Positions 1 through 64,000 of a stretch of DNA of 64,000 nt are shown one piece after another. The notes under the pieces were generated by a model, which was given only the letters and a program-made list of their open reading frames with translations, ran no database searches and was not told the origin of the DNA. The DNA is taken from NCBI GenBank assembly GCA_029262855.1, contig JAJCYP010000123.1, positions 1 to 64,000 of the forward strand. Direction: 5' to 3'. The translations under genes were made by a program, and so were the position numbers. Origin of the DNA: Bacteroidota bacterium (GTDB lineage: Bacteria > Bacteroidota > Rhodothermia > Rhodothermales > UBA10348). Numbering within the stretch: the first letter of the stretch is position 1; the number at the start of each line of letters is the position of its first letter.

Positions 1-252
1 GCTCCGGCCTCGGACGCTCGCGTCCGCGTTGGGCGCGAGACCAAGGGACGTCGCGGCAAGGGCGTCACGGTGGTCACGGGCGTTCCCTTGCGGGGAGACG
101 CGCTTAAAGAGCTGGGCAAGAAGCTCAAGCAGCAGTGTGGATCCGGCGGTACCGTGAAGGACGGTGTTATCGAAATCCAGGGCGACCACCGCGACAAGGT
201 AGTGGCTGCCCTGGCCACGTACGGCTGGGACGTCAAGCGTTCTGGCGGCTAA
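1..252 (+). CDS. SUI1/eIF1-family translation factor (YciH-like), 5' truncated
   Basis: The window opens inside this reading frame, so only the last 83 codons are present. The visible part begins with a basic stretch (GRETKGRRGKG) followed by VTVVTGVPL and KELGKKLKQQCGSGGTVKDG, then the closing IEIQGDHRDKVVAAL and YGWDVKR. This is the diagnostic core of the SUI1 fold, whose bacterial members (YciH) are about 105-115 residues long. In eukaryotes the family monitors start-codon selection; in bacteria it is thought to influence initiation fidelity, but its role is poorly defined. Only about 25-30 N-terminal residues should be missing. The next gene starts 24 bases downstream on the same strand, so co-transcription is possible. 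Confidence 0.9.
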   Translation, partial: APASDARVRVGRETKGRRGKGVTVVTGVPLRGDALKELGKKLKQQCGSGGTVKDGVIEIQGDHRDKVVAALATYGWDVKRSGG

Positions 253-276
253 GACCTTACCCTAAACCCACACCCC

Positions 277-705
277 ATGAGCTCCCAGAATTATTCCAAC
301 CATCGGCGCTTTGTGCCGATGTACCACTACGTACTGACGGCCCTCCTGCTGGCCACCATTGTCGGTTCGGTCATCAATCTGAGGAATGCACCTGAGGACG
401 GCGTCTACAGCGCCTCGCTGATCACGGCACTCTCAGTGGCGCTGCTCATGACGGCGCTCTTCGCCAGGACCTTTGCCTTGAAGGTGCAGGACCGTGTCAT
501 TCGGACCGAAGAACGACTCCGTCATCAGGCTCTCGCCGGAAGCCCTCTGCCGGACGGTCTGACCCTGCGCCAGATCGTCGGCCTCCGGTTCGCCTCTGAC
601 GACGAGTTCGCCGCCCTGGCGGCCTCGGCCGCCAAGAGCGGAACCTCGGAGGCTGACATCAAGAAGGCCATAAAGGTATGGCGTGCGGACGAAGTCCGCG
701 CCTGA
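277..705 (+). CDS. DUF6526 family membrane protein
   Basis: A 142-residue protein. Two hydrophobic helices (about residues 15-35 and 45-66) are followed by a cytoplasmic half with the motif LKVQDRVIRTEERLR, then LRQIVGLRFASDDEFAALA and an Ala/Lys-rich tail. This pattern (two membrane helices, a QDR-IR-EE connector, and a region about reading the fraction of acceptable residues) matches the DUF6526 family common in Bacteroidota and Acidobacteriota. No function is established. It follows the SUI1 gene by 24 bases and the start ATG has no Shine-Dalgarno sequence. Family assignment is from memory of the pattern. Confidence 0.75.
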   Translation: MSSQNYSNHRRFVPMYHYVLTALLLATIVGSVINLRNAPEDGVYSASLITALSVALLMTALFARTFALKVQDRVIRTEERLRHQALAGSPLPDGLTLRQIVGLRFASDDEFAALAASAAKSGTSEADIKKAIKVWRADEVRA

Positions 706-858
706 TCGCTAGTCCTGATTTGGCTAGAAGATGGAGCCCCGGATCCAGGTGTCCGAACGGGCCCAGGCTTCATCGAATTGCACTCCGACCTCGGCAGCAG
801 CGGCCGTCTGGCCCTGCTGTTCGAGGGCCTGGCGCAGCCCGATCGGTCCATGGAATGC

Positions 859-1431
859 CTATCCGTTTTGTTCGTAGGCAATCTGCAACAGCCGCCGAAC
901 TTCGTCCGTCACTTCTTCTGCTGCGGTCAAAGAAACCTTGTGAGTAGACTGGCCCGGCCCGCGGGCGGGCGAGAGTATCGGAGACTCTGGTGCCGTCCGG
1001 TAGCGCAACCCCAAATCAACGCGTGTCTTGGTAGCTGCCGCTACGGCCGCAAACTGCCGGCCGCGAACGAATGGGACGTAGGAAGCGCGTCCTTCGGTCG
1101 CGACGTCATCGCCCAGTCCCTCGGCGAGAGGGCGCACGGCTTCGAAGATGGCCCGGAGCGCAGCCTTGGCCCCCGTGTACTGGCCGTCGATGTACTCCTC
1201 CAAGGTCGGCCTGACCCACCCGGCCGCACGGGCTGCGGCGTCCGCAACGGCCCACTGCGAGTTCTGCGGCATATCAAACTCAGCTTTCAGCCACCGGCGG
1301 ACCTCGATCTGCTCAAGCGGATCCACTCCGTTGGCCTGGACAAGAGAGACCCATTCCTCCAAGGTTCGTCCGGTCCGTTCCTGCATGGAGTGCGAGACGG
1401 CCGACATCATGTCTGCGGGAGAGGTTGCCAT
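859..1431 (-). CDS. DUF4287 / DUF5655 domain protein
   Basis: A 190-residue cytoplasmic protein. The N-terminal third (VSHSMQERTGRTLEEWVSLV ... WLKAEFDM) has the DUF4287 pattern of a GRTLEEW helix and a WLK-E helix. The C-terminal part (about residues 75-185) has the DUF5655 pattern: ARPLAEGLGDDV, then YVPFVRGRQFA, TKTRVDLGLRY and a closing TDEVRRLLQIAYE. DUF5655 proteins are small predicted transport or binding proteins of unknown function. I start at the ATG at 1431 because the upstream in-frame extension (to 1485) overlaps the neighbouring gene and lacks family features. It lies 28 bases downstream of the T9SS cargo gene on the same strand and may be read through from it. Confidence 0.75.
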   Translation of the reverse strand: MATSPADMMSAVSHSMQERTGRTLEEWVSLVQANGVDPLEQIEVRRWLKAEFDMPQNSQWAVADAAARAAGWVRPTLEEYIDGQYTGAKAALRAIFEAVRPLAEGLGDDVATEGRASYVPFVRGRQFAAVAAATKTRVDLGLRYRTAPESPILSPARGPGQSTHKVSLTAAEEVTDEVRRLLQIAYEQNG

Positions 1432-1459
1432 TTCAATCGGTGGGTTGCGTCCCCGAATC

Positions 1460-4400
1460 TTAACGCCTCGCCCGGAGCACACCAAATTTCCTCACAACCG
1501 GCCCCAGATCCGTTTCGAAACTGATGAGATAAATCCCGGAGGCCAACTGCCGTCCATCCTCATTGGTCAGATCCCAGGCAAGCCAGCGTTCCGGTCCATC
1601 CTTGCGAAACGTTTTCACCAAGGAGCCTGCCGTGGTGAAGACACGAATCTCCACCTCGCGCGGCAGGCCGGTGAATCGGACTCGATCCTCGCCCGGGCGC
1701 TGGGCGTAGAGCGATGTTGCGCGATACGGGTTAGGCGAAATGCCGATCTGCTCGAGATCGGCCAGCCGGCTGTCGAGGGATAGCTCGGTCGGCTCGAGGC
1801 CGGCCGTCGAGAGGACGAACGAATCGCCCTCGGCTGTCGGGCGATTCGATTCTATACGGACGATGGCTCCGGTGGCCGGCCCATTGGGCTCTACGAAACC
1901 CGAGATGGGTTCCGAGACCGCGCCGCCGTTCCAGGAGACCAACACCATCCGCGCCATGACCTCGCGCCCAAGGCCGACCTCCGGGTCTGCACCGGCGAGG
2001 GCGCTGCTTTCCCAATCCAGGTAGCCGGATTCGCCAGGCGTCAGATCTTCGGGTTCAAACCAGTAGATCCAGTCGGTATAGGGGTCGTTGGAGCCACCTG
2101 AGGTGGAGTGATCTGTCTGAAGCATGCCCCATCCGTCCCCGTTCCAGTCGATGATCGCGGGGATCATTCTAACGTCGTCCGCAGACTCACCGGGCGAATC
2201 GATTCCGATGTTCCAAAGTTCGAACGGCACGCGGGAAGGCTGCATGCCACCACCGTTTCGGCCAAATCGGTCATAGTTGGCAGATCCGCGCTCGGTGAAT
2301 CGTATCTCGTAGTCGAATGGGGCCGCCTGATTACACAGCCCTCTAAAGACACGGTGCAAATAGTCCGAGTAGTCGGATGCGGCGCCATCCCCGGCCAAGC
2401 CAGTGTGGACCAGCCACCGCCCAAACGGACCCGGTGTCAAAGGCCGCCCGGTCCCAGGAAAGCCACGGAAACTGGCCCCGGCACCCCACGGGAGATCGGC
2501 CTCGGCCACGCCAGGATAGGCGACCGTTACGAAGTCCTCGAATTCCGCCTGCTCAGGAAGAACGGAGGCCTCGAGTCCGTCGAAACGAATGGCAAGGGGG
2601 GCGGAGAGTCTGGTGCCCGGCGGCTGCGCAGCCCAGGAAAAAATCGAGGCACCGTCACCGCGGCGAACATCCAGCGTGGCCTCGCACGTCCCGACCGGGT
2701 TCATTCGCGAGGGCCCGTCAGACAATCCGCGTCCGGTGTCGATGTTGCCTGGAACCTGTCCCTCAACGATTCCAAACTCGAATTCATAGTCGAGCCCGGA
2801 TACCGCCTCGGGGTTGGTGACGTTGGCAAAAACCTCGCCGCGTCCAAAATTGGTTGGCGCGGCCGTTGCCATGATCGAGCCCCGACCCTGCCGGATGTTT
2901 TCCAGCGCAGAGTCTGCCATCGCCGCGGCCACCTCCGACAATTCTTCAGAGCGCGGGGCTGGCGCGACGGTAATTCGACCGATGTGGCCTTCCAGGACAG
3001 CGGGGTTTGCGGCGGCATTGAACGCAAACGCCTGAACACCAAAGTCATGATCCAGGTAGTTGGTCAGGCCCGACACCTCCAACTGATGCTGCAATCCGGA
3101 ATCCGTTCCGATGTTGATGGGGCCGTTGGGCGTGGCCTGGTACCTGATGGAGTTGTCCAGATCGAAGGTCGCGATGACGCGGCCCTTGGTATCAAATGCG
3201 TTCTCGAAAGCCAGAACGCGATACCCCTCGAATCGGTAAATCTGGTCGGTCCCATTTTCGGAAGTGAAGGGGTCAAGTACCGCGTAACCCTCGCGGTAGT
3301 TGTTCGATGACGGCGGGTTGTCCCACTCCACCAGGACGGCGCCGTCGCGAGGGGTGGCCGTAACAACAGGAGCATCCGGGCGCGGGGGCGCAGCAAAGTC
3401 CGAATCGACCAGACCCTGGATGAAAGCGTCGTCGGCCTTCAGCCTCCTGACTGAATCGAGGTTGTCTGCGCCGAATGAAGTGAGCATCCCAAACAGGATC
3501 TCCTGATCGCGACCTCGGCCCATGGTAAAAGGTCCGGTTGAGGCGATGAAGCGACGGTCGGCAGTAGATTGTGCCGTCCCCCTCCCGTCGACGTCGAACT
3601 CCGACCAGTAGGCGGGGGGCATGGCGGTGTAGGAAAAAGGAGCCGGAATAGAAGAGAAGCCACGGCCGTTGCCGCCGTACGTGACGGGATCTCCGTTTTT
3701 CCAGAGACCCCGCATGAGCGTGTAGAAGTTCTCGGCGTTGCCGGGGTCGCCTTGCACTCCGGAACCGCCAGAGTAGGAGACGAAGGCGCTCATCCCCTTT
3801 CGCTCGCCCGGCTCGTCTACCTCGCCATCGAGGTCGTTGTCCAGCCCGTCGTCATCGGTCACCGGCCCTCGAAAAAAATCCAGCCCCGATGCGGGAGGAG
3901 CCTCTCCGTAGCCCTCGCTACCCTCATCGAAGTTATCGGCATTGTAGGTATACGCCAGTCCGAGAAGCGAATCGGAGCCCACATAGTCATCCTGGAAATT
4001 GCCCAGATCGGAGTCCTGGTTGATGGCGATGTAGGCCTGTTCGAGCGGACTACCATGTGGCTTGCGCAACTTTAGGCTGAAGAACGTGGTGTTGCCCAGC
4101 GCGCCCCCTTTGGCAAAGCTGAAAGCCGAGGCATGAACCTCCAGCCCGATGGGCGGACCGTCGGTTCGATTGTGGATATTGCCCTGATCATTCATGATCC
4201 ACCACAACATCTGATCCCCCTTGAACAGCGGCCGTTCTCCGGTCTTCAGATCAATTTTCCGGTCCACACGGAGCGCCAGCGGCAGGCTCAGGAAGTCCAG
4301 TTCGTTGCCCTCGGAATCGACGGTCGGGGCACCCAGGCCGGTCGGCCAGTCCGCCAGCCCAGGGGTGAGGTGACCCGACTCTTCGTAGGCCAGGACGTCG

Positions 4401-4780
4401 GCGCGAGAGATGCTCCATATGCGGTCATACCGGGCGCAGTCCTGGGGTGGACTTCCGTCATCGTTGAGAGGGCCCGCCCAGAATTCGTACGGGCCGTAGG
4501 TGCTTCCGGCCATGCGGAGTTCCCCGTCAACCATTCCGCCAATGACGAGGTTCGAGGCGAAAATCGCATTGACTCCGCCGCCCTTGGGCACCTCGTAGAC
4601 GTGGGGAGACCCGCGCCAGAACATGGCGCCGTTGTTCAGAATGCGGGCTCGAACGTTTCCGGCGTTCAGCTCAGCCTCGGCCACCGACGGCTCGCACGTG
4701 CCCGGCTGCTGGGCCGCCGCATCGCTGCCGCAGGAGCCCAAGCCCAGGATGAACAGGATGACCGAGGGAAAACGTCTCAA
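1460..4780 (-). CDS. Large secreted protein with T9SS/FlgD-like C-terminal sorting domain
   Basis: About 1106 residues. From the TTG at 4780 the protein begins with RR, a hydrophobic core and a lipobox-like LGSC, so it looks like an exported protein or lipoprotein; a TTG at 4834 would add 18 residues and spoil the signal. Mid-protein a DGLDNDLDGEVDE stretch resembles an acidic Ca2+-binding loop. A fibronectin type III-like segment (APVVTATPRDGAVLVEWD) follows. The last about 90 residues (ISPNPYR, then VEIRVFTTAGSLVKTF, WDLTNEDGRQLASGIYLI) are a classic FlgD-like/T9SS type A sorting domain, which directs export by the type IX secretion system and surface anchoring. SprA, the translocon of that system, is encoded at 35145-43115. 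Substrate or activity is unknown. Confidence 0.8.
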   Translation of the reverse strand: MRRFPSVILFILGLGSCGSDAAAQQPGTCEPSVAEAELNAGNVRARILNNGAMFWRGSPHVYEVPKGGGVNAIFASNLVIGGMVDGELRMAGSTYGPYEFWAGPLNDDGSPPQDCARYDRIWSISRADVLAYEESGHLTPGLADWPTGLGAPTVDSEGNELDFLSLPLALRVDRKIDLKTGERPLFKGDQMLWWIMNDQGNIHNRTDGPPIGLEVHASAFSFAKGGALGNTTFFSLKLRKPHGSPLEQAYIAINQDSDLGNFQDDYVGSDSLLGLAYTYNADNFDEGSEGYGEAPPASGLDFFRGPVTDDDGLDNDLDGEVDEPGERKGMSAFVSYSGGSGVQGDPGNAENFYTLMRGLWKNGDPVTYGGNGRGFSSIPAPFSYTAMPPAYWSEFDVDGRGTAQSTADRRFIASTGPFTMGRGRDQEILFGMLTSFGADNLDSVRRLKADDAFIQGLVDSDFAAPPRPDAPVVTATPRDGAVLVEWDNPPSSNNYREGYAVLDPFTSENGTDQIYRFEGYRVLAFENAFDTKGRVIATFDLDNSIRYQATPNGPINIGTDSGLQHQLEVSGLTNYLDHDFGVQAFAFNAAANPAVLEGHIGRITVAPAPRSEELSEVAAAMADSALENIRQGRGSIMATAAPTNFGRGEVFANVTNPEAVSGLDYEFEFGIVEGQVPGNIDTGRGLSDGPSRMNPVGTCEATLDVRRGDGASIFSWAAQPPGTRLSAPLAIRFDGLEASVLPEQAEFEDFVTVAYPGVAEADLPWGAGASFRGFPGTGRPLTPGPFGRWLVHTGLAGDGAASDYSDYLHRVFRGLCNQAAPFDYEIRFTERGSANYDRFGRNGGGMQPSRVPFELWNIGIDSPGESADDVRMIPAIIDWNGDGWGMLQTDHSTSGGSNDPYTDWIYWFEPEDLTPGESGYLDWESSALAGADPEVGLGREVMARMVLVSWNGGAVSEPISGFVEPNGPATGAIVRIESNRPTAEGDSFVLSTAGLEPTELSLDSRLADLEQIGISPNPYRATSLYAQRPGEDRVRFTGLPREVEIRVFTTAGSLVKTFRKDGPERWLAWDLTNEDGRQLASGIYLISFETDLGPVVRKFGVLRARR

Positions 4781-4915
4781 GGAGGGATGGCAGCTAAGCG
4801 GTCCCAATCTCCATCCGGCTCCGGCGCCGACCAAGTGTTTTCCGGTCTACCGTCAAAGAGTGCAGGTGAAGCGCACGTACGTACCGACGTTCCGGCTCAG
4901 CGGCCGACCCAGCCG

Positions 4916-5431
4916 CTATTCGAACGAGAAGAGCTCGACCGTGAAGATGAGCGCCTGGTTCGGGCCGATCCGGCCTCCGGGCCCTCCATTCTGTCCGTAT
5001 GCCAGGTTCGACGGGATGTAGAACTTGTACTTGGCGCCGGGTGCCATGAGCTGCAGTCCTTCCGTCCAGCCACTGATCACTCGGCTGAGGGGGAACGAAA
5101 CGGTCTCACCGCGGGCGTACGAAGAATCGAACACCGTGCCATCAGGCAGCGTGCCCTCGTAATGTACCGTCACACTGGAGGCGGCATTCGGCTTGTCGCC
5201 CGACCCTTCGGCCAGCACTTCGTACATCAGGCCGCTTGGGGTACGGTTGATGCCGTCGCGGGCTTCGACTTCGGCCAGAAAGGCCACGCTCGCGGCCATG
5301 TTAGCTTCTCTCACGGTTGTAGGTGCCTCAGGGGGGGTTTCTGCTTCCACCGACGAGTCTTCCTCGCAACCGATGAGAACAACTGCCAGGGCGACCATGG
5401 TCAAGAGGGATCGGAAAGAGAAGCGATTCAT
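4916..5431 (-). CDS. FKBP-type peptidyl-prolyl cis-trans isomerase, lipoprotein
   Basis: 171 residues. The start at 5431 gives a lipoprotein signal (hydrophobic run then LIGC, about residue 22), so the enzyme is expected on the periplasmic face of a membrane. Residues about 45-65 contain FLAEVEARDGINRTPSGL, the short linker typical of secreted FKBPs. The isomerase domain follows with VTVHYEGTLPDGTVFDSSY, ISGWTEGLQLM, GAKYKFYIPSNLAYG and ALIFTVELFSF, which contain the usual FKBP active-site aromatics (Y, F, W, Y). It catalyses proline isomerisation during folding of exported proteins. Its promoter region is shared with the divergent DinB-like gene (72 bases between starts). The same frame is open far upstream, but that part has no FKBP content. 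Confidence 0.92.
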   Translation of the reverse strand: MNRFSFRSLLTMVALAVVLIGCEEDSSVEAETPPEAPTTVREANMAASVAFLAEVEARDGINRTPSGLMYEVLAEGSGDKPNAASSVTVHYEGTLPDGTVFDSSYARGETVSFPLSRVISGWTEGLQLMAPGAKYKFYIPSNLAYGQNGGPGGRIGPNQALIFTVELFSFE

Positions 5432-5503
5432 CGGAGAAGCTGTTACGTTTCGGATTGTCGGCCCCGTATAGCCGCGTTTCGTCCATCGGTTTCTCGAAAA
5501 AAC

Positions 5504-5953
5504 ATGCTCGACTTCATCTTCGATCATCAACACTGGGCAGACCTTCGCACGCTGGAAAGTCTTCGCCAGGATTCCGTGCCCGACGAGGCGCGGCGCCTGT
5601 TTGCGCACGTGATCGGAGCCGAGATCATATGGGCCGACCGGATAGACGGTGTTCCGCAGTCCGGTCCGGTGTGGCCCGAACCAGGAGTGGCAAATACGGT
5701 CGAAGTGATTGAGCGGCTGCATCGACGCTTCTCGGGCTTCCGCAGGACGGATCTCACGCGGGTTGTAAAGTACACCAACTCCAATGGCGATCACTTCGAG
5801 ACCTGCGTTTCCGATATTCTCACCCACGTGGCCCTGCACGGGGCTTACCATCGTGGTCAGGTTGCCCATCTGCTTCGCCAGGCCGGTGCCGAGCCGCAGC
5901 CAACCGACTACATTCAGTTTGTACGCGGCGCCCCTGCTGCCAAGAATCAATAG
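5504..5953 (+). CDS. DinB-superfamily (DfsB) metal-dependent protein
   Basis: 149 residues starting at the ATG at 5504. The protein has the four-helix DinB/YfiT fold pattern: an N-terminal HQHWADLRTLESL with the first His, LFAHVIGAEIIWADRI with the second, and near the C-terminus HVALHGAYHRGQVAHLLRQ with the H-x3-H metal ligands. The closing TDYIQF is typical of Bacteroidota members. The family binds a divalent metal and includes thiol-dependent transferases; no substrate can be assigned here. It should not be confused with DNA polymerase IV, also called DinB, which is at 24876-25979. The next gene begins 12 bases downstream. Confidence 0.85.
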   Translation: MLDFIFDHQHWADLRTLESLRQDSVPDEARRLFAHVIGAEIIWADRIDGVPQSGPVWPEPGVANTVEVIERLHRRFSGFRRTDLTRVVKYTNSNGDHFETCVSDILTHVALHGAYHRGQVAHLLRQAGAEPQPTDYIQFVRGAPAAKNQ

Positions 5954-5965
5954 ACGCCCTCGCCC

Positions 5966-6610
5966 TTGTCCAAGTCTGCCCCCAATCGAAGCCGCCTGAA
6001 GCGCATCCCGGAGCGCGCATCCTACAACCCCGATGACATCCACGCGATCCTGGATGCCGCCCCCATCTGCCACGTGGCCTTCCAGGTAGATGGTCAACCG
6101 TTTGTAATTCCGACCATTCACGCGAGGCTCGGCAACGAGGTGCTCATCCATGGTGCCAAGGCCAGCCGCCTCCTGAAGCACGCTGCAACGGGAGCGCCAC
6201 TCAGCGTCGCGGTCACAATCCTCGACGCCATAGTGCTGGCGCGATCCGTCTTTCACCACTCCATGAACTACCGTTCCGCAGTTGTTTTTGGGACGGGCCG
6301 CCTCTTGGATGACCCGGAGGAGAAGATGGCTGGAATGCTGGCGATTTCGGAGCACCTTGTCAAGGGACGCTGGGATGATGCGCGGGCGCCCAGTGAGAAG
6401 GAATTCAACGCCACCTCCGTCATCGCCATCAGCATAGACGAGGCCAGCTGCAAGTCCCGGTCTGGACCTCCGGGAGACGAGGATGAGGATTACGCCCTAC
6501 CGGTCTGGGCCGGCCTTCTGCCTCTTCGGCAGGAATGGGGTCCGCTCGAGGCCGACCCCGGCCGGCATTCCGACGTCGCCATCCCCGATTATCTGGAGTC
6601 ATTCGCGTGA
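5966..6610 (+). CDS. Pyridoxamine 5'-phosphate oxidase-like flavin-binding family protein
   Basis: 214 residues from a TTG start. The sequence matches the split-barrel FMN-binding family: RASYNPDDIHAILDAAPICH, VAFQVDGQPFVIPTIHARLG, LIHGAKASRLLKH, then VTILDAIVLARSVFHHSMNYRS, VVFGTGRLL and DEASCKSRSGPP(G)DEDEDY near the end. It is close to the nitroimidazole resistance (NimA)-like or general PNPOx-related group often annotated as flavin-nucleotide-binding protein. It probably binds FMN or F420 in the cytoplasm; its substrate is unknown. Its stop overlaps the GTG of the next gene (GTGA at 6607-6610), so this is the first gene of a four-gene translationally coupled set. Confidence 0.85.
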   Translation: MSKSAPNRSRLKRIPERASYNPDDIHAILDAAPICHVAFQVDGQPFVIPTIHARLGNEVLIHGAKASRLLKHAATGAPLSVAVTILDAIVLARSVFHHSMNYRSAVVFGTGRLLDDPEEKMAGMLAISEHLVKGRWDDARAPSEKEFNATSVIAISIDEASCKSRSGPPGDEDEDYALPVWAGLLPLRQEWGPLEADPGRHSDVAIPDYLESFA

Positions 6611-7200
6611 AGAAGATCCTCGCTATCCTGACCATTCTCGGCATTGGCGCTGCCGTCTACTACCTGAACGGACCCTATATCTTCCCGACCTCCGTGGCCC
6701 TGGGCCCGTGCTGGAAGGACTGGACGAGCCCCTCTTCCTATGAGGTTCGGGCAAGCCCACTAAAGGCGCTCCATTTTACGGTCGGAGACGTGGATGGCCG
6801 CCTGTGTTACGGATCTCCGGAGTCCCGTGGCCGGCGGTTGTTCGGACCCTCGGGCGTAGTGCCGTTCGGCCAATTATGGCGAATGGGTGCCAACGAGCCG
6901 ACCAGGCTGTTCCTGAATGGACCCATCCAGTTTGGTGACCTCAGGTTGGAGGCAGGGCGCTATTCGTTGTACGCCGAGCCAGGAGCCACAACGTGGCGAA
7001 TATTTGCGACCACGTCCATCTGGCACTGGGGCAACCAGATTTCAGCCGAGGTGAAGAACCAGTCGGTGGGCTCCACAGAGGCCCCGGTGGTTCGAAAGGG
7101 GGCGCACGAGGAGTCGCTGCGATTTAAGATGGAGGGCAATGTGCTGGCCATGATGTGGGGATTCACTCGGATCCAGATACCGCTGGCCCCCGCCGGGTAA
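6607..7200 (+). CDS. DUF2911 family exported protein
   Basis: 197 residues from the GTG at 6607. An N-terminal Lys-Lys and hydrophobic helix (residues 4-19) form a signal or membrane anchor. The DUF2911 signature follows: VDGRLCYGSPESRGR, LFGPSGVVPFGQLWRMGANEPTR, FGDLRLEAGRYSLYAEPG, TTWRIFATTSIWHWG. The family is widespread in Bacteroidota, periplasmic, and of unknown function. The gene overlaps its upstream neighbour by 4 bases and its stop codon shares a base with the start of the NhaC gene (TAATG), so all are likely translated from one mRNA. Confidence 0.85.
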   Translation: MKKILAILTILGIGAAVYYLNGPYIFPTSVALGPCWKDWTSPSSYEVRASPLKALHFTVGDVDGRLCYGSPESRGRRLFGPSGVVPFGQLWRMGANEPTRLFLNGPIQFGDLRLEAGRYSLYAEPGATTWRIFATTSIWHWGNQISAEVKNQSVGSTEAPVVRKGAHEESLRFKMEGNVLAMMWGFTRIQIPLAPAG

Positions 7201-8645
7201 TGGCGCAGATCAAATCGACGGTACCCTCGAGCGTGACGTTCGGACAGGCGGCGGCACCGATCGCGTTTCTGCTGGGCATCATCGGCTATGGTCTCGTGGC
7301 AAGACCCCTGTTTCTCGACCAACCCGGATTCCCACTGGAGTTGGTCTTTGTGATGGCGGGTGCCTTCGCCGTGGCTCATCTCCGCTATCTCGGGTACTCC
7401 TGGCTGGACATCCAACAGTCAGTGGTGTCCAGGCTGGCCAAGGCGATGCCGGCCATCTTCATTCTCTTTGCGATTGGACTGCTGATTGCATCCTGGATGG
7501 TTTCGGGGACCATTCCGATGCTGGTCTACTACGGGATTGCCATTATCCGCCCGGAGGTTCTCTACCCGCTGGCCTTCCTGGTCCCGGTGGTCTTCTCGAC
7601 CCTGACCGGGACATCCTGGGGCTCTGCGGGCACCATCGGAGTCGTAATCATGGGCGTCGGAGTGGCGTCCGGGGCCAACCCTGGAATTCTTGCGGGTGCG
7701 ATTATTGGCGGAGCCTACTTCGGGGACAAGCTGTCCCCGCTGTCGGATACGACGAACCTCGCCGCCCTCGGGGCAGGGGTCGAGCTCTACGACCACATCC
7801 GCTCGATGCTCTGGACCACCGTCCCCTCCGCGGTGATCGCGTTGACACTCTATGCAATCCTGGGGCTGATGAATCCGCCCCAGGCCACGGTTTCCACGGC
7901 GGATGCCGAGGCCTTCTCGGCCGCGCTCGACGAGATGTTCAACTTCAGCTTCCTTTTGCTGCTCCCGCCGGCTTTGGTGCTCTGGGGCTCACTGAAGCGA
8001 TACCCGACGATTCCCGTCCTGATCGGGTCGGTGATATTGGCCTCCCTCCTTGCGATCGTACTCCAGCCGTTTACGCTGGCCGACATCCTATTCTCTGTCC
8101 GCGACGGATTCAATGCCGAAATGGCTACGTGGATGCCGTCGGTCCCGGAAGGGGTGCGAACTCTGGTCGACAGGGGTGGCCTGTACTCGATGAGGGAGGC
8201 CATCTTCACGGCATTTCTGGTGTTCTTCTTTATCGGTGCCATCGACCTCATCGACGCCATGCCGATTGTGGTGAACCGGGTATTCCGATTCGCGAAGACC
8301 CGATCAGCCACCATTCTTTCGGCCCTGGGTGCCACGGCGGTGACCAACGCGATGACGTCCAACCAGTACGCCACGAGTTTCATTGTGGGGGACGCGTTTC
8401 GGCGCCGGTTCGATGAGCTCGGCATTTCGCGCCGGGTGCTTTCCCGCTCCCTGGAGGATACCGGAACGATGCTGGAGAGTCTGGTGCCATGGCACGCGAC
8501 GGCCCTCTTTATGGTCGCAACGCTGGGCGTTCCAGTAGCCGACTACTGGTACTGGCAGTTCCTGTCCCTGGCGAATTTCATTGTGGCGCCGGTCCTGGCG
8601 ATTACGGGGATTGGGTGCTTCTACAACAGCAAGTCCGATGCGTGA
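7200..8645 (+). CDS. NhaC-family secondary transporter (Na+/H+ antiporter family; possible methionine transporter)
   Basis: 481 residues with about 11-12 hydrophobic helices. Family markers include LIASWMVSGTIPMLVYYGI, TGTSWGSAGTIGVV, GGAYFGDKLSPLSDTTNLA, TNAMTSNQYATSFIVGDAFR and EDTGTMLESLVPWHATALF, all conserved across NhaC/MleN/MetT transporters. The family exchanges or co-transports Na+ or H+ with small substrates. The gene starts in the stop of DUF2911 (TAATG) and its end overlaps the ATG of a Cys/Met-metabolism lyase by 8 bases. Since MetT-type NhaC proteins are methionine transporters, this coupling suggests that a sulfur amino acid, rather than only Na+/H+, is the cargo. That last step is inference. 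Confidence 0.88.
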   Translation: MAQIKSTVPSSVTFGQAAAPIAFLLGIIGYGLVARPLFLDQPGFPLELVFVMAGAFAVAHLRYLGYSWLDIQQSVVSRLAKAMPAIFILFAIGLLIASWMVSGTIPMLVYYGIAIIRPEVLYPLAFLVPVVFSTLTGTSWGSAGTIGVVIMGVGVASGANPGILAGAIIGGAYFGDKLSPLSDTTNLAALGAGVELYDHIRSMLWTTVPSAVIALTLYAILGLMNPPQATVSTADAEAFSAALDEMFNFSFLLLLPPALVLWGSLKRYPTIPVLIGSVILASLLAIVLQPFTLADILFSVRDGFNAEMATWMPSVPEGVRTLVDRGGLYSMREAIFTAFLVFFFIGAIDLIDAMPIVVNRVFRFAKTRSATILSALGATAVTNAMTSNQYATSFIVGDAFRRRFDELGISRRVLSRSLEDTGTMLESLVPWHATALFMVATLGVPVADYWYWQFLSLANFIVAPVLAITGIGCFYNSKSDA

Positions 8646-9807
8646 CGACACCCTTCTGAACCTGGATCCGAGGCATCCCTACGGCGCCGCAGCGCCACCG
8701 CTGCATCAGACATCGACATTCGGGTTCGAGAGCTGGGAGGCCATCGACGCCGCGTTCGACGACCGCGCCGGCACCCCCATCTACTCCCGCCAACTGAATC
8801 CGACCGTACAATTGGCGGAGTCCAAGCTGGCCGCTCTTGCGAGGGCCGAATCAGCGCGCCTGTTCGGCAGCGGGATGGCCGCCATCAGCGCGGCCATTCT
8901 GCACTGCGTGGGGACTGGCGATCACATCATCACCATCAAGAACGTCTACGGCCCGGCGGCCAACTTCATGGCGTCCTATCTCCCGCAAAAGACGGGTGTG
9001 ACGACCAGTTTTGTGGCGGGTGATGTCGGCGATTTCGATGGTGCCTGGACCGACCGTACCAAACTGGTCTATCTGGAGTCTCCCTCATCGGCCGTGTTCG
9101 GGCTTCAGGACATCGAAGCCATCTCCCGACTGGCCCACGCCCGCGGCGCACGCGTCGTGGTTGACAACACCTGGGCGACGCCCGTTTTCCAGAAGACGCT
9201 GGCCATGGGGGCGGATTTGGAGGTCCACAGTGCTTCCAAATACCTCTGCGGCCACTCCGATGTGGTAGCCGGCGTGGTTCTTGGCTCGAAGAAGGACATG
9301 GATGCCATCGCGGTCAACGAGGGCGAATTGCTGGGGGCCAAGATGGCGCCTTTCGAGGCGTGGCTCCTGCTCCGAAGTCTGCGCACCTTGACCGCCAGAC
9401 TCGACCGCCATCAGGCGAACACCGCGCGAGTGGTCGACTTCCTGGACCGGCATCCGGGGATCAGCCTTATTCGATACCCGGGGCTCGCATCTTACCCCCA
9501 GGCCGACCTCGCCCGACGTCAGATGACCGGCTTTACGGGGCTTCTGGCGTTTCGCCTGGCAACTGCCGACCTCGCGTCCGTCAAACGCTTCTTCGACGCG
9601 CTGAAGATCTTCAACCGGGCGGTGTCGTGGGGCGGCCACGACAGCCTTGTGTACGCTCCGGCCATCAGTTATGCCAAGGAGCATCCCCCCGAGCGATTTG
9701 CCGAGATGGGGATCTCCGTGGGCGACATCCGCATTTCCGTTGGACTCGAGGATCCTGAAGACCTCATTGACGACCTTGACCAGGCCCTGAGCACGCTCGA
9801 TCACTGA
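8638..9807 (+). CDS. Cys/Met metabolism PLP-dependent enzyme (cystathionine gamma-synthase / methionine gamma-lyase family)
   Basis: 389 residues, the family's normal length. The start ATG at 8638 overlaps the stop of the transporter gene. Markers: the N-terminal PLHQTSTFGF, YSRQLNPTV, FGSGMAAISAAIL (phosphate-binding loop), YLESPSSAVFGLQDIEAI, VVDNTWATPVFQ (Asp contacting the pyridine N), and HSASKYLCGHSDVVAGVV with the Schiff-base lysine in SASKY. The enzymes carry out gamma- or beta-elimination or replacement on cystathionine, homocysteine or methionine. Sequence alone cannot separate synthase from lyase. The transporter partner favours a catabolic C-S lyase acting on an imported sulfur amino acid; this is inference. 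Confidence 0.88.
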   Translation: MRDDTLLNLDPRHPYGAAAPPLHQTSTFGFESWEAIDAAFDDRAGTPIYSRQLNPTVQLAESKLAALARAESARLFGSGMAAISAAILHCVGTGDHIITIKNVYGPAANFMASYLPQKTGVTTSFVAGDVGDFDGAWTDRTKLVYLESPSSAVFGLQDIEAISRLAHARGARVVVDNTWATPVFQKTLAMGADLEVHSASKYLCGHSDVVAGVVLGSKKDMDAIAVNEGELLGAKMAPFEAWLLLRSLRTLTARLDRHQANTARVVDFLDRHPGISLIRYPGLASYPQADLARRQMTGFTGLLAFRLATADLASVKRFFDALKIFNRAVSWGGHDSLVYAPAISYAKEHPPERFAEMGISVGDIRISVGLEDPEDLIDDLDQALSTLDH

Positions 9808-9914
9808 GCCGCCCCTACGACGCGACCTGGAGCCCGAACTACCTCATATTGCGTCTTTTGGGCGCAGTGACGCTTTGCGATTGAACGCCGTCTGGTGCCG
9901 CTCTATCATCTGTC

Positions 9915-10334
9915 ATGCCTCCTCCCCCCGACTCCGCCCTCACGTTCCAGCCGTTGGCCGTAGTGCGTTCGCTGATGGCGATCGCCCTCGGTTACGCGCT
10001 GCACGCCTATGCCCTCTATTGGATTACCGAGATGACGTGGGGCGGTCTCCTCGATGCCCCGTCGACCATTCTGGTGCCCGTAGCAGTGGTACTGCTTCTG
10101 CTCTCGATTGTAGTTGGCGGTGCCGTGGCCGGAAATCTCGCCGGACGCCGGCCGGGCGGGCATGGACTGGCCGTTGGCGCGCTGGCGTTGATTACGCTCG
10201 TCGCGGGCACGTTCAACCAGGACATGATTGAACCTGGGTGGTTCAGAATCGTCGGGGCCGTCGTGTCACTCCCCATGGCCTACCTCGGATCGGAGTTGTT
10301 GACGCCCAAGAAGATGCAGCCACGGCGCCGGTGA
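9915..10334 (+). CDS. Hypothetical four-helix membrane protein
   Basis: 139 residues. I do not recognise the family. Four hydrophobic segments can be seen at about residues 16-35, 52-74, 82-97 and 109-124; the second pair is joined by a short basic loop (GNLAGRRPGG). The C-terminus is basic (TPKKMQPRRR) and probably cytoplasmic. A single-gene unit with about 107 bases of upstream non-coding DNA. The layout resembles small TIGR04086-like or DUF-type integral membrane proteins, but no motif supports a name. Confidence 0.6.
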   Translation: MPPPPDSALTFQPLAVVRSLMAIALGYALHAYALYWITEMTWGGLLDAPSTILVPVAVVLLLLSIVVGGAVAGNLAGRRPGGHGLAVGALALITLVAGTFNQDMIEPGWFRIVGAVVSLPMAYLGSELLTPKKMQPRRR

Positions 10335-10373
10335 GCTCCGACTGAGGGGGAGCCACGACTTCGCGCCTGTCGG

Positions 10374-12821
10374 TCACTTCCGCACCGTCACCTCGTAGCT
10401 GGCGCCGGGCTTCGTGTCAAAGGCGATGCCCCCCGAATCCAATCGTCGGAATCGAACGCGATTACCGTCAGACCAGACTTCTCGCGCATCGATTCCCGAC
10501 AGCTCGACGGGATTTCCTTCGCGAGAGAGCACCGACATACGGGTGGCCTCGCCGCCCTGCCACTCGAGCCCAACCGTGAATCCGCCCCGCGCCCGAATAC
10601 CGGACACGGCACCCACGCTCCAAGTTGGCGCGAGCGCCGGCAGAACTTCGAGCACACCCCGGTCGGACTGCAAGAGCATCTCCCCGATTGCCGCTGTCAT
10701 CCCAAAGGAACCGTCTACCTGGAGAGTTCGACCGCAACGTGAAAACAGGTTTGGCAGCACATTGTCAGCCAGGTAGCGGACCAGCTGCTCCTCACCCTCG
10801 GCGGCCTGATGGAGCCGGGCACGCGCACCCACTTTGTGGGCGTACGACCACCCGCAGCCGCCCGTGCCCCGGAGGTCCATGCTTACCGACGCCGCGTCGG
10901 CGAACGCTGGAGTCGCATCGGGCGAAATTTCCTCGCCAGGATACACCCCCCAAAGGTGGGAGAGGTGCCTGTGCTCCGGCTCCACGTCGTCCCAGTCTTC
11001 GAGCCATTCCTGGAGCCGGCCCTGCCTGCCGATCTGATTGGGAGGCAGGCGATCCATCTGGGCAGCAATCTCGACCCTCAGGACAGGATCGGCATCCATG
11101 CGACTGGACCACTCCAGGAATCCCGCAAAAACAGCCCGCACAATATGGTTATCCATCGTCGGGCCCGGCTGCATCATGCGTCCCTTCAGAAACAGACCGC
11201 TGGTCTCGTCGAAATACCGGCCGTTTCCCGGATACGCAGGAAAGTTTTCGGGCGAATTGGAGGGCGCCGTGACCAACCAACCGGTGTCGGGATGCTCCAC
11301 CAGAATCTCCGACAGAAAAAGGGCCTGATCGCGCACCACCGGATACCAGCGTTCGAGAAATGCCGGGTCCGAATCGAAACGATCCCGCTCGATGAGGTGG
11401 GTGACCAGCCAGGCACCTCCCACAGGCCAGGCGCCCCACGAGGGCCCGTCCATCGGGGCGGCGGCACGCCAGAGATCCGTGTTTTGGTGGAGCACCCATC
11501 CATCGGCGCCCCAATGCTCGCGAGCCACCGAAACGCCGGTTTCTGAAACGTCGTCAATCAGCTCGTAGAGCGGCTCGGCGAGTTCGGGAAGGTTGGCCGT
11601 TTCAGCCGGCCAGTAGTTCATCGGAAGATTGATGTTCACCGTGTACTTGGAGTCCCAGGAGGGGTTGGGATCCTCATTCCAGATCCCCTGCAGATTCGCC
11701 GCCTGTGTGCCAGGGCGCGAACTGGCCATCAACAGATAACGGCCCCACTGGTAGGTGAGGGCGAACAGACCGGGGTCGGGAATGGAGTCCAGGGCCGCCA
11801 GCCGATCGTCCGTCATCAGGGGCGAAGACGCGGACGGTCCCGCGCCAATCCAGACCCGCCTGAACAGCCGGCGATGGTCCTCGGTGTGCGCTGCCTTCAG
11901 CGTCGCGTAGGGGACGCCTGCCACGCCATCGAGAGCCGCAGCGACACGGGCCGCCGGGGCGGCACTGGTGTCGTTGTAATCGACGAAGGAAGTCGCGGCC
12001 GCAAAGATCAGGGTCACGGCGTTGGCGCCCCGAACCTTCAGGGTCCTGTAGTCCACGTCAGTCGTGCCACCCTCTGCCCGGGCGGTCAGACGACCCTCGT
12101 ACGTCAGGGCTCCGGTCACGCCGAGATAGTCTGAGTTCTTCCCGGTCACTCGGAGGGTATCGGGCCCGAGTCCATCCATTCGGAAGTAGTCGGTCCCATA
12201 GTTCGAGTGCGCCGGATTGCGAACCCCATGCAGCGTGACGTCGAAGTTCAAGGCGGCCGATTCGCTCGCCTCCAGGCGCATCACCAAGACCTGGGAGGGT
12301 TCGCTCGAAAAGGTGGTCCGGGTGAATGTCGTCCCATCCACCGAATAGCGAATGCGCACCGTTCCGGCGTCCATGTCCAGTTCGCGTGAGTAGTCCGTGG
12401 CCGCCTCGTGACCCGGGAAATCCAGCCACAGAGTCCCAAAAGGCTGGTATTTCTGCTGTTCGTAAGGCACTCCCATCATGGTCCGCCCAAACAGGTCGTG
12501 GGCCTTCTCGATGTCCCCGGCAAAGAGCAATCGGCGGATCTCGGGCAGGGCCTTGGCACCTCCTTCTACCGTGGGGTCATAGGGCCCACCGGTCCATAGC
12601 GTTTCCTCGTTCAATGCCAGACGCTCGCGGCCCGGAATTCCATAGACCATCGCGCCCAGGCGGCCATTGCCAACGGGTAGCGCCTCATTCCAGGCCGCGG
12701 CGGGCTCATCGTAAACCAATCGGTATTGCGTCCAATCCTGATCCCCGGCCTGCGCGAACGCCAGTGCCGGGAACGCGGCTCCGGACATGCCGAGCAGGAT
12801 CAAACACGCGAAGAAACGCAT
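10374..12821 (-). CDS. Glycoside hydrolase family 95 (alpha-L-fucosidase type), exported
   Basis: 815 residues from the ATG at 12821, which gives a clean signal peptide (about 24 residues, ending in Ala-Phe-Ala-Gln). A GTG at 12845 is also possible. Markers of GH95: near the N-terminus PAAAWNEALPVGNGRLGAMV, GRERLALNEETLWTGGP, then YQPFGTLWLDFPG; in the (alpha/alpha)6 barrel NLQGIWNEDPNPSWDSKYTVN, NMNYWPAE-like NLPMNYWPAETANL, HRHLSHLWGVYPG, and DGSFGMTAAIGEMLLQS. GH95 enzymes release terminal alpha-L-fucose or L-galactose, using Asn-activated water. No SusC/SusD pair or sulfatase is nearby. The gene follows the amidohydrolase gene with a gap of 26 bases (2 if the GTG is used), so the two form an operon. 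Confidence 0.92.
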   Translation of the reverse strand: MRFFACLILLGMSGAAFPALAFAQAGDQDWTQYRLVYDEPAAAWNEALPVGNGRLGAMVYGIPGRERLALNEETLWTGGPYDPTVEGGAKALPEIRRLLFAGDIEKAHDLFGRTMMGVPYEQQKYQPFGTLWLDFPGHEAATDYSRELDMDAGTVRIRYSVDGTTFTRTTFSSEPSQVLVMRLEASESAALNFDVTLHGVRNPAHSNYGTDYFRMDGLGPDTLRVTGKNSDYLGVTGALTYEGRLTARAEGGTTDVDYRTLKVRGANAVTLIFAAATSFVDYNDTSAAPAARVAAALDGVAGVPYATLKAAHTEDHRRLFRRVWIGAGPSASSPLMTDDRLAALDSIPDPGLFALTYQWGRYLLMASSRPGTQAANLQGIWNEDPNPSWDSKYTVNINLPMNYWPAETANLPELAEPLYELIDDVSETGVSVAREHWGADGWVLHQNTDLWRAAAPMDGPSWGAWPVGGAWLVTHLIERDRFDSDPAFLERWYPVVRDQALFLSEILVEHPDTGWLVTAPSNSPENFPAYPGNGRYFDETSGLFLKGRMMQPGPTMDNHIVRAVFAGFLEWSSRMDADPVLRVEIAAQMDRLPPNQIGRQGRLQEWLEDWDDVEPEHRHLSHLWGVYPGEEISPDATPAFADAASVSMDLRGTGGCGWSYAHKVGARARLHQAAEGEEQLVRYLADNVLPNLFSRCGRTLQVDGSFGMTAAIGEMLLQSDRGVLEVLPALAPTWSVGAVSGIRARGGFTVGLEWQGGEATRMSVLSREGNPVELSGIDAREVWSDGNRVRFRRLDSGGIAFDTKPGASYEVTVRK

Positions 12822-12847
12822 CGCCGACAATTTGACCAGAGTCACGA

Positions 12848-14431
12848 CTACCTCTTGATGGTCTCGATGAACATGGGCATGGGGCCGGCCTGGAGCTCTT
12901 CGGCCGCCTTGGCCGCATCGACCATTTGACGCACGTCCTCGAGTAGTTGCCGCGCATCGAACACGATCCCGTCCTTGATTGTCCACCGCACGCCGCCCAC
13001 GCGCTCGACCTCTCCCGTTTCGTCGTTCAGTTTCACTGCACCCGTACCGTAGAGCACCTTGAGGTTCTCCAGGGGGTTCTCGGGCACGATGACGAAGTCG
13101 GCACGCTTGCCAACCTGGATCGACCCGATCTCGTCGTCGGCGCCCAGCGCCTCGGCCGCAAGAATGGTGGCGGACCGGATTACCTCGAGCGGATGAAACC
13201 CGGCCTCGCGCAGCAACTCCATCTCCTGGATGTATCCGAACCCGTAGAGATTGTAGATGTAGCCCGAGTCGCTGCCCAGCGTCACTCGGCCACCGCGGTT
13301 CTTGTACTCGTTCAGGAAGGTCATCCAGAGGCGATAGTTCTCCTTCCAGTCCATCTCGTTTTCGGTGGTCCAGTAGAACCAGTACGAGCCGTGGGCCGCT
13401 CGCCCGGGTCGGTAGAAACGCCAGAGTGACGGCATGGTGTATTCAGAGTGCCACGGCCGACGCTGCTGGGCATCGAGATCCCTGCTGGCCAGATACGCCA
13501 CCATGGTGGGGTCGATGGTAAAATCGAGCGCCAGGAGCGAGTCCATGACCGCGTTCCAGTGCGGACTGAAGGGCTTGGCCGCCTGTTTCCAGAGCTTGCC
13601 GGCCTCGCTAAACCGATGCGCCTCGTTGAGGTAGTTGTAGTCCAGCCGGTAGTGCTGGATTACGCGGTCCTCGAAAAGAGCCTCCGGCAGGCCGTACCAA
13701 TGCTCCATTGAGGTCAGCCCAGCCGTCGCGGTTTGCAGGACGTTCATGCGCGTCACGTCAAGCTGCGCGTGATGCTCCGTGCCCTTCAGGCCCTGCTTTG
13801 TCATTTCGTCCAGGGCGGCCCTCATAATCGGAGGAGGCGCCCCGAAGAACTTGATGCCGTCTGCGCCCTTGGCCGCGATGAATCGAACCCACTCACGGGC
13901 GTCTTCGGGCGTCGTGATGGGACGTCCGAAACCCGATCCAAAAACCGGATAGGTATAGAATCGGGGTGCCGTAATGGCATTCTCGGTCGAGAGTCGTTTC
14001 TGCTCGAGAAGCCAGTCAGGGTCGCCGCCGCTGGGTTCTCGGGTGGTAGTGATACCATGCGCCAGCCAGAGTTTTCTGACGTAGTCCACCGGGACGTCCT
14101 GACCGGATCCGGGGCGATGTGTATGCCCGTGCATGTCCACGAAGCCGGGCAGGATGTACATGCCGGAGGCGTCGATTTCACGATCTCCGGGAGCCGGCCT
14201 TCGTGTGGGATCGATCGGGAGACCCGGATAGCCGACGTTTCGTATCTCGACAATGCGATTGCCCTCGACCACGATATCGACAGGACCGATGGGCGGAGCC
14301 CCGGCCCCATCGATCATAGTCCCGCCGCGGAGGACCAGCCGTTGGTACGGGCCCTCTCCGACCGAAGGAGCCTCTTGGGCGGCAGCCAGCGTGCTGGCGA
14401 GTAGACATAGGGCCAAGAACAGGGGGCGCAT
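12848..14431 (-). CDS. Exported amidohydrolase-family protein
   Basis: 527 residues with a signal peptide (residues about 1-18, ending AAAQ). The amidohydrolase TIM barrel starts with LRGGTMIDGAGAPPIGPVDIVVEGNRI and the metal motif FVDMHGHTH (H-x-H after the first strand). Further markers are IKFFGAPPPI (site of the usual carboxylated Lys or Glu), TEHHAQLD, GSDSGYIYNLYGFG (Asp ligand region) and the C-terminal DEIGSIQVGKRADFVIV, which returns to the beta-sandwich. These proteins hydrolyse amide or ester bonds in cyclic or peptide substrates; the substrate is not predictable. It is the first gene of a unit with the GH95 gene and is divergent from the S9 peptidase gene across 143 bases. Confidence 0.88.
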   Translation of the reverse strand: MRPLFLALCLLASTLAAAQEAPSVGEGPYQRLVLRGGTMIDGAGAPPIGPVDIVVEGNRIVEIRNVGYPGLPIDPTRRPAPGDREIDASGMYILPGFVDMHGHTHRPGSGQDVPVDYVRKLWLAHGITTTREPSGGDPDWLLEQKRLSTENAITAPRFYTYPVFGSGFGRPITTPEDAREWVRFIAAKGADGIKFFGAPPPIMRAALDEMTKQGLKGTEHHAQLDVTRMNVLQTATAGLTSMEHWYGLPEALFEDRVIQHYRLDYNYLNEAHRFSEAGKLWKQAAKPFSPHWNAVMDSLLALDFTIDPTMVAYLASRDLDAQQRRPWHSEYTMPSLWRFYRPGRAAHGSYWFYWTTENEMDWKENYRLWMTFLNEYKNRGGRVTLGSDSGYIYNLYGFGYIQEMELLREAGFHPLEVIRSATILAAEALGADDEIGSIQVGKRADFVIVPENPLENLKVLYGTGAVKLNDETGEVERVGGVRWTIKDGIVFDARQLLEDVRQMVDAAKAAEELQAGPMPMFIETIKR

Positions 14432-14458
14432 GGCAATCGGTATTTACTTGCCGGCAAC

Positions 14459-14565
14459 CTACGACGCGCGGAACCGCTGCAACAGTCGGAGCGAGGGGCG
14501 CGTAGTTGATCCACGCCCCGTAGCCAGTTTTCAGCGCGTCGCGTAGATTCCGGGATCACCCTACG
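14459..14565. other. Cluster of five CTACG/CGTAG pentamers in a divergent promoter region
   Basis: The 143-base gap between the divergent amidohydrolase and S9 peptidase genes carries CTACG or its complement CGTAG at 14459, 14501, 14519, 14542 and 14561. Two of these have the extended form ACCTACGA or CCTACGA. By chance about 0.2 copies would be expected in this length. The arrangement could be a repeated operator controlling both genes, but no known regulator motif matches. Function is speculative. Confidence 0.3.
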
Positions 14566-14574
14566 ATTCTCGCA

Positions 14575-16617
14575 ATGCGCCCACTCCTGATCCTCTTTCT
14601 CGTCGCCGGCCTCAGCAGCCAGGCATTCGCCCAGTCGGAAGTCTTCCGCCCAAGGGACGTCTTCGAACTGGAGCGTGCGAACGATCCGCAGATTTCGCCG
14701 GACGGAAGCCGCGTCGTCTACGTCCGCACCGGGTTCGACGTAATGACCGATGGATCACGGACTGCACTGTGGGTCATCAATGCCGACGGGTCGGGCCACC
14801 GGCCTCTGACCGACGGCACATACGGGGTCTCACAGCCGCGGTGGAGTCCCAGCGGTGACCGTATCGCCTACATTTCGGGCAAGGACGGACGAAGTCAGGT
14901 GTACGTCCGGTGGATGGACACGGGCGATGTGGCTGAGCTGACGGATCTGGAGCGCGGGCCTTCCGGCCTGTTGTGGTCGCCCGACGGCACGCAGATCGCG
15001 CTCACCATGTTCGTGCCTGCGGCCAGCCCGGGCCTGTCGGTTGACATGCCGGCCAAGCCGAAGGGTGCCGATTGGGGGCCCGACTGGAAGTTCGTTGACG
15101 AGATGAACTACAGAAGCGATGGAAGGCAGGGCTTTGTAGAGGCCGGGGCGACACAGTTTTTCATTATTCCTGCCGAGGGCGGGACCCCTCGCCAGATCAC
15201 CTTTGGCCCTCACTATCTCCGCGGCGCCGCGTGGACCCCGGACGGCAAGGCGCTCATCGTCGGGGCGAACCGGCGAGCAGATTTCGAGGTCGAGGCGCGC
15301 GATTCGGAGGTCTACCGGGTTGACCTGGCCACGGGAGCCTTTACTCAACTGACAGAGCGTTACGGCCCTGATACTGGCCCGGCCGTGTCTCGTGATGGCC
15401 GAATTGCGTACCGCGGGTACGACGACAACTATATGGGGTACATGCAGAATAGGCTGTACGTCATGGAAGCCGACGGCTCCGGAAGCCGCGAAATCCTTCC
15501 GGATTTGGACCGGTCTGTGGGTCAGATGCAGTGGAGCGCCGACGGGCGCAGTCTCCTGATCGGATATACGGATGAGGGGATGGGACGCCTTGCGAAAGTC
15601 TCCCTTGACGGAGACCTGGAGACCCTGCCGGGGAATGTGGGCGGTAGTTCAATCAGCAGGCCGTATTCCGGTGGATCCTCGAGTTTCGCTCGAACGGGCG
15701 CCTACGCCTTCACGTCCGGCACGCCTACCAGGCCGGCCGACCTCTGGTACGGCAGTCCGCGCGGCGAATTGCGTCAGCTCACCTTCCTGAACGAGGACCT
15801 GCTGGGATCCCGATCGCTTGGTCAGGTGGAAGAAGTCTGGTACGAATCCAGCTTTGATGGCGAACGCATCCATGGATGGGTGGTCACGCCCCCGGGCTTC
15901 GATCCGTCCCGCAAATATCCCCTCATTCTGGAAATCCACGGCGGGCCGTTCTCCAGTTACGGACCCTTCTTCTCAGCCGAGAACCAACTCTACGCAGCCA
16001 AGGGGTACGTGGTGCTTTACACGAACCCCCGCGGATCAACCAGCTATGGCGCGGACTTTGGCAATCTGATCCACCACGCCTACCCAGGGAACGACTACGA
16101 CGACCTGATGAGCGGTGTGGACCTCCTCGTGGATCGGGGATACATCGACGAGGATCAACTCTTCGTGACCGGCGGGTCTGGCGGCGGCGTGTTGACGTCC
16201 TGGATCATCGGAAAGACCACCCGCTTCCGCGCGGCCGTGGTCCAGAAGCCGGTCATCAACTGGTACAGCTTCGTGCTCAATTCCGATGGACTGGCAACCT
16301 TCTGGAAGTACTGGTTCCCCGGCCCGCCGTGGGAGCATCAGGAGCACTACATGGCCCGGTCGCCCATTTCGCTCATCGGAAACGTGGAGACCCCGACCAT
16401 GCTCATTACCGGGGAGCGGGACTACAGGACCCCGATGTCTGAATCCGAGCAGTACTACGGGGCTCTGAAGATCAAGGGCGTCGAGGCGTCGCTGGTTCGC
16501 GTTCCGGATGCTTCGCACGGCATCGCCTCCAAGCCGAGCAATCTGATCGCCAAGAACAGCCACGTCCTGGCTTGGTTTGACAAGTACAGGGCGACCGTAG
16601 TCGAAGCTTCGCGGTAA
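14575..16617 (+). CDS. S9 family serine peptidase (acylaminoacyl-peptidase / DPP type), exported
   Basis: 680 residues with a short signal peptide (about residues 1-19, ending AFAQ). The first about 400 residues contain repeated beta-propeller blades with the TolB/PD40 pattern (PQISPDGSRVVYVR, PRWSPSGDRIAYIS, LLWSPDGTQIAL, AAWTPDGKALIV). The alpha/beta hydrolase part follows, with LEIHGGPFSSYG (oxyanion region), the nucleophile elbow GGSGGG (Ser535), Asp616 in GERDYRTP and His648 in DASHG. All three residues of the Ser-Asp-His triad are present and in S9 order, so the enzyme should be active. It cleaves short peptides, probably in the periplasm. No tandem gene follows within 60 bases. Confidence 0.93.
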   Translation: MRPLLILFLVAGLSSQAFAQSEVFRPRDVFELERANDPQISPDGSRVVYVRTGFDVMTDGSRTALWVINADGSGHRPLTDGTYGVSQPRWSPSGDRIAYISGKDGRSQVYVRWMDTGDVAELTDLERGPSGLLWSPDGTQIALTMFVPAASPGLSVDMPAKPKGADWGPDWKFVDEMNYRSDGRQGFVEAGATQFFIIPAEGGTPRQITFGPHYLRGAAWTPDGKALIVGANRRADFEVEARDSEVYRVDLATGAFTQLTERYGPDTGPAVSRDGRIAYRGYDDNYMGYMQNRLYVMEADGSGSREILPDLDRSVGQMQWSADGRSLLIGYTDEGMGRLAKVSLDGDLETLPGNVGGSSISRPYSGGSSSFARTGAYAFTSGTPTRPADLWYGSPRGELRQLTFLNEDLLGSRSLGQVEEVWYESSFDGERIHGWVVTPPGFDPSRKYPLILEIHGGPFSSYGPFFSAENQLYAAKGYVVLYTNPRGSTSYGADFGNLIHHAYPGNDYDDLMSGVDLLVDRGYIDEDQLFVTGGSGGGVLTSWIIGKTTRFRAAVVQKPVINWYSFVLNSDGLATFWKYWFPGPPWEHQEHYMARSPISLIGNVETPTMLITGERDYRTPMSESEQYYGALKIKGVEASLVRVPDASHGIASKPSNLIAKNSHVLAWFDKYRATVVEASR

Positions 16618-16677
16618 TAACTGCAACTCCTGGCAGGGTAGATCCGAATACCACCGCACATCAATCTCTCCCCGGTC

Positions 16678-17136
16678 ATGTTGCGTAGACTTCTTTCTCT
16701 CGCGGCCCTTGTCGCCTTTTCCCTTACGGCTCAAGCCCAAACCAAGATCTCCCCGGACGATATCCCCGGTGAGTGGCAGTTGATCATCAGTCTCGACGAG
16801 GAACTCAGCGAGGCCGACAACGCGATTGAGCGCATGGCCATCAAGGCGGTCGGGGGACTGCTGGACGAAATCGATATCCGGCTGTTCTTCGAGGCAGATG
16901 GGGTCGCCCGACTCGGCGTGTATGCGTTCGACACGGAGGCCGATGTGGACGAGGACGGCCTGTCGTGGGAAATCACCCGTCACGGAGGACTCGTCCTTGG
17001 TGAGTCCGACCGGTTCGATTCGGGAGAGGACACCATCTTCTTCCGCGAAGGCGACTATCTGGTCGCTTACGAACAGAACGAAGACGGCAAGCCAGGAGCC
17101 CGTAAGAACCTGACCCTTCACCGCGTCGATTCTTGA
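16678..17136 (+). CDS. Exported protein of unknown function
   Basis: 152 residues. The N-terminus is a signal peptide (residues about 1-20, LTAQAQ cleavage region). The mature part is acidic, with DDIPGEWQLIISLDEELSEADNAIE, then LFFEADGVARLGVYAFDTEADV and a closing EDTIFFREGDYLVAYEQNED. The alternation of short beta strands with GEWQL and ARLGVYAF resembles lipocalin-like or DUF4488-like small beta barrels that measure ligand in the periplasm, but I cannot assign a family. Its stop codon overlaps the ATG of the SUMF1-like lipoprotein gene (TGATG), so the two proteins are probably made together. Confidence 0.65.
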   Translation: MLRRLLSLAALVAFSLTAQAQTKISPDDIPGEWQLIISLDEELSEADNAIERMAIKAVGGLLDEIDIRLFFEADGVARLGVYAFDTEADVDEDGLSWEITRHGGLVLGESDRFDSGEDTIFFREGDYLVAYEQNEDGKPGARKNLTLHRVDS

Positions 17137-17897
17137 TGGGATTCCGGTCTGCGGGTGCACTCCTCTTGATTGCGGTCTCTCTGGCCGGATGTGCCAACCT
17201 CAAGCTTGATCGGCGGGCGAGTCGCATCGGGCTCGAGTGGGCCGCGATTCCGGGTGGGACGTTCGTGCAGGGCGACGTTTTCATGATTGAAAACCCTGAC
17301 GCGCTGCCTCTGCACGAGGTCGATCTCGGCGATTTTCTCATCTCGCGGTACGAGACCACTTTCAGTCAGTACGACCGTTTTGCCACCGCCGCAGGGCGCC
17401 GCGTGCCGGAAGCGGTTGACGGTGTCCGTGGCAATCGGGCGGTCGTCGATGTGGACTGGGAGGACGCCCGTGCATTCTGCGCCTGGGTCGGCGGCCGGCT
17501 GCCCAGCGAATCCGAGTGGGAGTACGCCGCAGCGGGAGGCGGTGACAAGCAGATATGGGCCGGAACCGACGACGAGTCGGACGTGGACGAGTACCTGCGC
17601 TACCGGAAAAACTCTGGCTCGACCGCAACCACGGTCGGCCAGAAGTTGCCCAATCGATTCGGGCTTTTCGACATGAGCGGCAATGTGTCCGAATGGATCG
17701 GTGACTACTATCAGTACTACCCCGGTGAGAACGAAGTGCCAAGCCGCTACGACCTGGAGACATTCGATATCCGGATTCTGCGCGGGGGCGATTTCACCAT
17801 GGATCTCGAGGTGGCGCGCACGTACTGGCGGGCCGGAACGCTGAAGGATGTCCGAAGCAGCGCCATCGGGTTCCGGTGTGCCCGGGACCCTCGCTGA
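17136..17897 (+). CDS. SUMF1/formylglycine-generating-enzyme-fold lipoprotein
   Basis: 253 residues with a lipoprotein signal (LAGC at about residues 17-20). The C-type lectin-like SUMF1 domain is clear: IPGGTFVQGD, ISRYETTFSQYDRFA, VDVDWEDARAFCAWVGGRLPSESEWEYAAAGG, FGLFDMSGNVSEWIGDYY, ILRGGDF and GFRCARD. The copper-binding cysteines of true formylglycine-generating enzymes are absent: the RGGS region reads RGGD and no RxAxR Cys pair is seen. It is therefore more likely a surface or gliding-type structural protein, as with GldJ/GldK-like members, than a sulfatase activator. No sulfatase gene is nearby. It overlaps the upstream gene by one base and abuts the ACT gene. Confidence 0.82.
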   Translation: MGFRSAGALLLIAVSLAGCANLKLDRRASRIGLEWAAIPGGTFVQGDVFMIENPDALPLHEVDLGDFLISRYETTFSQYDRFATAAGRRVPEAVDGVRGNRAVVDVDWEDARAFCAWVGGRLPSESEWEYAAAGGGDKQIWAGTDDESDVDEYLRYRKNSGSTATTVGQKLPNRFGLFDMSGNVSEWIGDYYQYYPGENEVPSRYDLETFDIRILRGGDFTMDLEVARTYWRAGTLKDVRSSAIGFRCARDPR

Positions 17898-17898
17898 C

Positions 17899-18255
17899 AT
17901 GAACCTCGAGTGGTTTCCTGATTCTTATTGGGCATGGCGCCTGCCGGCAGGGTCGATCGGACCCGAGGATGCCTTCACGATCATGCGCACGCCCGACGAG
18001 ACCACCGTGATCACCCAGGATCCGAAACCGCCCGCGCCATCCGAGGTCTCCGGACCCTGGACCATGTTTCGCATCGCCGAGACATTGCCTCACGACGCGG
18101 TGGGGGTCCTGGCGGCGTTGAGTCAGGTGCTCGCCAGGGTGAGCATTCCAATCCTGGCCTTCGGAAGCTATGACACCGATTACGTGCTGATCCCGGCGGG
18201 GCGAGTAGCGGAGGCCCGGGAGGCGCTCGCCAAGGCCGGATACGTCAACACATGA
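17899..18255 (+). CDS. ACT-domain protein (CASTOR/ACT_7 type)
   Basis: 118 residues, starting one base after the previous stop. The protein has the paired-ACT pattern of small bacterial regulators: LEWFPDSYWAWRLPAGS, FTIMRTPDETTVIT, WTMFRIAETLPHDAVGVLAALSQVLARVSIPILAFGSYDTDYVLIPA and the closing AREALAKAGY. The segment from about residue 62 on is the ACT_7 domain with SIPILAFGSYDTDYVLI. Such proteins bind amino acids and sense their level; the ligand here is unknown. The stop overlaps the ATG of the following gene by 4 bases. Confidence 0.85.
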   Translation: MNLEWFPDSYWAWRLPAGSIGPEDAFTIMRTPDETTVITQDPKPPAPSEVSGPWTMFRIAETLPHDAVGVLAALSQVLARVSIPILAFGSYDTDYVLIPAGRVAEAREALAKAGYVNT

Positions 18256-18533
18256 CGCCGTTCGATGTCATCGGATTGGTCGGGGTCGGTCTCATCGTCG
18301 CGGCCTACATCCTCCTGCAGGCCGACAAACTCTCGGCGGCCAATCCGTGGTTTTCTGTTGTCAACGCGGCCGGCTCGGCGCTTGTACTGGTTTCTCTCTG
18401 GTTTGAGTTCAACCTGGCCGCCGCGGTCGTGGAGATCTTCTGGCTGATAGTCAGCCTGTTTGGATTGTGGCGGTCCAGACGGGGGCTCAGAGAGAGGCGG
18501 CCACCAGGCCACCAAGCACAGGATCCAGGCTGA
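18252..18533 (+). CDS. CBU_0592-family small membrane protein
   Basis: 93 residues with three hydrophobic helices (about 4-23, 32-51, 55-73) and a basic C-terminal tail. The sequence MTPFDVIGLVGVGLIVAAYI, LLQADKLSAANPWFSVVNAAGS and the following FNLAAAVVEIFWLIVSLFGL match the CBU_0592-like domain, a small membrane family found in many bacteria next to diverse genes. Function is unknown. It is the last gene of the run beginning at 16678 and faces glpK tail to tail with a 20-base gap. Confidence 0.8.
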   Translation: MTPFDVIGLVGVGLIVAAYILLQADKLSAANPWFSVVNAAGSALVLVSLWFEFNLAAAVVEIFWLIVSLFGLWRSRRGLRERRPPGHQAQDPG

Positions 18534-18553
18534 TGCGTACTCCTCGATGTCAA

Positions 18554-20056
18554 TCAGGAGTCGGAATCCGGTTCGATCCAGTCTCGCGAGCGGGCCAGGG
18601 CGCGCCGCCAGTTTCGGGTCCGCTCCTTTCGGTCTGTCGCCGACATATCAGGATCGAAGACCTTGTCCTCCTGCCACATGGCAGAGACTTCCTCAAGATT
18701 CTTCCAAAACCCGACTGCCAGACCGGCTAGATAGGCCGCTCCCAGAGCGGTCGTTTCCAGCACCACGGGACGCACGACCCGCACGCCCAGCAGGTTGGAC
18801 TGAAACTGCATGAGCAAATCGTTCGCCGATGCCCCTCCGTCTACCCGCATTCCGCTCAGCGAAATGCCCGAGTCAGACTCCATGGCGTGTACGAGGTCTG
18901 CGCTCTGAAAGGCGATGCTTTCCAGGGCAGCGCGGGCGATATGGGCCGCTGTCGACCCCCGCGTGAGCCCCACGATGGTGCCGCGCGCATAGGCATCCCA
19001 ATGCGGCGCACCGAGGCCGGCAAAGGCCGGAATCAGGAACACCCCGCCGCTGGAGTCCACGCTCATGGCAAGGGCCTCGACGTCCGCTGACTCCTCAATG
19101 ATTCCGAGACCGTCCCGCAGCCACTGAACGACTGCGCCCCCGATGAATACGCTGCCTTCCAACGCGTAGGTGACCTCGTCCCCAATCTTCCAGGCAACCG
19201 TCGTGAGCAGATTGTTCTCTGACGCGACGGCCTTCGCGCCCGTGTTCATCAGCATGAAGCAGCCCGTCCCGTAGGTGTTCTTCACCATTCCGGGCTGCAC
19301 GCAAACCTGGCCAAACAAGGCCGCCTGCTGGTCGCCCGCTATGCCGGCGATTGGAATCGACCGCCCCAGCAGATCGGGCAACGTGTCGGCGATTGGACCA
19401 CTCGACGCACAGACCGTGGGGAGAACGCTTGCCGGGACTTCCAGCATGTCGAGAAGCTCGTCGTCCCAGTCCGCTTCGTGGATGTTGAACAGCATGGTCC
19501 GGGAGGCGTTCGACACGTCTGTCGTGTGCACCTTCCCCCCCGTAAGATTCCAGACCAGCCAGCTGTCAATGGTCCCGAACGCCAGGTGCCCGGCGGCGGC
19601 GTCAGCGCGAGCGCCCGGCACGTTGTTCAGGATCCACCGCACCTTCGTGCCGGAGAAATAGGGATCGAGGACCAGACCACTCTTTTCGCGAACCATGTCG
19701 ACGTGGCCCTTTTCCTTCAGGCTCGCGCAATAGTCAGCGGTTCGGCGGTCCTGCCAGACAATCGCCCGATGGATTGGCTTGCCCGTTCGCCGGTCCCAGA
19801 CCACGGTCGTCTCACGCTGATTCGTGATTCCGAGGGCGGCCACCGAGGAGGCCTCCACATCCGCACTGGTCAGCACCTCGCGGGCCACGGCAAGCTGCGT
19901 CTCCCAGATTTCCGTGGCATCGTGCTCGACCCAACCCGGCCGGGGAAAGTGCTGGGCAAATTCGCGCTGGGCAACGGAGGCGATTCCTCCCGCGTGGTCG
20001 AAGAGAATGGCGCGGGAACTGGTCGTGCCCTGATCGAGGGCCAGGATGTATTTCAC
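18554..20056 (-). CDS. glpK: Glycerol kinase
   Basis: 500 residues, the normal size of GlpK. Markers: the first phosphate loop [18 protein letters not shown], the [12 protein letters not shown] motif, [66 protein letters not shown] (catalytic Asp region), [14 protein letters not shown] and the C-terminal [23 protein letters not shown]. It phosphorylates glycerol to glycerol 3-phosphate with ATP. The regulatory residues for FBP inhibition known from E. coli cannot be judged here. No glpF or glpD gene is nearby. The gene is alone; the TPR gene lies 34 bases upstream on the same strand. Confidence 0.96.
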
Positions 20057-20090
20057 GGGGATACCTGGGGTTTATTGTCAAGGACACGGG

Positions 20091-20702
20091 TCAAGCCCGC
20101 TCACGCAGCGCGCGCTCCAACTCTCCAAGGAGCTTCCGAGCACTCTCATCCTGATCCGGATTGGGGGAGAGCTTTCGAAACTGCCGCAGAGCTGCGGCCG
20201 AGGCCGCGAACTGACCGACACCCGCAAGGGCGACGGCCAGATTGAACTGAAGTTCGGCGCTGGCCGGATCCTGCGCCGCGGCGATGGCCAGGTGGACCCT
20301 TGCCGGCAAGAACATCTCGATATCGAGATAGAGTGCGCCCAGATTGTAGTGCGCTTCGAAGTGATCTGGCGATGCGGCCAAGGCCTTCGCAAACCACTCG
20401 ACGGCATCGTCATAGGCGCCATCGGCCGCTTCGAGAATCCCGAGGTTGCAAAGCGCGTCGGCTACGCGATCCCCATTGCTCACGGCCTGGAGATAGGCCT
20501 CACGCGCATCGTCCCGGCCGGTGCGATCCTTCAACAGCGCGGCGTCGAAAGGGGAAAGACTCGAGTCCAACTGCACAACGACGGCAGATTTTCCGGCGTC
20601 GAACAGGCCCAGCTGAGGCGGACCGTCCGAGTCGGTCTCCTGACCTTTCGCCCTTCGGTAGGAGCCCTTCCTCTGGGGAACCAGTTGGAGAATGTTGGGC
20701 AT
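20091..20702 (-). CDS. TPR protein coupled to ku, with clamp-binding-like motif
   Basis: 203 residues. A disordered basic N-terminus (RKGSYRRAKG) precedes QLGLF at residues 30-34, which resembles the beta-clamp binding consensus QL(S/D)LF. From about residue 65 on there are four tetratricopeptide-type helical pairs (ADALCNLGILEAADGAYDDA, FEAHYNLGALYLDIEMFLPA, AELQFNLAVALAGVGQFAA). TPR units form protein-protein scaffolds. The start codon lies one base after the ku stop, so the protein is made in coupling with Ku. That suggests a partner role in repair or in assembling Ku/LigD, but this is inference. The repeats are certain, the function is not. Confidence 0.75.
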   Translation of the reverse strand: MPNILQLVPQRKGSYRRAKGQETDSDGPPQLGLFDAGKSAVVVQLDSSLSPFDAALLKDRTGRDDAREAYLQAVSNGDRVADALCNLGILEAADGAYDDAVEWFAKALAASPDHFEAHYNLGALYLDIEMFLPARVHLAIAAAQDPASAELQFNLAVALAGVGQFAASAAALRQFRKLSPNPDQDESARKLLGELERALRERA

Positions 20703-20703
20703 A

Positions 20704-21537
20704 TCAGCCGGTCTTCCGCTTGGATTCTTCCTCCTTCTCCTCGCCGGCCTTCTTCATGGGCATGCGGTTTTCCTTGGCTTCCTCGATGGACGCCTGCAAA
20801 GCCGTCATGATGTCGACAACCTCCTTCGGTGCCTCCTCGGAAGTGACGAGTTCCTTGCCCTCGGCCTTGGCAACAATCATCTCTCGGAGCGCATCGTTGT
20901 AGCGATCCTTCAGTTCGAGTTTGTCCAGGGACGTGGCCATGGTCTCGACCAAGGTGCGGGCGAGTTTCAGCTGATCTGTGTCGGCAATGGCACTGTCAAT
21001 CTCGGGCACATTGGCCATCGATCTGAGCTCCTCAGGATACCGGAGCTTGTACAGCATCAGTCCCTGTTCGTGCGGTGCGAGAAGCATCACACTCTCGCGG
21101 TCGCGCAGCACGACACGACCGACACCAAGCCGGCCCGACTCGCGGAGCGTCTCGCAGAGGAGCGCATAGGTCTTCGCGGCGACAGGCCCATCGGGGCCCG
21201 CGAAATACGGGGTGTCGAAAAGCGACGGATGGACCTCTTCCTTCTCCACGAAGCCCTCGATCTCGATCACCCTGAGGCTCTTCATCTTGAGCTTCTCGAA
21301 GTCCTCGCTCTCGACCACCACGTAGGTGTCTGGCTCGACCTCGTGGCCCTTCACGATGTCCCCAGACTTGAGGACCTTACCGCATTTCTTGCACTTCTTT
21401 TCGTACGCCACCCGGCCGAAGTCGTCGGCGTGAAGCTGGTTGAAACTGATCTTCTGCGAGGCCTCAATGGCGCCGTAGATCTTGACTGGTATCGTGACCA
21501 GCGAAAACTGGATGTGCCCTTTCCAGATTGCGCGCAT
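20704..21537 (-). CDS. ku: Ku protein (bacterial NHEJ end-binding)
   Basis: 277 residues from the ATG at 21537 (an upstream extension is open but unlike Ku). Markers: MRAIWKGHIQFSLVTIPVKI, SFNQLHADDFGRVAYEKKCKKCG, GDIVKGHEVEPDTYVVVE, IEIEGFVEKEEVHPSLFDTPYF and MLYKLRYPEELRS. Bacterial Ku is a homodimeric ring that threads onto DNA ends and recruits LigD. The C-terminal tail is Lys/Glu-rich (MPMKKAGEEKEEESKRK), typical of the LigD-contact region. ligD is 82 bases upstream and the TPR gene one base downstream, so all three are on the same strand. A TATCTTCA box lies 38 bases before the start. Confidence 0.96.
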   Translation of the reverse strand: MRAIWKGHIQFSLVTIPVKIYGAIEASQKISFNQLHADDFGRVAYEKKCKKCGKVLKSGDIVKGHEVEPDTYVVVESEDFEKLKMKSLRVIEIEGFVEKEEVHPSLFDTPYFAGPDGPVAAKTYALLCETLRESGRLGVGRVVLRDRESVMLLAPHEQGLMLYKLRYPEELRSMANVPEIDSAIADTDQLKLARTLVETMATSLDKLELKDRYNDALREMIVAKAEGKELVTSEEAPKEVVDIMTALQASIEEAKENRMPMKKAGEEKEEESKRKTG

Positions 21538-21574
21538 AGTGCCTCCGTGGCCCAAACCAGGCCGTTGATTCGCC

Positions 21575-21582
21575 TGAAGATA
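21575..21582 (-). promoter_or_regulatory. Putative -7 element upstream of ku
   Basis: On the minus strand the sequence reads TATCTTCA, close to the Bacteroidota -7 consensus TAnnTTTG, 38 bases before the ku ATG. No convincing TTG is seen at the expected upstream distance. It suggests that ku may have its own promoter in addition to read-through from ligD. Confidence 0.3.
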
Positions 21583-21619
21583 CGTAATCCAGACGGCTCC
21601 AGGTCCAGGAACCGAGTGC

Positions 21620-23902
21620 CTACAGGTCCCCGCGCAGCCGCTTGTACGTCCCCTGGCGCAGCATCCCGCTACTCGTGAGCGAACCGTAGATGGCGTCACA
21701 GTACACGGCCTCCGAAATCCACTCGGCGGCCTTGTCCTGATCTTCCGGCACGATGTCCGGGCGCTCGGATTTTTCCATGTGCAGCAGGGCCTCGGCCAGG
21801 TCGGCCAACGCCCGGTCGGTGAACCCGGAGCCCAGGTGCCCCCGATAAATCAGGCCCTTCTCGGATTCCTCTGCCACAACCAGGGAGCCCACCGTGTCAG
21901 CTCGAGCACCCGACCCGCGCGTGTACCCGATGATGCGAAGCGTCACGTCGTGCTCGGACTTGATCTTGAGCCACGTTCCCGGACGGCGGCCCGGGGCGTA
22001 CGTACTCCCCTTTCGCTTGGCGACAACCCCCTCCAGGCCCTGCGCCTTCGCCGCCTTGAAGAGCAACTCTCCATCCGCCACGGTCTGACTGAAGCGGAAC
22101 GCGGTTTCCGGGCGGATCAGGTCCTCGAGCCAAGCGCGCCTTGTCTCGATGGGATCCTTCACCAGAGGACGTCCATCCAGATACAGTGCGTCGAAGAGGT
22201 AGCAGACGGCGGGATGGTTGGTGGCCGCCCGGGCTACGGCCGCCTCGCCGCGACTGTGGAGACGCTTGATTACGCGGCCAAACTCAGGCCGGCCCACATC
22301 ATCCAGCACCACGATTTCGCCATCGAACACGCCGGTCGTGGCGTTCAGGGCCTCGCCGGCAAGCTCCGGAAATTGAGCGGTGATGTCATTGCCATTTCGG
22401 CTCCAGATCCGGACCTCTCTCTCGATCACGGTGATGATCGCGCGAATGCCGTCCCACTTCACCTCGTAGTGGTAGTCATCGCCGAGGGGCACAGCGTCCA
22501 CCTTTTCGCAGAGGAGCGGTGGGATTGGACCGTCGAGCCACTCCTTGTCCGGCTCGTGGACACGCTCAAGCAACCAGTGCTTGTCCTGGGTTCGATGCAT
22601 CCGGTAGTCGGCGTTCAACTGCTCCGAATGCAGGCGGAAGTAGAAGCCGGTCTTCTTCTCCTTGGTCACGGTGTAGCGCCCGGTCGCGTACACCCACATG
22701 GGGCCCGCCCCGTATTCGCCCTTCGGAATCACGCCCTCCCACGTGAGGTACTTGATCGGGTGCACTTCGACTTCGACAGCCAAGCGCTTCACGCCGGGCT
22801 TGTGAGGGAGACCACGGGGGAGCGCCCAGGACTTCAGGACGCCGTCCTGCTCCAGGCGCAGATCGTAGTGCAAATTGGTGGCGTGGTGGCGATGGATGGT
22901 GAAGCGTGCCATGTCCTCCGCGCCCAGGAGCGGCCCCGGCTCCGAGGTCACGGCGAAGTCCCGCTTCTTTTGGTACGACTTCAGCGTCTCCGGGTCGCCG
23001 GCCGGAAGGACGGGTGCCCGATCTGTGTGCAGAGCCACTGCATAGGCCGCCATCGCTTCCCACACATCGCCGCGGTCGGCCAGGATGCCCGGCACGGTAG
23101 CGTAGTTGTAGGGGGAGGCGTCCTCGAGTCGCGCCAGTTCATCCCAGGTCACCGGCATCGAGACAGGAAGTCCCGGCTTTCCACGGAGACTGTAGGCGGC
23201 CACCGCGGTCTGCCCCGCCCGATTTCGGTTCAGATCGATCAGCACGCGGGTCTCGCGCGCCTTCTTGGACCAGTTCAGGGTCGTCTCGTCCTTGTTTTGC
23301 GTTGCGAACGAGGCCGCCACCTCTTGGGCCGCGACCATCACCTCAGCGATGGACCATCGCGGCTCGATGGGAACCACCACGTGCAGGCCCTTCTGCCCAG
23401 AGGTCTTGACGAACGGGTGGTATCCGAAGCCACGCAGCTGCTCGCCCAGACCAACCGCCAGCTCAATCACCCGCCGGTACCCGAAGTCCGGCGGCGGGTC
23501 AAGGTCGAATACGATCTGATCCGGGCGGTCCACGTGCGGCAGGCGCCCCTGGGTCACGTGAAGCTCCAGGCAGGCGAGGTTCGCCAGCCACACCACGTCG
23601 GCCACGGCGTCGGTCACGATGTAGTCCTGCGACTTTTCTCCCAACCGGACCGAGCCGATCCACTCCGGCGCCCAGTCAGGCCGGGCCTTCTGAAAGAACT
23701 GCTCGCCCTCGATTCCGTCGGGATACCTGACCAGAGAGAGTGGTCGTCCCCGCGAGTGGCGTAGGAAGGTGGGCGCCACTGAGAGGTAGTAATTCACCAC
23801 CTCTGCCTTGACCACCGGACCCGTCGGATCCAGCGTCTTCGTGAGGTTGGAGAGCGCGATCTGGCGCTTCCCGACCTGAACCCACTGTGCTTCCTTAGCC
23901 AA
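21620..23902 (-). CDS. ligD: DNA ligase D (polymerase-phosphoesterase-ligase)
   Basis: 760 residues holding all three LigD activities in the order polymerase, 3'-phosphoesterase, ligase, as in mycobacteria. Polymerase domain (about 1-290): the metal motif DLD at Asp133/Asp135, KTSGQKGLHVVVPI and LDLNRNRAG-like IDLNRN. Phosphoesterase (about 325-440): FTIHRHHATNLHYDLRLEQDG with the His-x2-His cluster and GEYGAGPMWVYATG. Ligase (about 460-760): EVKWDGIRA with the nucleotidyl Lys482, YLDGRPL, GLEGVVAKRKGSTYAPGRR and the C-terminal TYKRLRG. It fills and seals blunt or processed DNA ends with Ku. It precedes ku in the same direction, and a -7-like box lies just upstream. Confidence 0.96.
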   Translation of the reverse strand: MAKEAQWVQVGKRQIALSNLTKTLDPTGPVVKAEVVNYYLSVAPTFLRHSRGRPLSLVRYPDGIEGEQFFQKARPDWAPEWIGSVRLGEKSQDYIVTDAVADVVWLANLACLELHVTQGRLPHVDRPDQIVFDLDPPPDFGYRRVIELAVGLGEQLRGFGYHPFVKTSGQKGLHVVVPIEPRWSIAEVMVAAQEVAASFATQNKDETTLNWSKKARETRVLIDLNRNRAGQTAVAAYSLRGKPGLPVSMPVTWDELARLEDASPYNYATVPGILADRGDVWEAMAAYAVALHTDRAPVLPAGDPETLKSYQKKRDFAVTSEPGPLLGAEDMARFTIHRHHATNLHYDLRLEQDGVLKSWALPRGLPHKPGVKRLAVEVEVHPIKYLTWEGVIPKGEYGAGPMWVYATGRYTVTKEKKTGFYFRLHSEQLNADYRMHRTQDKHWLLERVHEPDKEWLDGPIPPLLCEKVDAVPLGDDYHYEVKWDGIRAIITVIEREVRIWSRNGNDITAQFPELAGEALNATTGVFDGEIVVLDDVGRPEFGRVIKRLHSRGEAAVARAATNHPAVCYLFDALYLDGRPLVKDPIETRRAWLEDLIRPETAFRFSQTVADGELLFKAAKAQGLEGVVAKRKGSTYAPGRRPGTWLKIKSEHDVTLRIIGYTRGSGARADTVGSLVVAEESEKGLIYRGHLGSGFTDRALADLAEALLHMEKSERPDIVPEDQDKAAEWISEAVYCDAIYGSLTSSGMLRQGTYKRLRGDL

Positions 23903-23924
23903 GGTTGAACGTTTGTTTGATCCG

Positions 23925-23933
23925 CAAAAGTTA
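23925..23933 (-). promoter_or_regulatory. Putative -7 element upstream of ligD
   Basis: On the minus strand the sequence reads TAACTTTTG, similar to TAnnTTTG, 22 bases before the ligD start codon. The transcript start would fall a few bases before the ATG. A -33 TTG is not evident, so the call is tentative. Confidence 0.3.
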
Positions 23934-24040
23934 GAACCGATCCCTGAGAATACGCTCCTTGCACGCGATCTTTGGGCTCGGTATCACGTTTCGGCGGGGT
24001 ACCCTCGCCCGTCTGACTGTCATCGCTGCCGCCGTACTAC

Positions 24041-24823
24041 ATGCCTCCACTTTCGCTCGTCACCTGGAACGTCAACTCAATCCGCGCCCGGCACGACCGG
24101 GTGCTGGCCTTTCTGGATCGGCACCAGCCCGACATCGTCTGTCTGCAGGAAACCAAGGTGGACGATGAGACCTTCCCCGTAGAAAGCATTCGTGCTGCGG
24201 GCTACCACGTGGCCTTCCACGGACAGCGGACCTACAACGGCGTGGCCATTATCTCCAGGGAGCCCGCTGAAAACGTTCACAAGGGACTCCCGTGCGATGA
24301 CCAGGACACCCAGGCTCGGCTCATTGCTGCCGACGTGGCGGGGATCCGGGTGGTGGACATCTACGTGCCCAACGGCAAGTCGGTGGCCGATGAGGAGAAG
24401 TACCCGTACAAGCTCGCATGGCTCGAGCGATTGAATGCGTTCCTGAAGGCGGAAATCGCCACCGGAAAACCACTCGCTCTGTGCGGGGACTACAACATCG
24501 CACCCAGCGACGAAGACGCCGCCTACCCCGAGCGGTGGGCCAAGAGTGTCCTGTGCCACCATAAAGTCCGCGAAGCCTACGAGGGTCTTCTGGGCCTCGG
24601 ACTCCACGATGCGGTAAGACATCACGTGCCCGCTCCCGGCCCGCTCACCTGGTGGGATTACCGCCGTCTGGCTTTTCCCAAGGGTGATGGACTGCGAATC
24701 GACCACATTCTCGTCACCGAAGACGCCCTGAATCGTTCTGTCGGCGCCTCCGTCGACAGAGACGAACGCAAGGGAAAACAACCTTCAGACCATGCGCCCG
24801 TTTTCGTGCTTTTTGATCGGTAG
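24041..24823 (+). CDS. xth: Exodeoxyribonuclease III (AP endonuclease, Xth type)
   Basis: 260 residues, the size of the ExoIII class. Markers: LVTWNVNSIRARHDRVLAFLD, PDIVCLQETKVDDETFP, GVAIISRE, VDIYVPNGKS, LCGDYNIAPSDEDA (catalytic Asp/Asn), LTWWDYRRLAFPKGDGLRIDHILVT and SDHAPVFVLFD (His). It nicks DNA at abasic sites and removes 3' blocks. It is divergent from ligD across 138 bases and convergent with the Pol IV gene, so the whole block from the TPR gene to Pol IV is devoted to repair. Confidence 0.95.
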   Translation: MPPLSLVTWNVNSIRARHDRVLAFLDRHQPDIVCLQETKVDDETFPVESIRAAGYHVAFHGQRTYNGVAIISREPAENVHKGLPCDDQDTQARLIAADVAGIRVVDIYVPNGKSVADEEKYPYKLAWLERLNAFLKAEIATGKPLALCGDYNIAPSDEDAAYPERWAKSVLCHHKVREAYEGLLGLGLHDAVRHHVPAPGPLTWWDYRRLAFPKGDGLRIDHILVTEDALNRSVGASVDRDERKGKQPSDHAPVFVLFDR

Positions 24824-24875
24824 TCTGGAGTCGCCCGGCGTGCTTGAGCGTGTCCCCGGCCGCGGACCCCATCGG

Positions 24876-25979
24876 CTACGCTTTGCCAGCTGCCAGGATC
24901 TCCGAGCGCGAGGCATGGTCCAGCGACAGGCTCAGCTGCCGGCCTTCCTCCTTGCCGTCGTCAAAGTTCGACATCGTGATGCCCAAGAGACGGACCGGTT
25001 TTTCCGGGAGCGCCGGCGCGTGGTAGAGCAGCCGCTCCACGAACTCCATGATCTCCTCGGCCGAGGAAACGGGCTCCGGTAGCGTGGTCTGACGGGTCGT
25101 CACGGTGAAATCGAAGTGCTTGATCTTGAGCGTGACCGTCCGACCCTTGAGTGGCTTCTTCCCGAGTCGCTCCGATACGGTTCGCGCGATCTCCCTGAGC
25201 TTGTCCATCATCTCATTCGGATCGACGATGTCCTCGCGAAACGTACGCTCGGCTCCGAGGGACTTCCGCACCCAACTGGTCCGGACAGGACGATCATCCA
25301 GGCCGTGTGCCGCCCTGTAGTAGTAGCGACCTGACTTGCCGAATCGCTGGACCAGCTGCTCCTCTTCCCAGGTCTTCAGATCCTTGCCCGTGTGGATGCC
25401 CGCGTCCTGCATCTTCCGGGCGGTGACCGGGCCGACACCAAAGAACTTCCCGATCTTGAGGCTGTCGATGAAGGCGGGTGCGGCCTCTGGCCTGATGACG
25501 GTCAGACCGTCCGGCTTCTCCGCCGCCGAGGCCACCTTTGCCAGGAACTTGTTGTACGAGACGCCGGCCGAGGCGGTGAGTCCCGTCAAGGCCTTGATCT
25601 CGTCCTTGATGGCGCGGGCGACCAGGGTTGCGGAGGGCGGGCCCTTCTTCGGTTCGGTGACATCCAGGTAGGCCTCGTCCAGACTGAGCGGCTCCACGAG
25701 ATCCGAATAGGTCCGAAAGATGGTCTGGATCTGCACGGACACCTCCCGATAGACCTCAAACCTTGGCTTGACGAAGATGAGGTCCGGGCACCGCCGTGCC
25801 GCTGTCTTTGACGGCAGGGCCGAATGAACGCCGTATTTACGGGCCTCGTACGAGGCCGCGGCCACGACACCACGATGCATACCGCCTACCGCAACCGGCT
25901 TTCCCCGCAGGTCGGGATTGTCCCTCTGCTCAACCGATGCGTAGAACGCATCCATGTCAACGTGGATAATTTTCCTCAA
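24876..25979 (-). CDS. dinB: DNA polymerase IV (Y-family)
   Basis: 367 residues from the TTG at 25979, which gives the usual start RKIIHVDMDAFYASVEQRD; a GTG at 26024 adds 15 residues. Catalytic motifs: HVDMDAFY (Asp) and SLDEAYLDVT (Asp-Glu). GKPVAVGG and SSYEAR-like ASYEARKYGVHSALPSKTA form the nucleotide-binding part; KIGKFFGVGPVTARKMQ is the thumb helix-hairpin-helix; the little finger follows. The sequence QLSLSL at about residues 348-353 matches the beta-clamp binding motif of Pol IV. It bypasses lesions. The gene is tail to tail with xth and divergent from a small lipoprotein gene. Confidence 0.95.
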   Translation of the reverse strand: MRKIIHVDMDAFYASVEQRDNPDLRGKPVAVGGMHRGVVAAASYEARKYGVHSALPSKTAARRCPDLIFVKPRFEVYREVSVQIQTIFRTYSDLVEPLSLDEAYLDVTEPKKGPPSATLVARAIKDEIKALTGLTASAGVSYNKFLAKVASAAEKPDGLTVIRPEAAPAFIDSLKIGKFFGVGPVTARKMQDAGIHTGKDLKTWEEEQLVQRFGKSGRYYYRAAHGLDDRPVRTSWVRKSLGAERTFREDIVDPNEMMDKLREIARTVSERLGKKPLKGRTVTLKIKHFDFTVTTRQTTLPEPVSSAEEIMEFVERLLYHAPALPEKPVRLLGITMSNFDDGKEEGRQLSLSLDHASRSEILAAGKA

Positions 25980-26037
25980 GGGTGTCGTGGTCCAGCCGAG
26001 TTTCTCGTTGTAAAGGGTAACCACCCCAAACGGTTCG

Positions 26038-26457
26038 ATGCTCAGGCTTTCTGGTTACCTGCTGATTTTGGCGATTGGCCTCTTGCCCGCCTGTGCCCCC
26101 AGCGGGCCACAGTACAGTCTTGCGGCCGAGCGAGAGATCACGCGACTGAAGTCGAGGACGCTCCGACTCATGGAGTCCGCCGAAATGCCCTTCGCCGAAA
26201 GTGCCACGGCAGTCGGGAAGCTTGAGGCAGACCTGGAGACTGCGCGCGCGAACGCGGCCGGCCGGAATCGCAATACCGCATCGGTGGCCCAGTGGGACCT
26301 GCTTCTCGGCCCCGACCTGCTCGGGGGCTTCTTCGGGCGGTGGCGAGCCGAGGGCGCTCTCGGTCCGACGTACATCGTCGAGTCCGTGGACCTCGTCGGC
26401 GCGGCCCTCGACGAAATGCGGGATCATGAGCAAAGAAAACCCGGAGCCCCGCGATGA
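26038..26457 (+). CDS. Small putative lipoprotein of unknown function
   Basis: 139 residues. The N-terminus has a lipoprotein signal with LPAC at about residues 16-19. The mature chain is helical and charged: YSLAAEREITRLKSRTLRLM, then KLEADLETARANAAGRN, consistent with a coiled-coil rod, followed by WDLLLGPDLLGGFFGRW. I do not recognise a family. It is translationally coupled to the next gene (ATGA overlap at 26454-26457), so the pair should act together. The promoter region is shared with dinB. Confidence 0.6.
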   Translation: MLRLSGYLLILAIGLLPACAPSGPQYSLAAEREITRLKSRTLRLMESAEMPFAESATAVGKLEADLETARANAAGRNRNTASVAQWDLLLGPDLLGGFFGRWRAEGALGPTYIVESVDLVGAALDEMRDHEQRKPGAPR

Positions 26458-26855
26458 GTGACCTGCCCGATCGATTGGCCGCCGTGGTTGCGGCTAACGA
26501 CAACCAGGGGGACTTGGGGGAGTTCTTCCGCCGGGTGTTGGCGCTCGTCGCGGCCGGGGTTGTCCGTAACTGGGATGAACTCCGGGATGTGCTTCGGTCG
26601 GCCACCGAGGACTTCCTAGAAGGCTCTGGCGCTGATGTCGCCCGCTGGTCGGGTCTCCTGGCGAGCGGAGCGATTGACAGGACCGATTACGAGGCCCTGG
26701 TGCGTGCCCGCGCGGCCCTCGGGAAAATGGAGGCGCTGACCGTGGCCGGGATGAGCCGTGGACAGATTTCCAAGTTTCGGGCGCTGCTTGTGGAGAGCGT
26801 GGTTGGAGCGGCGCTGGTGGTATTGGTGGGCGGGACCGATAGTTCGTCAACTTGA
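26454..26855 (+). CDS. Hypothetical protein coupled to the upstream lipoprotein
   Basis: 133 residues, no recognised domain. The sequence is helical with repeated Ala/Leu patterns: LPDRLAAVVAANDNQGDLGEFF, FRRVLALVAAGVVRN, and a hydrophobic C-terminal helix (VESVVGAALVVLVGG, about residues 111-125), which could anchor the protein in the membrane. The absence of an N-terminal signal suggests a tail-anchored protein. It starts inside the stop codon of the lipoprotein gene. No further gene follows before dnaX, whose putative promoter lies 80 bases on. Confidence 0.6.
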   Translation: MSDLPDRLAAVVAANDNQGDLGEFFRRVLALVAAGVVRNWDELRDVLRSATEDFLEGSGADVARWSGLLASGAIDRTDYEALVRARAALGKMEALTVAGMSRGQISKFRALLVESVVGAALVVLVGGTDSSST

Positions 26856-26934
26856 GCATGCCGTTCGGTACGCGCCAAGCCGCCGCCATCATCGCCGGAG
26901 AGGAACCCCCCACACAACCCCCCGGTTGAGGTAG

Positions 26935-26962
26935 TTGCCTCCCACCACCGAGGCTATTTTAG
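26935..26962 (+). promoter_or_regulatory. Putative promoter of dnaX-ybaB-recR
   Basis: TTG at 26935, a 17-base spacer, then TATTTTAG at 26955-26962, close to the Bacteroidota TTG-N17-20-TAnnTTTG form. The box ends 19 bases before the dnaX ATG, so the leader is very short and there is no Shine-Dalgarno sequence. This is one of the better matches in the window. Confidence 0.45.
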
Positions 26963-26981
26963 CTCCCCAGCCCAAGCCTCG

Positions 26982-28901
26982 ATGTCCGACAAGCACTTCC
27001 TCGTCACCGCCCGCAAGTACCGTCCTCAGCTCTTTGGCGAGTTGGTGGCACAGGAGCACGTAACCGGGACGCTGAAGAACGCGATTCGCCTGGATCGGCT
27101 GGCGCATGCCTACCTGTTCACGGGGCCCCGCGGCGTCGGCAAGACGACCGCCGCGCGGATTCTGGCGAAGGCCATAAACTGCACGACGGATCCTGCGGAG
27201 CGGGCCGATGCGGCCGAGCCGTGCCGAGAGTGCGATTCCTGTCAGTCCTTTGAGGAGGGCCGCAATCTCAACATCATCGAGATTGATGCGGCATCCAACA
27301 ATAAGGTGGACGACATCCGGGACCTGCGGGAGACCGTTCGCATCCCCCCGCAGGGCAATCGCAAGAAAGTCTACATCGTGGATGAGGTCCACATGCTGAC
27401 CACGCAGGCGTTCAACGCGCTGCTGAAGACGCTGGAGGAGCCGCCGGCGCACGCGCTGTTCATCTTCGCCACGACGGAGCCTCATAAAGTGTTGGCAACC
27501 ATCCAGTCGCGGTGTCAACGCTTTGATTTCCGGCGCATTCCGGTTCAGGAGACGGTGAGTCGGCTGCAGGAAATTTGCGATTCGGAAGGCGTCTCGGCGG
27601 ACGACGGCTCCTTGATGCTGATTGCCCGGAAGGGGGACGGTGCCCTTCGCGACGCTATGTCCGTGTTTGATCAGGCGGTCTCGCTGTGTGGAACCGAGCT
27701 CCAGCACAGCACGCTTGTCGAGGCCCTGGGCGTGGTCAGCGAGGAATTGTTCTTCGAGGTGACGGACCACGTGTCGGCGGCCAATGTCCCTGGAATGATC
27801 ACCCTGGTCGACGGCGTGGTGAGCAGCGGGTATGACCTCCAGGAGTTTCTGGATGGCCTCGCCGAGCACCTTCGCAACCTCTTGGTGGCGAAGACGATGC
27901 CGGACACCAGCCTGATCGAAGCCTCCGAGGCAACTCGGTCGCGGTACGCCGATTCGGCCGAATCCCTGACGCAGACGCAGATTCTAAGGCTGTTGGCCTC
28001 GATCGACCGAACCGTGGATAGCCTCAAGACCGCCCGGCAGCCTCGACTCCGGTTGGAGTTGGCCCTGGTCAAGATGGCTACCCTCCCGGCCACCTCCGAT
28101 CTTCGTGGGGCGCTCGCACAGATCGAGGGACTGGCGGCTGCGGAAGCGGCTGGTCCGGCGGCGGCGAGGCCAGTGGCGGCGACGAAGAAGGTGCCCGCTC
28201 CGGTTGAGGCACCGCCCAAGAAGGCAACTGCGCCCGATGAGGCCCCGGCCAAGCAAAAACCCGCACCCGCACCCGTCGAGGCACCACCCAAGCAGGCCGC
28301 CGCCCCCCAGGATCCTCCCGATGCCGGCCCGCCGGATTCGCCAGCACGCCCAAGCCCGGCCAAGCCCGCTCCGCCGCCCGTTCTACCCCCCTCACCGCCC
28401 TCCCCGGGCTTCGGCACCGTGGACATCTTCGGCAAGCCCGCGCTCGGCAAACCGGCCCTGAAGACCAAGGCCCCGGACCAGCAGTCCTCCGCCACTTCCG
28501 ATACCGAGGTGGCCGTGATGGAGCCGCCTGGTCGCGGCGATGCGATCGACGGCTGGGAGACGGTCGTGGAGGCCGTAACAGCATCGCGGATTCACCTGGG
28601 CGCCCTGCTATCGCATGCCGACGCGGAGATCCGGGACCCGAGCACGATCACGCTCGTGGTGCCGGACGAATTCCATGCGCGCGTTCTGCGGGAGGCGCAC
28701 GACGACATCATCGAGGGTCTGGCCCGCATCGGACGGCCGGAAGTCCAGCGAATCGACTTCGAGATCAACGGTACCATCCGGCCGGAAAGCGAGGTCGCAT
28801 CCATGGACGTGGACCCTCAGGAAGCCCTCAACAAGATCTGTGAAGATTACCCGGCCATGCGCCTCCTGATGGAGCGCTTTGGCGGGGAAATCGTATGGTA
28901 G
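26982..28901 (+). CDS. dnaX: DNA polymerase III subunits gamma and tau
   Basis: 639 residues. N-terminal RFGELVAQ-like PQLFGELVAQEHVTGTLKNA, the Walker A loop GPRGVGKTTAARILAKAINC, a Cys cluster (CRECDSCQSF) for the zinc-binding site, the Walker B EIDAASNNKVDDIRDLRE and VDEVHMLTTQAFNALLKTLEEPP, and sensor FIFATTEPHKVLATIQSRCQRFDF. A low-complexity linker rich in Pro, Ala and Lys (about residues 380-500) is followed by a C-terminal DnaX domain that contacts the polymerase. It loads the sliding clamp. No frameshift site for a shorter gamma product is evident. It is the first gene of the classical dnaX-ybaB-recR group. Confidence 0.95.
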   Translation: MSDKHFLVTARKYRPQLFGELVAQEHVTGTLKNAIRLDRLAHAYLFTGPRGVGKTTAARILAKAINCTTDPAERADAAEPCRECDSCQSFEEGRNLNIIEIDAASNNKVDDIRDLRETVRIPPQGNRKKVYIVDEVHMLTTQAFNALLKTLEEPPAHALFIFATTEPHKVLATIQSRCQRFDFRRIPVQETVSRLQEICDSEGVSADDGSLMLIARKGDGALRDAMSVFDQAVSLCGTELQHSTLVEALGVVSEELFFEVTDHVSAANVPGMITLVDGVVSSGYDLQEFLDGLAEHLRNLLVAKTMPDTSLIEASEATRSRYADSAESLTQTQILRLLASIDRTVDSLKTARQPRLRLELALVKMATLPATSDLRGALAQIEGLAAAEAAGPAAARPVAATKKVPAPVEAPPKKATAPDEAPAKQKPAPAPVEAPPKQAAAPQDPPDAGPPDSPARPSPAKPAPPPVLPPSPPSPGFGTVDIFGKPALGKPALKTKAPDQQSSATSDTEVAVMEPPGRGDAIDGWETVVEAVTASRIHLGALLSHADAEIRDPSTITLVVPDEFHARVLREAHDDIIEGLARIGRPEVQRIDFEINGTIRPESEVASMDVDPQEALNKICEDYPAMRLLMERFGGEIVW

Positions 28902-28937
28902 ACGCCCGGTCAACCTCTCAACTAGTTCGGATCGATC

Positions 28938-29276
28938 ATGAGTGATGGAGTGAATATGGCCGACATGTTCGGCAAGATGATGGACATGCAGCGCAAGATG
29001 GCCGAGGCTCAGGAAGCCCTTGCGGCAGTGACCGTCACGGCCGAGGCCGGCGGCGGCATGGTCAAGGTCACCGCCAACGGCCAGCAGCGGGTAACCGCGA
29101 TCAAGGTCGAGCCGCAGGTCATCGATCCCGCCGACCCCGAGATGCTGGAGGATCTTCTGATTGCCGGCGTCAACAAGGCGCTGGAGGAGGCCGCCGGCCT
29201 TGCCAAGGACCAGATGTCCCAGGCGGCCGGCTCCTTCCTGCCTCCGGGAATGGACCTCTCGGGACTGGGCCTGTAG
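28938..29276 (+). CDS. ybaB: YbaB/EbfC nucleoid-associated protein
   Basis: 112 residues, typical size. Markers: FGKMMDMQRKMAEAQEALA, VTVTAEAGGGMVKVTANGQ, VTAIKVEPQVIDPADPEMLEDLLIAGVNKALEEA. This is the tweezer-shaped dimer that binds DNA. A position between dnaX and recR is conserved in most bacteria. It begins 36 bases after dnaX and ends 6 bases before recR, so the three genes are co-transcribed. The start ATG has no Shine-Dalgarno sequence. Confidence 0.95.
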   Translation: MSDGVNMADMFGKMMDMQRKMAEAQEALAAVTVTAEAGGGMVKVTANGQQRVTAIKVEPQVIDPADPEMLEDLLIAGVNKALEEAAGLAKDQMSQAAGSFLPPGMDLSGLGL

Positions 29277-29282
29277 AGCCCG

Positions 29283-29924
29283 GTGCAATTCACCTCAGAA
29301 TCCGTCGAGGCGCTGGTCGAGCAGTTCGCCAAGCTGCCGACCATCGGGCGCAAGACGGCGCGACGGCTCACTGCGTACATCCTGAAGATGTCACGCGAAG
29401 ATGTCGTTGGCATTGCCGAGGCGCTCATCGCGGTCAAGGACAACGTCAAGAGTTGCACGATCTGCCACAATGTGACGGATTCCGTGCCGTGCCCCATCTG
29501 CCGGGCACCGAGACGTGACCGGAGCCTGCTGTGTGTGGTGGAGGAGCCCAACGACGTCCTGGCCATCGAACGAACGAACGAATTTGACGGTCTTTACCAC
29601 GTGCTTGGAGGCGTCATCTCGCCGCTGGATGGCATCGGTCCGGAAGACCTGCGGGTTCGCGAGTTGGTGCAGCGGGTCCACGACGGACACCGCGACCCGA
29701 TGGAGGACGCCGAGGATGCTCCCCGAGTCGCCATCCGGGAGGTCATTCTGGCCATGAACCCCAATGTCGAAGGGGATACGACGGCCTACTACCTGGGCCA
29801 GCTACTCGACCCGTTCGGCGTAAAGGTGTCCCGAATCGCGCGGGGCTTGCCGATTGGAGGCGATCTGGAGTTTGCCGATGAAGCTACCCTGACTCGGGCC
29901 CTGGAAGGACGGGGCAACCTGTAG
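29283..29924 (+). CDS. recR: Recombination mediator RecR
   Basis: 213 residues starting at a GTG. Markers: [23 protein letters not shown] (helix-hairpin-helix), the zinc site [22 protein letters not shown] (Cys-x2-Cys and Cys-x2-Cys), [26 protein letters not shown] (Toprim) and [18 protein letters not shown]. RecR helps RecO load RecA on SSB-coated single strands in gap repair. The gene lies 6 bases after ybaB and 2 bases before the permease gene. Confidence 0.96.
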
Positions 29925-29926
29925 CG

Positions 29927-31615
29927 ATGGCCCGCGGCGCGATCACGGCCAGCCTGCTGGATCGCCGCCGTTCGTGGATCCTGGCGGTACCCGTCGCACT
30001 GATTCTGGGCGCCTACGTCCTGTACCCCAGCGTGCAGATGTTCGTCGAAGGCTTTGCCGCGGAAGGCCTCTCAGACATGTTCGCGAGACGCGGAAATGCG
30101 AACAGCCGCGCGCTGGTCAACTCCGTCTGGATCTCGGTGCTCTCCGTGCTTGGAGCGGGAGTTCTCGGCACCGGGATGGCGTACGGCTTTTACCGGTTCG
30201 ACTTCCCTTTCCGCAAAACCCTGATGGCCGTCGCGGCCTTGCCGCTCGCACTGCCGCCGCTGGTCGGGGTCCTGGCCTTCTTATTCCTGTACGGCGAATC
30301 CGGAATCATCCCCCGAGGGCTGCAGGTGATTCTCGGACTGGACTCGGTCCCGTTTTCCTTCGAGGGACTCCCGGCCGTTTGGCTGGTCCACGTCTACTCT
30401 TTCTACGTCTACTTCTACCTTTTCGTCTCGGCCGCCTTTCGGAACATCGACCGCTCGGTGATCGAGGCCTCCGGAGACCTGGGGGCTTCGGGGTGGACCA
30501 CATTCACCCGCGTCCTGCTCCCCCTCCTGCGACCCGCCCTCGTCAGCGCGTCGCTTCTGGTCTTTATGATCTCGATGGCGTCGTTCACGGCGCCCCTTCT
30601 GTTCGCAGGCACGGAAAATTCCCTGACGCTTCAGATCTACAACTACAAGACGAACGGCAACCTTGCCATGTCCGCGGCCATCGCGAGCCTGCTGACCCTC
30701 ATCTGCCTGGCTTTCCTCGCGATGATCGAAATGGATCGCAAGGCCCGAACTGGTTCCTCGGCCTCAAAGGGCGCCGGGGCTCCTCCGATTCCGCTCACGT
30801 CCGGATGGGCCCGCAGCATCGTGGGGGTGGTTGGATTGACCCTGCTGGTCGTGCTGCTGCTGCCCATCGCCGTGGTCGTGCTGATATCGTTTGTCCAGGA
30901 GGGAAGCTGGACCTACCAGGTTCTCCCCCAGGCCTACACGCTGGCCAACTACGGGTCGCTGTTCTCGCAGGCCGATGTATTCGAGCCGATTCGGAACAGT
31001 CTGGTGATGGCCACCATGGCGACGTCTGCAAACGTGGTTTTCGGTGTCGCCGCCGCTCTTCTCATTACGCAGGGCGCCATTCGCGGGCGGGCGGCCTTTC
31101 GGACGATTGCCATGCTGCCGTTTGCCATTCCGGGCACGGTCATCGCCATCAACCTGATCGTCACCTTCAACGAACCGACCGTGGCGGGCTTCGGGCAGGT
31201 CCTGGTCGGCAGTTTCTGGCTGCTTCCCCTCGCCTATTTCATTCGAAACATCCCGCTGGTCGTGCGGGCGACCGTGTCGGCGCTGGAGTCCTACGATCCC
31301 CGGCTCTCGGAGGCCTCGCTTGATCTGGGGGCCGGGGCGAGTACCACCTTCTGGCGGGTGATGCTGCCGATTCTCGGGCCATCGATCCTGGCAGGAACAC
31401 TACTCACTTTCGTGGCGGCACTGGGCGAGTTTGTCTCGTCCATCCTGCTCTACAACTTCGACAACCGGCCGATCTCGGTCGAGATTCTCGCACAGCTGCG
31501 CCTGTATGACTTTGGCGCAGCCGCGGCCTACTCGGTGCTCTTGATGATACTGGTCGGGCTGGCCACGCTCGTGGTTCGCCGAATGGGCGGCACCGCGGAG
31601 AGCGGCGCTATCTAG
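29927..31615 (+). CDS. ABC transporter permease with two MetI-like domains (FbpB/iron or phosphonate type)
   Basis: 562 residues. Two binding-protein-dependent permease domains in tandem, each of about six helices, with EAA loops EASGDLGASGWTTFTRVLLP and EASLDLGAGASTTFWRVMLP. This duplicated form is typical of FbpB (iron(III)), thiamin ThiP and 2-aminoethylphosphonate permeases. The protein should sit in the inner membrane and need a periplasmic binding protein and an ATPase, but neither gene is in the window. The gene starts 2 bases after recR, so it may be read from the dnaX promoter. Its stop codon is shared with the convergent pfk gene (CTAG). Confidence 0.88.
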   Translation: MARGAITASLLDRRRSWILAVPVALILGAYVLYPSVQMFVEGFAAEGLSDMFARRGNANSRALVNSVWISVLSVLGAGVLGTGMAYGFYRFDFPFRKTLMAVAALPLALPPLVGVLAFLFLYGESGIIPRGLQVILGLDSVPFSFEGLPAVWLVHVYSFYVYFYLFVSAAFRNIDRSVIEASGDLGASGWTTFTRVLLPLLRPALVSASLLVFMISMASFTAPLLFAGTENSLTLQIYNYKTNGNLAMSAAIASLLTLICLAFLAMIEMDRKARTGSSASKGAGAPPIPLTSGWARSIVGVVGLTLLVVLLLPIAVVVLISFVQEGSWTYQVLPQAYTLANYGSLFSQADVFEPIRNSLVMATMATSANVVFGVAAALLITQGAIRGRAAFRTIAMLPFAIPGTVIAINLIVTFNEPTVAGFGQVLVGSFWLLPLAYFIRNIPLVVRATVSALESYDPRLSEASLDLGAGASTTFWRVMLPILGPSILAGTLLTFVAALGEFVSSILLYNFDNRPISVEILAQLRLYDFGAAAAYSVLLMILVGLATLVVRRMGGTAESGAI

Positions 31616-32808
31616 ACGTCGCTCGTCATGATGAAGACGGGGCGCCTGTTGAAGGACTTGTACTGTGGCCGGAGCCTATCCACGCTATAGTACTTCGCGA
31701 CGTCCACCACCTTCTTAGTGCCGGTCACCACCTCGATCGGCACGTTGTCGTAGGTGCCGTTTCTGACACTGACCAGGCGACCCGGGGTATTGGAGAGGAT
31801 GAGATCCAGAGCCAGATTCCCGAATGCCATCGGGACAATCGAGTCCAGGGCGTCGGGATCGCCACTGCGGACCAGATAACCCAGACGCTGACTGACCACG
31901 TTGATGCGCTGCCCCTTGTTGAACTTGGGCGAGAGTCGCTTCAACTCGCTGGCCACCTTGTCTCCGATCCCGCCGAGCTTCTTGTGCCCGTACTGATCGG
32001 CCTCCTCGCCCTCGAATGACATCCCGTCGTGGTGCGCCAGCGTGGCCCCTTCCGAAACAAGCACGACGGCGTACTTGCTCGGGTGATTGTTTCGGTCGAT
32101 GGTCAGGAGTTCGGCAAGCTGCTCGACGTCCACCGGATGTTCTGGAATCACGCAACGATCTGCCGCACCGGCCATCGTTGGCAGAAGTGCCGTGTAGCCT
32201 GCATAGCGCCCGAAGACCTCAATCACCAGATAGCGCTCGTGGGAGCCGGCCGACGTCCTCAGGGCGTGGGCAAGCTCGATGGTTCGGGTAATGCAGGTTC
32301 CGAATCCAATGCAGTAGTCCGTTCCGGGGACGTCGTTGTCCATGGTCTTCGGAATGGCGACCACCTTCATCCCTTCCTGGTGCAGGCGGTGGCCATAGCT
32401 GAGCGTGTCGTCGCCGCCGATCGGGATCAGGTAGTCGATCCCCAGCCAGTCCAGGTTTTTCAGGATCTCCGGCGTAAAGTCATTTATGTCGTCGTCGTAG
32501 CCGGAAACGTGCGCCGGCACGCGGGCTTTGGGCAGGTGGCTTGGTCTCGTCCGCGACGAATGCAGAAACGTGCCACCCGTTCGGCCGGCTCGATTCACGA
32601 CTTTCTCGGTGAGCTCGATGAAGTTCTCCGAGTTGTCCGCGTCCTTGTCACGGATCACGTCAACCACACCGGCCCACCCGCGGCGGAGACCGACCACCCG
32701 GTAGCCTTCCCGGATGGCCCGAACCGTAACGGCGCGAATGGCAGGATTGAGACCCGGGACGTCTCCGCCCCCGGTTAGAATGGCAATCGTTCCTTTGGGC
32801 TTGGCCAT
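31612..32808 (-). CDS. 6-phosphofructokinase, pyrophosphate-type signature
   Basis: 398 residues. Markers: ILTGGGDVPGLNPAIRA (phosphate loop), RTRPSHLPKARVPAH, IPIGGDDTLSYGH (residues 131-134), IPKTMDNDVPGTDYCIGFGT (Lys154, with catalytic Asp157) and EVFGRYAGYTALL. ATP-dependent PFKs have GGDGS and PGTIDND; in PPi-dependent enzymes the Gly is Asp and the PGT becomes PKT. Here both changes are present, so the enzyme is predicted to use pyrophosphate, making the step reversible. Family knowledge supports the rule; actual use is untested. It is alone, convergent with the permease gene and upstream of a divergent dehydrogenase gene. Confidence 0.9.
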   Translation of the reverse strand: MAKPKGTIAILTGGGDVPGLNPAIRAVTVRAIREGYRVVGLRRGWAGVVDVIRDKDADNSENFIELTEKVVNRAGRTGGTFLHSSRTRPSHLPKARVPAHVSGYDDDINDFTPEILKNLDWLGIDYLIPIGGDDTLSYGHRLHQEGMKVVAIPKTMDNDVPGTDYCIGFGTCITRTIELAHALRTSAGSHERYLVIEVFGRYAGYTALLPTMAGAADRCVIPEHPVDVEQLAELLTIDRNNHPSKYAVVLVSEGATLAHHDGMSFEGEEADQYGHKKLGGIGDKVASELKRLSPKFNKGQRINVVSQRLGYLVRSGDPDALDSIVPMAFGNLALDLILSNTPGRLVSVRNGTYDNVPIEVVTGTKKVVDVAKYYSVDRLRPQYKSFNRRPVFIMTSDV

Positions 32809-32922
32809 TTTTCTTTTCGCTTGGGCGCTGAGAGAGTTGGGGGTAGTGAGTCGGGGAGGAACATAGCCGGAGCCTTCCCATCGGTCAACGATGGGCGCGT
32901 CGGAAGCGCTTCCGTTTGCGCC

Positions 32923-32950
32923 TTGTTCATCGGGAGGCGTCCTATCTTCG
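32923..32950 (+). promoter_or_regulatory. Putative promoter for the saccharopine dehydrogenase-like gene
   Basis: TTG at 32923, a 17-base spacer and TATCTTCG at 32943-32950, near the TTG-N17-20-TAnnTTTG form. The box lies 25 bases before the ATG at 32976. The TATCTTC core recurs upstream of other starts in this window. Confidence 0.45.
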
Positions 32951-32975
32951 GATTTTTAACCCCAGCCGTTTAGGA

Positions 32976-34148
32976 ATGCGCGTTTTAGTCATTGGCGCCG
33001 GTGCCGTTGGTTCGGCCATTGCCCGCGAACTGGCCTCCGAGGAAGATGTCGTCGAAGTCCTGGTGTCCGACACCAGTGGCCGGGCCCTGTCCGCGCTCGC
33101 CGAATCCACGCCCAGCAAGAAACTCTCGTCCTTCCAGTTGAGCGCGCGGGACCACGATTCCATGATACCCCTCCTGGAAAAGAGCGACTGCGTCGTGGTG
33201 GCGATGGGCAACGATGGGAATCCGGACCTGGCCAGGCTCGCGGTGGAGAATGACTGCCACTACGTGGACCTGGGCGCTTCGGAACACGACGAGGCACGAC
33301 TTTGGGGTCTGGATGACATCGCGCGGGGGCAAGGCAGGTGGATTGTGCCCGGATGCGGGCTTGCGCCGGGACTCGTTAACATGCTGTGCCTGCACGCTGT
33401 CGAACGATTTGAGGACCCTCAGGCCGCGTTCATTCGCGTCGGAGCGGTCCCGATGGATCCGAAACCCCCGTTCGAGTTCAGCTTTTCCTGGTCCGCCGAG
33501 AAAGTCCTCGACGACTACACGGGACCCGTCCGTCTGATTGAGAACGGCATCAAGACCGATTGCCAGCCGCTTACCCGCCTCGAGAGGATCTCTTTCGGCG
33601 ATCGCTATGACAACCTTGAGGCCTTCTGTACGGCCGGCGGCCTGGCCAGCCTGCCGGATCGCCTTGAGGGCCGGGTGCAGCATCTGGATCTCAAGACCGT
33701 ACGCTGGCCGGGTCACGCCGACCGTATGCGATTCCTGATCGGCCTGGGATTCGCGGAAGACAAAAGCCTGGATGTGCGGACACACCTGACCTATCGAGAT
33801 GTGCTCGTCCGCCGAATGCGCCAGCGACTGGGCGGACATCAGGACGACGTGGTGCTGATGAGGATTGCTGTGCAGGGTCGTCTGGACGGCAGAGACCAAA
33901 CCCTTTGCTTTCAGATGGTCGAGCCTGCGCGTGCCGAGTTGGGCATCAGTGCCATGAAATACTGCACGGCCATTCCGGCCGTGGTCGTCGCGTTGCACCT
34001 GGCATCAGGACGCGCCGAAGGCAGCGGGGCCGCTCCCCCGGAAGGAGTGGTCCAGGGATCGGTGGCGCTGGACGCCTTTCGCGCCCGAGGCCTGCATATT
34101 GAGGAGAGTTGGCACGACGGACTGCTCGCTGTGGCGCAAACCCTCTGA
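32976..34148 (+). CDS. Saccharopine dehydrogenase family protein
   Basis: 390 residues from the ATG at 32976; an upstream TTG or similar start would add 20 residues unlike the family. The Rossmann fold begins RVLVIGAGAVGSAIARELA, followed by CVVVAMGNDGNPDLARLA, YVDLGASEHDEARLW, WIVPGCGLAPGLVNMLC and the C-terminal catalytic domain ERISFGDRYDNLEAF ... TAGGLASLPDRLEG. Members are NAD(P)-dependent enzymes of lysine or polyamine metabolism (saccharopine or carboxynorspermidine dehydrogenase) and related proteins. The exact substrate is not deducible. It has its own putative promoter and ends 8 bases before the convergent SDR gene. Confidence 0.88.
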   Translation: MRVLVIGAGAVGSAIARELASEEDVVEVLVSDTSGRALSALAESTPSKKLSSFQLSARDHDSMIPLLEKSDCVVVAMGNDGNPDLARLAVENDCHYVDLGASEHDEARLWGLDDIARGQGRWIVPGCGLAPGLVNMLCLHAVERFEDPQAAFIRVGAVPMDPKPPFEFSFSWSAEKVLDDYTGPVRLIENGIKTDCQPLTRLERISFGDRYDNLEAFCTAGGLASLPDRLEGRVQHLDLKTVRWPGHADRMRFLIGLGFAEDKSLDVRTHLTYRDVLVRRMRQRLGGHQDDVVLMRIAVQGRLDGRDQTLCFQMVEPARAELGISAMKYCTAIPAVVVALHLASGRAEGSGAAPPEGVVQGSVALDAFRARGLHIEESWHDGLLAVAQTL

Positions 34149-34155
34149 TTCGAGT

Positions 34156-34815
34156 TCAGGCAAGCGTCCCGTAGACCCGGAGCGTGTGCCCAGACGGCGG
34201 CGGAGTTGGGCCAAAGGGAGACAAGCAGGCGGCGGCGACCTCCGAAACATGAACGCCCCGTTCCGAGGATGCGGCATCGAACAGGATCATGGATGGGGCC
34301 ACGGCCAGGGTGCGGATTCCCTTGCCGGCCAACTCTGCCCCCGCGGCTTCGACGAGCCGAACCACTCCACCCTTCGCAGCAGAATAGGCACTCTGGCCGG
34401 GCGCACCCCGATCGGCTCCCTGGCCGGAGGTGATCGCCACGAGCGCGCCTCCCGACCGGGTGTGTCGAGCCGCTTCCTTGAAGCAGAGGAACGCCGTGGT
34501 GAGGTTGAGTGAGATCAGCTTCTGCCAATTGGCCAGGGGGGTGTCCAGCAGCGGTGTCATGCCCCAGGCACCGACTGTGTGGATCACGCCATCGAGATTT
34601 CCGAGATAGTCGTGCATGCTCTCAAAGCCATCCCGGACCGACTCCTCGTCGGTCAGATTCATTTCAAAGGTCGCGATCCCCTCCGGAATTAGACTGGCCT
34701 CACCATCGTTGAGGACGATGGCAGCCACGGTGACCCCTCTTTTTCGGGCCGTCGCGACAATGTGGCTGCCCAGTCTTCCCGCAGCACCGGTGACGGCGAT
34801 GGTCGATCCTTCCAT
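34156..34815 (-). CDS. Short-chain dehydrogenase/reductase
   Basis: 219 residues from the ATG at 34815 (MEGSTIAVTGAAGRLGSHIVA). The TGxxGxLG motif (TGAAGRLG) replaces the usual TGxxxGIG, followed by DGVIHTVGAWGM (the NNAG equivalent), LNLTTAFLCFKEA, ITSGQGA and the catalytic YSAAK (Tyr-x3-Lys) with the preceding Ser. It binds NAD(P)H and reduces or oxidises a small carbonyl or alcohol substrate. It is somewhat short (219 versus 240-260 residues) because the C-terminus is trimmed. It is convergent with the preceding gene and divergent from sprA. No operon partner. Confidence 0.88.
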   Translation of the reverse strand: MEGSTIAVTGAAGRLGSHIVATARKRGVTVAAIVLNDGEASLIPEGIATFEMNLTDEESVRDGFESMHDYLGNLDGVIHTVGAWGMTPLLDTPLANWQKLISLNLTTAFLCFKEAARHTRSGGALVAITSGQGADRGAPGQSAYSAAKGGVVRLVEAAGAELAGKGIRTLAVAPSMILFDAASSERGVHVSEVAAACLSPFGPTPPPSGHTLRVYGTLA

Positions 34816-34984
34816 GACATTCTCCTCGGTCCAAGTGAATCCCCCCGGCCTGCCTTGGGTTATGAGGAGAAACTGGGTGTAGTGACTCTGAACAAAATTT
34901 GCCGGGCAGGGTTTTCCCGACGTCATTTCAGACGATACAGAACACCAAGCCGACAGCGGCAGGTTCGGCTCAAGTTTTTTTTGC

Positions 34985-35015
34985 TTGCTGCCTGAACCGT
35001 CCGGGGCTACATTCT
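34985..35015 (+). promoter_or_regulatory. Putative sprA promoter
   Basis: TTG at 34985, 20-base spacer, TACATTCT at 35008-35015 (TAnnTTTG-like), immediately downstream of an eight-T run that may act as an upstream element. It predicts an about 125-base leader that includes the 14-bp repeat. Confidence 0.35.
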
Positions 35016-35047
35016 CGCCCCTTCGGATCCGCCCCTTCGGATCCGCC
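35016..35047 (+). repeat. 14-bp tandem repeat in the sprA leader
   Basis: The unit CGCCCCTTCGGATC occurs twice in perfect tandem (35016-35029 and 35030-35043) and a third partial copy (CGCC) follows. Each unit holds the first bases of the palindrome GGATCC, so the two GGATCC sites can pair across an 8-base loop, giving a small hairpin in the mRNA. It sits directly after the predicted transcription start of sprA. Confidence 0.6.
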
Positions 35048-35144
35048 GCCGGAGTCTTTACGTCCGTTCAACACATCCCCGAGTCTCCCCGCGCGTCTCC
35101 GCTACTGAAAACCACTCAATCCGCCCCAAGGACGGCTTGCTGAT

Positions 35145-38100
35145 TTGAATCGCGGACACGCCACATCGCGGCGACTCACGCCATCGGACCCTTTGGTCCC
35201 GGCGCGCCACCCCCAATCCGGTCGAGCGACTCGGACCCTCCTCTCATTGGTTGTGGGGAGTCTCACCGTGGCTGCCGTTCTGGTGGGTCAGGCTGCTCCC
35301 GATGCGACCGGGATAGATCGCACCTGGAGGACTCCTCGCATCGCCGTCAGCGATACGGATTCGGTCTCGATTGTCCTGGGCAACCTGCGTGCAGCGGCGG
35401 ATAGCGATGCGTCGGTGCTGGATTTCCGCGCCCTGCGCGCGCGTGTGGACTCGGACGCCGTTTTTGCGCGCTTTCTGAATTGGAGCGTCCTGTCCGCCAG
35501 GGCCGATACCGACTCGGCCTTTGCGGTTCTGCTTGCCTCGCTGAAGCTGGATTCCCTGACCGTCACGCCGGACACCGGCCTGTCCCGACAGTACGCACCT
35601 CGCTGGCGCGGGGACCTGCCCCGGGTCAGCCTTTTCCCGCGCGAGCGGCGACGCTTCGGACCCCGATTGGGCAACTACTGGCGACACCAGGTTGAGGTTG
35701 ACACCACCTCACTCCGCTTCACCACCCGCGAGCAGGTAGGGGGCGTCGATGTCAGGCATCCCGTCAAACTCGATTTTGAGACCTACCGCAGGTTCAGGCT
35801 CGAATATGACCTGGATCAGACCTGGGTGGAACTCGTCAGCGAGCACCAGCGACTGCTGGACCAGCGACGCCGAGGAGGCCTTGGCATCAACGTCGTGGTC
35901 CCGGGCGGCCGCCAGAGCGCGTTCACGACCATCTTTGGAAAGAACGAGGTCGACCTTCGGGTCAATGGACAGGCCGACATCCGGGCGGGTTTCGACTACC
36001 GGAAGAGTGACCAGCAGGTAGCGTTCACCGGACGTGCCAGTCAGCTCGACCCCGACTTCAAGCAGGACCTTCGGCTGGGCATCACGGGCTCCATCGGAGA
36101 CAAGCTGCAGATTGATGTCAACTACGATTCCCAGAATCAATTTGACTACCAGAACCAGCTCAAGCTGCACTACCAGGGCTACGACGACGAGATCGTCCAG
36201 AGCATCGAGGCCGGGAACGTCTTCCTGCAGACGCCCTCGACACTGATCCGGGGAGGCCAGAGCCTGTTCGGGATCAAGAGCGAATTCCAGGTCGGCGGTG
36301 TGCACCTGACCACAGTGATGAGTCAGCAGGAAGGCCAGGCCAACAGCCTGTCCATCGACGGCGGCTCGCAGGTTACCCCTTTTGACCTGAAGCCGACGGA
36401 CTACGACGACAACTCGCACTTCTTCCTCTCCTACTACTTTCGCAACCGGTGGGAGGATGCGCTCTCTGACCCGCCCAACATCCGCGTCGCCGACGGCTTT
36501 ACGGGGATCCAGGAGATCGAAATCTGGCGCCTCATGCAAACGACTGTGGAGGAGTTGAACGTCCGTCAGGTGGTCGCCATGGTCGATCTCGGCGAGTCGC
36601 CCGATCTCCTCAGTCAGGCCGACGACTACATCATCGCCCGGCTTCCGTCCAATGGAGTGGACCAGTATGATGACACATCGGGCGGCGAGGTCGACACGGA
36701 ACTGCGCGAAGGTGCGGCGACGCCGGGGTCCTATCTCGAGAGCACCAAGAGCCTGTCGGCTTCCGACTATCAGATCGGTCCGTTCAGACGACTGGAACGC
36801 GGTCGCGACTACGACATCGACGAGGTGCTGGGGTATGTGACGCTTCGGCAGCGCCTGCAGGAGAGTGAGGCCCTCGCAGTCTCGTTCCGCTACACGGCAG
36901 GCGGCCGCACGTTCCAGGTCGGAGACTTCTCCACTGATACGGGTGGATCTGACGGTGGGCAGAACGAGGACAAGCTGGTCATGAAGCTGATCCGTCCGGT
37001 ACAGCTCCGCCAGCCGGCCCCCGAAGCCAGCTTCAATCCGGCGGCCTGGTACCTGGAAATGCGCAACATCTACCGGCTTCCGGGTCGTGGCATCAATTCC
37101 AACGAGTTCCAGCTTCAGGTCTATTTCGAGCCTCCAGGACAGACCGCCTCGCGAACCCTCCCCGGTGTCGGCGGACAGCAGACCCTGCTTCAGATTCTCG
37201 GCCTCGACCGGGTCAACGAAGACCAGGCCCTCAAACCGGACGACCTGTTCGACTTCCTGGTCAACTTCACCATTGAACCCGGCGATGGGCTGCTGATTTA
37301 CCCGTATCTGCAGCCATTCGGGGATCGGCTGGAGGGCCTGATCGCGGATGGCGGCGGGCCGCCCGAGGCGCAGGCCGAACTGCAGAATCTGTACGTCTTC
37401 AGGAATCTGTACTCAGAGAAGAAGGCGAACGCCCGACGCGACTCCCAGCATGACGTGTATCGCATCCGGGGCGAGTACAGCGGAACGGTGAGCGATTTCT
37501 ACGACCTCAGAGCCTACGCGGGACTCGTTCCGGGATCCGTGCGTGTGACTTCGGGCGGCACCCCTCTGGCGGAAAATGCCGACTTCGTCGTGGACTATCA
37601 AGGCGGGACGGTCACGATCACCAACCCGGCCTTTCTGACCTCCGGCCGCGAAATCAACATCGAGTTCGAGCAGAACTCCTTCTTCAACCTGCAGAAGAAG
37701 ACCCTTCTCGGAATGCGTGCGGACTACGCGCTGGATGACCGCATCAGTCTCGGCGCCACGCTGATGCGACTGACGCAGAAGTCGCCCATCGACAAATTCC
37801 GCATCGGAGAGGAGCCCGTTTCGAACACCATCTGGGGAGTCGATGGCAGCTTTCTGGCCGAGCCACGGTGGCTGACACGGGCCGTCGATGCGCTTCCGCT
37901 CATTCAGACCAAGGAACCCTCCCGATTCCAGTTCACAGGAGAGTTCGCCCAGCTTCGACCCAACCACGTTGAGACCGTCGCCTTCACGCGGACCCGCCGG
38001 GATCTGCGAAAGGCCAGCCGGGATTTCTCCAGCGATGAGTTGGCCGGAATCTCGTACATCGACGACTTCGAGGGCTTCGAGAACACGTTCTCCCTCATGC

Positions 38101-41100
38101 AGCCGGGCACCTGGTCTCTGACCGCGGCGCCGGATTCGATCGGTGCCGTCGACGGAGCAGGCCTGCGCGACGGTACCCTGGCCGACTCGCTACGGACTAC
38201 ATGGCGCGGTACGTTCGCCTGGTACCGGATCAATGCCAACATGCTGCAGGAAGTGCCCGCGGTGGCCTACAACGTGGAAGCCATCCGGCCCCTGGAGATC
38301 AACGACGTCTTTCCGAATCAGGACACCCGGGCCGAGTTGATCGACCAATTGGAGACGCTGGACATCTATTTCAACCCAAGGGAGCGCGGTCCCTACAACT
38401 ATACCACGGACCTCCGCGGCTTCCTGAACAAGCCGACCGACGCCTGGGGTGGAATGACCCAGCGGCTGCCGGAGGGGTTCACCGATTTCAGCCTCAAGAA
38501 CATCGATTTCGTCGAGTTCGTGATGAGGCCTTTTCCGGAGAACACCGCAGGGGACGCGGGCGCTTCGTCCCGACTCTACGTGGATCTCGGCTCCATCTCC
38601 GAGGACATCCTGCCCAACGAGAAGCTGAACAACGAGGACGGCCTGACGCTTTCCACCGTCAGCGAGGGCTCCGTCCTCAGATGGGGCCGGACGCCCAATG
38701 CCACGCAGAACTCGGTGGTGGACATCGACGATGTCACGAATCGCACCGAGGATCTGGGACTCGACGGGTTGTCCTCATATGGCGGCGACTACCCGCCGTT
38801 CGCCACCGAGGCCGTGCACTTTAGCAACTTCCTCTCCAGGCTCAATCAGAATGATTCCGATACCCGATACCGCGCCGAAGTAGCCAAGGCGCTGGTGGAT
38901 CCGTCGGGCGACGACTACCACTACTTCGGGAACGCGGACTACTACGACAATCCGACGTTCTACCCCGGTGGCGCCACGTTCCAGCAGCGGTTCAGCCGCT
39001 ATTTCGCCGGTCACGAGCTGAATGCCTTCGAGACGCAGACCAAGCTGGCCGAGAACACGACGGTCAAACGAGGCAACTCTCGATTCCCGGACTCCGAGGA
39101 CCGCAACCTGAATTCCACCGTCGATACGGAGAATAGCTACTTCCAGTACGAACTACCCCTTCAGAAATCCAAGCTCGACTCGCTGGCGGCACCGGGTCGG
39201 GTGGATGATTATGTGGTAGGCGAAATCACCGCCGCCGACGGCACAGGCACAGGCTGGTATCAGGTGCGCATTCCGGTGCAGGAGTTCAGCCGGAAAGTGG
39301 GCGATATCCCGGATTTCAAGCGTATCGAGTCGATTCGCGTCTGGACAACGGGACACTCCGACCCCGTCACGATCCGATTTGCTGCCCTGGAGCTCGTCGG
39401 CAGCCAGTGGCAGAAGTCGGATAGGATCACCCTCGAGCGATCGACCGCCATCGACACAACGTTGTCAGACACCCGCCTGACCATCTCCAGCATCAACAAC
39501 GAGGAGAACGCAGACACCTATACGCCTCCGATCGGCGCCGTGGTAAGTCAGACTCGGCTGGCCAGCGGGCGGGTACAGAATGCGCGCGAGCAGTCCCTGG
39601 TGGTACGGGTTGAGAATTTGAAACCGGGCAAGCAGAGGGCCATCTTCAAGACACAGAACACGGCGCTCGATCTGCTGAAGTATTCGAACGTCCGCATGTT
39701 TACCCACCTCCATGGCGAACTGCGGGACGGAACGAACCTGGCCGATCTGCCCCTCGAGGAGGGACGGGAGAAGGTCCGTCTGTTCATTCGAATTGGAGCC
39801 AATGAGACCAACGATTACTACGAGTACGAGCAGCCTCTGACTCCTGCCCGAGAAACCTCCGGCAGCTCCGACGCGCTGTGGGCCACGGCCGTGGACTTCC
39901 AGGGCATGATCCAGGACCTGAACTCGGTCAACATCGACCTGGGTGCGCTCAACCAGCTCAAGGTGGCCCGGGATCGACTTGCCTTCCCCCCGGACAGCGT
40001 GTTCTACAACGTGCGGGGCGACAGCCTTGCGTCCCCTGACTCACCGGATGCAACCGAGTTTGCACCGCCGGGGACCCGTCTCGGCATCAAGGGCACACCC
40101 TCGCTCGGCCGTGTCAACAGCATCGTGATCGGTGTCCGCAATCCGGCAGACTCTACCTCAACTGCGTTCGGGGACGAGTTGGAAGATGTGATCGTCTGGG
40201 TGAATGAACTCCGCGTGGCGGGCTACGATGAGACCAACGGCTGGGCCGGGCTCGCCAACATGGACCTTGAGCTGGCGGACTTTGGACGGATCAAGGCCAG
40301 TTTCCAGCGACAGTCAGATGGCTTCGGCTCCCTGTCCAGCACGCTTGGCGACCGCGACCAGAACTCGCTGAATAACTGGAGCGTCACCTCGGAAGTCAAC
40401 GTCGACAAGGTGTTTCCGGAACGGTACGGGTGGACCATGCCCGTCAACGTGCAGTTCCAGTCGAACAGCACCACGCCCCGATTTGCACCCACCCGAGGTG
40501 ACGTTCGGCTTGAAGAACTGATTAGCCAGATCGACGAGCGGGATGACCTGGACGAGCCAGAGAGGGAAGAACTGCGGACCGATGCGGTCGAGTCCGCGCA
40601 GACCTACAGCTTCAGCCGCTCGTTCACATCCAGAATCTCCAAGCAGGGATCCCGGTCAAAACTGTTGCGGAACACCATCGACGGAATAGGCCTGAACTAC
40701 TCCTATTCGGATGCCGAGGGCCGCAACCCCAGCCAGGTACTCAACGACAACTGGCGCTGGTCTTCGACGGCCAGCTACCGATTCTCGACACGCAGGCCGC
40801 GCACGGTCAAACCCTTCTGGTTCCTGGACGGCCTGCCAGTCCTCTCGGTGCTGGGCAACCTTCGGTTCAACTACCTTCCGCAGAGCATTACCACGTCGGG
40901 AACCCTCAATCGGAACGTCAGCCAGACCCGCGAACGGGCCATCCTGGCCGCGGGCGACACCAGTTCCGTCCCCCTCGATGTACGATTCCCGCTTCGCGAA
41001 AAGCATGTGTTCGGGCACCAGCGGAGCTTCGCGATGCAGTACAACCCCTTCGGTTTCCTGAATCTGGGCTTCGACATGAACACCACCCAGAGCCTGAACG

Positions 41101-43115
41101 CGGCGGGTGTCGACACGCTGTTTTCGGTGGTATCCAACGACACCACCTTTGGAGGCTTCCGGCTTCAGGAGGCCCTCGATCAGGGACTCATTGAGGCGAG
41201 CCAGGTGGGGCAGTACTATGAGGTAGAGTCCCTGGAAGTCCGCCCGTTCGACGACGTTCTCCGGAGCATTTTCACCGGTGGCACGGACGTCCGCGCCGAC
41301 AAGCACTCCCAGACCTTCACCGGGACCTTCCGCCCGCGACTTCAGAGCATCAGCGCCCTCAACTGGCTGAACTTCCAGGACGTGGGATACACGGCCACGT
41401 ACAACTGGCAGAATGGGCCGCTCGGACGGAATACCGGTGCCGCCATTCGAAATCAGGTAGACCTTCGGGCGGGCGTCTCCCTTCGGGTCCAGGAGTTCTG
41501 GCGGAAGTTTGGCTTCTACAAGAGTTTGGAGGAGGCCCAGCGCGCGTATGACTCCGAGAAACAGCGGGCACGCCAACAGCGCGAGCAGGCGCGGCGCGGC
41601 GGCGGTGCCGGACGGCCTGAGGTAGCCGCCCCGGCTGCGAATGATTCAACCGCAACCGACTCAGGGGGCGGATTCAAACTTCCACTCCCCAACCTGGCGG
41701 CACTAGCCCGTCGGACCGTCCTCGGTCTGACCGGCATTCGTGACTTCAGCGTCACCTACAACGGTACGCGCGGATCGACCTCTTCGAACGTCGGTACGCC
41801 CGTCCTGAATTCGGATTCCACCATTGCCGAGGTGGTAGACTACTACAGCCTCTTCGACGCTTTCCGAAATCGTGGTCCCTCGCTGGGATACCGCTTCGGT
41901 TTCGAACGGCAGTTCGACCTGAGCGACCGCATCATAGATCCGCGTCTTCAGGTCTCTGACCAGTTGGACAACTCAAACAGATTCCAGGGAAGAACCACCC
42001 TTAATCCCACCCAGAGCCTGCAGATTGCCGTCAACTGGAGCGTGGATTGGTCCAACGGCCAGACTTTCAGCTATCTGCCACTTCTGGATGGGGACAACGT
42101 GATCGGAGTGGACACCACCCTGACGGAGAACGGCAGCAACAAAGCGTCCATCTGGGCTTTCGGTGCCTCGTACCTGGACATGTTCGAGGCGCAGCTGGGA
42201 GCTTACACGGAAGACCTGGCGGCCTCGGCCGAGCTGGATCCAGTGCTCCTTGGCGACGAGAATCAGGACGGCAAGGTGGTGCTTACCAATCAGTCGGTCA
42301 CGGATGACTTCCGGGATGCCTTCGTCCGCGGTACCACCACGCTTGACTCCAAGAACCTCCTCCCGATTCCCCGTCCAAACTGGAGCGTCACCTACTCAGG
42401 GATGTCAGACTGGCCATTCATCAGGGCAGTCGTCCAGAACGTATCGGTTCGGCACGGCTACTCGGCAGACTATTCGGCCGATTACAACTCCAACACGGCG
42501 TTCGCGGGGGAGGACAGTACCCAGACCGTAGATCTGGGCAGCCGACGCATCGTATTTGACATCGCGGAATTCCAGACGGGCGGCGTGCGAATCAACGAGC
42601 GGTTTCAGCCACTGATTGGACTCGACATCAGCTGGAAGAAGCAGATCCAGACCAACATCCAACTGAACCGGTCCAACAGTTTCAGCCTGAGCACCTCGAA
42701 CTTTGAGGTGTCGGAGAACAAGACCAGCGAATTGAGCTTCTCGCTGAACTACCAGAAGACCGGGATGAAGCTGCCGTTCTTCGGTGGCAAGCGACTGAAC
42801 AACCGGGCAAGCATCGGCCTGACGATTGCGCGTTCCACCACCCAGGACCAGCGCCTACGACTGAGACGCGCGCTGGAGTCGGCCATTTCCGATCCCGAGT
42901 TTGTGCTGGGAGACGCGCTCACAGGCGACAATGTGTCATTGGTCACGGCGCATACCCGGCTCAGCATTTCGCCGGTGGTCTCGTACCAGTTCTCCAACCG
43001 GGTGTCGGCCAACTTCACGCTGAAGTACGAGAAGTTTGACTCCGAGGACAGCCGCCAGCCTTCGGCCACACAGATCCAGGGCAATTTCAACATCCGCGTC
43101 AGCATCGCGAACTGA
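35145..43115 (+). CDS. sprA: Cell surface protein SprA (type IX secretion translocon)
   Basis: 2656 residues, the size of SprA/Sov. The start is a TTG at 35145 with a basic, Ser/Thr-rich N-terminus and a signal peptide hydrophobic core (about residues 31-49). The body is beta-rich, with the typical SprA segments LDFETYRRFRLEYDLD, QVAFTGRASQLDPDF, GSIGDKLQIDVNYDSQNQFDYQNQ, IEAGNVFLQTPSTLIRGGQS, SYIDDFEGFENTF, NGGTY-less central stretches and a final aromatic-ending barrel (NFNIRVSIAN). In Flavobacterium it forms a 36-strand barrel in the outer membrane through which T9SS substrates pass. The protein has a Q/R-rich insertion (about residues 2125-2165). Its stop overlaps lipB. Confidence 0.94.
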   Translation: MNRGHATSRRLTPSDPLVPARHPQSGRATRTLLSLVVGSLTVAAVLVGQAAPDATGIDRTWRTPRIAVSDTDSVSIVLGNLRAAADSDASVLDFRALRARVDSDAVFARFLNWSVLSARADTDSAFAVLLASLKLDSLTVTPDTGLSRQYAPRWRGDLPRVSLFPRERRRFGPRLGNYWRHQVEVDTTSLRFTTREQVGGVDVRHPVKLDFETYRRFRLEYDLDQTWVELVSEHQRLLDQRRRGGLGINVVVPGGRQSAFTTIFGKNEVDLRVNGQADIRAGFDYRKSDQQVAFTGRASQLDPDFKQDLRLGITGSIGDKLQIDVNYDSQNQFDYQNQLKLHYQGYDDEIVQSIEAGNVFLQTPSTLIRGGQSLFGIKSEFQVGGVHLTTVMSQQEGQANSLSIDGGSQVTPFDLKPTDYDDNSHFFLSYYFRNRWEDALSDPPNIRVADGFTGIQEIEIWRLMQTTVEELNVRQVVAMVDLGESPDLLSQADDYIIARLPSNGVDQYDDTSGGEVDTELREGAATPGSYLESTKSLSASDYQIGPFRRLERGRDYDIDEVLGYVTLRQRLQESEALAVSFRYTAGGRTFQVGDFSTDTGGSDGGQNEDKLVMKLIRPVQLRQPAPEASFNPAAWYLEMRNIYRLPGRGINSNEFQLQVYFEPPGQTASRTLPGVGGQQTLLQILGLDRVNEDQALKPDDLFDFLVNFTIEPGDGLLIYPYLQPFGDRLEGLIADGGGPPEAQAELQNLYVFRNLYSEKKANARRDSQHDVYRIRGEYSGTVSDFYDLRAYAGLVPGSVRVTSGGTPLAENADFVVDYQGGTVTITNPAFLTSGREINIEFEQNSFFNLQKKTLLGMRADYALDDRISLGATLMRLTQKSPIDKFRIGEEPVSNTIWGVDGSFLAEPRWLTRAVDALPLIQTKEPSRFQFTGEFAQLRPNHVETVAFTRTRRDLRKASRDFSSDELAGISYIDDFEGFENTFSLMQPGTWSLTAAPDSIGAVDGAGLRDGTLADSLRTTWRGTFAWYRINANMLQEVPAVAYNVEAIRPLEINDVFPNQDTRAELIDQLETLDIYFNPRERGPYNYTTDLRGFLNKPTDAWGGMTQRLPEGFTDFSLKNIDFVEFVMRPFPENTAGDAGASSRLYVDLGSISEDILPNEKLNNEDGLTLSTVSEGSVLRWGRTPNATQNSVVDIDDVTNRTEDLGLDGLSSYGGDYPPFATEAVHFSNFLSRLNQNDSDTRYRAEVAKALVDPSGDDYHYFGNADYYDNPTFYPGGATFQQRFSRYFAGHELNAFETQTKLAENTTVKRGNSRFPDSEDRNLNSTVDTENSYFQYELPLQKSKLDSLAAPGRVDDYVVGEITAADGTGTGWYQVRIPVQEFSRKVGDIPDFKRIESIRVWTTGHSDPVTIRFAALELVGSQWQKSDRITLERSTAIDTTLSDTRLTISSINNEENADTYTPPIGAVVSQTRLASGRVQNAREQSLVVRVENLKPGKQRAIFKTQNTALDLLKYSNVRMFTHLHGELRDGTNLADLPLEEGREKVRLFIRIGANETNDYYEYEQPLTPARETSGSSDALWATAVDFQGMIQDLNSVNIDLGALNQLKVARDRLAFPPDSVFYNVRGDSLASPDSPDATEFAPPGTRLGIKGTPSLGRVNSIVIGVRNPADSTSTAFGDELEDVIVWVNELRVAGYDETNGWAGLANMDLELADFGRIKASFQRQSDGFGSLSSTLGDRDQNSLNNWSVTSEVNVDKVFPERYGWTMPVNVQFQSNSTTPRFAPTRGDVRLEELISQIDERDDLDEPEREELRTDAVESAQTYSFSRSFTSRISKQGSRSKLLRNTIDGIGLNYSYSDAEGRNPSQVLNDNWRWSSTASYRFSTRRPRTVKPFWFLDGLPVLSVLGNLRFNYLPQSITTSGTLNRNVSQTRERAILAAGDTSSVPLDVRFPLREKHVFGHQRSFAMQYNPFGFLNLGFDMNTTQSLNAAGVDTLFSVVSNDTTFGGFRLQEALDQGLIEASQVGQYYEVESLEVRPFDDVLRSIFTGGTDVRADKHSQTFTGTFRPRLQSISALNWLNFQDVGYTATYNWQNGPLGRNTGAAIRNQVDLRAGVSLRVQEFWRKFGFYKSLEEAQRAYDSEKQRARQQREQARRGGGAGRPEVAAPAANDSTATDSGGGFKLPLPNLAALARRTVLGLTGIRDFSVTYNGTRGSTSSNVGTPVLNSDSTIAEVVDYYSLFDAFRNRGPSLGYRFGFERQFDLSDRIIDPRLQVSDQLDNSNRFQGRTTLNPTQSLQIAVNWSVDWSNGQTFSYLPLLDGDNVIGVDTTLTENGSNKASIWAFGASYLDMFEAQLGAYTEDLAASAELDPVLLGDENQDGKVVLTNQSVTDDFRDAFVRGTTTLDSKNLLPIPRPNWSVTYSGMSDWPFIRAVVQNVSVRHGYSADYSADYNSNTAFAGEDSTQTVDLGSRRIVFDIAEFQTGGVRINERFQPLIGLDISWKKQIQTNIQLNRSNSFSLSTSNFEVSENKTSELSFSLNYQKTGMKLPFFGGKRLNNRASIGLTIARSTTQDQRLRLRRALESAISDPEFVLGDALTGDNVSLVTAHTRLSISPVVSYQFSNRVSANFTLKYEKFDSEDSRQPSATQIQGNFNIRVSIAN

Positions 43116-43894
43116 TGAAGCAGCTCGTCAAGGCCTGCCGGCTGGGACGCCTGCGGTATGCCCCCACCTGGGAGCTGCAGCGGGAAATCCAGAATCGCCT
43201 GATCGAGGCAAAGCGGGCCGAGCCGCGACGTGACTTGCCGCACGTGATGCTACTTCTGGAGCACGAGCCCGTGTTCACGCTGGGGAAAAGCGGTGACGAT
43301 CAGAACGTAGTGTGGGATTCCGAGCGGCGAGCCCGGGAGGGCGTTGCCTTTCACCGAATCGATCGCGGCGGCGACGTGACGTTTCACGGCCCCGGCCAAC
43401 TGGTCGGCTACCCGATTCTCGACCTGGACAGGTTCTTTACTGACATTCACCGGTACCTGCGGGAGTTGGAAGAGGCGGTGATCCGGGTGCTGGCCCGCGT
43501 CGACCTGGAAGGCGGACGAGTCGAGGGTCGAACAGGCGTCTGGATCGGCCCTGACTCCACCGGTCCAGAACGCAAGCTGTGCGCCCTCGGCGTGCGCTGT
43601 TCGCGGTGGGTTACCATGCACGGCTTCGCCCTCAACGTCCAGCCTCGGCTGTCATTTTATGAGGGCATCGTCCCCTGCGGGATTGTAGACCGCGGCGTCA
43701 CGTCCATGGCTCTCGAGGCCGGGAGGTCACTGGAGATGAGTCGTGTCATGGACTGGTTCGAAACGGCCTTTGCGGAAGGGTTCGATTGCCTGGTCGAGTC
43801 ACTCACCGGAGAAGCTGCCTGGGACTGGCTCTCGCAGTTTCTGGGAAGACCGCTTGATCCCGAGGTCTATCTGTTACCCGACCCTGTGGATTAG
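43115..43894 (+). CDS. lipB: Lipoyl(octanoyl) transferase
   Basis: 259 residues. Markers: LLEHEPVFTLGKSGDDQNV, FHRIDRGGDVTFHGPGQLVGYPI (substrate-binding loop), RTGVWIGPD, RKLCALGVRCSRWVTMHGFALNV with the catalytic Lys154, and GIVPCGI with the nucleophile Cys188. It moves octanoate from acyl carrier protein to the lipoyl domains of dehydrogenase complexes. The ATG overlaps the sprA stop by one base (TGATG), so it is translated in coupling with the secretion gene, though no functional link is known. lipA is not in the window. Confidence 0.95.
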   Translation: MKQLVKACRLGRLRYAPTWELQREIQNRLIEAKRAEPRRDLPHVMLLLEHEPVFTLGKSGDDQNVVWDSERRAREGVAFHRIDRGGDVTFHGPGQLVGYPILDLDRFFTDIHRYLRELEEAVIRVLARVDLEGGRVEGRTGVWIGPDSTGPERKLCALGVRCSRWVTMHGFALNVQPRLSFYEGIVPCGIVDRGVTSMALEAGRSLEMSRVMDWFETAFAEGFDCLVESLTGEAAWDWLSQFLGRPLDPEVYLLPDPVD

Positions 43895-43916
43895 CGGGAA
43901 TTGTGATTCCTTGTCC

Positions 43917-43924
43917 TATCTTGC
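43917..43924 (+). promoter_or_regulatory. Putative -7 element upstream of a small unknown gene
   Basis: TATCTTGC at 43917-43924, 24 bases before the ATG at 43949, resembles the TATCTTCG box seen at 32943. The nearest TTG (43901) is only 13 bases upstream, too close for the usual spacing, so the -33 part is missing or different. Confidence 0.3.
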
Positions 43925-43948
43925 GGGACACGTTCCCATTCGCAGACA

Positions 43949-44308
43949 ATGCCTCAGTTCGATTTGGAAGACTTCACCCGCCGGCTCATCGCCGAGACGC
44001 TCTTCTATGACGAAGAGTACGAGGCGCTGGGTAATCTGAGCCTCGTCGATGAACGTATTGAACAGGAGCGCTACGTAGCCTCCTACTCCCCGGAGGATGG
44101 TCTCTTTGTCATCGAGGAGGCCACCAACTGGGAAGACTACGAGTCCGGCAAGGAGGACGAAATTGGATACGCGCTTGCGGTAGACTCCAAGGAGCACGGG
44201 TCGTACGACACCGTCGATGAGGCTGCCGAGGAGTTGCTGGAGTTGGCCAAGAAGTTTCGCCTCTCCCCGAGCATCACGCTGCTGTTTGAGGAAGACGACG
44301 CATCCTGA
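43949..44308 (+). CDS. Acidic protein of unknown function
   Basis: 119 residues with a high Asp/Glu content. The N-terminal half (FDLEDFTRRLIAETLFYDEEYEAL) and the middle (YVASYSPEDGLFVIEEATNWEDYESGKEDE) are charged; the C-terminal half has DTVDEAAEELLELAKKFRLSPSITLLFEE. The pattern of mixed strands and helices suggests a small soluble domain, but no family is recognised. Its last 35 bases overlap the end of the DUF423 gene on the other strand. Own putative promoter at 43917. Confidence 0.6.
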   Translation: MPQFDLEDFTRRLIAETLFYDEEYEALGNLSLVDERIEQERYVASYSPEDGLFVIEEATNWEDYESGKEDEIGYALAVDSKEHGSYDTVDEAAEELLELAKKFRLSPSITLLFEEDDAS

Positions 44309-44702
44309 CGCCGCCGACGGCAAGGCTGGCCCAGCCGAGAATCAGGGCGAGACCGCCGAGTGGGGTCACTGCGCCCAGCCAGGAAATCCCCGTGGCCACC
44401 AACAGGTACAAGCTGCCTGAGAAGACAATCGTGCCCGCGGCGAGCAGCTGACACGATCGGTGCAACCACGGCTCGGCCCGGGCGGCCGACGGCAGCATAC
44501 CAAGCGTCGCAATCGCGATAAGCCCGAGCGCGTGGTACATCTGATAGCGAACGGCGGTCTCGAAGATGGCCAGCGCAGATGTATCCAGCACCTCTTTCAG
44601 GCCGTGGGCCCCGAAAGCACCGAGGGCCACACCCAGGGCAGCAAGCACCGCCCCCGCTGTGAGGAAACCGGCCGTCGAACGAGATTCCGGTTGATTCGCC
44701 AT
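44274..44702 (-). CDS. DUF423 family membrane protein (YgdD-like)
   Basis: 142 residues. The sequence has the DUF423 pattern: AGAVLAALGVALGAFGAHGL, then ALAIFETAVRYQMYHALGLI, LLAAGTIVFSGSLYLLVATG and AVTPLGGLALILGWASLAV. Four hydrophobic helices are spaced as in the family. DUF423 members are inner-membrane proteins of unknown function. It overlaps the tail of the acidic gene on the opposite strand by 35 bases and is divergent from the next gene. Confidence 0.88.
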   Translation of the reverse strand: MANQPESRSTAGFLTAGAVLAALGVALGAFGAHGLKEVLDTSALAIFETAVRYQMYHALGLIAIATLGMLPSAARAEPWLHRSCQLLAAGTIVFSGSLYLLVATGISWLGAVTPLGGLALILGWASLAVGGVRMRRLPQTAA

Positions 44703-44714
44703 GTCTTGCACGCC

Positions 44715-44746
44715 TTTGTTAATGGGCCCTCTCGGGCGTAATTTCC
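44715..44746 (+). promoter_or_regulatory. Putative promoter for the 44813 gene
   Basis: TTTG at 44715, a 20-base spacer and TAATTTCC at 44739-44746, an acceptable match to TTTG-N17-20-TAnnTTTG. The predicted start lies about 60 bases before the ATG at 44813 and close to the DUF423 start on the other strand. Confidence 0.4.
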
Positions 44747-44812
44747 GGCAGATCCAAGGTCCCTGATTCCAGTCGGCCCGGCATCGAAAACTCGCTTCGA
44801 GACTACCCGCAC

Positions 44813-45265
44813 ATGGCCTTTACGTTCTCCGACGAAGACATCGCCCGTATCGCATCGGTCCTTGGTGTCGAACCCAAGCGGGATGGCCAACTTGCCCGCT
44901 TCGAACTCTCCGATGAGGACAGCGGTCGGCGCCTCTCGCTGGAAATCAGGCAGTCTCTAACCGTGCCTGAAGGGGCTGGCGAGGGCGTGTCGAATCTGGT
45001 ATCCGTCTACGCGGCCAGTTCCTTCCTGCAGCTTCAGGGATGCACGGGATTTATCGCCAGTCAGGAATTGGGTGAGGTGATCTTCGTGGCGCGGAGCGGC
45101 GAAACCACGAATGGTCTGGTGGTCGAGCAGCTTGCAGGCTGTTCCCTGTACGCGAATGTGGATCCGCGCCTCTTTTCCGCTGACTTCACGCAACTGCCTC
45201 CGGAATTGATCATGAGCAGCGTCGCCCTCTCCATGGCAGAGGATCTCTTCGGAGATCTTGGCTGA
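44813..45265 (+). CDS. Protein of unknown function upstream of ybeY
   Basis: 150 residues. The sequence MAFTFSDEDIARIASVLGV, FELSDEDSGRRLSLEIRQSL, VSVYAASSFLQLQGCTGFIAS and NGLVVEQLAGCSLYANVDPRL suggests an alpha-beta fold with two cysteines, but I recognise no family. The gene overlaps ybeY by 8 bases, so it is probably co-translated with this rRNA processing enzyme and may serve in the same pathway. That link is inference from position only. Confidence 0.6.
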   Translation: MAFTFSDEDIARIASVLGVEPKRDGQLARFELSDEDSGRRLSLEIRQSLTVPEGAGEGVSNLVSVYAASSFLQLQGCTGFIASQELGEVIFVARSGETTNGLVVEQLAGCSLYANVDPRLFSADFTQLPPELIMSSVALSMAEDLFGDLG

Positions 45266-45695
45266 GTCCATCCAGGTCTGGCACACGCACCCGGGCCACT
45301 TCCTTCCCGTGCAGCGGGTACAGGAAATGGTGCGGGGGCTACTCCGTGATGAGCAAGTTGAGCCAGCGTATGTGGGTGTCATCCTCTCGAGAAGGGCGGC
45401 CATCCACGAAATGAATCGGGACTTCCTTCAGCACGATTACCCAACGGACGTGCTGTCCTTCCTGATTGTCGAGGACCGGCGTGCGCTGGAGGGCGAGGTC
45501 TATGTCGATCTGGACATGGCCGCGGAGCGCGCCTCTGAGTTCGGCGAGTCGTTCAGACGGGAGGCCGCGCGCTATGTGGTACACGGCGTCCTCCACCTGG
45601 CCGGTTACGATGATTCCACCCCCGAGGAACGCGCCCGGATGAGCGCGTTGGAAAATCTGTATCTCGGCCGATACTGGGATGGAGGAGGCGGTTGA
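45258..45695 (+). CDS. ybeY: rRNA maturation endoribonuclease YbeY
   Basis: 145 residues starting at a TTG at 45258. Markers: HEMNRDFLQHDYPTDVLSF, GEVYVDLDMA and the metal motif HGVLHLAGYDD (His109, His113). The canonical third ligand His is Asp119 here, as is common in Bacteroidota YbeY. It trims the 16S rRNA 3' end and takes part in ribosome quality control, using zinc. It overlaps its upstream neighbour and is followed by hpf, both connected with ribosome function. Confidence 0.93.
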   Translation: MAESIQVWHTHPGHFLPVQRVQEMVRGLLRDEQVEPAYVGVILSRRAAIHEMNRDFLQHDYPTDVLSFLIVEDRRALEGEVYVDLDMAAERASEFGESFRREAARYVVHGVLHLAGYDDSTPEERARMSALENLYLGRYWDGGGG

Positions 45696-45720
45696 CAACA
45701 CCCCTTCCCGTGCTTATTAG
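45692..45720 (+). promoter_or_regulatory. Putative promoter of hpf
   Basis: TTGACA at 45692-45697, a 17-base spacer and TATTAG at 45715-45720, a sigma70-type arrangement overlapping the ybeY stop codon. It ends 33 bases before the hpf ATG. Confidence 0.4.
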
Positions 45721-45753
45721 AGTCGTAACAGGTCGGAATAAAACTCGCACATC

Positions 45754-46050
45754 ATGCACATCCAGATCACTGCCCGTCAATTCCAAGCCAGCGACCGTCT
45801 CAACGAGTATGCCCGCAAGAAAATCGAGCGGCTCTCACGGTATTATGATGGCATCACTGGCATCCAAGTGATCATGTCCAAGGATGGACAACCCGAGACC
45901 AAGTCCGTAGAAATGAACGCAAGCGTGCACCGCCAGCAACTGGTGGCAAAAGCCGATGGCAAGACGCACGAGGAAGCCGTAGACGAATGCGTCGACCGCC
46001 TCAAGAGGCAGGTGGTCCGATACAAGGACAAGCTCCGCGACAAGCGCTGA
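45754..46050 (+). CDS. hpf: Ribosome hibernation promoting factor (short HPF/RaiA type)
   Basis: 98 residues, the short form without a C-terminal dimerisation domain. The sequence MHIQITARQFQASDRLNEYA, IERLSRYYDGITGIQVIM and the following VEMNASVHRQQLVAKADG, EEAVDECVDRLKRQVVRYKDKLRDK is the standard HPF fold with a basic C-terminal helix. It binds the 30S decoding centre to silence ribosomes when growth stops. It is preceded by a putative promoter, and its stop abuts that of metF on the other strand. Confidence 0.93.
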   Translation: MHIQITARQFQASDRLNEYARKKIERLSRYYDGITGIQVIMSKDGQPETKSVEMNASVHRQQLVAKADGKTHEEAVDECVDRLKRQVVRYKDKLRDKR

Positions 46051-47007
46051 TCAGGCGGTCTCACGGACTGCCCGGACCACCTTGCTGACGTGCTGCGAGG
46101 TGGACATGATATAGAAGTGGAGGTACGGTACGCCGGCTGAAAGCAGGTCGGTGGCCTGGCGTGTCGCCCATTCTATGCCGATGTCCGCTGCGTGTGCATT
46201 GCCCGCGGACTCGATTTCGGCGGCGAGCGCCTCCGGGATTTCCATGTGGAAGGTCCGTGGGAGCGACTGAACCTGCCGCTTGCTGGTGATGATCTTGAGG
46301 CCCGGCACAATGGGTACCGTGATCCCTACGTCCCGGCAGCGCTCGACAAAGTCGAAGTAGTGGCTGTTCTCGAAGAACATCTGGGTCACGACGTATTTGG
46401 CCCCTGCATCCACCTTGCGCTTCAGGTTCAGGATGTCCCAGGTGAGGTTTGGAGCCTCGAAATGCTTCTCGGGATAACCGGCCACGCCCACACAGAAGTC
46501 GGTGGGAGCCGCATCGATCATTTCCTCCAGATAGTGGCCCGCGTTCATTTCCGAGATCTGTGACACCAGATCGATGGCATGCTCATTTCTCGTCCGGTCG
46601 CCGCGGATTGGTTTGCGGAATCCATGGTCATCGCCCCTGAGCGCCATCACGTTCTGGATTCCCAGGTACTGGAGCTCAATCAGCGCGTCTTCGGTCTCCT
46701 CACGGGTGAAACCCTCACAGAGAATGTGGGGCACCATCTCGATCCCAAATCGACCCTTGATGGATGCACAGATCCCCAGCGTCCCCGGTCGTTTCCGCTT
46801 GACGTGCCGCTTCCACGTGCCGTCTGGCTGCTCCTCATAGTAGGCCTGGGCGGCATGCGAGGTGACGTCGATAAACGGCGGATCAAACTCGGTCAGTCCT
46901 TCAACGATGCCCAGAATGTCCTTGAGACTCCCACCCCGCTTGGGTGGTATTATCTCATAAGAGATCAAAGGATTTGACGCCGCTTCCAGCAGGTCAACAA
47001 TTTTCAT
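46051..47007 (-). CDS. metF: Methylenetetrahydrofolate reductase
   Basis: 318 residues. Markers: LISYEIIPPKRGGSL (N-terminal strand with catalytic Glu), FIDVTSHAAQAYYEE, ICASIKGRFGIEMVPHILCEG, NVMALRGDDHGF (FAD-binding Arg-Gly-Asp), YVVTQMFFENSHYFDFVERC and VPIVPGLKIITS. It reduces methylene-THF to methyl-THF with NAD(P)H and FAD, giving the methyl group for methionine. The gene has a divergent partner (the nucleoside phosphorylase-like gene) 60 bases away, and its stop abuts the hpf stop (TGATCA). A methionine-linked link to the lyase at 8638 is possible but remote. Confidence 0.95.
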   Translation of the reverse strand: MKIVDLLEAASNPLISYEIIPPKRGGSLKDILGIVEGLTEFDPPFIDVTSHAAQAYYEEQPDGTWKRHVKRKRPGTLGICASIKGRFGIEMVPHILCEGFTREETEDALIELQYLGIQNVMALRGDDHGFRKPIRGDRTRNEHAIDLVSQISEMNAGHYLEEMIDAAPTDFCVGVAGYPEKHFEAPNLTWDILNLKRKVDAGAKYVVTQMFFENSHYFDFVERCRDVGITVPIVPGLKIITSKRQVQSLPRTFHMEIPEALAAEIESAGNAHAADIGIEWATRQATDLLSAGVPYLHFYIMSTSQHVSKVVRAVRETA

Positions 47008-47067
47008 CGGGACGTCGATTTCGTTTCTTTTCGACCGTGTCCAACACCGCAGACCGCCGCGTGTTCA

Positions 47068-47664
47068 ATGAAAGCCATCATCTTCGCCACACTCGAAGAA
47101 GCCGAACCATTTGTCCAGTCCTACCAGCGTGGCCGCTTCAGTGGTGTCACTGAAGGCGAGACGGTACACGACGATGACCATCTGATTACCATCACGGGGA
47201 TTGGCAAGATCAAGGGAACGCTGCGTACGGAGCGGCTGCTGCGGGAGTACCGGCCTACCGAAATCCTGCACGTTGGTACCTGCATCACGCTGGTAGACAC
47301 CATCAAGGTTGGCACACTCTTCTCCCCCTCTCAGGTCTTCGAAGGGGACCGAATTGAGCTCTCCGCCCCGACGTATCCCCGCATGCCTCTGGCTCGGACA
47401 TTCGACGGCATGGCAACGGGGACACTTGTCACACAGGACCACACAGTCTCCGGCACCCAGGAGCTCACTTACTGGCAGCGAATCGCCGAGGCGTCAGACA
47501 TGACGGGCTATGCGGTAGCCTATGTCGCGGCCACGCACGGCGTGCCCTGTGGCATCGTTAAGGTGGTGTCCGGTCGCATGGGAGAGGATGATCCAAAACT
47601 CCGGAAGACCCTGGACGAGGCGCATGCGATGATCACCACGTTTCTGATCAAACACCTCGGCTAG
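47068..47664 (+). CDS. Nucleoside phosphorylase-like protein
   Basis: 198 residues. The sequence has the PNP/MTA-SAH nucleosidase fold pattern: KAIIFATLEEAEPFV, ITITGIGKIKGTL, ILHVGTCITLVDTIKVGTLF and the closing TGYAVAYVAATHGVPCGIVKVVSGRM. The conserved VGT-C position replaces the usual GSAGG or GTCGG, so substrate specificity cannot be read out. It may hydrolyse or phosphorolyse a purine or thio-nucleoside. Divergent from metF, it might recycle S-adenosyl-homocysteine, but this is conjecture. Its stop codon (CTAG) is shared with the cox gene on the other strand. Confidence 0.75.
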   Translation: MKAIIFATLEEAEPFVQSYQRGRFSGVTEGETVHDDDHLITITGIGKIKGTLRTERLLREYRPTEILHVGTCITLVDTIKVGTLFSPSQVFEGDRIELSAPTYPRMPLARTFDGMATGTLVTQDHTVSGTQELTYWQRIAEASDMTGYAVAYVAATHGVPCGIVKVVSGRMGEDDPKLRKTLDEAHAMITTFLIKHLG

Positions 47665-48068
47665 TGAGTCGCCGGAGGTGGCACCGGCGCGACTGCGGCC
47701 CCTGGGCCGGCGTCCTGGCGCGCCTGTAGCGCAGCTTCAGCCGCGTCCATTTCCATGATCGTGCCCTTGGTGGTGTTCGGCAGGTCACCCCGGAAGGCGG
47801 TGTCCAGGAGCGTGAACGAGAGGAATACAATCACGAAGAGGGCGCCGACGGCGAAGACCAGCGAGTTGACGCGATTGTCGTATTTCAAGGCCATGAAGAA
47901 GCCGACTACAAGTGCGGCCTTCGTGGTGGCTATGAGCATGGCCAGTGGCACGTTGAAAGCGCCGAGATCGAGCCTCGAACTGACCACCGTAAGGATGGTC
48001 AGGAAGATCAATGACCCGAAGACCGTGACCAGCATCCGGGTGGAAGCAACATGATGTCCGTGTGCCAT
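47661..48068 (-). CDS. Cytochrome c oxidase subunit IV
   Basis: 135 residues. Three hydrophobic helices (about residues 14-31, 38-60, 70-90) follow the His-rich N-terminus MAHGHHVASTRM. The pattern of a helical hairpin with FFMALKYDNRVNSLVFAVG and a long Pro/Ala tail is that of the prokaryotic subunit IV (caa3-type CtaF). It stabilises the oxidase in the membrane. It is the last gene of the act-cox block, 3 bases after subunit III, and shares its stop with the convergent nucleoside phosphorylase-like gene. Confidence 0.88.
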   Translation of the reverse strand: MAHGHHVASTRMLVTVFGSLIFLTILTVVSSRLDLGAFNVPLAMLIATTKAALVVGFFMALKYDNRVNSLVFAVGALFVIVFLSFTLLDTAFRGDLPNTTKGTIMEMDAAEAALQARQDAGPGAAVAPVPPPATH

Positions 48069-48071
48069 CGG

Positions 48072-48749
48072 TCAGATCAGGTAAAGCAGTGGGAAAAGGA
48101 AAATCCAGATGATGTCAACCAGGTGCCAGTAGAGCCCTGTGAGTTCAATCGGGGTGTAATACTCGGGAGAAAAATCGCCCTTGAACGAGCGGATGACAAG
48201 CCAGGTGAAAACGCCCATCCCCACCAGAACGTGAAAACCGTGGATGCCCGTCATCACGAAGTAGATGGAGAAGAACTGCGGCAGGAACAGGATATCCGCA
48301 TAGTTGGCCATGTCGTGCCCGTGGTAGTCGCCTACCGGAGCGAAATTGCCGCCGGGAAAGATACCCGCCTCAAACTTGCCGGAGTACTCCACGTACTTGA
48401 TGCCCATGAAAATGGCAGCGCAGAGCAGGGTCAGCAGCAGGTTGATGATCAGCCCCTTGCGATCCCCCCTCTGGATGCGCTGGATTCCGTAGGCCACGGT
48501 GAACGACGAGCCCAAGAGGACCAGGGTGTTGATGCCCCCCAGTTTCCAGTCCAGCAGGTCCGAGGCCGCCTCGAAAACCTCGGGGTGCCACACGCGGTAG
48601 ACCGTATAGGCCACGAACATGCCGCTAAAGAGCAGGATTTCTGTAATCAGGAACAACCACATGCCCATCTTCGCCGCGTCAAACTGCTGGTCTGACGAAA
48701 CGAAGTAGTGCTTCAGGTGGGCGGGTTGTCCGGCTGCAGGTTGCGCCAT
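48072..48749 (-). CDS. Cytochrome c oxidase subunit III
   Basis: 225 residues with about five hydrophobic helices, fewer than the seven of mitochondrial subunit III. Markers: AAKMGMWLFLITEILLFSGMF, VAYTVYRVWHPEVF, LLDWKLGGINTLVLLGSS, TGIHGFHVLVGMGVF and YTPIELTGLYWHLVDIIWIFLFPLLYL. The last two segments include the conserved H-x-H-x3-G and W-H-x2-D-x-W motifs. It supports proton uptake and subunit I stability. It lies 30 bases after subunit I and 3 before subunit IV. Confidence 0.95.
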   Translation of the reverse strand: MAQPAAGQPAHLKHYFVSSDQQFDAAKMGMWLFLITEILLFSGMFVAYTVYRVWHPEVFEAASDLLDWKLGGINTLVLLGSSFTVAYGIQRIQRGDRKGLIINLLLTLLCAAIFMGIKYVEYSGKFEAGIFPGGNFAPVGDYHGHDMANYADILFLPQFFSIYFVMTGIHGFHVLVGMGVFTWLVIRSFKGDFSPEYYTPIELTGLYWHLVDIIWIFLFPLLYLI

Positions 48750-48779
48750 AACTGTTTTGGCCTCCGGGCCGTACTTGGG

Positions 48780-50465
<1,686 letters not shown>

Positions 50466-50492
50466 GTGTGTTTCGGGTGCGGCCGTTAACGG

Positions 50493-51425
50493 CTACTGCA
50501 GCGTCTTGATATAGGCGATGAGTCCGTCCAACTCGCGCGCGCTCAACGACGAGTACGAGGGCGGCATGGCGGGCGGATAGGACTCGACGATCTCGGCGGC
50601 GGGATTCAGAATCGCCTCGCGAAGGTAGTTCTCATCAGCCACGGCACTCGTCCCGTCCTCGAATGGCCGCTCTGCGCCAAACAGCCCTTGGAATGTCGGA
50701 CCCACACCGCGTGAACCGTCCACCGAGTGGCAGGCAGAGCAGTTGTACTGGGTGTAGAGGACCGCGCCCAACTCTTCCGGTGGACGGTCGGCGTTCTGGT
50801 CACCCAGCCACCGCTGGAATTCGGCCTCGGGTTGGGCAATCAACGTTCCAAGCATCGCCGAGTGAGAGGTACCGCAGTACTCGGTACAGTAGACCTGGTA
50901 CTCGCCGGACTCGTCTACCTGAAACCAAATCGACGTGTACCGATTGGGCAGGACGTCGTGCTTTACCCGGAAATCGGGCAGGAAGTAGCTGTGGATTACA
51001 TCCTCAGAACTCATGTTGAGTTTGATGGGCCGACCAATCGGCACATGGATCTCGTTGGGGACCACGACTCCGTTGTCGTACTCGTATTCCCAGTACCACT
51101 GCTTTGCACGGACGGTGATCTCGTAGGAGTCCGGCGGCGCGGCGTACATCTTGACGAATACCTTGAACCCCCAGGTAAAGACGATCAGCACAAGAATCGT
51201 GGGAATCACGATGCTTGCCGTTTCGATCAGTGGACTCGGGTGATGCTCCGGTGGCACATAGGAATGATCCTTGCGCCGGTACTTGACCGCGAAGTAGATG
51301 AGGAATCCGACGACGCCAATGAAGAAGGCAACGCTGATCCAGTAGACGAAATAGAACAGGGCATCAACCTCGGGGGCGATAGTAGACGCCGCCTCGGGAA
51401 GCCATAAGGTCCCGTTCTCTCCCAT
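50493..51425 (-). CDS. Cytochrome c oxidase subunit II with fused cytochrome c (caa3)
   Basis: 310 residues. Two N-terminal helices (about 23-48 and 68-90) precede the CuA domain, whose binuclear centre is CTEYCGTSHSAM (Cys180, Cys184, His188, Met191) plus the upstream His in HSYFLPDF. A C-terminal cytochrome c domain has the heme motif CSACH (Cys229, Cys232, His233) and the axial Met in PPAMPPSY. This fusion defines caa3 oxidases. Electrons from ACIII reach CuA through this heme. There is no lipobox. It is transcribed after SCO (38 bases apart). Confidence 0.95.
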   Translation of the reverse strand: MGENGTLWLPEAASTIAPEVDALFYFVYWISVAFFIGVVGFLIYFAVKYRRKDHSYVPPEHHPSPLIETASIVIPTILVLIVFTWGFKVFVKMYAAPPDSYEITVRAKQWYWEYEYDNGVVVPNEIHVPIGRPIKLNMSSEDVIHSYFLPDFRVKHDVLPNRYTSIWFQVDESGEYQVYCTEYCGTSHSAMLGTLIAQPEAEFQRWLGDQNADRPPEELGAVLYTQYNCSACHSVDGSRGVGPTFQGLFGAERPFEDGTSAVADENYLREAILNPAAEIVESYPPAMPPSYSSLSARELDGLIAYIKTLQ

Positions 51426-51463
51426 GGTTATTCGCTCGAGTTAGCCGCGGAGGTCGCAGCGGT

Positions 51464-52291
51464 TCATGCACTCACCGCCCGGGTGAGTGTGCGCCGTTCC
51501 CGGCGCCAATACAAAAGAAGGGTCCCTCCCAACAGGAGGAGGGTCAGAACACCACCGCCGCGCATCAGATTCCAGGCGTCGGCGACGTAGGAATTGGCGT
51601 CGGGGTCGTAGCGGTAGCAAAACAGAAAGATCTTGTCGGCGGCGCTCCCGACACGCCCCTCGGACGCCTCGACCGTTGCGAGTCGCACATCGCGGGAGTC
51701 GTACGCCATGCCGCGGATGTACCGGGTTATCACGCCGGACCCACTCACGAACATGAGTGCAGCCGGGTGCGCATACTCCTGGGTGTCGTCCATCCATTTG
51801 AACGAAAACCCGACAGCCGAGGCCAGCGCCTGAATACTGTCGTCGGACCCGGTCAGGAAATGCCAGCCGTCGGCGGCCTCTTCGACACCCAGTTGTGTGA
51901 TGTGCCTATCCTTGGCGCGGGCCGCCTGCTCCGGAATCTCCGTAGCCGAAAAGCTGACCGTCACCACGTCAAACTGGTCTCCGGGCGTCCAGCCGTCCTG
52001 CTGGTGAAGGTCCTTCAGTGTCTTCGTGAACTCTGTCAGCATCAAGCTGCAGAGCATCGGACACTCGTGATACACAAAATTGAGCAGGACAGGCGTCTCT
52101 CCGTCGAAGTATGACCCGATCGCAACCTCACGGCCGTTTTTGTCCAGGAACAGCAGGTCCCCAGGGATTTCCTCACCCAATTGCTCCTCGATACCCACGC
52201 CATCGAAGACCGAGGGTAATGAACCCGTGGGCTGCCCGGCGGTCGTGCCAACCAGACATCCGAGGAACGCTATGAGCAGACCTGTCCTCAA
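51464..52291 (-). CDS. SCO1/SenC-family copper chaperone with C-terminal membrane anchor
   Basis: 275 residues. A signal peptide (about residues 1-19) is followed by the thioredoxin fold: DLLFLDKNGREVAIGSYF, VLLNFVYHECPMLCSLML with Cys77 and Cys81, and QEYAHPAALMFVS with His175. These three residues bind Cu(I). Unusually, a C-terminal helix (about 248-262) anchors the protein to the membrane. It delivers copper to the CuA site of the neighbouring coxB. Its start overlaps the stop of the small membrane protein gene by 4 bases. Confidence 0.93.
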   Translation of the reverse strand: MRTGLLIAFLGCLVGTTAGQPTGSLPSVFDGVGIEEQLGEEIPGDLLFLDKNGREVAIGSYFDGETPVLLNFVYHECPMLCSLMLTEFTKTLKDLHQQDGWTPGDQFDVVTVSFSATEIPEQAARAKDRHITQLGVEEAADGWHFLTGSDDSIQALASAVGFSFKWMDDTQEYAHPAALMFVSGSGVITRYIRGMAYDSRDVRLATVEASEGRVGSAADKIFLFCYRYDPDANSYVADAWNLMRGGGVLTLLLLGGTLLLYWRRERRTLTRAVSA

Positions 52292-52629
52292 AGTGACAGT
52301 GTGAGTTCCGTGGTGCCGCCGCTTCCACCGGCCATGACGATTTCCTGCATCGCGCGATCAATCGGGATTCTGTAGATCCCGTTTGCCGCATCGACGACAC
52401 CTGACCCGTTCAGTAGCGCCTGAGCGGCAGCGTTGGTTTCCTTCAGCACCGGATAGCCGGTCGTCTCGATGGCCGTGGTTTCGGCACTTTGCAATTCGCC
52501 GAGGGCAATCTGGACGCCACCGGCAACCACGACCGCGAGTGCGGCCACAATGGCCAGTACCATGCCGAGAATAGACGTAGCCGCGATGCCTTCGGGTTCT
52601 ACGCCAGCGTTGTCAGTCACGTGATCCAT
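52288..52629 (-). CDS. Small ACIII-associated membrane protein (ActG-like candidate)
   Basis: 113 residues. One hydrophobic helix (about residues 19-43) precedes a soluble domain with ETTGYPVLKETNAAAQALL, then GIYRIPIDRAMQEIV. The IPIDRAM-type motif is shared by small proteins at this position in ACIII-caa3 clusters of other bacteria, as I recall it. The gene lies between actF and SCO and overlaps SCO, so it should act in assembly or as a subunit. The identification is inference; no motif proves it. Confidence 0.6.
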   Translation of the reverse strand: MDHVTDNAGVEPEGIAATSILGMVLAIVAALAVVVAGGVQIALGELQSAETTAIETTGYPVLKETNAAAQALLNGSGVVDAANGIYRIPIDRAMQEIVMAGGSGGTTELTLSL

Positions 52630-52760
52630 ACCTGTTCGAGGAATTCAGCCGTCAAACGTACGCCGAGGCTGATGGATTGAAGTCCCTGATGAAGGCATGG
52701 TCAAATCCGGTAGGCGGGCGTTCTACCGGAAATCCCGCGACGAGAGCGCTCAGTTCCGCA

Positions 52761-54023
52761 TCAGGTGTTGCGGAACTTGAGGGAGTAGCCGAGGCGCGGG
52801 TCCTTCTGCGGGACCATGCTGTGCCGGCTAAGCCGGAACACGACAAGGCCCACCAGAATGCCGACAATGCCAATGAGTGCGAGGAAGTCGAGGGGATGCA
52901 CCTGCGCGCGATCGCCATGCAGCACTGGCATCGCGAGCCAGTGGAAGTCGAACCAGTGCATCAGAAGCAGCCAAACTGCCATGAACCCGAGCAGTGGCCG
53001 GAGGCGCTTCGCCCAACGGCCGACCAGGATCACGAACGGCAGAATAAAATGTGCAATCAACAGCGCAGCGCTGTGGGCCTCCCAGCCGTGTGTCAGCCGG
53101 TGACGGTACCATACCGTTTCCTCCGGAAGATTGCCGAACCAGATCAGCATGTACTGGCTGAAGGCGATGTAGGCCCAGAAAATCACGAACCCGAAAAGGA
53201 ACTTGCCCAGGTCCTGATAATGCTCAGTGGTGACGCCCGACATCATGCCACCGGTCTGAAGCGCCATGGACACGACGATCATGAATGCCATGATGGCCAT
53301 GAACGACCCGGCGAAGAAGTACACCCCGAACATGGTGGAGAACCAGTGGGGGTCCAGCGACATCAGGATGTCGTAGCTGGCAAAAGCGGTAGTTATCGCC
53401 ATGAGCGGAAGTCCCCAGGCGCTCGTGACGCGCATACTCTTGGTCTCCGCGATGTCCCCCGTTTCGTCCTGACGGATGGACCGTGTATAGAGTCGATAGG
53501 AGATGAGCGTCCACGCTACAAAATAGAAGGCCAGGCGGCCGAGGAAGAACGGCGTGTTCAGGTATCCTGACTTCCCCGCGAGTACTGCATCAAAGTGAGA
53601 ATTCGCCGGATCCAGCAGGTCGGCATGCGTCCAGTGATACAGGTCGTGCATCCCCAGAAGTATGGGAATGCCCAGAAGCGCCAGGACCGGGAAGGACCAC
53701 ATCAGGGCCTCCGGGATGCGCCGGAATACCACACTCCAGCGCGCCTTGGTCAGGTGCTGGATGATCACGAAGAACAAGGCACCGATGGCCAGGGAGAGTC
53801 CGTACGCCCAGGCAATGAGGTACGAAAAGTAGAACTGCTGGTGATCCTCGCCGGTCAACCCCACGGCAATGGTGGCCACCAGCGCAATCACTCCGATCCC
53901 GAGCGGCACCGTCCAGGCCATGGATGAGCCCGTGAACTGGTAGCGACTCTCGGCGCCGTCGCCGGTGGGGCGAATCGGGTCGAAGAGCCAGACCAGCGGA
54001 TTACTGGAACGAATAGTCGCCAT
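52761..54023 (-). CDS. actF: Alternative complex III subunit ActF (quinone-binding, NrfD-like)
   Basis: 420 residues with about ten hydrophobic helices. The sequence includes WTVPLGIGVIALVATIAVGL, FSYLIAWAYGLSLAIGALFF, WSFPVLALLGIPIL and DLYHWTHAD near the quinone site, LMSLDPHWFSTMFGVYFFAGS and SQYMLIWFGNLPEETVWY, all diagnostic of the ActF (quinol:cytochrome c oxidoreductase quinone-binding subunit 2) family. Homologous to ActC but diverged. It probably conducts protons. It lies 131 bases after the small membrane protein gene and 9 before actE. Confidence 0.93.
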   Translation of the reverse strand: MATIRSSNPLVWLFDPIRPTGDGAESRYQFTGSSMAWTVPLGIGVIALVATIAVGLTGEDHQQFYFSYLIAWAYGLSLAIGALFFVIIQHLTKARWSVVFRRIPEALMWSFPVLALLGIPILLGMHDLYHWTHADLLDPANSHFDAVLAGKSGYLNTPFFLGRLAFYFVAWTLISYRLYTRSIRQDETGDIAETKSMRVTSAWGLPLMAITTAFASYDILMSLDPHWFSTMFGVYFFAGSFMAIMAFMIVVSMALQTGGMMSGVTTEHYQDLGKFLFGFVIFWAYIAFSQYMLIWFGNLPEETVWYRHRLTHGWEAHSAALLIAHFILPFVILVGRWAKRLRPLLGFMAVWLLLMHWFDFHWLAMPVLHGDRAQVHPLDFLALIGIVGILVGLVVFRLSRHSMVPQKDPRLGYSLKFRNT

Positions 54024-54032
54024 GGATACGAA

Positions 54033-54689
54033 CTATTTGGCCGAGCTGGCGCCGGCGGATGGTGGTGAACTGGACGCCATTCCGGTGCCCTGCGCGTACT
54101 GACTGCGCTGAAGCGCCCGGATGTACGCGGTGATGGCCCAGCGATCGGCAATCGGGATCTGCTGCGCGTAGCCCGGCATGCTCCGGACGCCGTTCGAGAT
54201 CACGTCAAACAGGTAGCCGTCTGGCACGGCCCGCATCGCATCGGCATGGTAGGTCGGCGCGGGCACATACCCGTAGTTGCCGGTCATGATGATTCCCTTG
54301 CCGTCGCCGGCATCGCCGTGACAGACCGAGCAGAAGATCTCGTAACGCTCCTGACCACGCTCCATAAATTCGGCGGTCAGACCCACCGGGTTGGCGGCCA
54401 CGAAAGCGCCTGCGGCATCACGGCCGAAATGGAAGGCGGTGTCCTCGCGGAGAAAGCCTCGGGCCACCGTCCCCGCAACGGGCGGCCTCATGGCCCGGCC
54501 ATCGGCGAAGAAATCGTTCCGCTCCTGCGGGTCAAATCGTTCCTGCCAGTCCATATTGGGGTTGATATGGATCGGTGGCGCATCGCTGGCGTCTCCGCGG
54601 CAACCCGTCAGGACCACCACGACAACCACGGCCGTCAGGGAACGCATTGCAATCATCGAAAACGTAGTAGGAAGTGAACCCGGCATCAT
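54033..54689 (-). CDS. actE: Alternative complex III subunit ActE (monoheme cytochrome c)
   Basis: 218 residues. A lipoprotein signal with LTGC at residues 27-30 suggests anchoring to the membrane; starts at 54656 or 54647 would give a shorter signal of the same kind. The single c-type heme motif is CSVCHG (Cys120, Cys123, His124), with Met in the SMPGY segment as the likely distal ligand. It takes electrons from the pentaheme ActA or the Fe-S part toward the oxidase. The ATG at 54689 follows the actD stop directly. Confidence 0.93.
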   Translation of the reverse strand: MMPGSLPTTFSMIAMRSLTAVVVVVVLTGCRGDASDAPPIHINPNMDWQERFDPQERNDFFADGRAMRPPVAGTVARGFLREDTAFHFGRDAAGAFVAANPVGLTAEFMERGQERYEIFCSVCHGDAGDGKGIIMTGNYGYVPAPTYHADAMRAVPDGYLFDVISNGVRSMPGYAQQIPIADRWAITAYIRALQRSQYAQGTGMASSSPPSAGASSAK

Positions 54690-55307
54690 CTAGTCCTCCA
54701 ACTCCGAGGTGCCGCGGTCGCGGATCACCTCGATGTTCTGCGCACCCAGATCCGAGAGCATCTGACGGGTGTCCTCTGAATCGAATCGCCGGTCGGTGGC
54801 CGCGATGTGGAGGAAGAAGGCATCGTCCGTGGCCCGGGCGAAGTTCTTCGAATAGAACAGCGGGTTGTAGGGTCTTGGCAGACCGTTCAACGCAAACATG
54901 CCGGCAACCGCCGCCAACGCGCTGAAGAGAATGGTCACCTCGAACATGACGGGAACGGAAGGTTCGACCGAAAAGAACGGCTTCCCACTGATGTTCAGTG
55001 GGTAGTCCACCGCACTGGTCCACCACTGCAGCCACGTTCCCAGGGCAAGCCCGGTGATTCCGCCGATCAGGCAGATCCAGCCGACCTTTGAGTTGGGGAG
55101 TCCCATCGCGTCATCCATACCGTGGATGGGAAATGGGCTGTGGGTATCGAAGTGCTTGTAACCGGCATCCCTGACGCCCTCGGCCGCATGGTACAACGCA
55201 CCCGGATTGGGGAATTCCGCCAGCAGGCCGTGAAGCTCGGGGTTCGGGCTCTCGAAGATGCCCATCGACGCCTTCACATCACGAATCAGTTCTTGCAACG
55301 CGTTCAT
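54690..55307 (-). CDS. actD: Alternative complex III subunit ActD (DUF3341)
   Basis: 205 residues from the ATG at 55307; the open frame extends upstream without family features. Markers: YHAAEGVRDAGYKHFDTHSPFPIHGMDDAMGL, then VGWICLIGGITGLALGTWLQWW and FEVTILFSALAAVAGMF. These are two membrane helices and a DUF3341 fold, typical of ActD. The role is structural in ACIII. It lies between actC and actE, with intervals of 7 and 0 bases. Confidence 0.95.
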   Translation of the reverse strand: MNALQELIRDVKASMGIFESPNPELHGLLAEFPNPGALYHAAEGVRDAGYKHFDTHSPFPIHGMDDAMGLPNSKVGWICLIGGITGLALGTWLQWWTSAVDYPLNISGKPFFSVEPSVPVMFEVTILFSALAAVAGMFALNGLPRPYNPLFYSKNFARATDDAFFLHIAATDRRFDSEDTRQMLSDLGAQNIEVIRDRGTSELED

Positions 55308-55314
55308 GGCGATG

Positions 55315-56766
55315 TCAGGCTGTTGTGGATGCTCCAGGTGCGGGGGTCGGCAGGGCGTTCCCTGCCTGACCGTCACCGTGGCCATCGTAATAATGCGGAT
55401 CCGCCTCGGGCTTGATGCCCTTCACTTCGGAGATGGCCACCATCGGCATGAACCGGAGGAAGAGGAGGAACAGCGTGAAGAAGAGCCCGAATGACCCGAC
55501 AAACGTCAGTACGTCCACTGCGGTCGGCGAGTAGTAGTCCCAGGAGCTGGGCAGGTAGTCGCGGTGCAGCGAGGTGACCGTGATCACGAACCGCTCAAAC
55601 CACATTCCAACGTTCACCAGGATGGAAACCACGAACATGAACGGAATGCTGGTCCGGAGCTTCTTGAACCAGAAGAACTGGGGAAAGAAGAGGTTGCAAC
55701 TCATCATCGTCCAGTAGGCCCAGGCGTACGGCCCAAAGGCACGATTCAGGAACGCGTACTGCTCGTACTGGACGCCTGAGTACCAGGCCATGAAGAACTC
55801 CGTGATGTACGCGAAGCCAACCATGGTACCCGTCAGCAGGATCACGATGTTCATCTTCTCGAGATGACTGATCGTGATGATGTCCTGCAGTCCGTAGACC
55901 TTTCGGGCGATCACCATCAGGGTCACCACCATCGCAAAGCCGGAGAAAATGGCTCCGGCCACGAAGTAGGGCGGGAAAATGGTCGTGTGCCATCCAGGCA
56001 CAATGGACACCGCAAAGTCAAAGGACACCACCGAGTGCACCGAAAGCACAAGTGGCGTGGCCAGGGCTGCAAGCAGGAGGTAGGCCTTCTCGTAGTTTCT
56101 CCAGTGACGATTGGCGCCGGTCCATCCCATGGAAAGGACACCCAGTACCCGCTGGCGAATCTTCGTGGTCGCACGGTCCCGCATGGTCGCCAAGTCAGGA
56201 ATCATGCCCACATACCAGAAGGTGAGCGACACCGTGAAGTAGACGGATACCGCAAACACGTCCCAGAGCAGCGGGCTCTTGAACTGCGGCCACATCTCCA
56301 TCTGGTTCGGGATCGGCAACATCCAGTACGCAGCCCATACGCGACCAACGTGGATTCCGGGGAAGACCAGGGCACAGATGACCGCGAAGACGGTCATCGC
56401 TTCTGCACTCCGGTTGATGGCCGTCCGCCATTGCTGTCTGAAGAGGAAGAGGATGGCTGAAATCAGCGTCCCCGCGTGACCGATACCGACCCAGAACACA
56501 AAGTTGACGATGGCATAGCCCCATCCAACCGGGTTGTTCAGGCCCCAGACACCGATCCCGTTCCAGAACAGATAGGCGATCATGACCAGGAGGATCATGA
56601 GGCCGATGTTCGCTATCGAGAAGGCCGCGTACCATGCCAGCGGAGTCTTCTTCTCGGTATGCGACGAGACCTTTTCGGTGATCTCGTGGAACGATAAATC
56701 AGCACCGAACAGCGGGGAGTCGTCCATGACGTGTCCCCCGGAGTTGGCTGGATGTTCCGTACTCAC
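55315..56766 (-). CDS. actC: Alternative complex III subunit ActC (NrfD-like quinol site)
   Basis: 483 residues with about ten helices. Markers: [117 protein letters not shown] and [19 protein letters not shown]. These match the NrfD family member ActC, the menaquinol-oxidising subunit. The H-x-G-x-R-x-W region is the likely quinone site. It follows actB by 18 bases. Confidence 0.95.
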
Positions 56767-56784
56767 AGTCGACTGGTGCTTCGT

Positions 56785-59700
56785 TTAGTGTTCGCCAGCG
56801 GCCGCTTCGACGGCCGGCTCGAGGGCAGGATTGGGATTCCGGACGCGCGCCAGGTAGCTGGTGCGTGGCTTCACGTTCAGTTCGGCCAGCATCTCATAGC
56901 GACGCGGGTTGGCCTTCGCCTTACGGATCTCGCTCTCGGGATCGGTGAGGTCGCCAAAGGATATCGCCTGGGACGGACATGCCTGCTGGCAGGCCGTAAT
57001 CACATCGCCCTCGCGAATCTCACGGCCTTCCACGTTCACCTGGCGATTGACCGCCCGGATGCGCTGGATGCAGTATGAGCACTTCTCCATCACCCCACGG
57101 CTCCGAACAGTCACGTTCGGATTCTGCGCCATGTGCAATGTCTTCGGAAGCGTCTTGGACCAGTTGTAGAAGTTGAAACGACGAACCTTGTACGGGCAGT
57201 TGTTCGCGCAGTAGCGCGTTCCAATGCACCGATTGTAGATCATCTGGTTCGTACCGTCGGGCGAATGCACGGTGGCTGCCACAGGGCAAACCGACTCGCA
57301 GGGCGCATTCTCGCAGTGCATACACGGCACGGGCTGCTGCACCATGTGCAACTCGCCGTGACCGTCTCCGCCCACGAAGTAGCGGTCCATCCGGATCCAG
57401 CTCATCTCGCGTCCGCGGCTGACCTGGTCCTTGCCGACCACCTGGATGTTGTTCTCCGATTGGCAGGCCACCATGCAGGCGTTGCAACCGGTGCAGGTGT
57501 TGAGGTCGATGACCATGCCCCACTGGTTGCCGAAGTAGGGGTTGTCCTTGGCCGCGTTCTGCGCCGCCGGATGGCTGTTCTGCCAAAGCGCCGGATACTG
57601 ATCCCACTCCGTCTCGTCAATGATCTTGGGATCATCGTCGGTGACGAACCGGGGGTTGGCGCGATACTCGGCCAGGGTGGCCATGCGGAACATGCCGCGC
57701 TTTTCCATCTCGACGCCTTCGTCCGGAAGCGCGCCGTGGTCCTGGGTCGTGGCGATGAGGTAGTCGCCGCTCGTGCGCGATACAGTTGCTCCGGCCGTCC
57801 AGCCGGGGGCCGTGAGTGTCCTGAGAGGATCCACGTTCACGCCGACACCGGTAGCAATCGCGCCGTTCGCGTAGACATCTGTTTCGTGATCGAGATCGAA
57901 GAACCGTGCCGATCGGCGTTCGCGATTCGTGCCGATTTCGCGGCCGTAACCCGTCTCCAGGACTACCGTGTCGTCCGCAATGCCATGCTGGATCCAAATG
58001 GGCGCATCAATCGAAACGCCGCCCGCGGAGATCTCCGCACGGTCCACCAGGTGCTGACCATTCGTTAGAGCAATCGATAGCCCCAGCGCCTCCGCCGTGG
58101 AGGGGCTCATCACGGCCACATTATCCCAGACGATCTTGGTCGTGGGGTGCGGCGTTTCCTGCATCCAGGCGTTGTTCGAGAACGAGCCATCAAGCGCCGA
58201 TGGACTGGGTCGAAACACGAGTTCGATCCCCTGACTCGCCGCACTGCGCATGCCGGCGAGCGCGGCCGCCAGCCCGGCCGGAGCCGGAGTAACCGAGGCA
58301 AAGCCCGTCGATGGCGCGAAGCCGTCGTGGAGAATTTTCCTCCATCCCTTTTCGAAGTCACCACCAATCTGACCCTGCCAGGCCTGGCGAACCAGGTCGT
58401 AGCCGGGTCGATCGACACCGGACGCCAGGAGGCCGGCAATCTCAAGCGCAGAGTGGGCCGACTCGTAAAGCGGTGCAATCAGCGGCTGCACAACCGAGGC
58501 GGTGCCTCCAAATGAGCGGCCGTCGCCCCAAGCCTCCAGATAGTGTGCCACTGGCACGTGCCAGCGAGAAGCCTGCGCCGTCTCATCCATGTACAGACCG
58601 GCGTGGACGGTGTCGGGCACCCGGGCCAGCGCGGCCTCGAATCCGAGACTTGCCGGAGCGTTATAGACTGGATTGGAGTCCAGCATCACGAGAAAATCGA
58701 CGCGCCCGGCGGCCATGTCGGCGACCAGGTTTACCAGACCAGCTGCACGGGTTGCCACCTGGGATGCCCCAAGGTCAAGCAGTTCAACAGTGGTGCCAAC
58801 CGCACCCAGAATTTCGTTGATCGCCGCGGCAATGGCGTGGGTGTCAACCGACTGCGTATCGCCGGCTACAACCACACCCGCGGCGCCCGCGTGCCGGAGA
58901 TCCGCTGCGACGGCCGTTACCCACGGGTCACCATCAAACTGCTCGCCGCCACCAACAGCCACGCCGAGAGCACGGGCTATCGCAGCACCCATGCCAGCGA
59001 CCTGCGAAGCCTTGACGGCCTTCCGGTGATCGGACATGCCGCCCGTCACGCTGAAGGCGCTCTCAACCATGTAGAGTCTGGACATCGTCCCGGACTCATC
59101 CACGCGCCGCCCGGCCGCGAAGGACGCCGAGTCCTGCAGCGAATTCCGGGCAGCCATACCCAGGAAATCTGCGTCAAGCGAAAGAATGACCTTAGCCCGG
59201 TCGAAGCGGTGACGGGCCCGCAGAGAGCGTCCGTACACCGACTGCAAGGCCGTTGAGGACGGATCGGACCCGCCGGCATCGTACTCGACCCAACGGCCGC
59301 CTCGGGCCTCGAAAGTCGCGCGCTGCGCGGCCAGGCTGATCGACGATGATGGCGGACTCAGGACCACTGACTGACCCGCACGACGAGTTGCGACAAACGT
59401 CGCGAAGTCGGCCCAGGTGGCCGCATCTCCGTCGTGAATCACAGTCTGGGAGCGATCCGGGTCGTACAGCCCCAGGAGCGAGGCCTGCTCAAATACCCCG
59501 GAGCTGCCGGTGGATTCGGGATGGTCGGTATTCCCTTCGATCTTGGTTGGTCGACCGTCGGTGCTCTCGACAATCACCGGGCGAAGGGTGCCTCGGAATT
59601 CCATGCCGGACGCGTACTGCATCGGCACGCCGGGGATGGTATCCTCCGGGCGCCGCGAGAACGGCATGATGGTCTCAATGGGCTTCCGGCAGCCGGCCAA

Positions 59701-59916
59701 CCCGGCGAGTGCCATGGAGGCGCCCATGATGTGCAGAAAGCCGCGACGAGACGTCTGCCCCGGGCTGCCGGATGCCCCGGGCATCAGTTCGGCGGCGGTG
59801 AAAGCCTCGTATTCGGGGTGCCTCTCCAAGTGTTCGACACTCCGCCAAAAACGGGTGCGAGGAGACGACGCGCCTGAATCGCGCTCGGAATTCTGCAATA
59901 CGGGAAGCTCGATCAT
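56785..59916 (-). CDS. actB: Alternative complex III subunit ActB (Mo-like domain plus 4Fe-S ferredoxin)
   Basis: 1043 residues from the ATG at 59916. A Tat signal with SRRGFL and a lipobox-like LAGC is near residues 55-75. The first about 750 residues have the molybdopterin oxidoreductase fold but lack the Mo-ligating Cys/Ser, so no cofactor is expected. The ferredoxin domain (about 800-990) has CTGCNACMVAC (from Cys808), CMHCENAPCESVCP, CIGTRYCANNC and CSYC with CQQAC, providing one [3Fe-4S] and three [4Fe-4S] clusters. It is the electron hub of ACIII. It lies 19 bases after actA. Confidence 0.96.
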   Translation of the reverse strand: MIELPVLQNSERDSGASSPRTRFWRSVEHLERHPEYEAFTAAELMPGASGSPGQTSRRGFLHIMGASMALAGLAGCRKPIETIMPFSRRPEDTIPGVPMQYASGMEFRGTLRPVIVESTDGRPTKIEGNTDHPESTGSSGVFEQASLLGLYDPDRSQTVIHDGDAATWADFATFVATRRAGQSVVLSPPSSSISLAAQRATFEARGGRWVEYDAGGSDPSSTALQSVYGRSLRARHRFDRAKVILSLDADFLGMAARNSLQDSASFAAGRRVDESGTMSRLYMVESAFSVTGGMSDHRKAVKASQVAGMGAAIARALGVAVGGGEQFDGDPWVTAVAADLRHAGAAGVVVAGDTQSVDTHAIAAAINEILGAVGTTVELLDLGASQVATRAAGLVNLVADMAAGRVDFLVMLDSNPVYNAPASLGFEAALARVPDTVHAGLYMDETAQASRWHVPVAHYLEAWGDGRSFGGTASVVQPLIAPLYESAHSALEIAGLLASGVDRPGYDLVRQAWQGQIGGDFEKGWRKILHDGFAPSTGFASVTPAPAGLAAALAGMRSAASQGIELVFRPSPSALDGSFSNNAWMQETPHPTTKIVWDNVAVMSPSTAEALGLSIALTNGQHLVDRAEISAGGVSIDAPIWIQHGIADDTVVLETGYGREIGTNRERRSARFFDLDHETDVYANGAIATGVGVNVDPLRTLTAPGWTAGATVSRTSGDYLIATTQDHGALPDEGVEMEKRGMFRMATLAEYRANPRFVTDDDPKIIDETEWDQYPALWQNSHPAAQNAAKDNPYFGNQWGMVIDLNTCTGCNACMVACQSENNIQVVGKDQVSRGREMSWIRMDRYFVGGDGHGELHMVQQPVPCMHCENAPCESVCPVAATVHSPDGTNQMIYNRCIGTRYCANNCPYKVRRFNFYNWSKTLPKTLHMAQNPNVTVRSRGVMEKCSYCIQRIRAVNRQVNVEGREIREGDVITACQQACPSQAISFGDLTDPESEIRKAKANPRRYEMLAELNVKPRTSYLARVRNPNPALEPAVEAAAGEH

Positions 59917-59935
59917 CTTCCGGTGCGGTCGTCGT

Positions 59936-60583
59936 TTAGTAGTGACACGCCGAACAGTTCGTCGGCGGCTGGATGTTCTCGCGCCTGACGCGCTCAAGAT
60001 TGCGACTGACGAAGTCGGAGGGCTGGACATAGCCCATGTTCGTCACCTCGTCGTTCGGGCGGAGGTACAGTTCCGGCTGCCGGTGACACTCCAGACACCA
60101 TCCCATTGACAGCGGCTCGACCAGCTTTACCACTTCCATCTGATCTACCCGGCCATGACAGGTCTCGCAGGCCACACCGTTCGTGATGTGCACGTTGTGG
60201 GCGAAATGGGCGTAGTCCGGCAACTGGTGAACCTTCACCCAGGGAATGGATGCGCCCGTTGCCCAACTCTCACGAACAGGCAGAAGCTTCAGGGATTCCG
60301 TACGGATCTGGTTGTGGCAGTTCATGCACGTCTGGGTCGCCGGCACATTCGAGTAGGCGGCGTTTTCCACCTGCGTGTGGCAGTACTGGCAGTTGATCCC
60401 CAACTCGCCGGCATGCAGCCGATGGCTGTAGGCGACGGGTTGCTCCGGAGCATACCCAACGTCGGTGTACTCCGGGCTGAAGTAGTACCACACGAAGAGT
60501 ATGGCGGCTATCCCGCCCCCCGCCACGGCAAGCAGGCTGAGGGTCGGAAGCAGATTAGCGCTTCTGGAAAATATCTGTGGCAT
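59936..60583 (-). CDS. actA: Alternative complex III subunit ActA (pentaheme cytochrome c)
   Basis: 215 residues. A membrane helix (about residues 14-33) precedes five c-type heme motifs: CQYCH, CMNCH, CETCH, CLECH and CSACH. The sequence YAPEQPVAYSHRLHAGELGI and SWATGASIPWVKVHQLPDYAHFAHNVHI holds axial His ligands. Five CxxCH in this size and order are diagnostic of ActA. It is the first gene of the act-cox operon. A TAGGTTCG box lies 43 bases before the ATG. Confidence 0.96.
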   Translation of the reverse strand: MPQIFSRSANLLPTLSLLAVAGGGIAAILFVWYYFSPEYTDVGYAPEQPVAYSHRLHAGELGINCQYCHTQVENAAYSNVPATQTCMNCHNQIRTESLKLLPVRESWATGASIPWVKVHQLPDYAHFAHNVHITNGVACETCHGRVDQMEVVKLVEPLSMGWCLECHRQPELYLRPNDEVTNMGYVQPSDFVSRNLERVRRENIQPPTNCSACHY

Positions 60584-60625
60584 CGTTCAGGCCGGTGGCC
60601 CTGGAATGGGTGCACGTCAAGACAT

Positions 60626-60633
60626 CGAACCTA
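60626..60633 (-). promoter_or_regulatory. Putative -7 element for the act-cox operon
   Basis: On the minus strand TAGGTTCG, one base from TAnnTTTG, lies 43 bases before the actA ATG. No TTG is found at the usual distance. The 103-base gap between actA and the MATE gene also contains a short inverted repeat, TTGAT ... ATCAA (60660-60682). Confidence 0.35.
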
Positions 60634-60686
60634 ATGACTACGCGGTGACGTTGGCGTGTTTGATGGTTGAATAATCAATCAAGCGG

Positions 60687-62150
60687 TCAATCTGCCTGTA
60701 ACAGATCTGCCGGGCGGGAGGGCATGATCCGGGTCAGGCGCCGAAAACGAAGCATCAGAAGTACCGCGGCCAGGGCGAGTCCGATGACCAGCCCCCACCA
60801 GAGTCCGCGGCCTCCAAACCCGGCCACGAAACCTAACGCGTATCCGGAAGCGAGACCAACTCCCAGATAGGAAACTACAGCGATCACCATGGGGACGGTA
60901 GTGTCCTTGAACCCTCTCAGCGCACCGGCGGCCGAAACCTGAATGCCGTCTGCCATCTGAAACACGGCGGCCACTGAAAGCAGGCCCACGGCGACGTCGA
61001 TGACCTCCTGATTGCCCGGAGCGGAGAGATCGAGGTAAATGCCGATCACAAACCGGGGTGCCAACCAGAACAGCAGGGCCGATGCGGCCATGAAGCCGAG
61101 CGCAAGACCCATGCTTGCGTGACCGGCCATTTTCGCGCCTTCGGCATCGTTCCGGCCAACCGCCTGACCCACCCGGACCGTGGCCGCCAGGCCGATACCC
61201 AGCGGCACCATGAACGTGAACGCAGCACACTGGATGGCCACCTGGTGAGCGGCCAGCGATGCGGTCCCGATCCACCCCATCATCAGAAGGGTGACCATGA
61301 ACAGCGTCGTCTCGACGCCGAACGAGGCGCCGATGGGCCAGCCGATCTTGAAGAGACTCCGGAAATAGTGGAAATCTGGTCGGCCTAACCGGGCAAAGAT
61401 GTGGTAGGGCGCGAATTCCGGGCGCGATGCCACGAAGGCCACCAGGAGCAGAAACTCGATTCCGTGAACCAGGGCACTGGCCCATCCTGTGCCGACGAGG
61501 CCCATCTCGGGAAACCCCCAGTGCCCGAACATGAATACCCAGTTGGCGAGGACATTCATCCCCACGCCGGCAAAGGCGATGGCTGTCACCGCGCGTGGAC
61601 GGGACACCCCCTCCACGAAACTCCTGAGCGCGATGAAACCGAGAAAGGGAAACGCTGCCCATTTGATGGCCGACAAGTAATCAGCCGCCAATCGGGCCGT
61701 TTCGGGCTGCTGACCGGCTGCAATCAGAAGCGGGTAGGCGCTCTCAAAAATGGCCATCACCGCGACCGCCAGGCACAGGGCCAGCCAGAGGCCCTGCCGG
61801 ACGCTTCGCCCAATCGGGTCGTCCTCTCCGGCTCCGAAGGCCTGGGAGACCATCGGGCCTACCGCCATCACGATGCCCATGGCAATCACGATGAGCGTGA
61901 AGAAGAGGGTATTGCCGAGCGCGATGCCGGCCAGGGACTCGGGCCCGAGTCGTCCCACCATGATGGTGTCCACGAAACTCAAGGAGATGTGCGCCACCTG
62001 CGTGAGGACGATCGGTGCCGCCATTACAAGCGTAGCGACGACCTCGGCGCGGTATGTCTTCGTATGGGTCTCCAAATGCTCTTTACTGCGCGTCGATGAT
62101 ACGGCAGACCGGAGCGTATCTTCGGCCCGATTGAATGAGTCAGCCCCCAT
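60687..62150 (-). CDS. MATE-family multidrug efflux transporter
   Basis: About 487 residues from the ATG at 62150; other in-frame starts are 62165, 62180, 62237 and TTG at 62075. Twelve hydrophobic helices. Markers: AAPIVLTQVAHISLSFVDTIMVGRLGPESLAGIALG, VSQAFGAGEDD, NVLANWVFMFG, GASFGVETTLFMVTLLMMGWIG and GLAATVRVGQAVGRND. MATE proteins export drugs or organic cations using Na+ or H+ gradients. The protein belongs to the NorM-type branch. The 5' region is duplicated in the 15-bp repeat, so the true start is ambiguous. Divergent from the glycosyltransferase gene. Confidence 0.9.
   Translation of the reverse strand: MGADSFNRAEDTLRSAVSSTRSKEHLETHTKTYRAEVVATLVMAAPIVLTQVAHISLSFVDTIMVGRLGPESLAGIALGNTLFFTLIVIAMGIVMAVGPMVSQAFGAGEDDPIGRSVRQGLWLALCLAVAVMAIFESAYPLLIAAGQQPETARLAADYLSAIKWAAFPFLGFIALRSFVEGVSRPRAVTAIAFAGVGMNVLANWVFMFGHWGFPEMGLVGTGWASALVHGIEFLLLVAFVASRPEFAPYHIFARLGRPDFHYFRSLFKIGWPIGASFGVETTLFMVTLLMMGWIGTASLAAHQVAIQCAAFTFMVPLGIGLAATVRVGQAVGRNDAEGAKMAGHASMGLALGFMAASALLFWLAPRFVIGIYLDLSAPGNQEVIDVAVGLLSVAAVFQMADGIQVSAAGALRGFKDTTVPMVIAVVSYLGVGLASGYALGFVAGFGGRGLWWGLVIGLALAAVLLMLRFRRLTRIMPSRPADLLQAD
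62117..62124 (+). promoter_or_regulatory. Putative -7 element upstream of the glycosyltransferase gene
   Basis: TATCTTCG at 62117-62124, identical to the box at 32943. A transcript would start near 62131, pass through the 15-bp repeat and reach the glycosyltransferase ATG about 93 bases later. No TTG stands at the expected upstream distance. Confidence 0.3.
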
Positions 62151-62184
62151 AGAGTCAGGCCCCATACATACAGCCCCCATAGAT
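62140..62184 (-). repeat. Three-copy 15-bp tandem repeat carrying start codons
   Basis: Three imperfect 15-bp units (62140-62154, 62155-62169, 62170-62184) read TCAGCCCCCATAGAG and close variants on the plus strand. On the minus strand each gives an in-frame ATG (at 62150, 62165 and 62180) followed by GGG, giving a five-residue repeat of the form S-M-G-A-D. The repeat is also open on the plus strand in the glycosyltransferase frame (S-A-P-I-E type). Confidence 0.75.
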
Positions 62185-62223
62185 CCAGCCCTCCTGGAGA
62201 CGGCCAGGGTGACGGCGCCGGAC

Positions 62224-64000
62224 ATGACCGTCGTCATCGTGAACTACAACGTCCGGGATTTTCTCGAGCAGGCTCTCCAGTCGGTCCGCCGGGCCTCACG
62301 GTCGCTCGCCGTCGAGGTCTTTGTGGTGGACAACAACTCGGTGGACGGATCCGTGCCGATGGTGCGCGAGCGATTTCCGGAGGTCACACTCATCGCGAAT
62401 GAGGAAAACGTCGGGTTTGGCGCGGCCAACAACATGGCCATCAACCAGAGCCGGGGGCGCTATGTGCTGATCCTGAATCCCGACACCATTGTCCAGGAGG
62501 ATACCTTCGACCATCTGGTCCAGTTCATGGATGCCCACCCGGAGGCCGGGGCTGCGGGGTGCCAGATCCTGAACCCTGACGGGACCTTCGCGCCCGAGAG
62601 TCGACGCTCGTTCCCCACTCCGCAGGTGGCCTTTTACCGGATGACGGGGCTCGCGCGGTTTTTTTCGCGGAGTCCGCGCTTCGGCCGCTACAACATGACG
62701 TTCCTTCCCCGGGATGCCGTGGCGGAGGTGGATGCCCTCTCGGGTTCCTGCATGATGGTCCGTCGTGAGGCGCTGCTGGGTCCTGGCGGCGCCGAGGCCC
62801 CGGGCGTCGGCCTGTTCGACGAGGACTTCTTCATGTACGGGGAGGACCTGGATCTCTGTTACCGGATCCAGCAGGCGGGCTGGAGAATCTATTACACACC
62901 CGGAACGCAGATCATCCACTACAAGGGAGAGAGCACCAAGAAGGGCGAATTCCGCTATGTCCGGCTGTTCTACGGAGCCATGGTGCTCTTCACCCGGAAA
63001 CACCTGGAGGGTCGCTACTCGCTCTTGTTCGCCGGCATTCTGCAGGCGGCCATCATGGTTCGCGCTGGCATCTCCGTGGTGTCCCGCGCCGCCGCGCGCC
63101 TGTTCCCGCCAGCCGCGGACTTCGCCCTGGTCTACTCGGCGGTGGTCCTGCTGGCCTGGCTTCGATCCCGCCAACTCGGAGCCCCGTTGTCCCAGCTTTA
63201 CCTGACGGCCGTGGCTCCCGCGTATGCCATCGGCACCCTCAGCGGCATCTTTCTTTCCGGCGGTTACCGTTCAGGAAGATCCCGAAAACTGCGGCCGGTA
63301 CTGGCCGGCATTGTCTTGGGCTTCCTGGTGGTGAGTGCGGCTTCTTTCTTCGCAAAAGAGATCGCGTTCTCCAGGGCTGTGATCCTGGGGAGCGCGATGG
63401 CCTCGGCCCTTCTGCTGCCTGCCTGGCGAGCCGTCAGGCGGGGCCGGGCCGAGGCCGGCCGCGCGATCATGGTCGGGGACCGGGATGAAGCGGAACGGCT
63501 GGGCGAACTCGTGGCATCCCATCCCCGTCCGCCTTTCCTGCTCGATGGGTATGTCGAGCCCGGCCGGGATGCAGCGGCGCCCGGCGAGGGCGCCGGCAAC
63601 GGCATCCACCCGCTCGGTGCGCTTCATCACCTGCGTGATCTGGTTCGCCTGCATCAGATCAGTGACGTTGTTTTCGCGGTCAAGAATGTCAGCAACCGGG
63701 AAATTTTGGGCGTCATGCAGCGCCTCCAGGATCTACCCGTTCAGTTCCGGATGCTCGGTGAGGATCGCTCGCATGTGATCGGCAAGGCCACTGTATCGGA
63801 ACTCGGAATGCCGGACCTGGGCGAGACAATCGGTGAGGCCCTGACGATTCGGGGACGGTTGAGGAAGAAGGCGTTCGAAATGCCGGTATCCCTGGGTCTC
63901 TTTCTTCTCTGGCCGGTCTTTGCCGGGGCCGCGGCGCTCGGCGGCCCGCACGGCAGGATGGCCCGTTGGCGAGAGGCTTCCCGAAGTTCATTCCGCGTGC
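62224..64000 (+). CDS. GT2 glycosyltransferase fused to a WbaP-like membrane and nucleotide-binding half, 3' truncated
   Basis: 592 codons are visible without a stop; the frame continues past the window. A GTG at 62209 is a possible alternative start. Residues 1-about 250 are a GT2 domain: TVVIVNYNVRDFLEQAL, VVDNNSVDGS (34-43), NVGFGAANN, ILNPDT (83-88) and GEDLDLCYR (206-214). Five hydrophobic segments follow (about 264-285, 300-315, 324-343, 358-378, 386-404), the last pair joined by AFSRAVIL. Residues 413-500 (RAIMVGDRDEAERLGELV) resemble the CoA_binding_3 domain of undecaprenyl-phosphate sugar phosphotransferases. Residues 547-572 are a hydrophobic stretch like the start of the phosphotransferase domain. 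Likely surface polysaccharide assembly at the inner membrane. Confidence 0.8.
   Translation, partial: MTVVIVNYNVRDFLEQALQSVRRASRSLAVEVFVVDNNSVDGSVPMVRERFPEVTLIANEENVGFGAANNMAINQSRGRYVLILNPDTIVQEDTFDHLVQFMDAHPEAGAAGCQILNPDGTFAPESRRSFPTPQVAFYRMTGLARFFSRSPRFGRYNMTFLPRDAVAEVDALSGSCMMVRREALLGPGGAEAPGVGLFDEDFFMYGEDLDLCYRIQQAGWRIYYTPGTQIIHYKGESTKKGEFRYVRLFYGAMVLFTRKHLEGRYSLLFAGILQAAIMVRAGISVVSRAAARLFPPAADFALVYSAVVLLAWLRSRQLGAPLSQLYLTAVAPAYAIGTLSGIFLSGGYRSGRSRKLRPVLAGIVLGFLVVSAASFFAKEIAFSRAVILGSAMASALLLPAWRAVRRGRAEAGRAIMVGDRDEAERLGELVASHPRPPFLLDGYVEPGRDAAAPGEGAGNGIHPLGALHHLRDLVRLHQISDVVFAVKNVSNREILGVMQRLQDLPVQFRMLGEDRSHVIGKATVSELGMPDLGETIGEALTIRGRLRKKAFEMPVSLGLFLLWPVFAGAAALGGPHGRMARWREASRSSFRV

What the first reader, a model, noticed from the sequence alone, without database searches (positions are those of the whole stretch)
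7200..9807. NhaC-family transporter coupled to a C-S lyase
The stop of the NhaC gene overlaps the start of a Cys/Met-metabolism PLP enzyme by 8 bases. MetT of Shewanella is a NhaC-family methionine transporter. The pair suggests import of methionine or a related sulfur compound followed by elimination to a volatile thiol, rather than Na+/H+ exchange. Two upstream genes (PNPOx-like, DUF2911) overlap as well.
Basis: partly seen in the sequence, partly recalled or inferred. Interest (0 to 1): 0.5.

Follow-up and report, generated by a model that had tools for sequence, protein, structure and literature searches.

The report
Transporter paired with C-S lyase-like enzyme
Two overlapping genes, a probable amino-acid transporter and a vitamin-B6 enzyme, form a pair that recurs in many distantly related bacteria; it probably imports an amino acid and splits or flips it, but not in the methionine-degrading way first suggested.

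Summary
The coupling reaches well beyond this genome. Of 43 loci carrying the enzyme's clade, 37 have an NhaC-family gene nearby (31 directly upstream, 5 upstream at 0.5-2.3 kb, 1 downstream); none of 11 loci with more distant relatives has one. No other neighbour recurs in more than 4 of 46 loci, so the unit is the pair; PNPOx-like and DUF2911 are local.

The enzyme is neither methionine gamma-lyase (joint clade rejected, p-AU 9e-70) nor cystathionine gamma-synthase. It lies on the side of the tree with E. coli MetC (beta-lyase/alanine racemase), TM1270 (Ala/Glu racemase) and the epimerase VbsL, all with Trp where the other side has Leu. Its invariant Pro106 matches the MetC proline that favours beta-elimination over racemisation. 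The transporter is far from the one MetT stand-in I could test and scores nearest to plasmid NhaCs beside MalY/PatB C-S lyases. Most likely: import of a cysteine-type amino acid, then beta-elimination; racemisation is the main rival. Precedent: Fusobacterium megL-metT. New variant of a known kind.

The parts
7200..8645 (+). NhaC-family transporter, 481 aa; proposed amino-acid importer of the pair
   Evidence: PF03553 149 bits; TIGR00931 392.9 bits over cut-off 370; predicted model pLDDT 87.9, matches MleN and IT-superfamily transporters
8638..9807 (+). PLP enzyme of the Cys/Met family, 'SWG' type, 389 aa; proposed beta-C-S lyase or racemase. Tyr104, Pro106, Trp179, Lys201 (PLP lysine), Trp331, Arg365
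   Evidence: PF01053 366 bits; tree and residues; model pLDDT 89.7
8638..8645 (+). 8-base overlap ATGCGTGA of the NhaC stop and the enzyme start
   Evidence: sequence
6607..7200 (+). DUF2911 gene, GTG start; overlaps NhaC by one base; seen beside the pair only in the three genomes of this genus
   Evidence: PF11138 93.5 bits; cluster c10 in 3 of 46 loci
5966..6610 (+). PNPOx-like gene (PF12900), TTG start; passenger, also beside the pair in G001, G002 and G005
   Evidence: PF12900 136 bits; cluster c11 in L040, L043, L064 (the window copy was displaced there by a longer antisense ORF)
5504..5953 (+). DinB-family gene, first of the same-strand run; not part of the module
   Evidence: PF05163 56.6 bits

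Best explanation
A two-gene import-and-process module. The NhaC-family protein, whose predicted fold is that of the IT superfamily of organic-ion transporters, brings in an amino acid, probably coupled to Na+ or H+. The co-translated PLP enzyme forms an external aldimine with its PLP (bound to Lys201), removes the alpha proton and, with Tyr104 held by Pro106, eliminates the beta substituent. A cysteine-derived substrate (cysteine, cystine, cystathionine or another S-conjugate) would give a thiol, pyruvate and ammonia. Shown here: gene overlap, conserved pairing, exclusion from the methionine gamma-lyase clade, residue signature, predicted fold of the transporter. Inferred: the substrate, the direction of transport and beta-elimination as the main reaction.
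For: Pairing: NhaC beside the enzyme in 37 of 43 loci and in 0 of 11 loci of 36-39% relatives; no other gene cluster in more than 4 of 46 loci. The two proteins' distances correlate over 35 pairs (r 0.70; 0 of 2000 permutations reach it). Partner swap: Brachyspira's enzyme is 65-67% identical to its four nearest in the set, but its adjacent NhaC is at most 37%, and the order is reversed. Convergence: NhaCs on Escherichia, Serratia and Vibrio plasmids (31-39% identical) sit beside MalY/PatB genes, with 8-base overlaps in two of the four records read; MalY of L. sakei has beta-lyase and racemase activity (PMC5845896, passages). Enzyme: the split that puts it with MetC, 9iz5 (TM1270), VbsL and a Phyllobacterium enzyme against 28 other rows has support 100/99 (100/99 again in a 69-row rebuild without MetC). 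Trp331: 44 of 44 on its side, 0 of 28 on the other. Pro106, 40 of 40, aligns with MetC Pro113, whose replacement raised alanine racemase and lowered beta-lyase activity (PMC5025676, passages); 9iz5 has Trp and VbsL Asp there. Transporter model: MleN Z 47.5 (rmsd 2.9, 462 aligned), NaS1 Z 23.4 (rmsd 4.0, 407), AtDiT1 and LaINDY Z 22.0.
Against: Six of 43 loci lack an adjacent NhaC: L049 starts at a contig edge, and L082, L085, L089, L095, L097 show none. Deleting metT in F. nucleatum did not change H2S. Named members on the enzyme's side of the tree include racemases or epimerases (9iz5; VbsL). Identity to methionine gamma-lyase (40.9%) is close to that to 9iz5 (42.9%), and by structure methionine gamma-lyases rank slightly above 9iz5 (Z 53.6 against 52.5). 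Pro at this place also occurs in 9 of 10 MGL-like rows of the other side. No model cut-off is reached among the 25 NCBIfam models shown of 50. The tree is unrooted; MetC and 9iz5 are long branches. No sulfur riboswitch in 36 related loci or the window at gathering score. TIGR00931 names the transporter NhaC.
Confidence: 0.5

Rival explanations
1. Amino-acid racemase module: the transporter moves a D- or L-amino acid (Ala, Glu, Met or another) and the enzyme interconverts the enantiomers, for D-amino-acid use or release.
For: Best PDB hit by sequence is 9iz5, named L-alanine/L-glutamate racemase and titled TM1270. NF041088 is the top NCBIfam model, 402.7 bits. VbsL, called acyl-hydroxyornithine epimerase (PMC12971057, passages), is on the same side of the tree. 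MalY-type enzymes can racemise.
Against: Below the NF041088 cut-off of 629. Pro106 is the beta-lyase state of MetC Pro113, unlike Trp in 9iz5 and Asp in VbsL. The genome has its own alr over cut-off. MurI over cut-off is missing in relatives with and without the pair, so the pair does not track a D-Glu need.
Confidence: 0.28
2. Methionine importer plus methionine gamma-lyase releasing methanethiol, as in F. nucleatum megL-metT.
For: megL-metT operon precedent. TIGR01328 345 bits. Top structural matches by Z are methionine gamma-lyases.
Against: AU test rejects a clade with the three methionine gamma-lyase rows, p 9.12e-70. Cys116 replaced by Pro in 40 of 40, Lys240 and Asp241 not kept. Scores under the cut-offs of 549.7 and 666. 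The SAM-riboswitch-operon NhaC is distant. No SAM riboswitch found near the pair.
Confidence: 0.12
3. True Na+/H+ antiporter that merely neighbours a PLP enzyme; the overlap is ordinary operon packing.
For: TIGR00931 cut-off passed, 392.9 over 370. NhaCs at 34-36% identity in five genomes of the order stand without such an enzyme.
Against: Pairing kept across phyla while other neighbours change; partner swap in Brachyspira; NhaC relatives beside arginine deiminase, tyrosine decarboxylase, arginase and MalY genes.
Confidence: 0.07

Closest known systems
Fusobacterium nucleatum megL-metT operon
   Same: A Cys/Met-family PLP enzyme co-transcribed with a gene called methionine transporter (PMC9600241, passages); the gene next to megL by locus tag is listed as NhaC family (PMC9239216, passages)
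   Different: MegL is a methionine gamma-lyase; the window enzyme is excluded from that clade (the Fusobacterium sequence itself was not in the tree). Order is enzyme then transporter. The F. nucleatum transporter sequence was not at hand to compare.
NhaC-MalY/PatB pairs on Escherichia, Serratia and Vibrio plasmids
   Same: NhaC beside a MalY/PatB PLP gene, with 8-base overlap in the Escherichia and Serratia records; three of these NhaCs score highest with the pair's profile outside its own clade
   Different: The enzyme is annotated as a different PLP family, and gene order varies. I saw no paper on this pairing (10 of 66 shown in one search listing).
TM1270 (PDB 9iz5), L-alanine/L-glutamate racemase; recalled as a Thermotoga maritima cystathionine beta-lyase with Ala and Glu racemase activity
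   Same: 42.9% identity, Ser161/Trp189/Trp341 signature in methionine gamma-lyase numbering, fold
   Different: Trp instead of Pro beside the catalytic Tyr; the window enzyme is below the NF041088 cut-off; gene neighbours of TM1270 not examined
E. coli MetC (cystathionine beta-lyase, also annotated alanine racemase)
   Same: Same side of the tree, same SWG signature, same Tyr-x-Pro motif
   Different: 31% identity and a very long branch
Methionine gamma-lyase
   Same: Fold (Z 53.6, rmsd 1.9, 387 aligned); PLP lysine and Tyr59/Arg61/Tyr114/Arg375 equivalents
   Different: Specificity residues and clade

Membership tests
Methionine gamma-lyase (TIGR01328 / NF005695) | Curated score cut-off | tested here: not met
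   345 of 549.7 bits; 347.8 of 666 bits
Methionine gamma-lyase (TIGR01328 / NF005695) | Cys116, Lys240, Asp241 (recalled as its specificity residues) | tested here: not met
   Pro in 40 of 40; position 240 variable; 241 Glu in 31 of 40
Methionine gamma-lyase (TIGR01328 / NF005695) | Groups with methionine gamma-lyases | tested here: not met
   p-AU 9.12e-70, lnL 106.5 lower, against three rows (1gc0, a Ruegeria gene so annotated, one over the TIGR01328 cut-off)
Cystathionine gamma-synthase | Groups with E. coli MetB and passes a synthase cut-off | tested here: not met
   On the other side of a 100/99 split; named synthase models among the 25 shown give 235-287 bits against cut-offs of 505-690
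Ala/Glu racemase model NF041088 | Curated score cut-off | tested here: not met
   402.7 of 629 bits, though the highest-scoring model
SWG-type group (MetC, TM1270, VbsL; name made up here) | Trp at position 341 and Ser at 161 (methionine gamma-lyase numbering); same side of the tree | tested here: met
   Trp 40 of 40, Ser 39 of 40; split 100/99
E. coli-type cystathionine beta-lyase (TIGR01324) | Curated score cut-off | tested here: not met
   238.6 of 365.9 bits
beta-C-S lyase by activity | beta-elimination of a cysteine conjugate | not testable with these tools
   needs enzyme assay
NhaC (TIGR00931) | Curated score cut-off | tested here: met
   392.9 over 370 bits
NhaC (TIGR00931) | Na+/H+ antiport activity | not testable with these tools
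   needs transport assay
MetT (methionine NhaC) | Groups with MetT proteins | tested here: inconclusive
   One stand-in only (SAM-riboswitch operon, Bacillus sp. SD088): 67 bits with the pair's profile against 676-814 for the 25 loci that made it, and very long branches between
MetT (methionine NhaC) | SAM riboswitch near the gene, as in Gram-positive metT (gammaproteobacterial metT is MetJ-controlled; PMC2940859 and PMC3228920, passages) | tested here: not met
   None at gathering score in the window or in 36 related loci; MetJ boxes not tested

The most novel reading that the evidence does not exclude
NhaC-type transporters are interchangeable import halves of a recurring amino-acid module that has joined PLP enzymes of at least three kinds independently (gamma-lyase MegL, MalY/PatB, and this SWG-type enzyme). 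The SWG-type pair is a widespread unassigned pathway for a specific non-protein or D-amino acid, or cysteine conjugate, spread between phyla as a unit.
Probability: 0.4. Interest if true: 0.55.

Novelty: new variant of a known kind. Interest (0 to 1): 0.4.

Why it matters
If this pair is an amino-acid import-and-cleave (or racemise) module, the labels 'Na+/H+ antiporter' for the transporter and 'methionine gamma-lyase' or 'cystathionine gamma-synthase' for the enzyme would both be wrong for this clade, with consequences for models of thiol and sulfide release, D-amino-acid use and sodium homeostasis. The repeated pairing of NhaC with different PLP enzymes makes the substrate question directly testable with two genes in a laboratory strain.

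Tried and rejected
Sulfur riboswitches near the pair: none in 36 loci plus the window; the matches were tRNA, tmRNA, Bacillaceae-1 and DUF805b RNA. What lies between separated partners: a DUF4143 ATPase on the opposite strand in L068 and an unknown 166-aa gene in L083, no called ORF in L069; these look like unrelated insertions. Flanks of pair-less copies, examined in L095, L085 and L097 only: L095 has GntR, acetyltransferase, SAM hydrolase-type and cobalt-ABC genes; no obvious replacement transporter. Idea that the enzyme replaces MurI as D-Glu source: MurI over cut-off is missing in 27 of 28 genomes, with and without the pair. Structure does not separate methionine gamma-lyase from 9iz5 (Z 53.6 and 52.5). 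CPA-type antiporters (NHE1, NhaP) appear among the transporter's fold matches only over about 50 residues at Z 5.1 and 4.1; told here as a weak sign. A paper on TM1270 was not found by search and a DOI I recalled is not held, so its beta-lyase activity is recalled. Results that do not fit an amino-acid role for every NhaC: of 12 plasmid records read, Cetobacterium (sulfotransferase, SLC13 permease), Parabacteroides (tandem NhaC, dicarboxylate symporter), Peptoclostridium (IclR, MarR, ABC; a PLP aminotransferase two genes upstream) and V. scophthalmi (unknown protein) show no clear substrate.

Rows left out before counts: L064 and L065 (same genomes as L041 and L044). L049 (partial), L076 and L082 (enzyme split into two frames) are in the pairing count but not in the enzyme tree. 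The enzyme tree used 13 of the 30 MGL-like loci, 4 of the 11 distant loci, and 5 of the 10 lower-identity loci. The NhaC tree used 26 of the 37 paired loci. The distance test used 35 of 37. Of 155 plasmid records with NhaC I read 12.
Full report
What is there. The NhaC-family gene runs 7200-8645 and the Cys/Met-metabolism PLP gene 8638-9807, sharing the 8 bases ATGCGTGA. Upstream on the same strand lie a DinB-family gene, a PNPOx-like gene and DUF2911; PNPOx/DUF2911 overlap by 4 bases and DUF2911/NhaC by 1.

Is the pair real? I looked for both proteins in 60 genomes, the window's own included. In its family (27 genomes) the enzyme at 56% identity or more occurs in 10 and NhaC at 60% or more in 11; every enzyme-bearing genome has NhaC, the odd NhaC is cut by a contig end, and 16 genomes have neither. 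A scan of named genomes gave 46 loci. I merged these with the family loci, dropped two duplicates and set apart 11 loci of 36-39% identity. That left 43 loci of the enzyme's clade: NhaC lies directly upstream in 31 (one cut by a contig end), upstream at 0.5-2.3 kb in 5, and downstream in 1 (Brachyspira); one enzyme starts at a contig edge and is uninformative; 5 have no NhaC nearby (L082, L085, L089, L095, L097). None of the 11 distant loci has NhaC within the stretch held. In a gene clustering of 46 loci the enzyme is in 41, NhaC in 37 and no other cluster in more than 4, so the conserved unit is two genes. DUF2911 was seen beside the pair only in this genus, PNPOx-like also in G005.

Coupled evolution. 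Pairwise distances of the two proteins correlate over 35 pairs (r 0.70, 0 of 2000 permutations). Shared descent of the hosts contributes to this. Yet the gammaproteobacterial copies group with the window's genus and the verrucomicrobial copy with two genomes of its family, for both proteins (enzyme tree; NhaC tree, with one of the three gammaproteobacterial copies; nearest neighbours), which suggests transfer as a unit. In Brachyspira the enzyme stays 65-67% identical to its four nearest relatives, while the neighbouring NhaC is at most 37% and sits on the other side: the transporter was probably exchanged for another NhaC.

What the enzyme is. By sequence the best solved structure is 9iz5, named L-alanine/L-glutamate racemase and titled 'Multifunctional PLP-dependent enzyme TM1270'. 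Methionine gamma-lyases follow closely. None of the 25 NCBIfam models shown (of 50) reaches its cut-off; NF041088 (Ala/Glu racemase) is highest (402.7 of 629), TIGR01328 and NF005695 (methionine gamma-lyase) 345 of 550 and 348 of 666, named cystathionine gamma-synthases 235-287. In a 72-row tree the window enzyme lies in a 40-row clade (99/84). One split with support 100/99 puts it with E. coli MetC, 9iz5, VbsL and a Phyllobacterium enzyme, against 28 rows that include methionine gamma-lyases, E. coli MetB and three of the genome's other paralogues. Without MetC and two other long rows the split is again 100/99. Holding the clade together with three methionine gamma-lyase rows costs 106 log-likelihood units (p-AU 9e-70). 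The root is unknown, and MetC and 9iz5 are long branches, so I claim the side of the split, not a clade.

Residues. Trp at position 341 (methionine gamma-lyase numbering) is found in 44 of 44 rows on this side and 0 of 28 on the other; Ser161 behaves likewise (43 of 44, one Thr, against Asn in 28 of 28). PLP-binding and carboxylate-binding residues are kept (Tyr59, Arg61, Tyr114, Lys211, Arg375 equivalents), while Cys116 is Pro in 40 of 40 and Lys240 and Asp241 are not kept. That Pro aligns with Pro113 of E. coli cystathionine beta-lyase; four replacements there raised alanine racemase 1.7- to 5.7-fold and lowered beta-elimination 3- to 16-fold (PMC5025676, passages). 9iz5 has Trp there and VbsL Asp. 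Nine of ten MGL-like rows of the other side also have Pro, so this is a hint and not a proof. Together the data favour chemistry at C-alpha and C-beta over gamma-elimination, and beta-elimination somewhat over racemisation. Ordinary transsulfuration is likely covered elsewhere in the genome: a paralogue on contig C86 passes a cystathionine gamma-synthase cut-off (524 over 513).

What the transporter is. It passes the NhaC model TIGR00931. Its predicted model (pLDDT 87.9) matches MleN in an integrative MleN-MetQ model (Z 47.5, rmsd 2.9, 462 residues) and then sulfate, dicarboxylate, phosphate and arsenite transporters (NaS1 Z 23.4, rmsd 4.0, 407 residues). Of 12 plasmid relatives read, four annotated ones (Escherichia, two Vibrio species, Serratia) sit beside a MalY/PatB gene; an unannotated Proteus record has an aminotransferase class I/II ORF directly upstream; others sit with arginine deiminase genes (ArcD), tyrosine decarboxylase and arginase/ornithine cyclodeaminase; four show no clear substrate. 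Five NhaCs of 34-36% identity in other families of the order have no such enzyme beside them. An NhaC-family gene in a SAM-riboswitch operon of Bacillus sp. SD088, with one other ORF between riboswitch and gene, is the nearest stand-in for MetT that I could obtain; it is far away in the tree. That tree has very long branches and the pair's clade has 85/100, so only the distance is used.

Mechanism. Import of an amino acid by NhaC, then processing by the PLP enzyme. The common ground of the PLP partners seen with NhaC-family genes (MegL from the literature; MalY/PatB and the SWG-type enzyme here) is beta-elimination of cysteine-type substrates, with racemisation as a known side or alternative activity of MetC and MalY. 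I put beta-C-S lyase at 0.5, racemase at 0.28, methionine gamma-lyase at 0.12 and unlinked Na+/H+ antiport at 0.07.

Novelty. A lyase-NhaC operon is known in F. nucleatum (passages; both genes also appear in regulation tables, passages). Deleting metT there did not change H2S. I saw no paper on the pair described here or on NhaC-MalY pairs in four search listings (20 of 79, 5 of 5, 7 of 7 and 10 of 66 shown); the library lacks most subscription journals. New variant of a known kind, interest 0.4.

Noticed in passing
L140 2710-4002 and 3995-5446; L141 3977-6625; L142 3989-6605; L174 2932-5570: Plasmids of Escherichia coli, Vibrio and Serratia carry an NhaC gene beside a MalY/PatB gene, with 8-base overlaps in the E. 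coli and Serratia records; the Vibrio and Serratia ones have an adjacent LacI or MarR regulator.
   Followed up: partly
L081 5947-8580: Brachyspira pilosicoli carries the same enzyme with a different NhaC downstream instead of upstream: a probable partner exchange.
   Followed up: yes
whole genome G000 and 27 relatives: Glutamate racemase (TIGR00067) over cut-off in only 1 of 28 genomes (weak matches in 8 more), although alr is over cut-off in 27 of 28; the D-glutamate source is unexplained and not linked to this pair.
   Followed up: partly
window 7200-8645: The best fold match of the transporter is MleN in an integrative model with the protein MetQ (PDB 9a59).
   Followed up: no
L072, L075, L091, L078: Gammaproteobacterial and verrucomicrobial copies of both genes group with copies of the window's family, suggesting transfer of the pair between phyla. 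All four are metagenome bins, so misbinning is possible.
   Followed up: partly
L173 4394-5230: A 278-aa gene without any Pfam match overlaps a Vibrio scophthalmi plasmid NhaC by 8 bases: perhaps another partner.
   Followed up: no
L076 5950-7128; L082 6001-7179: The enzyme gene is split into two frames in these two genomes: decay or sequencing error.
   Followed up: no
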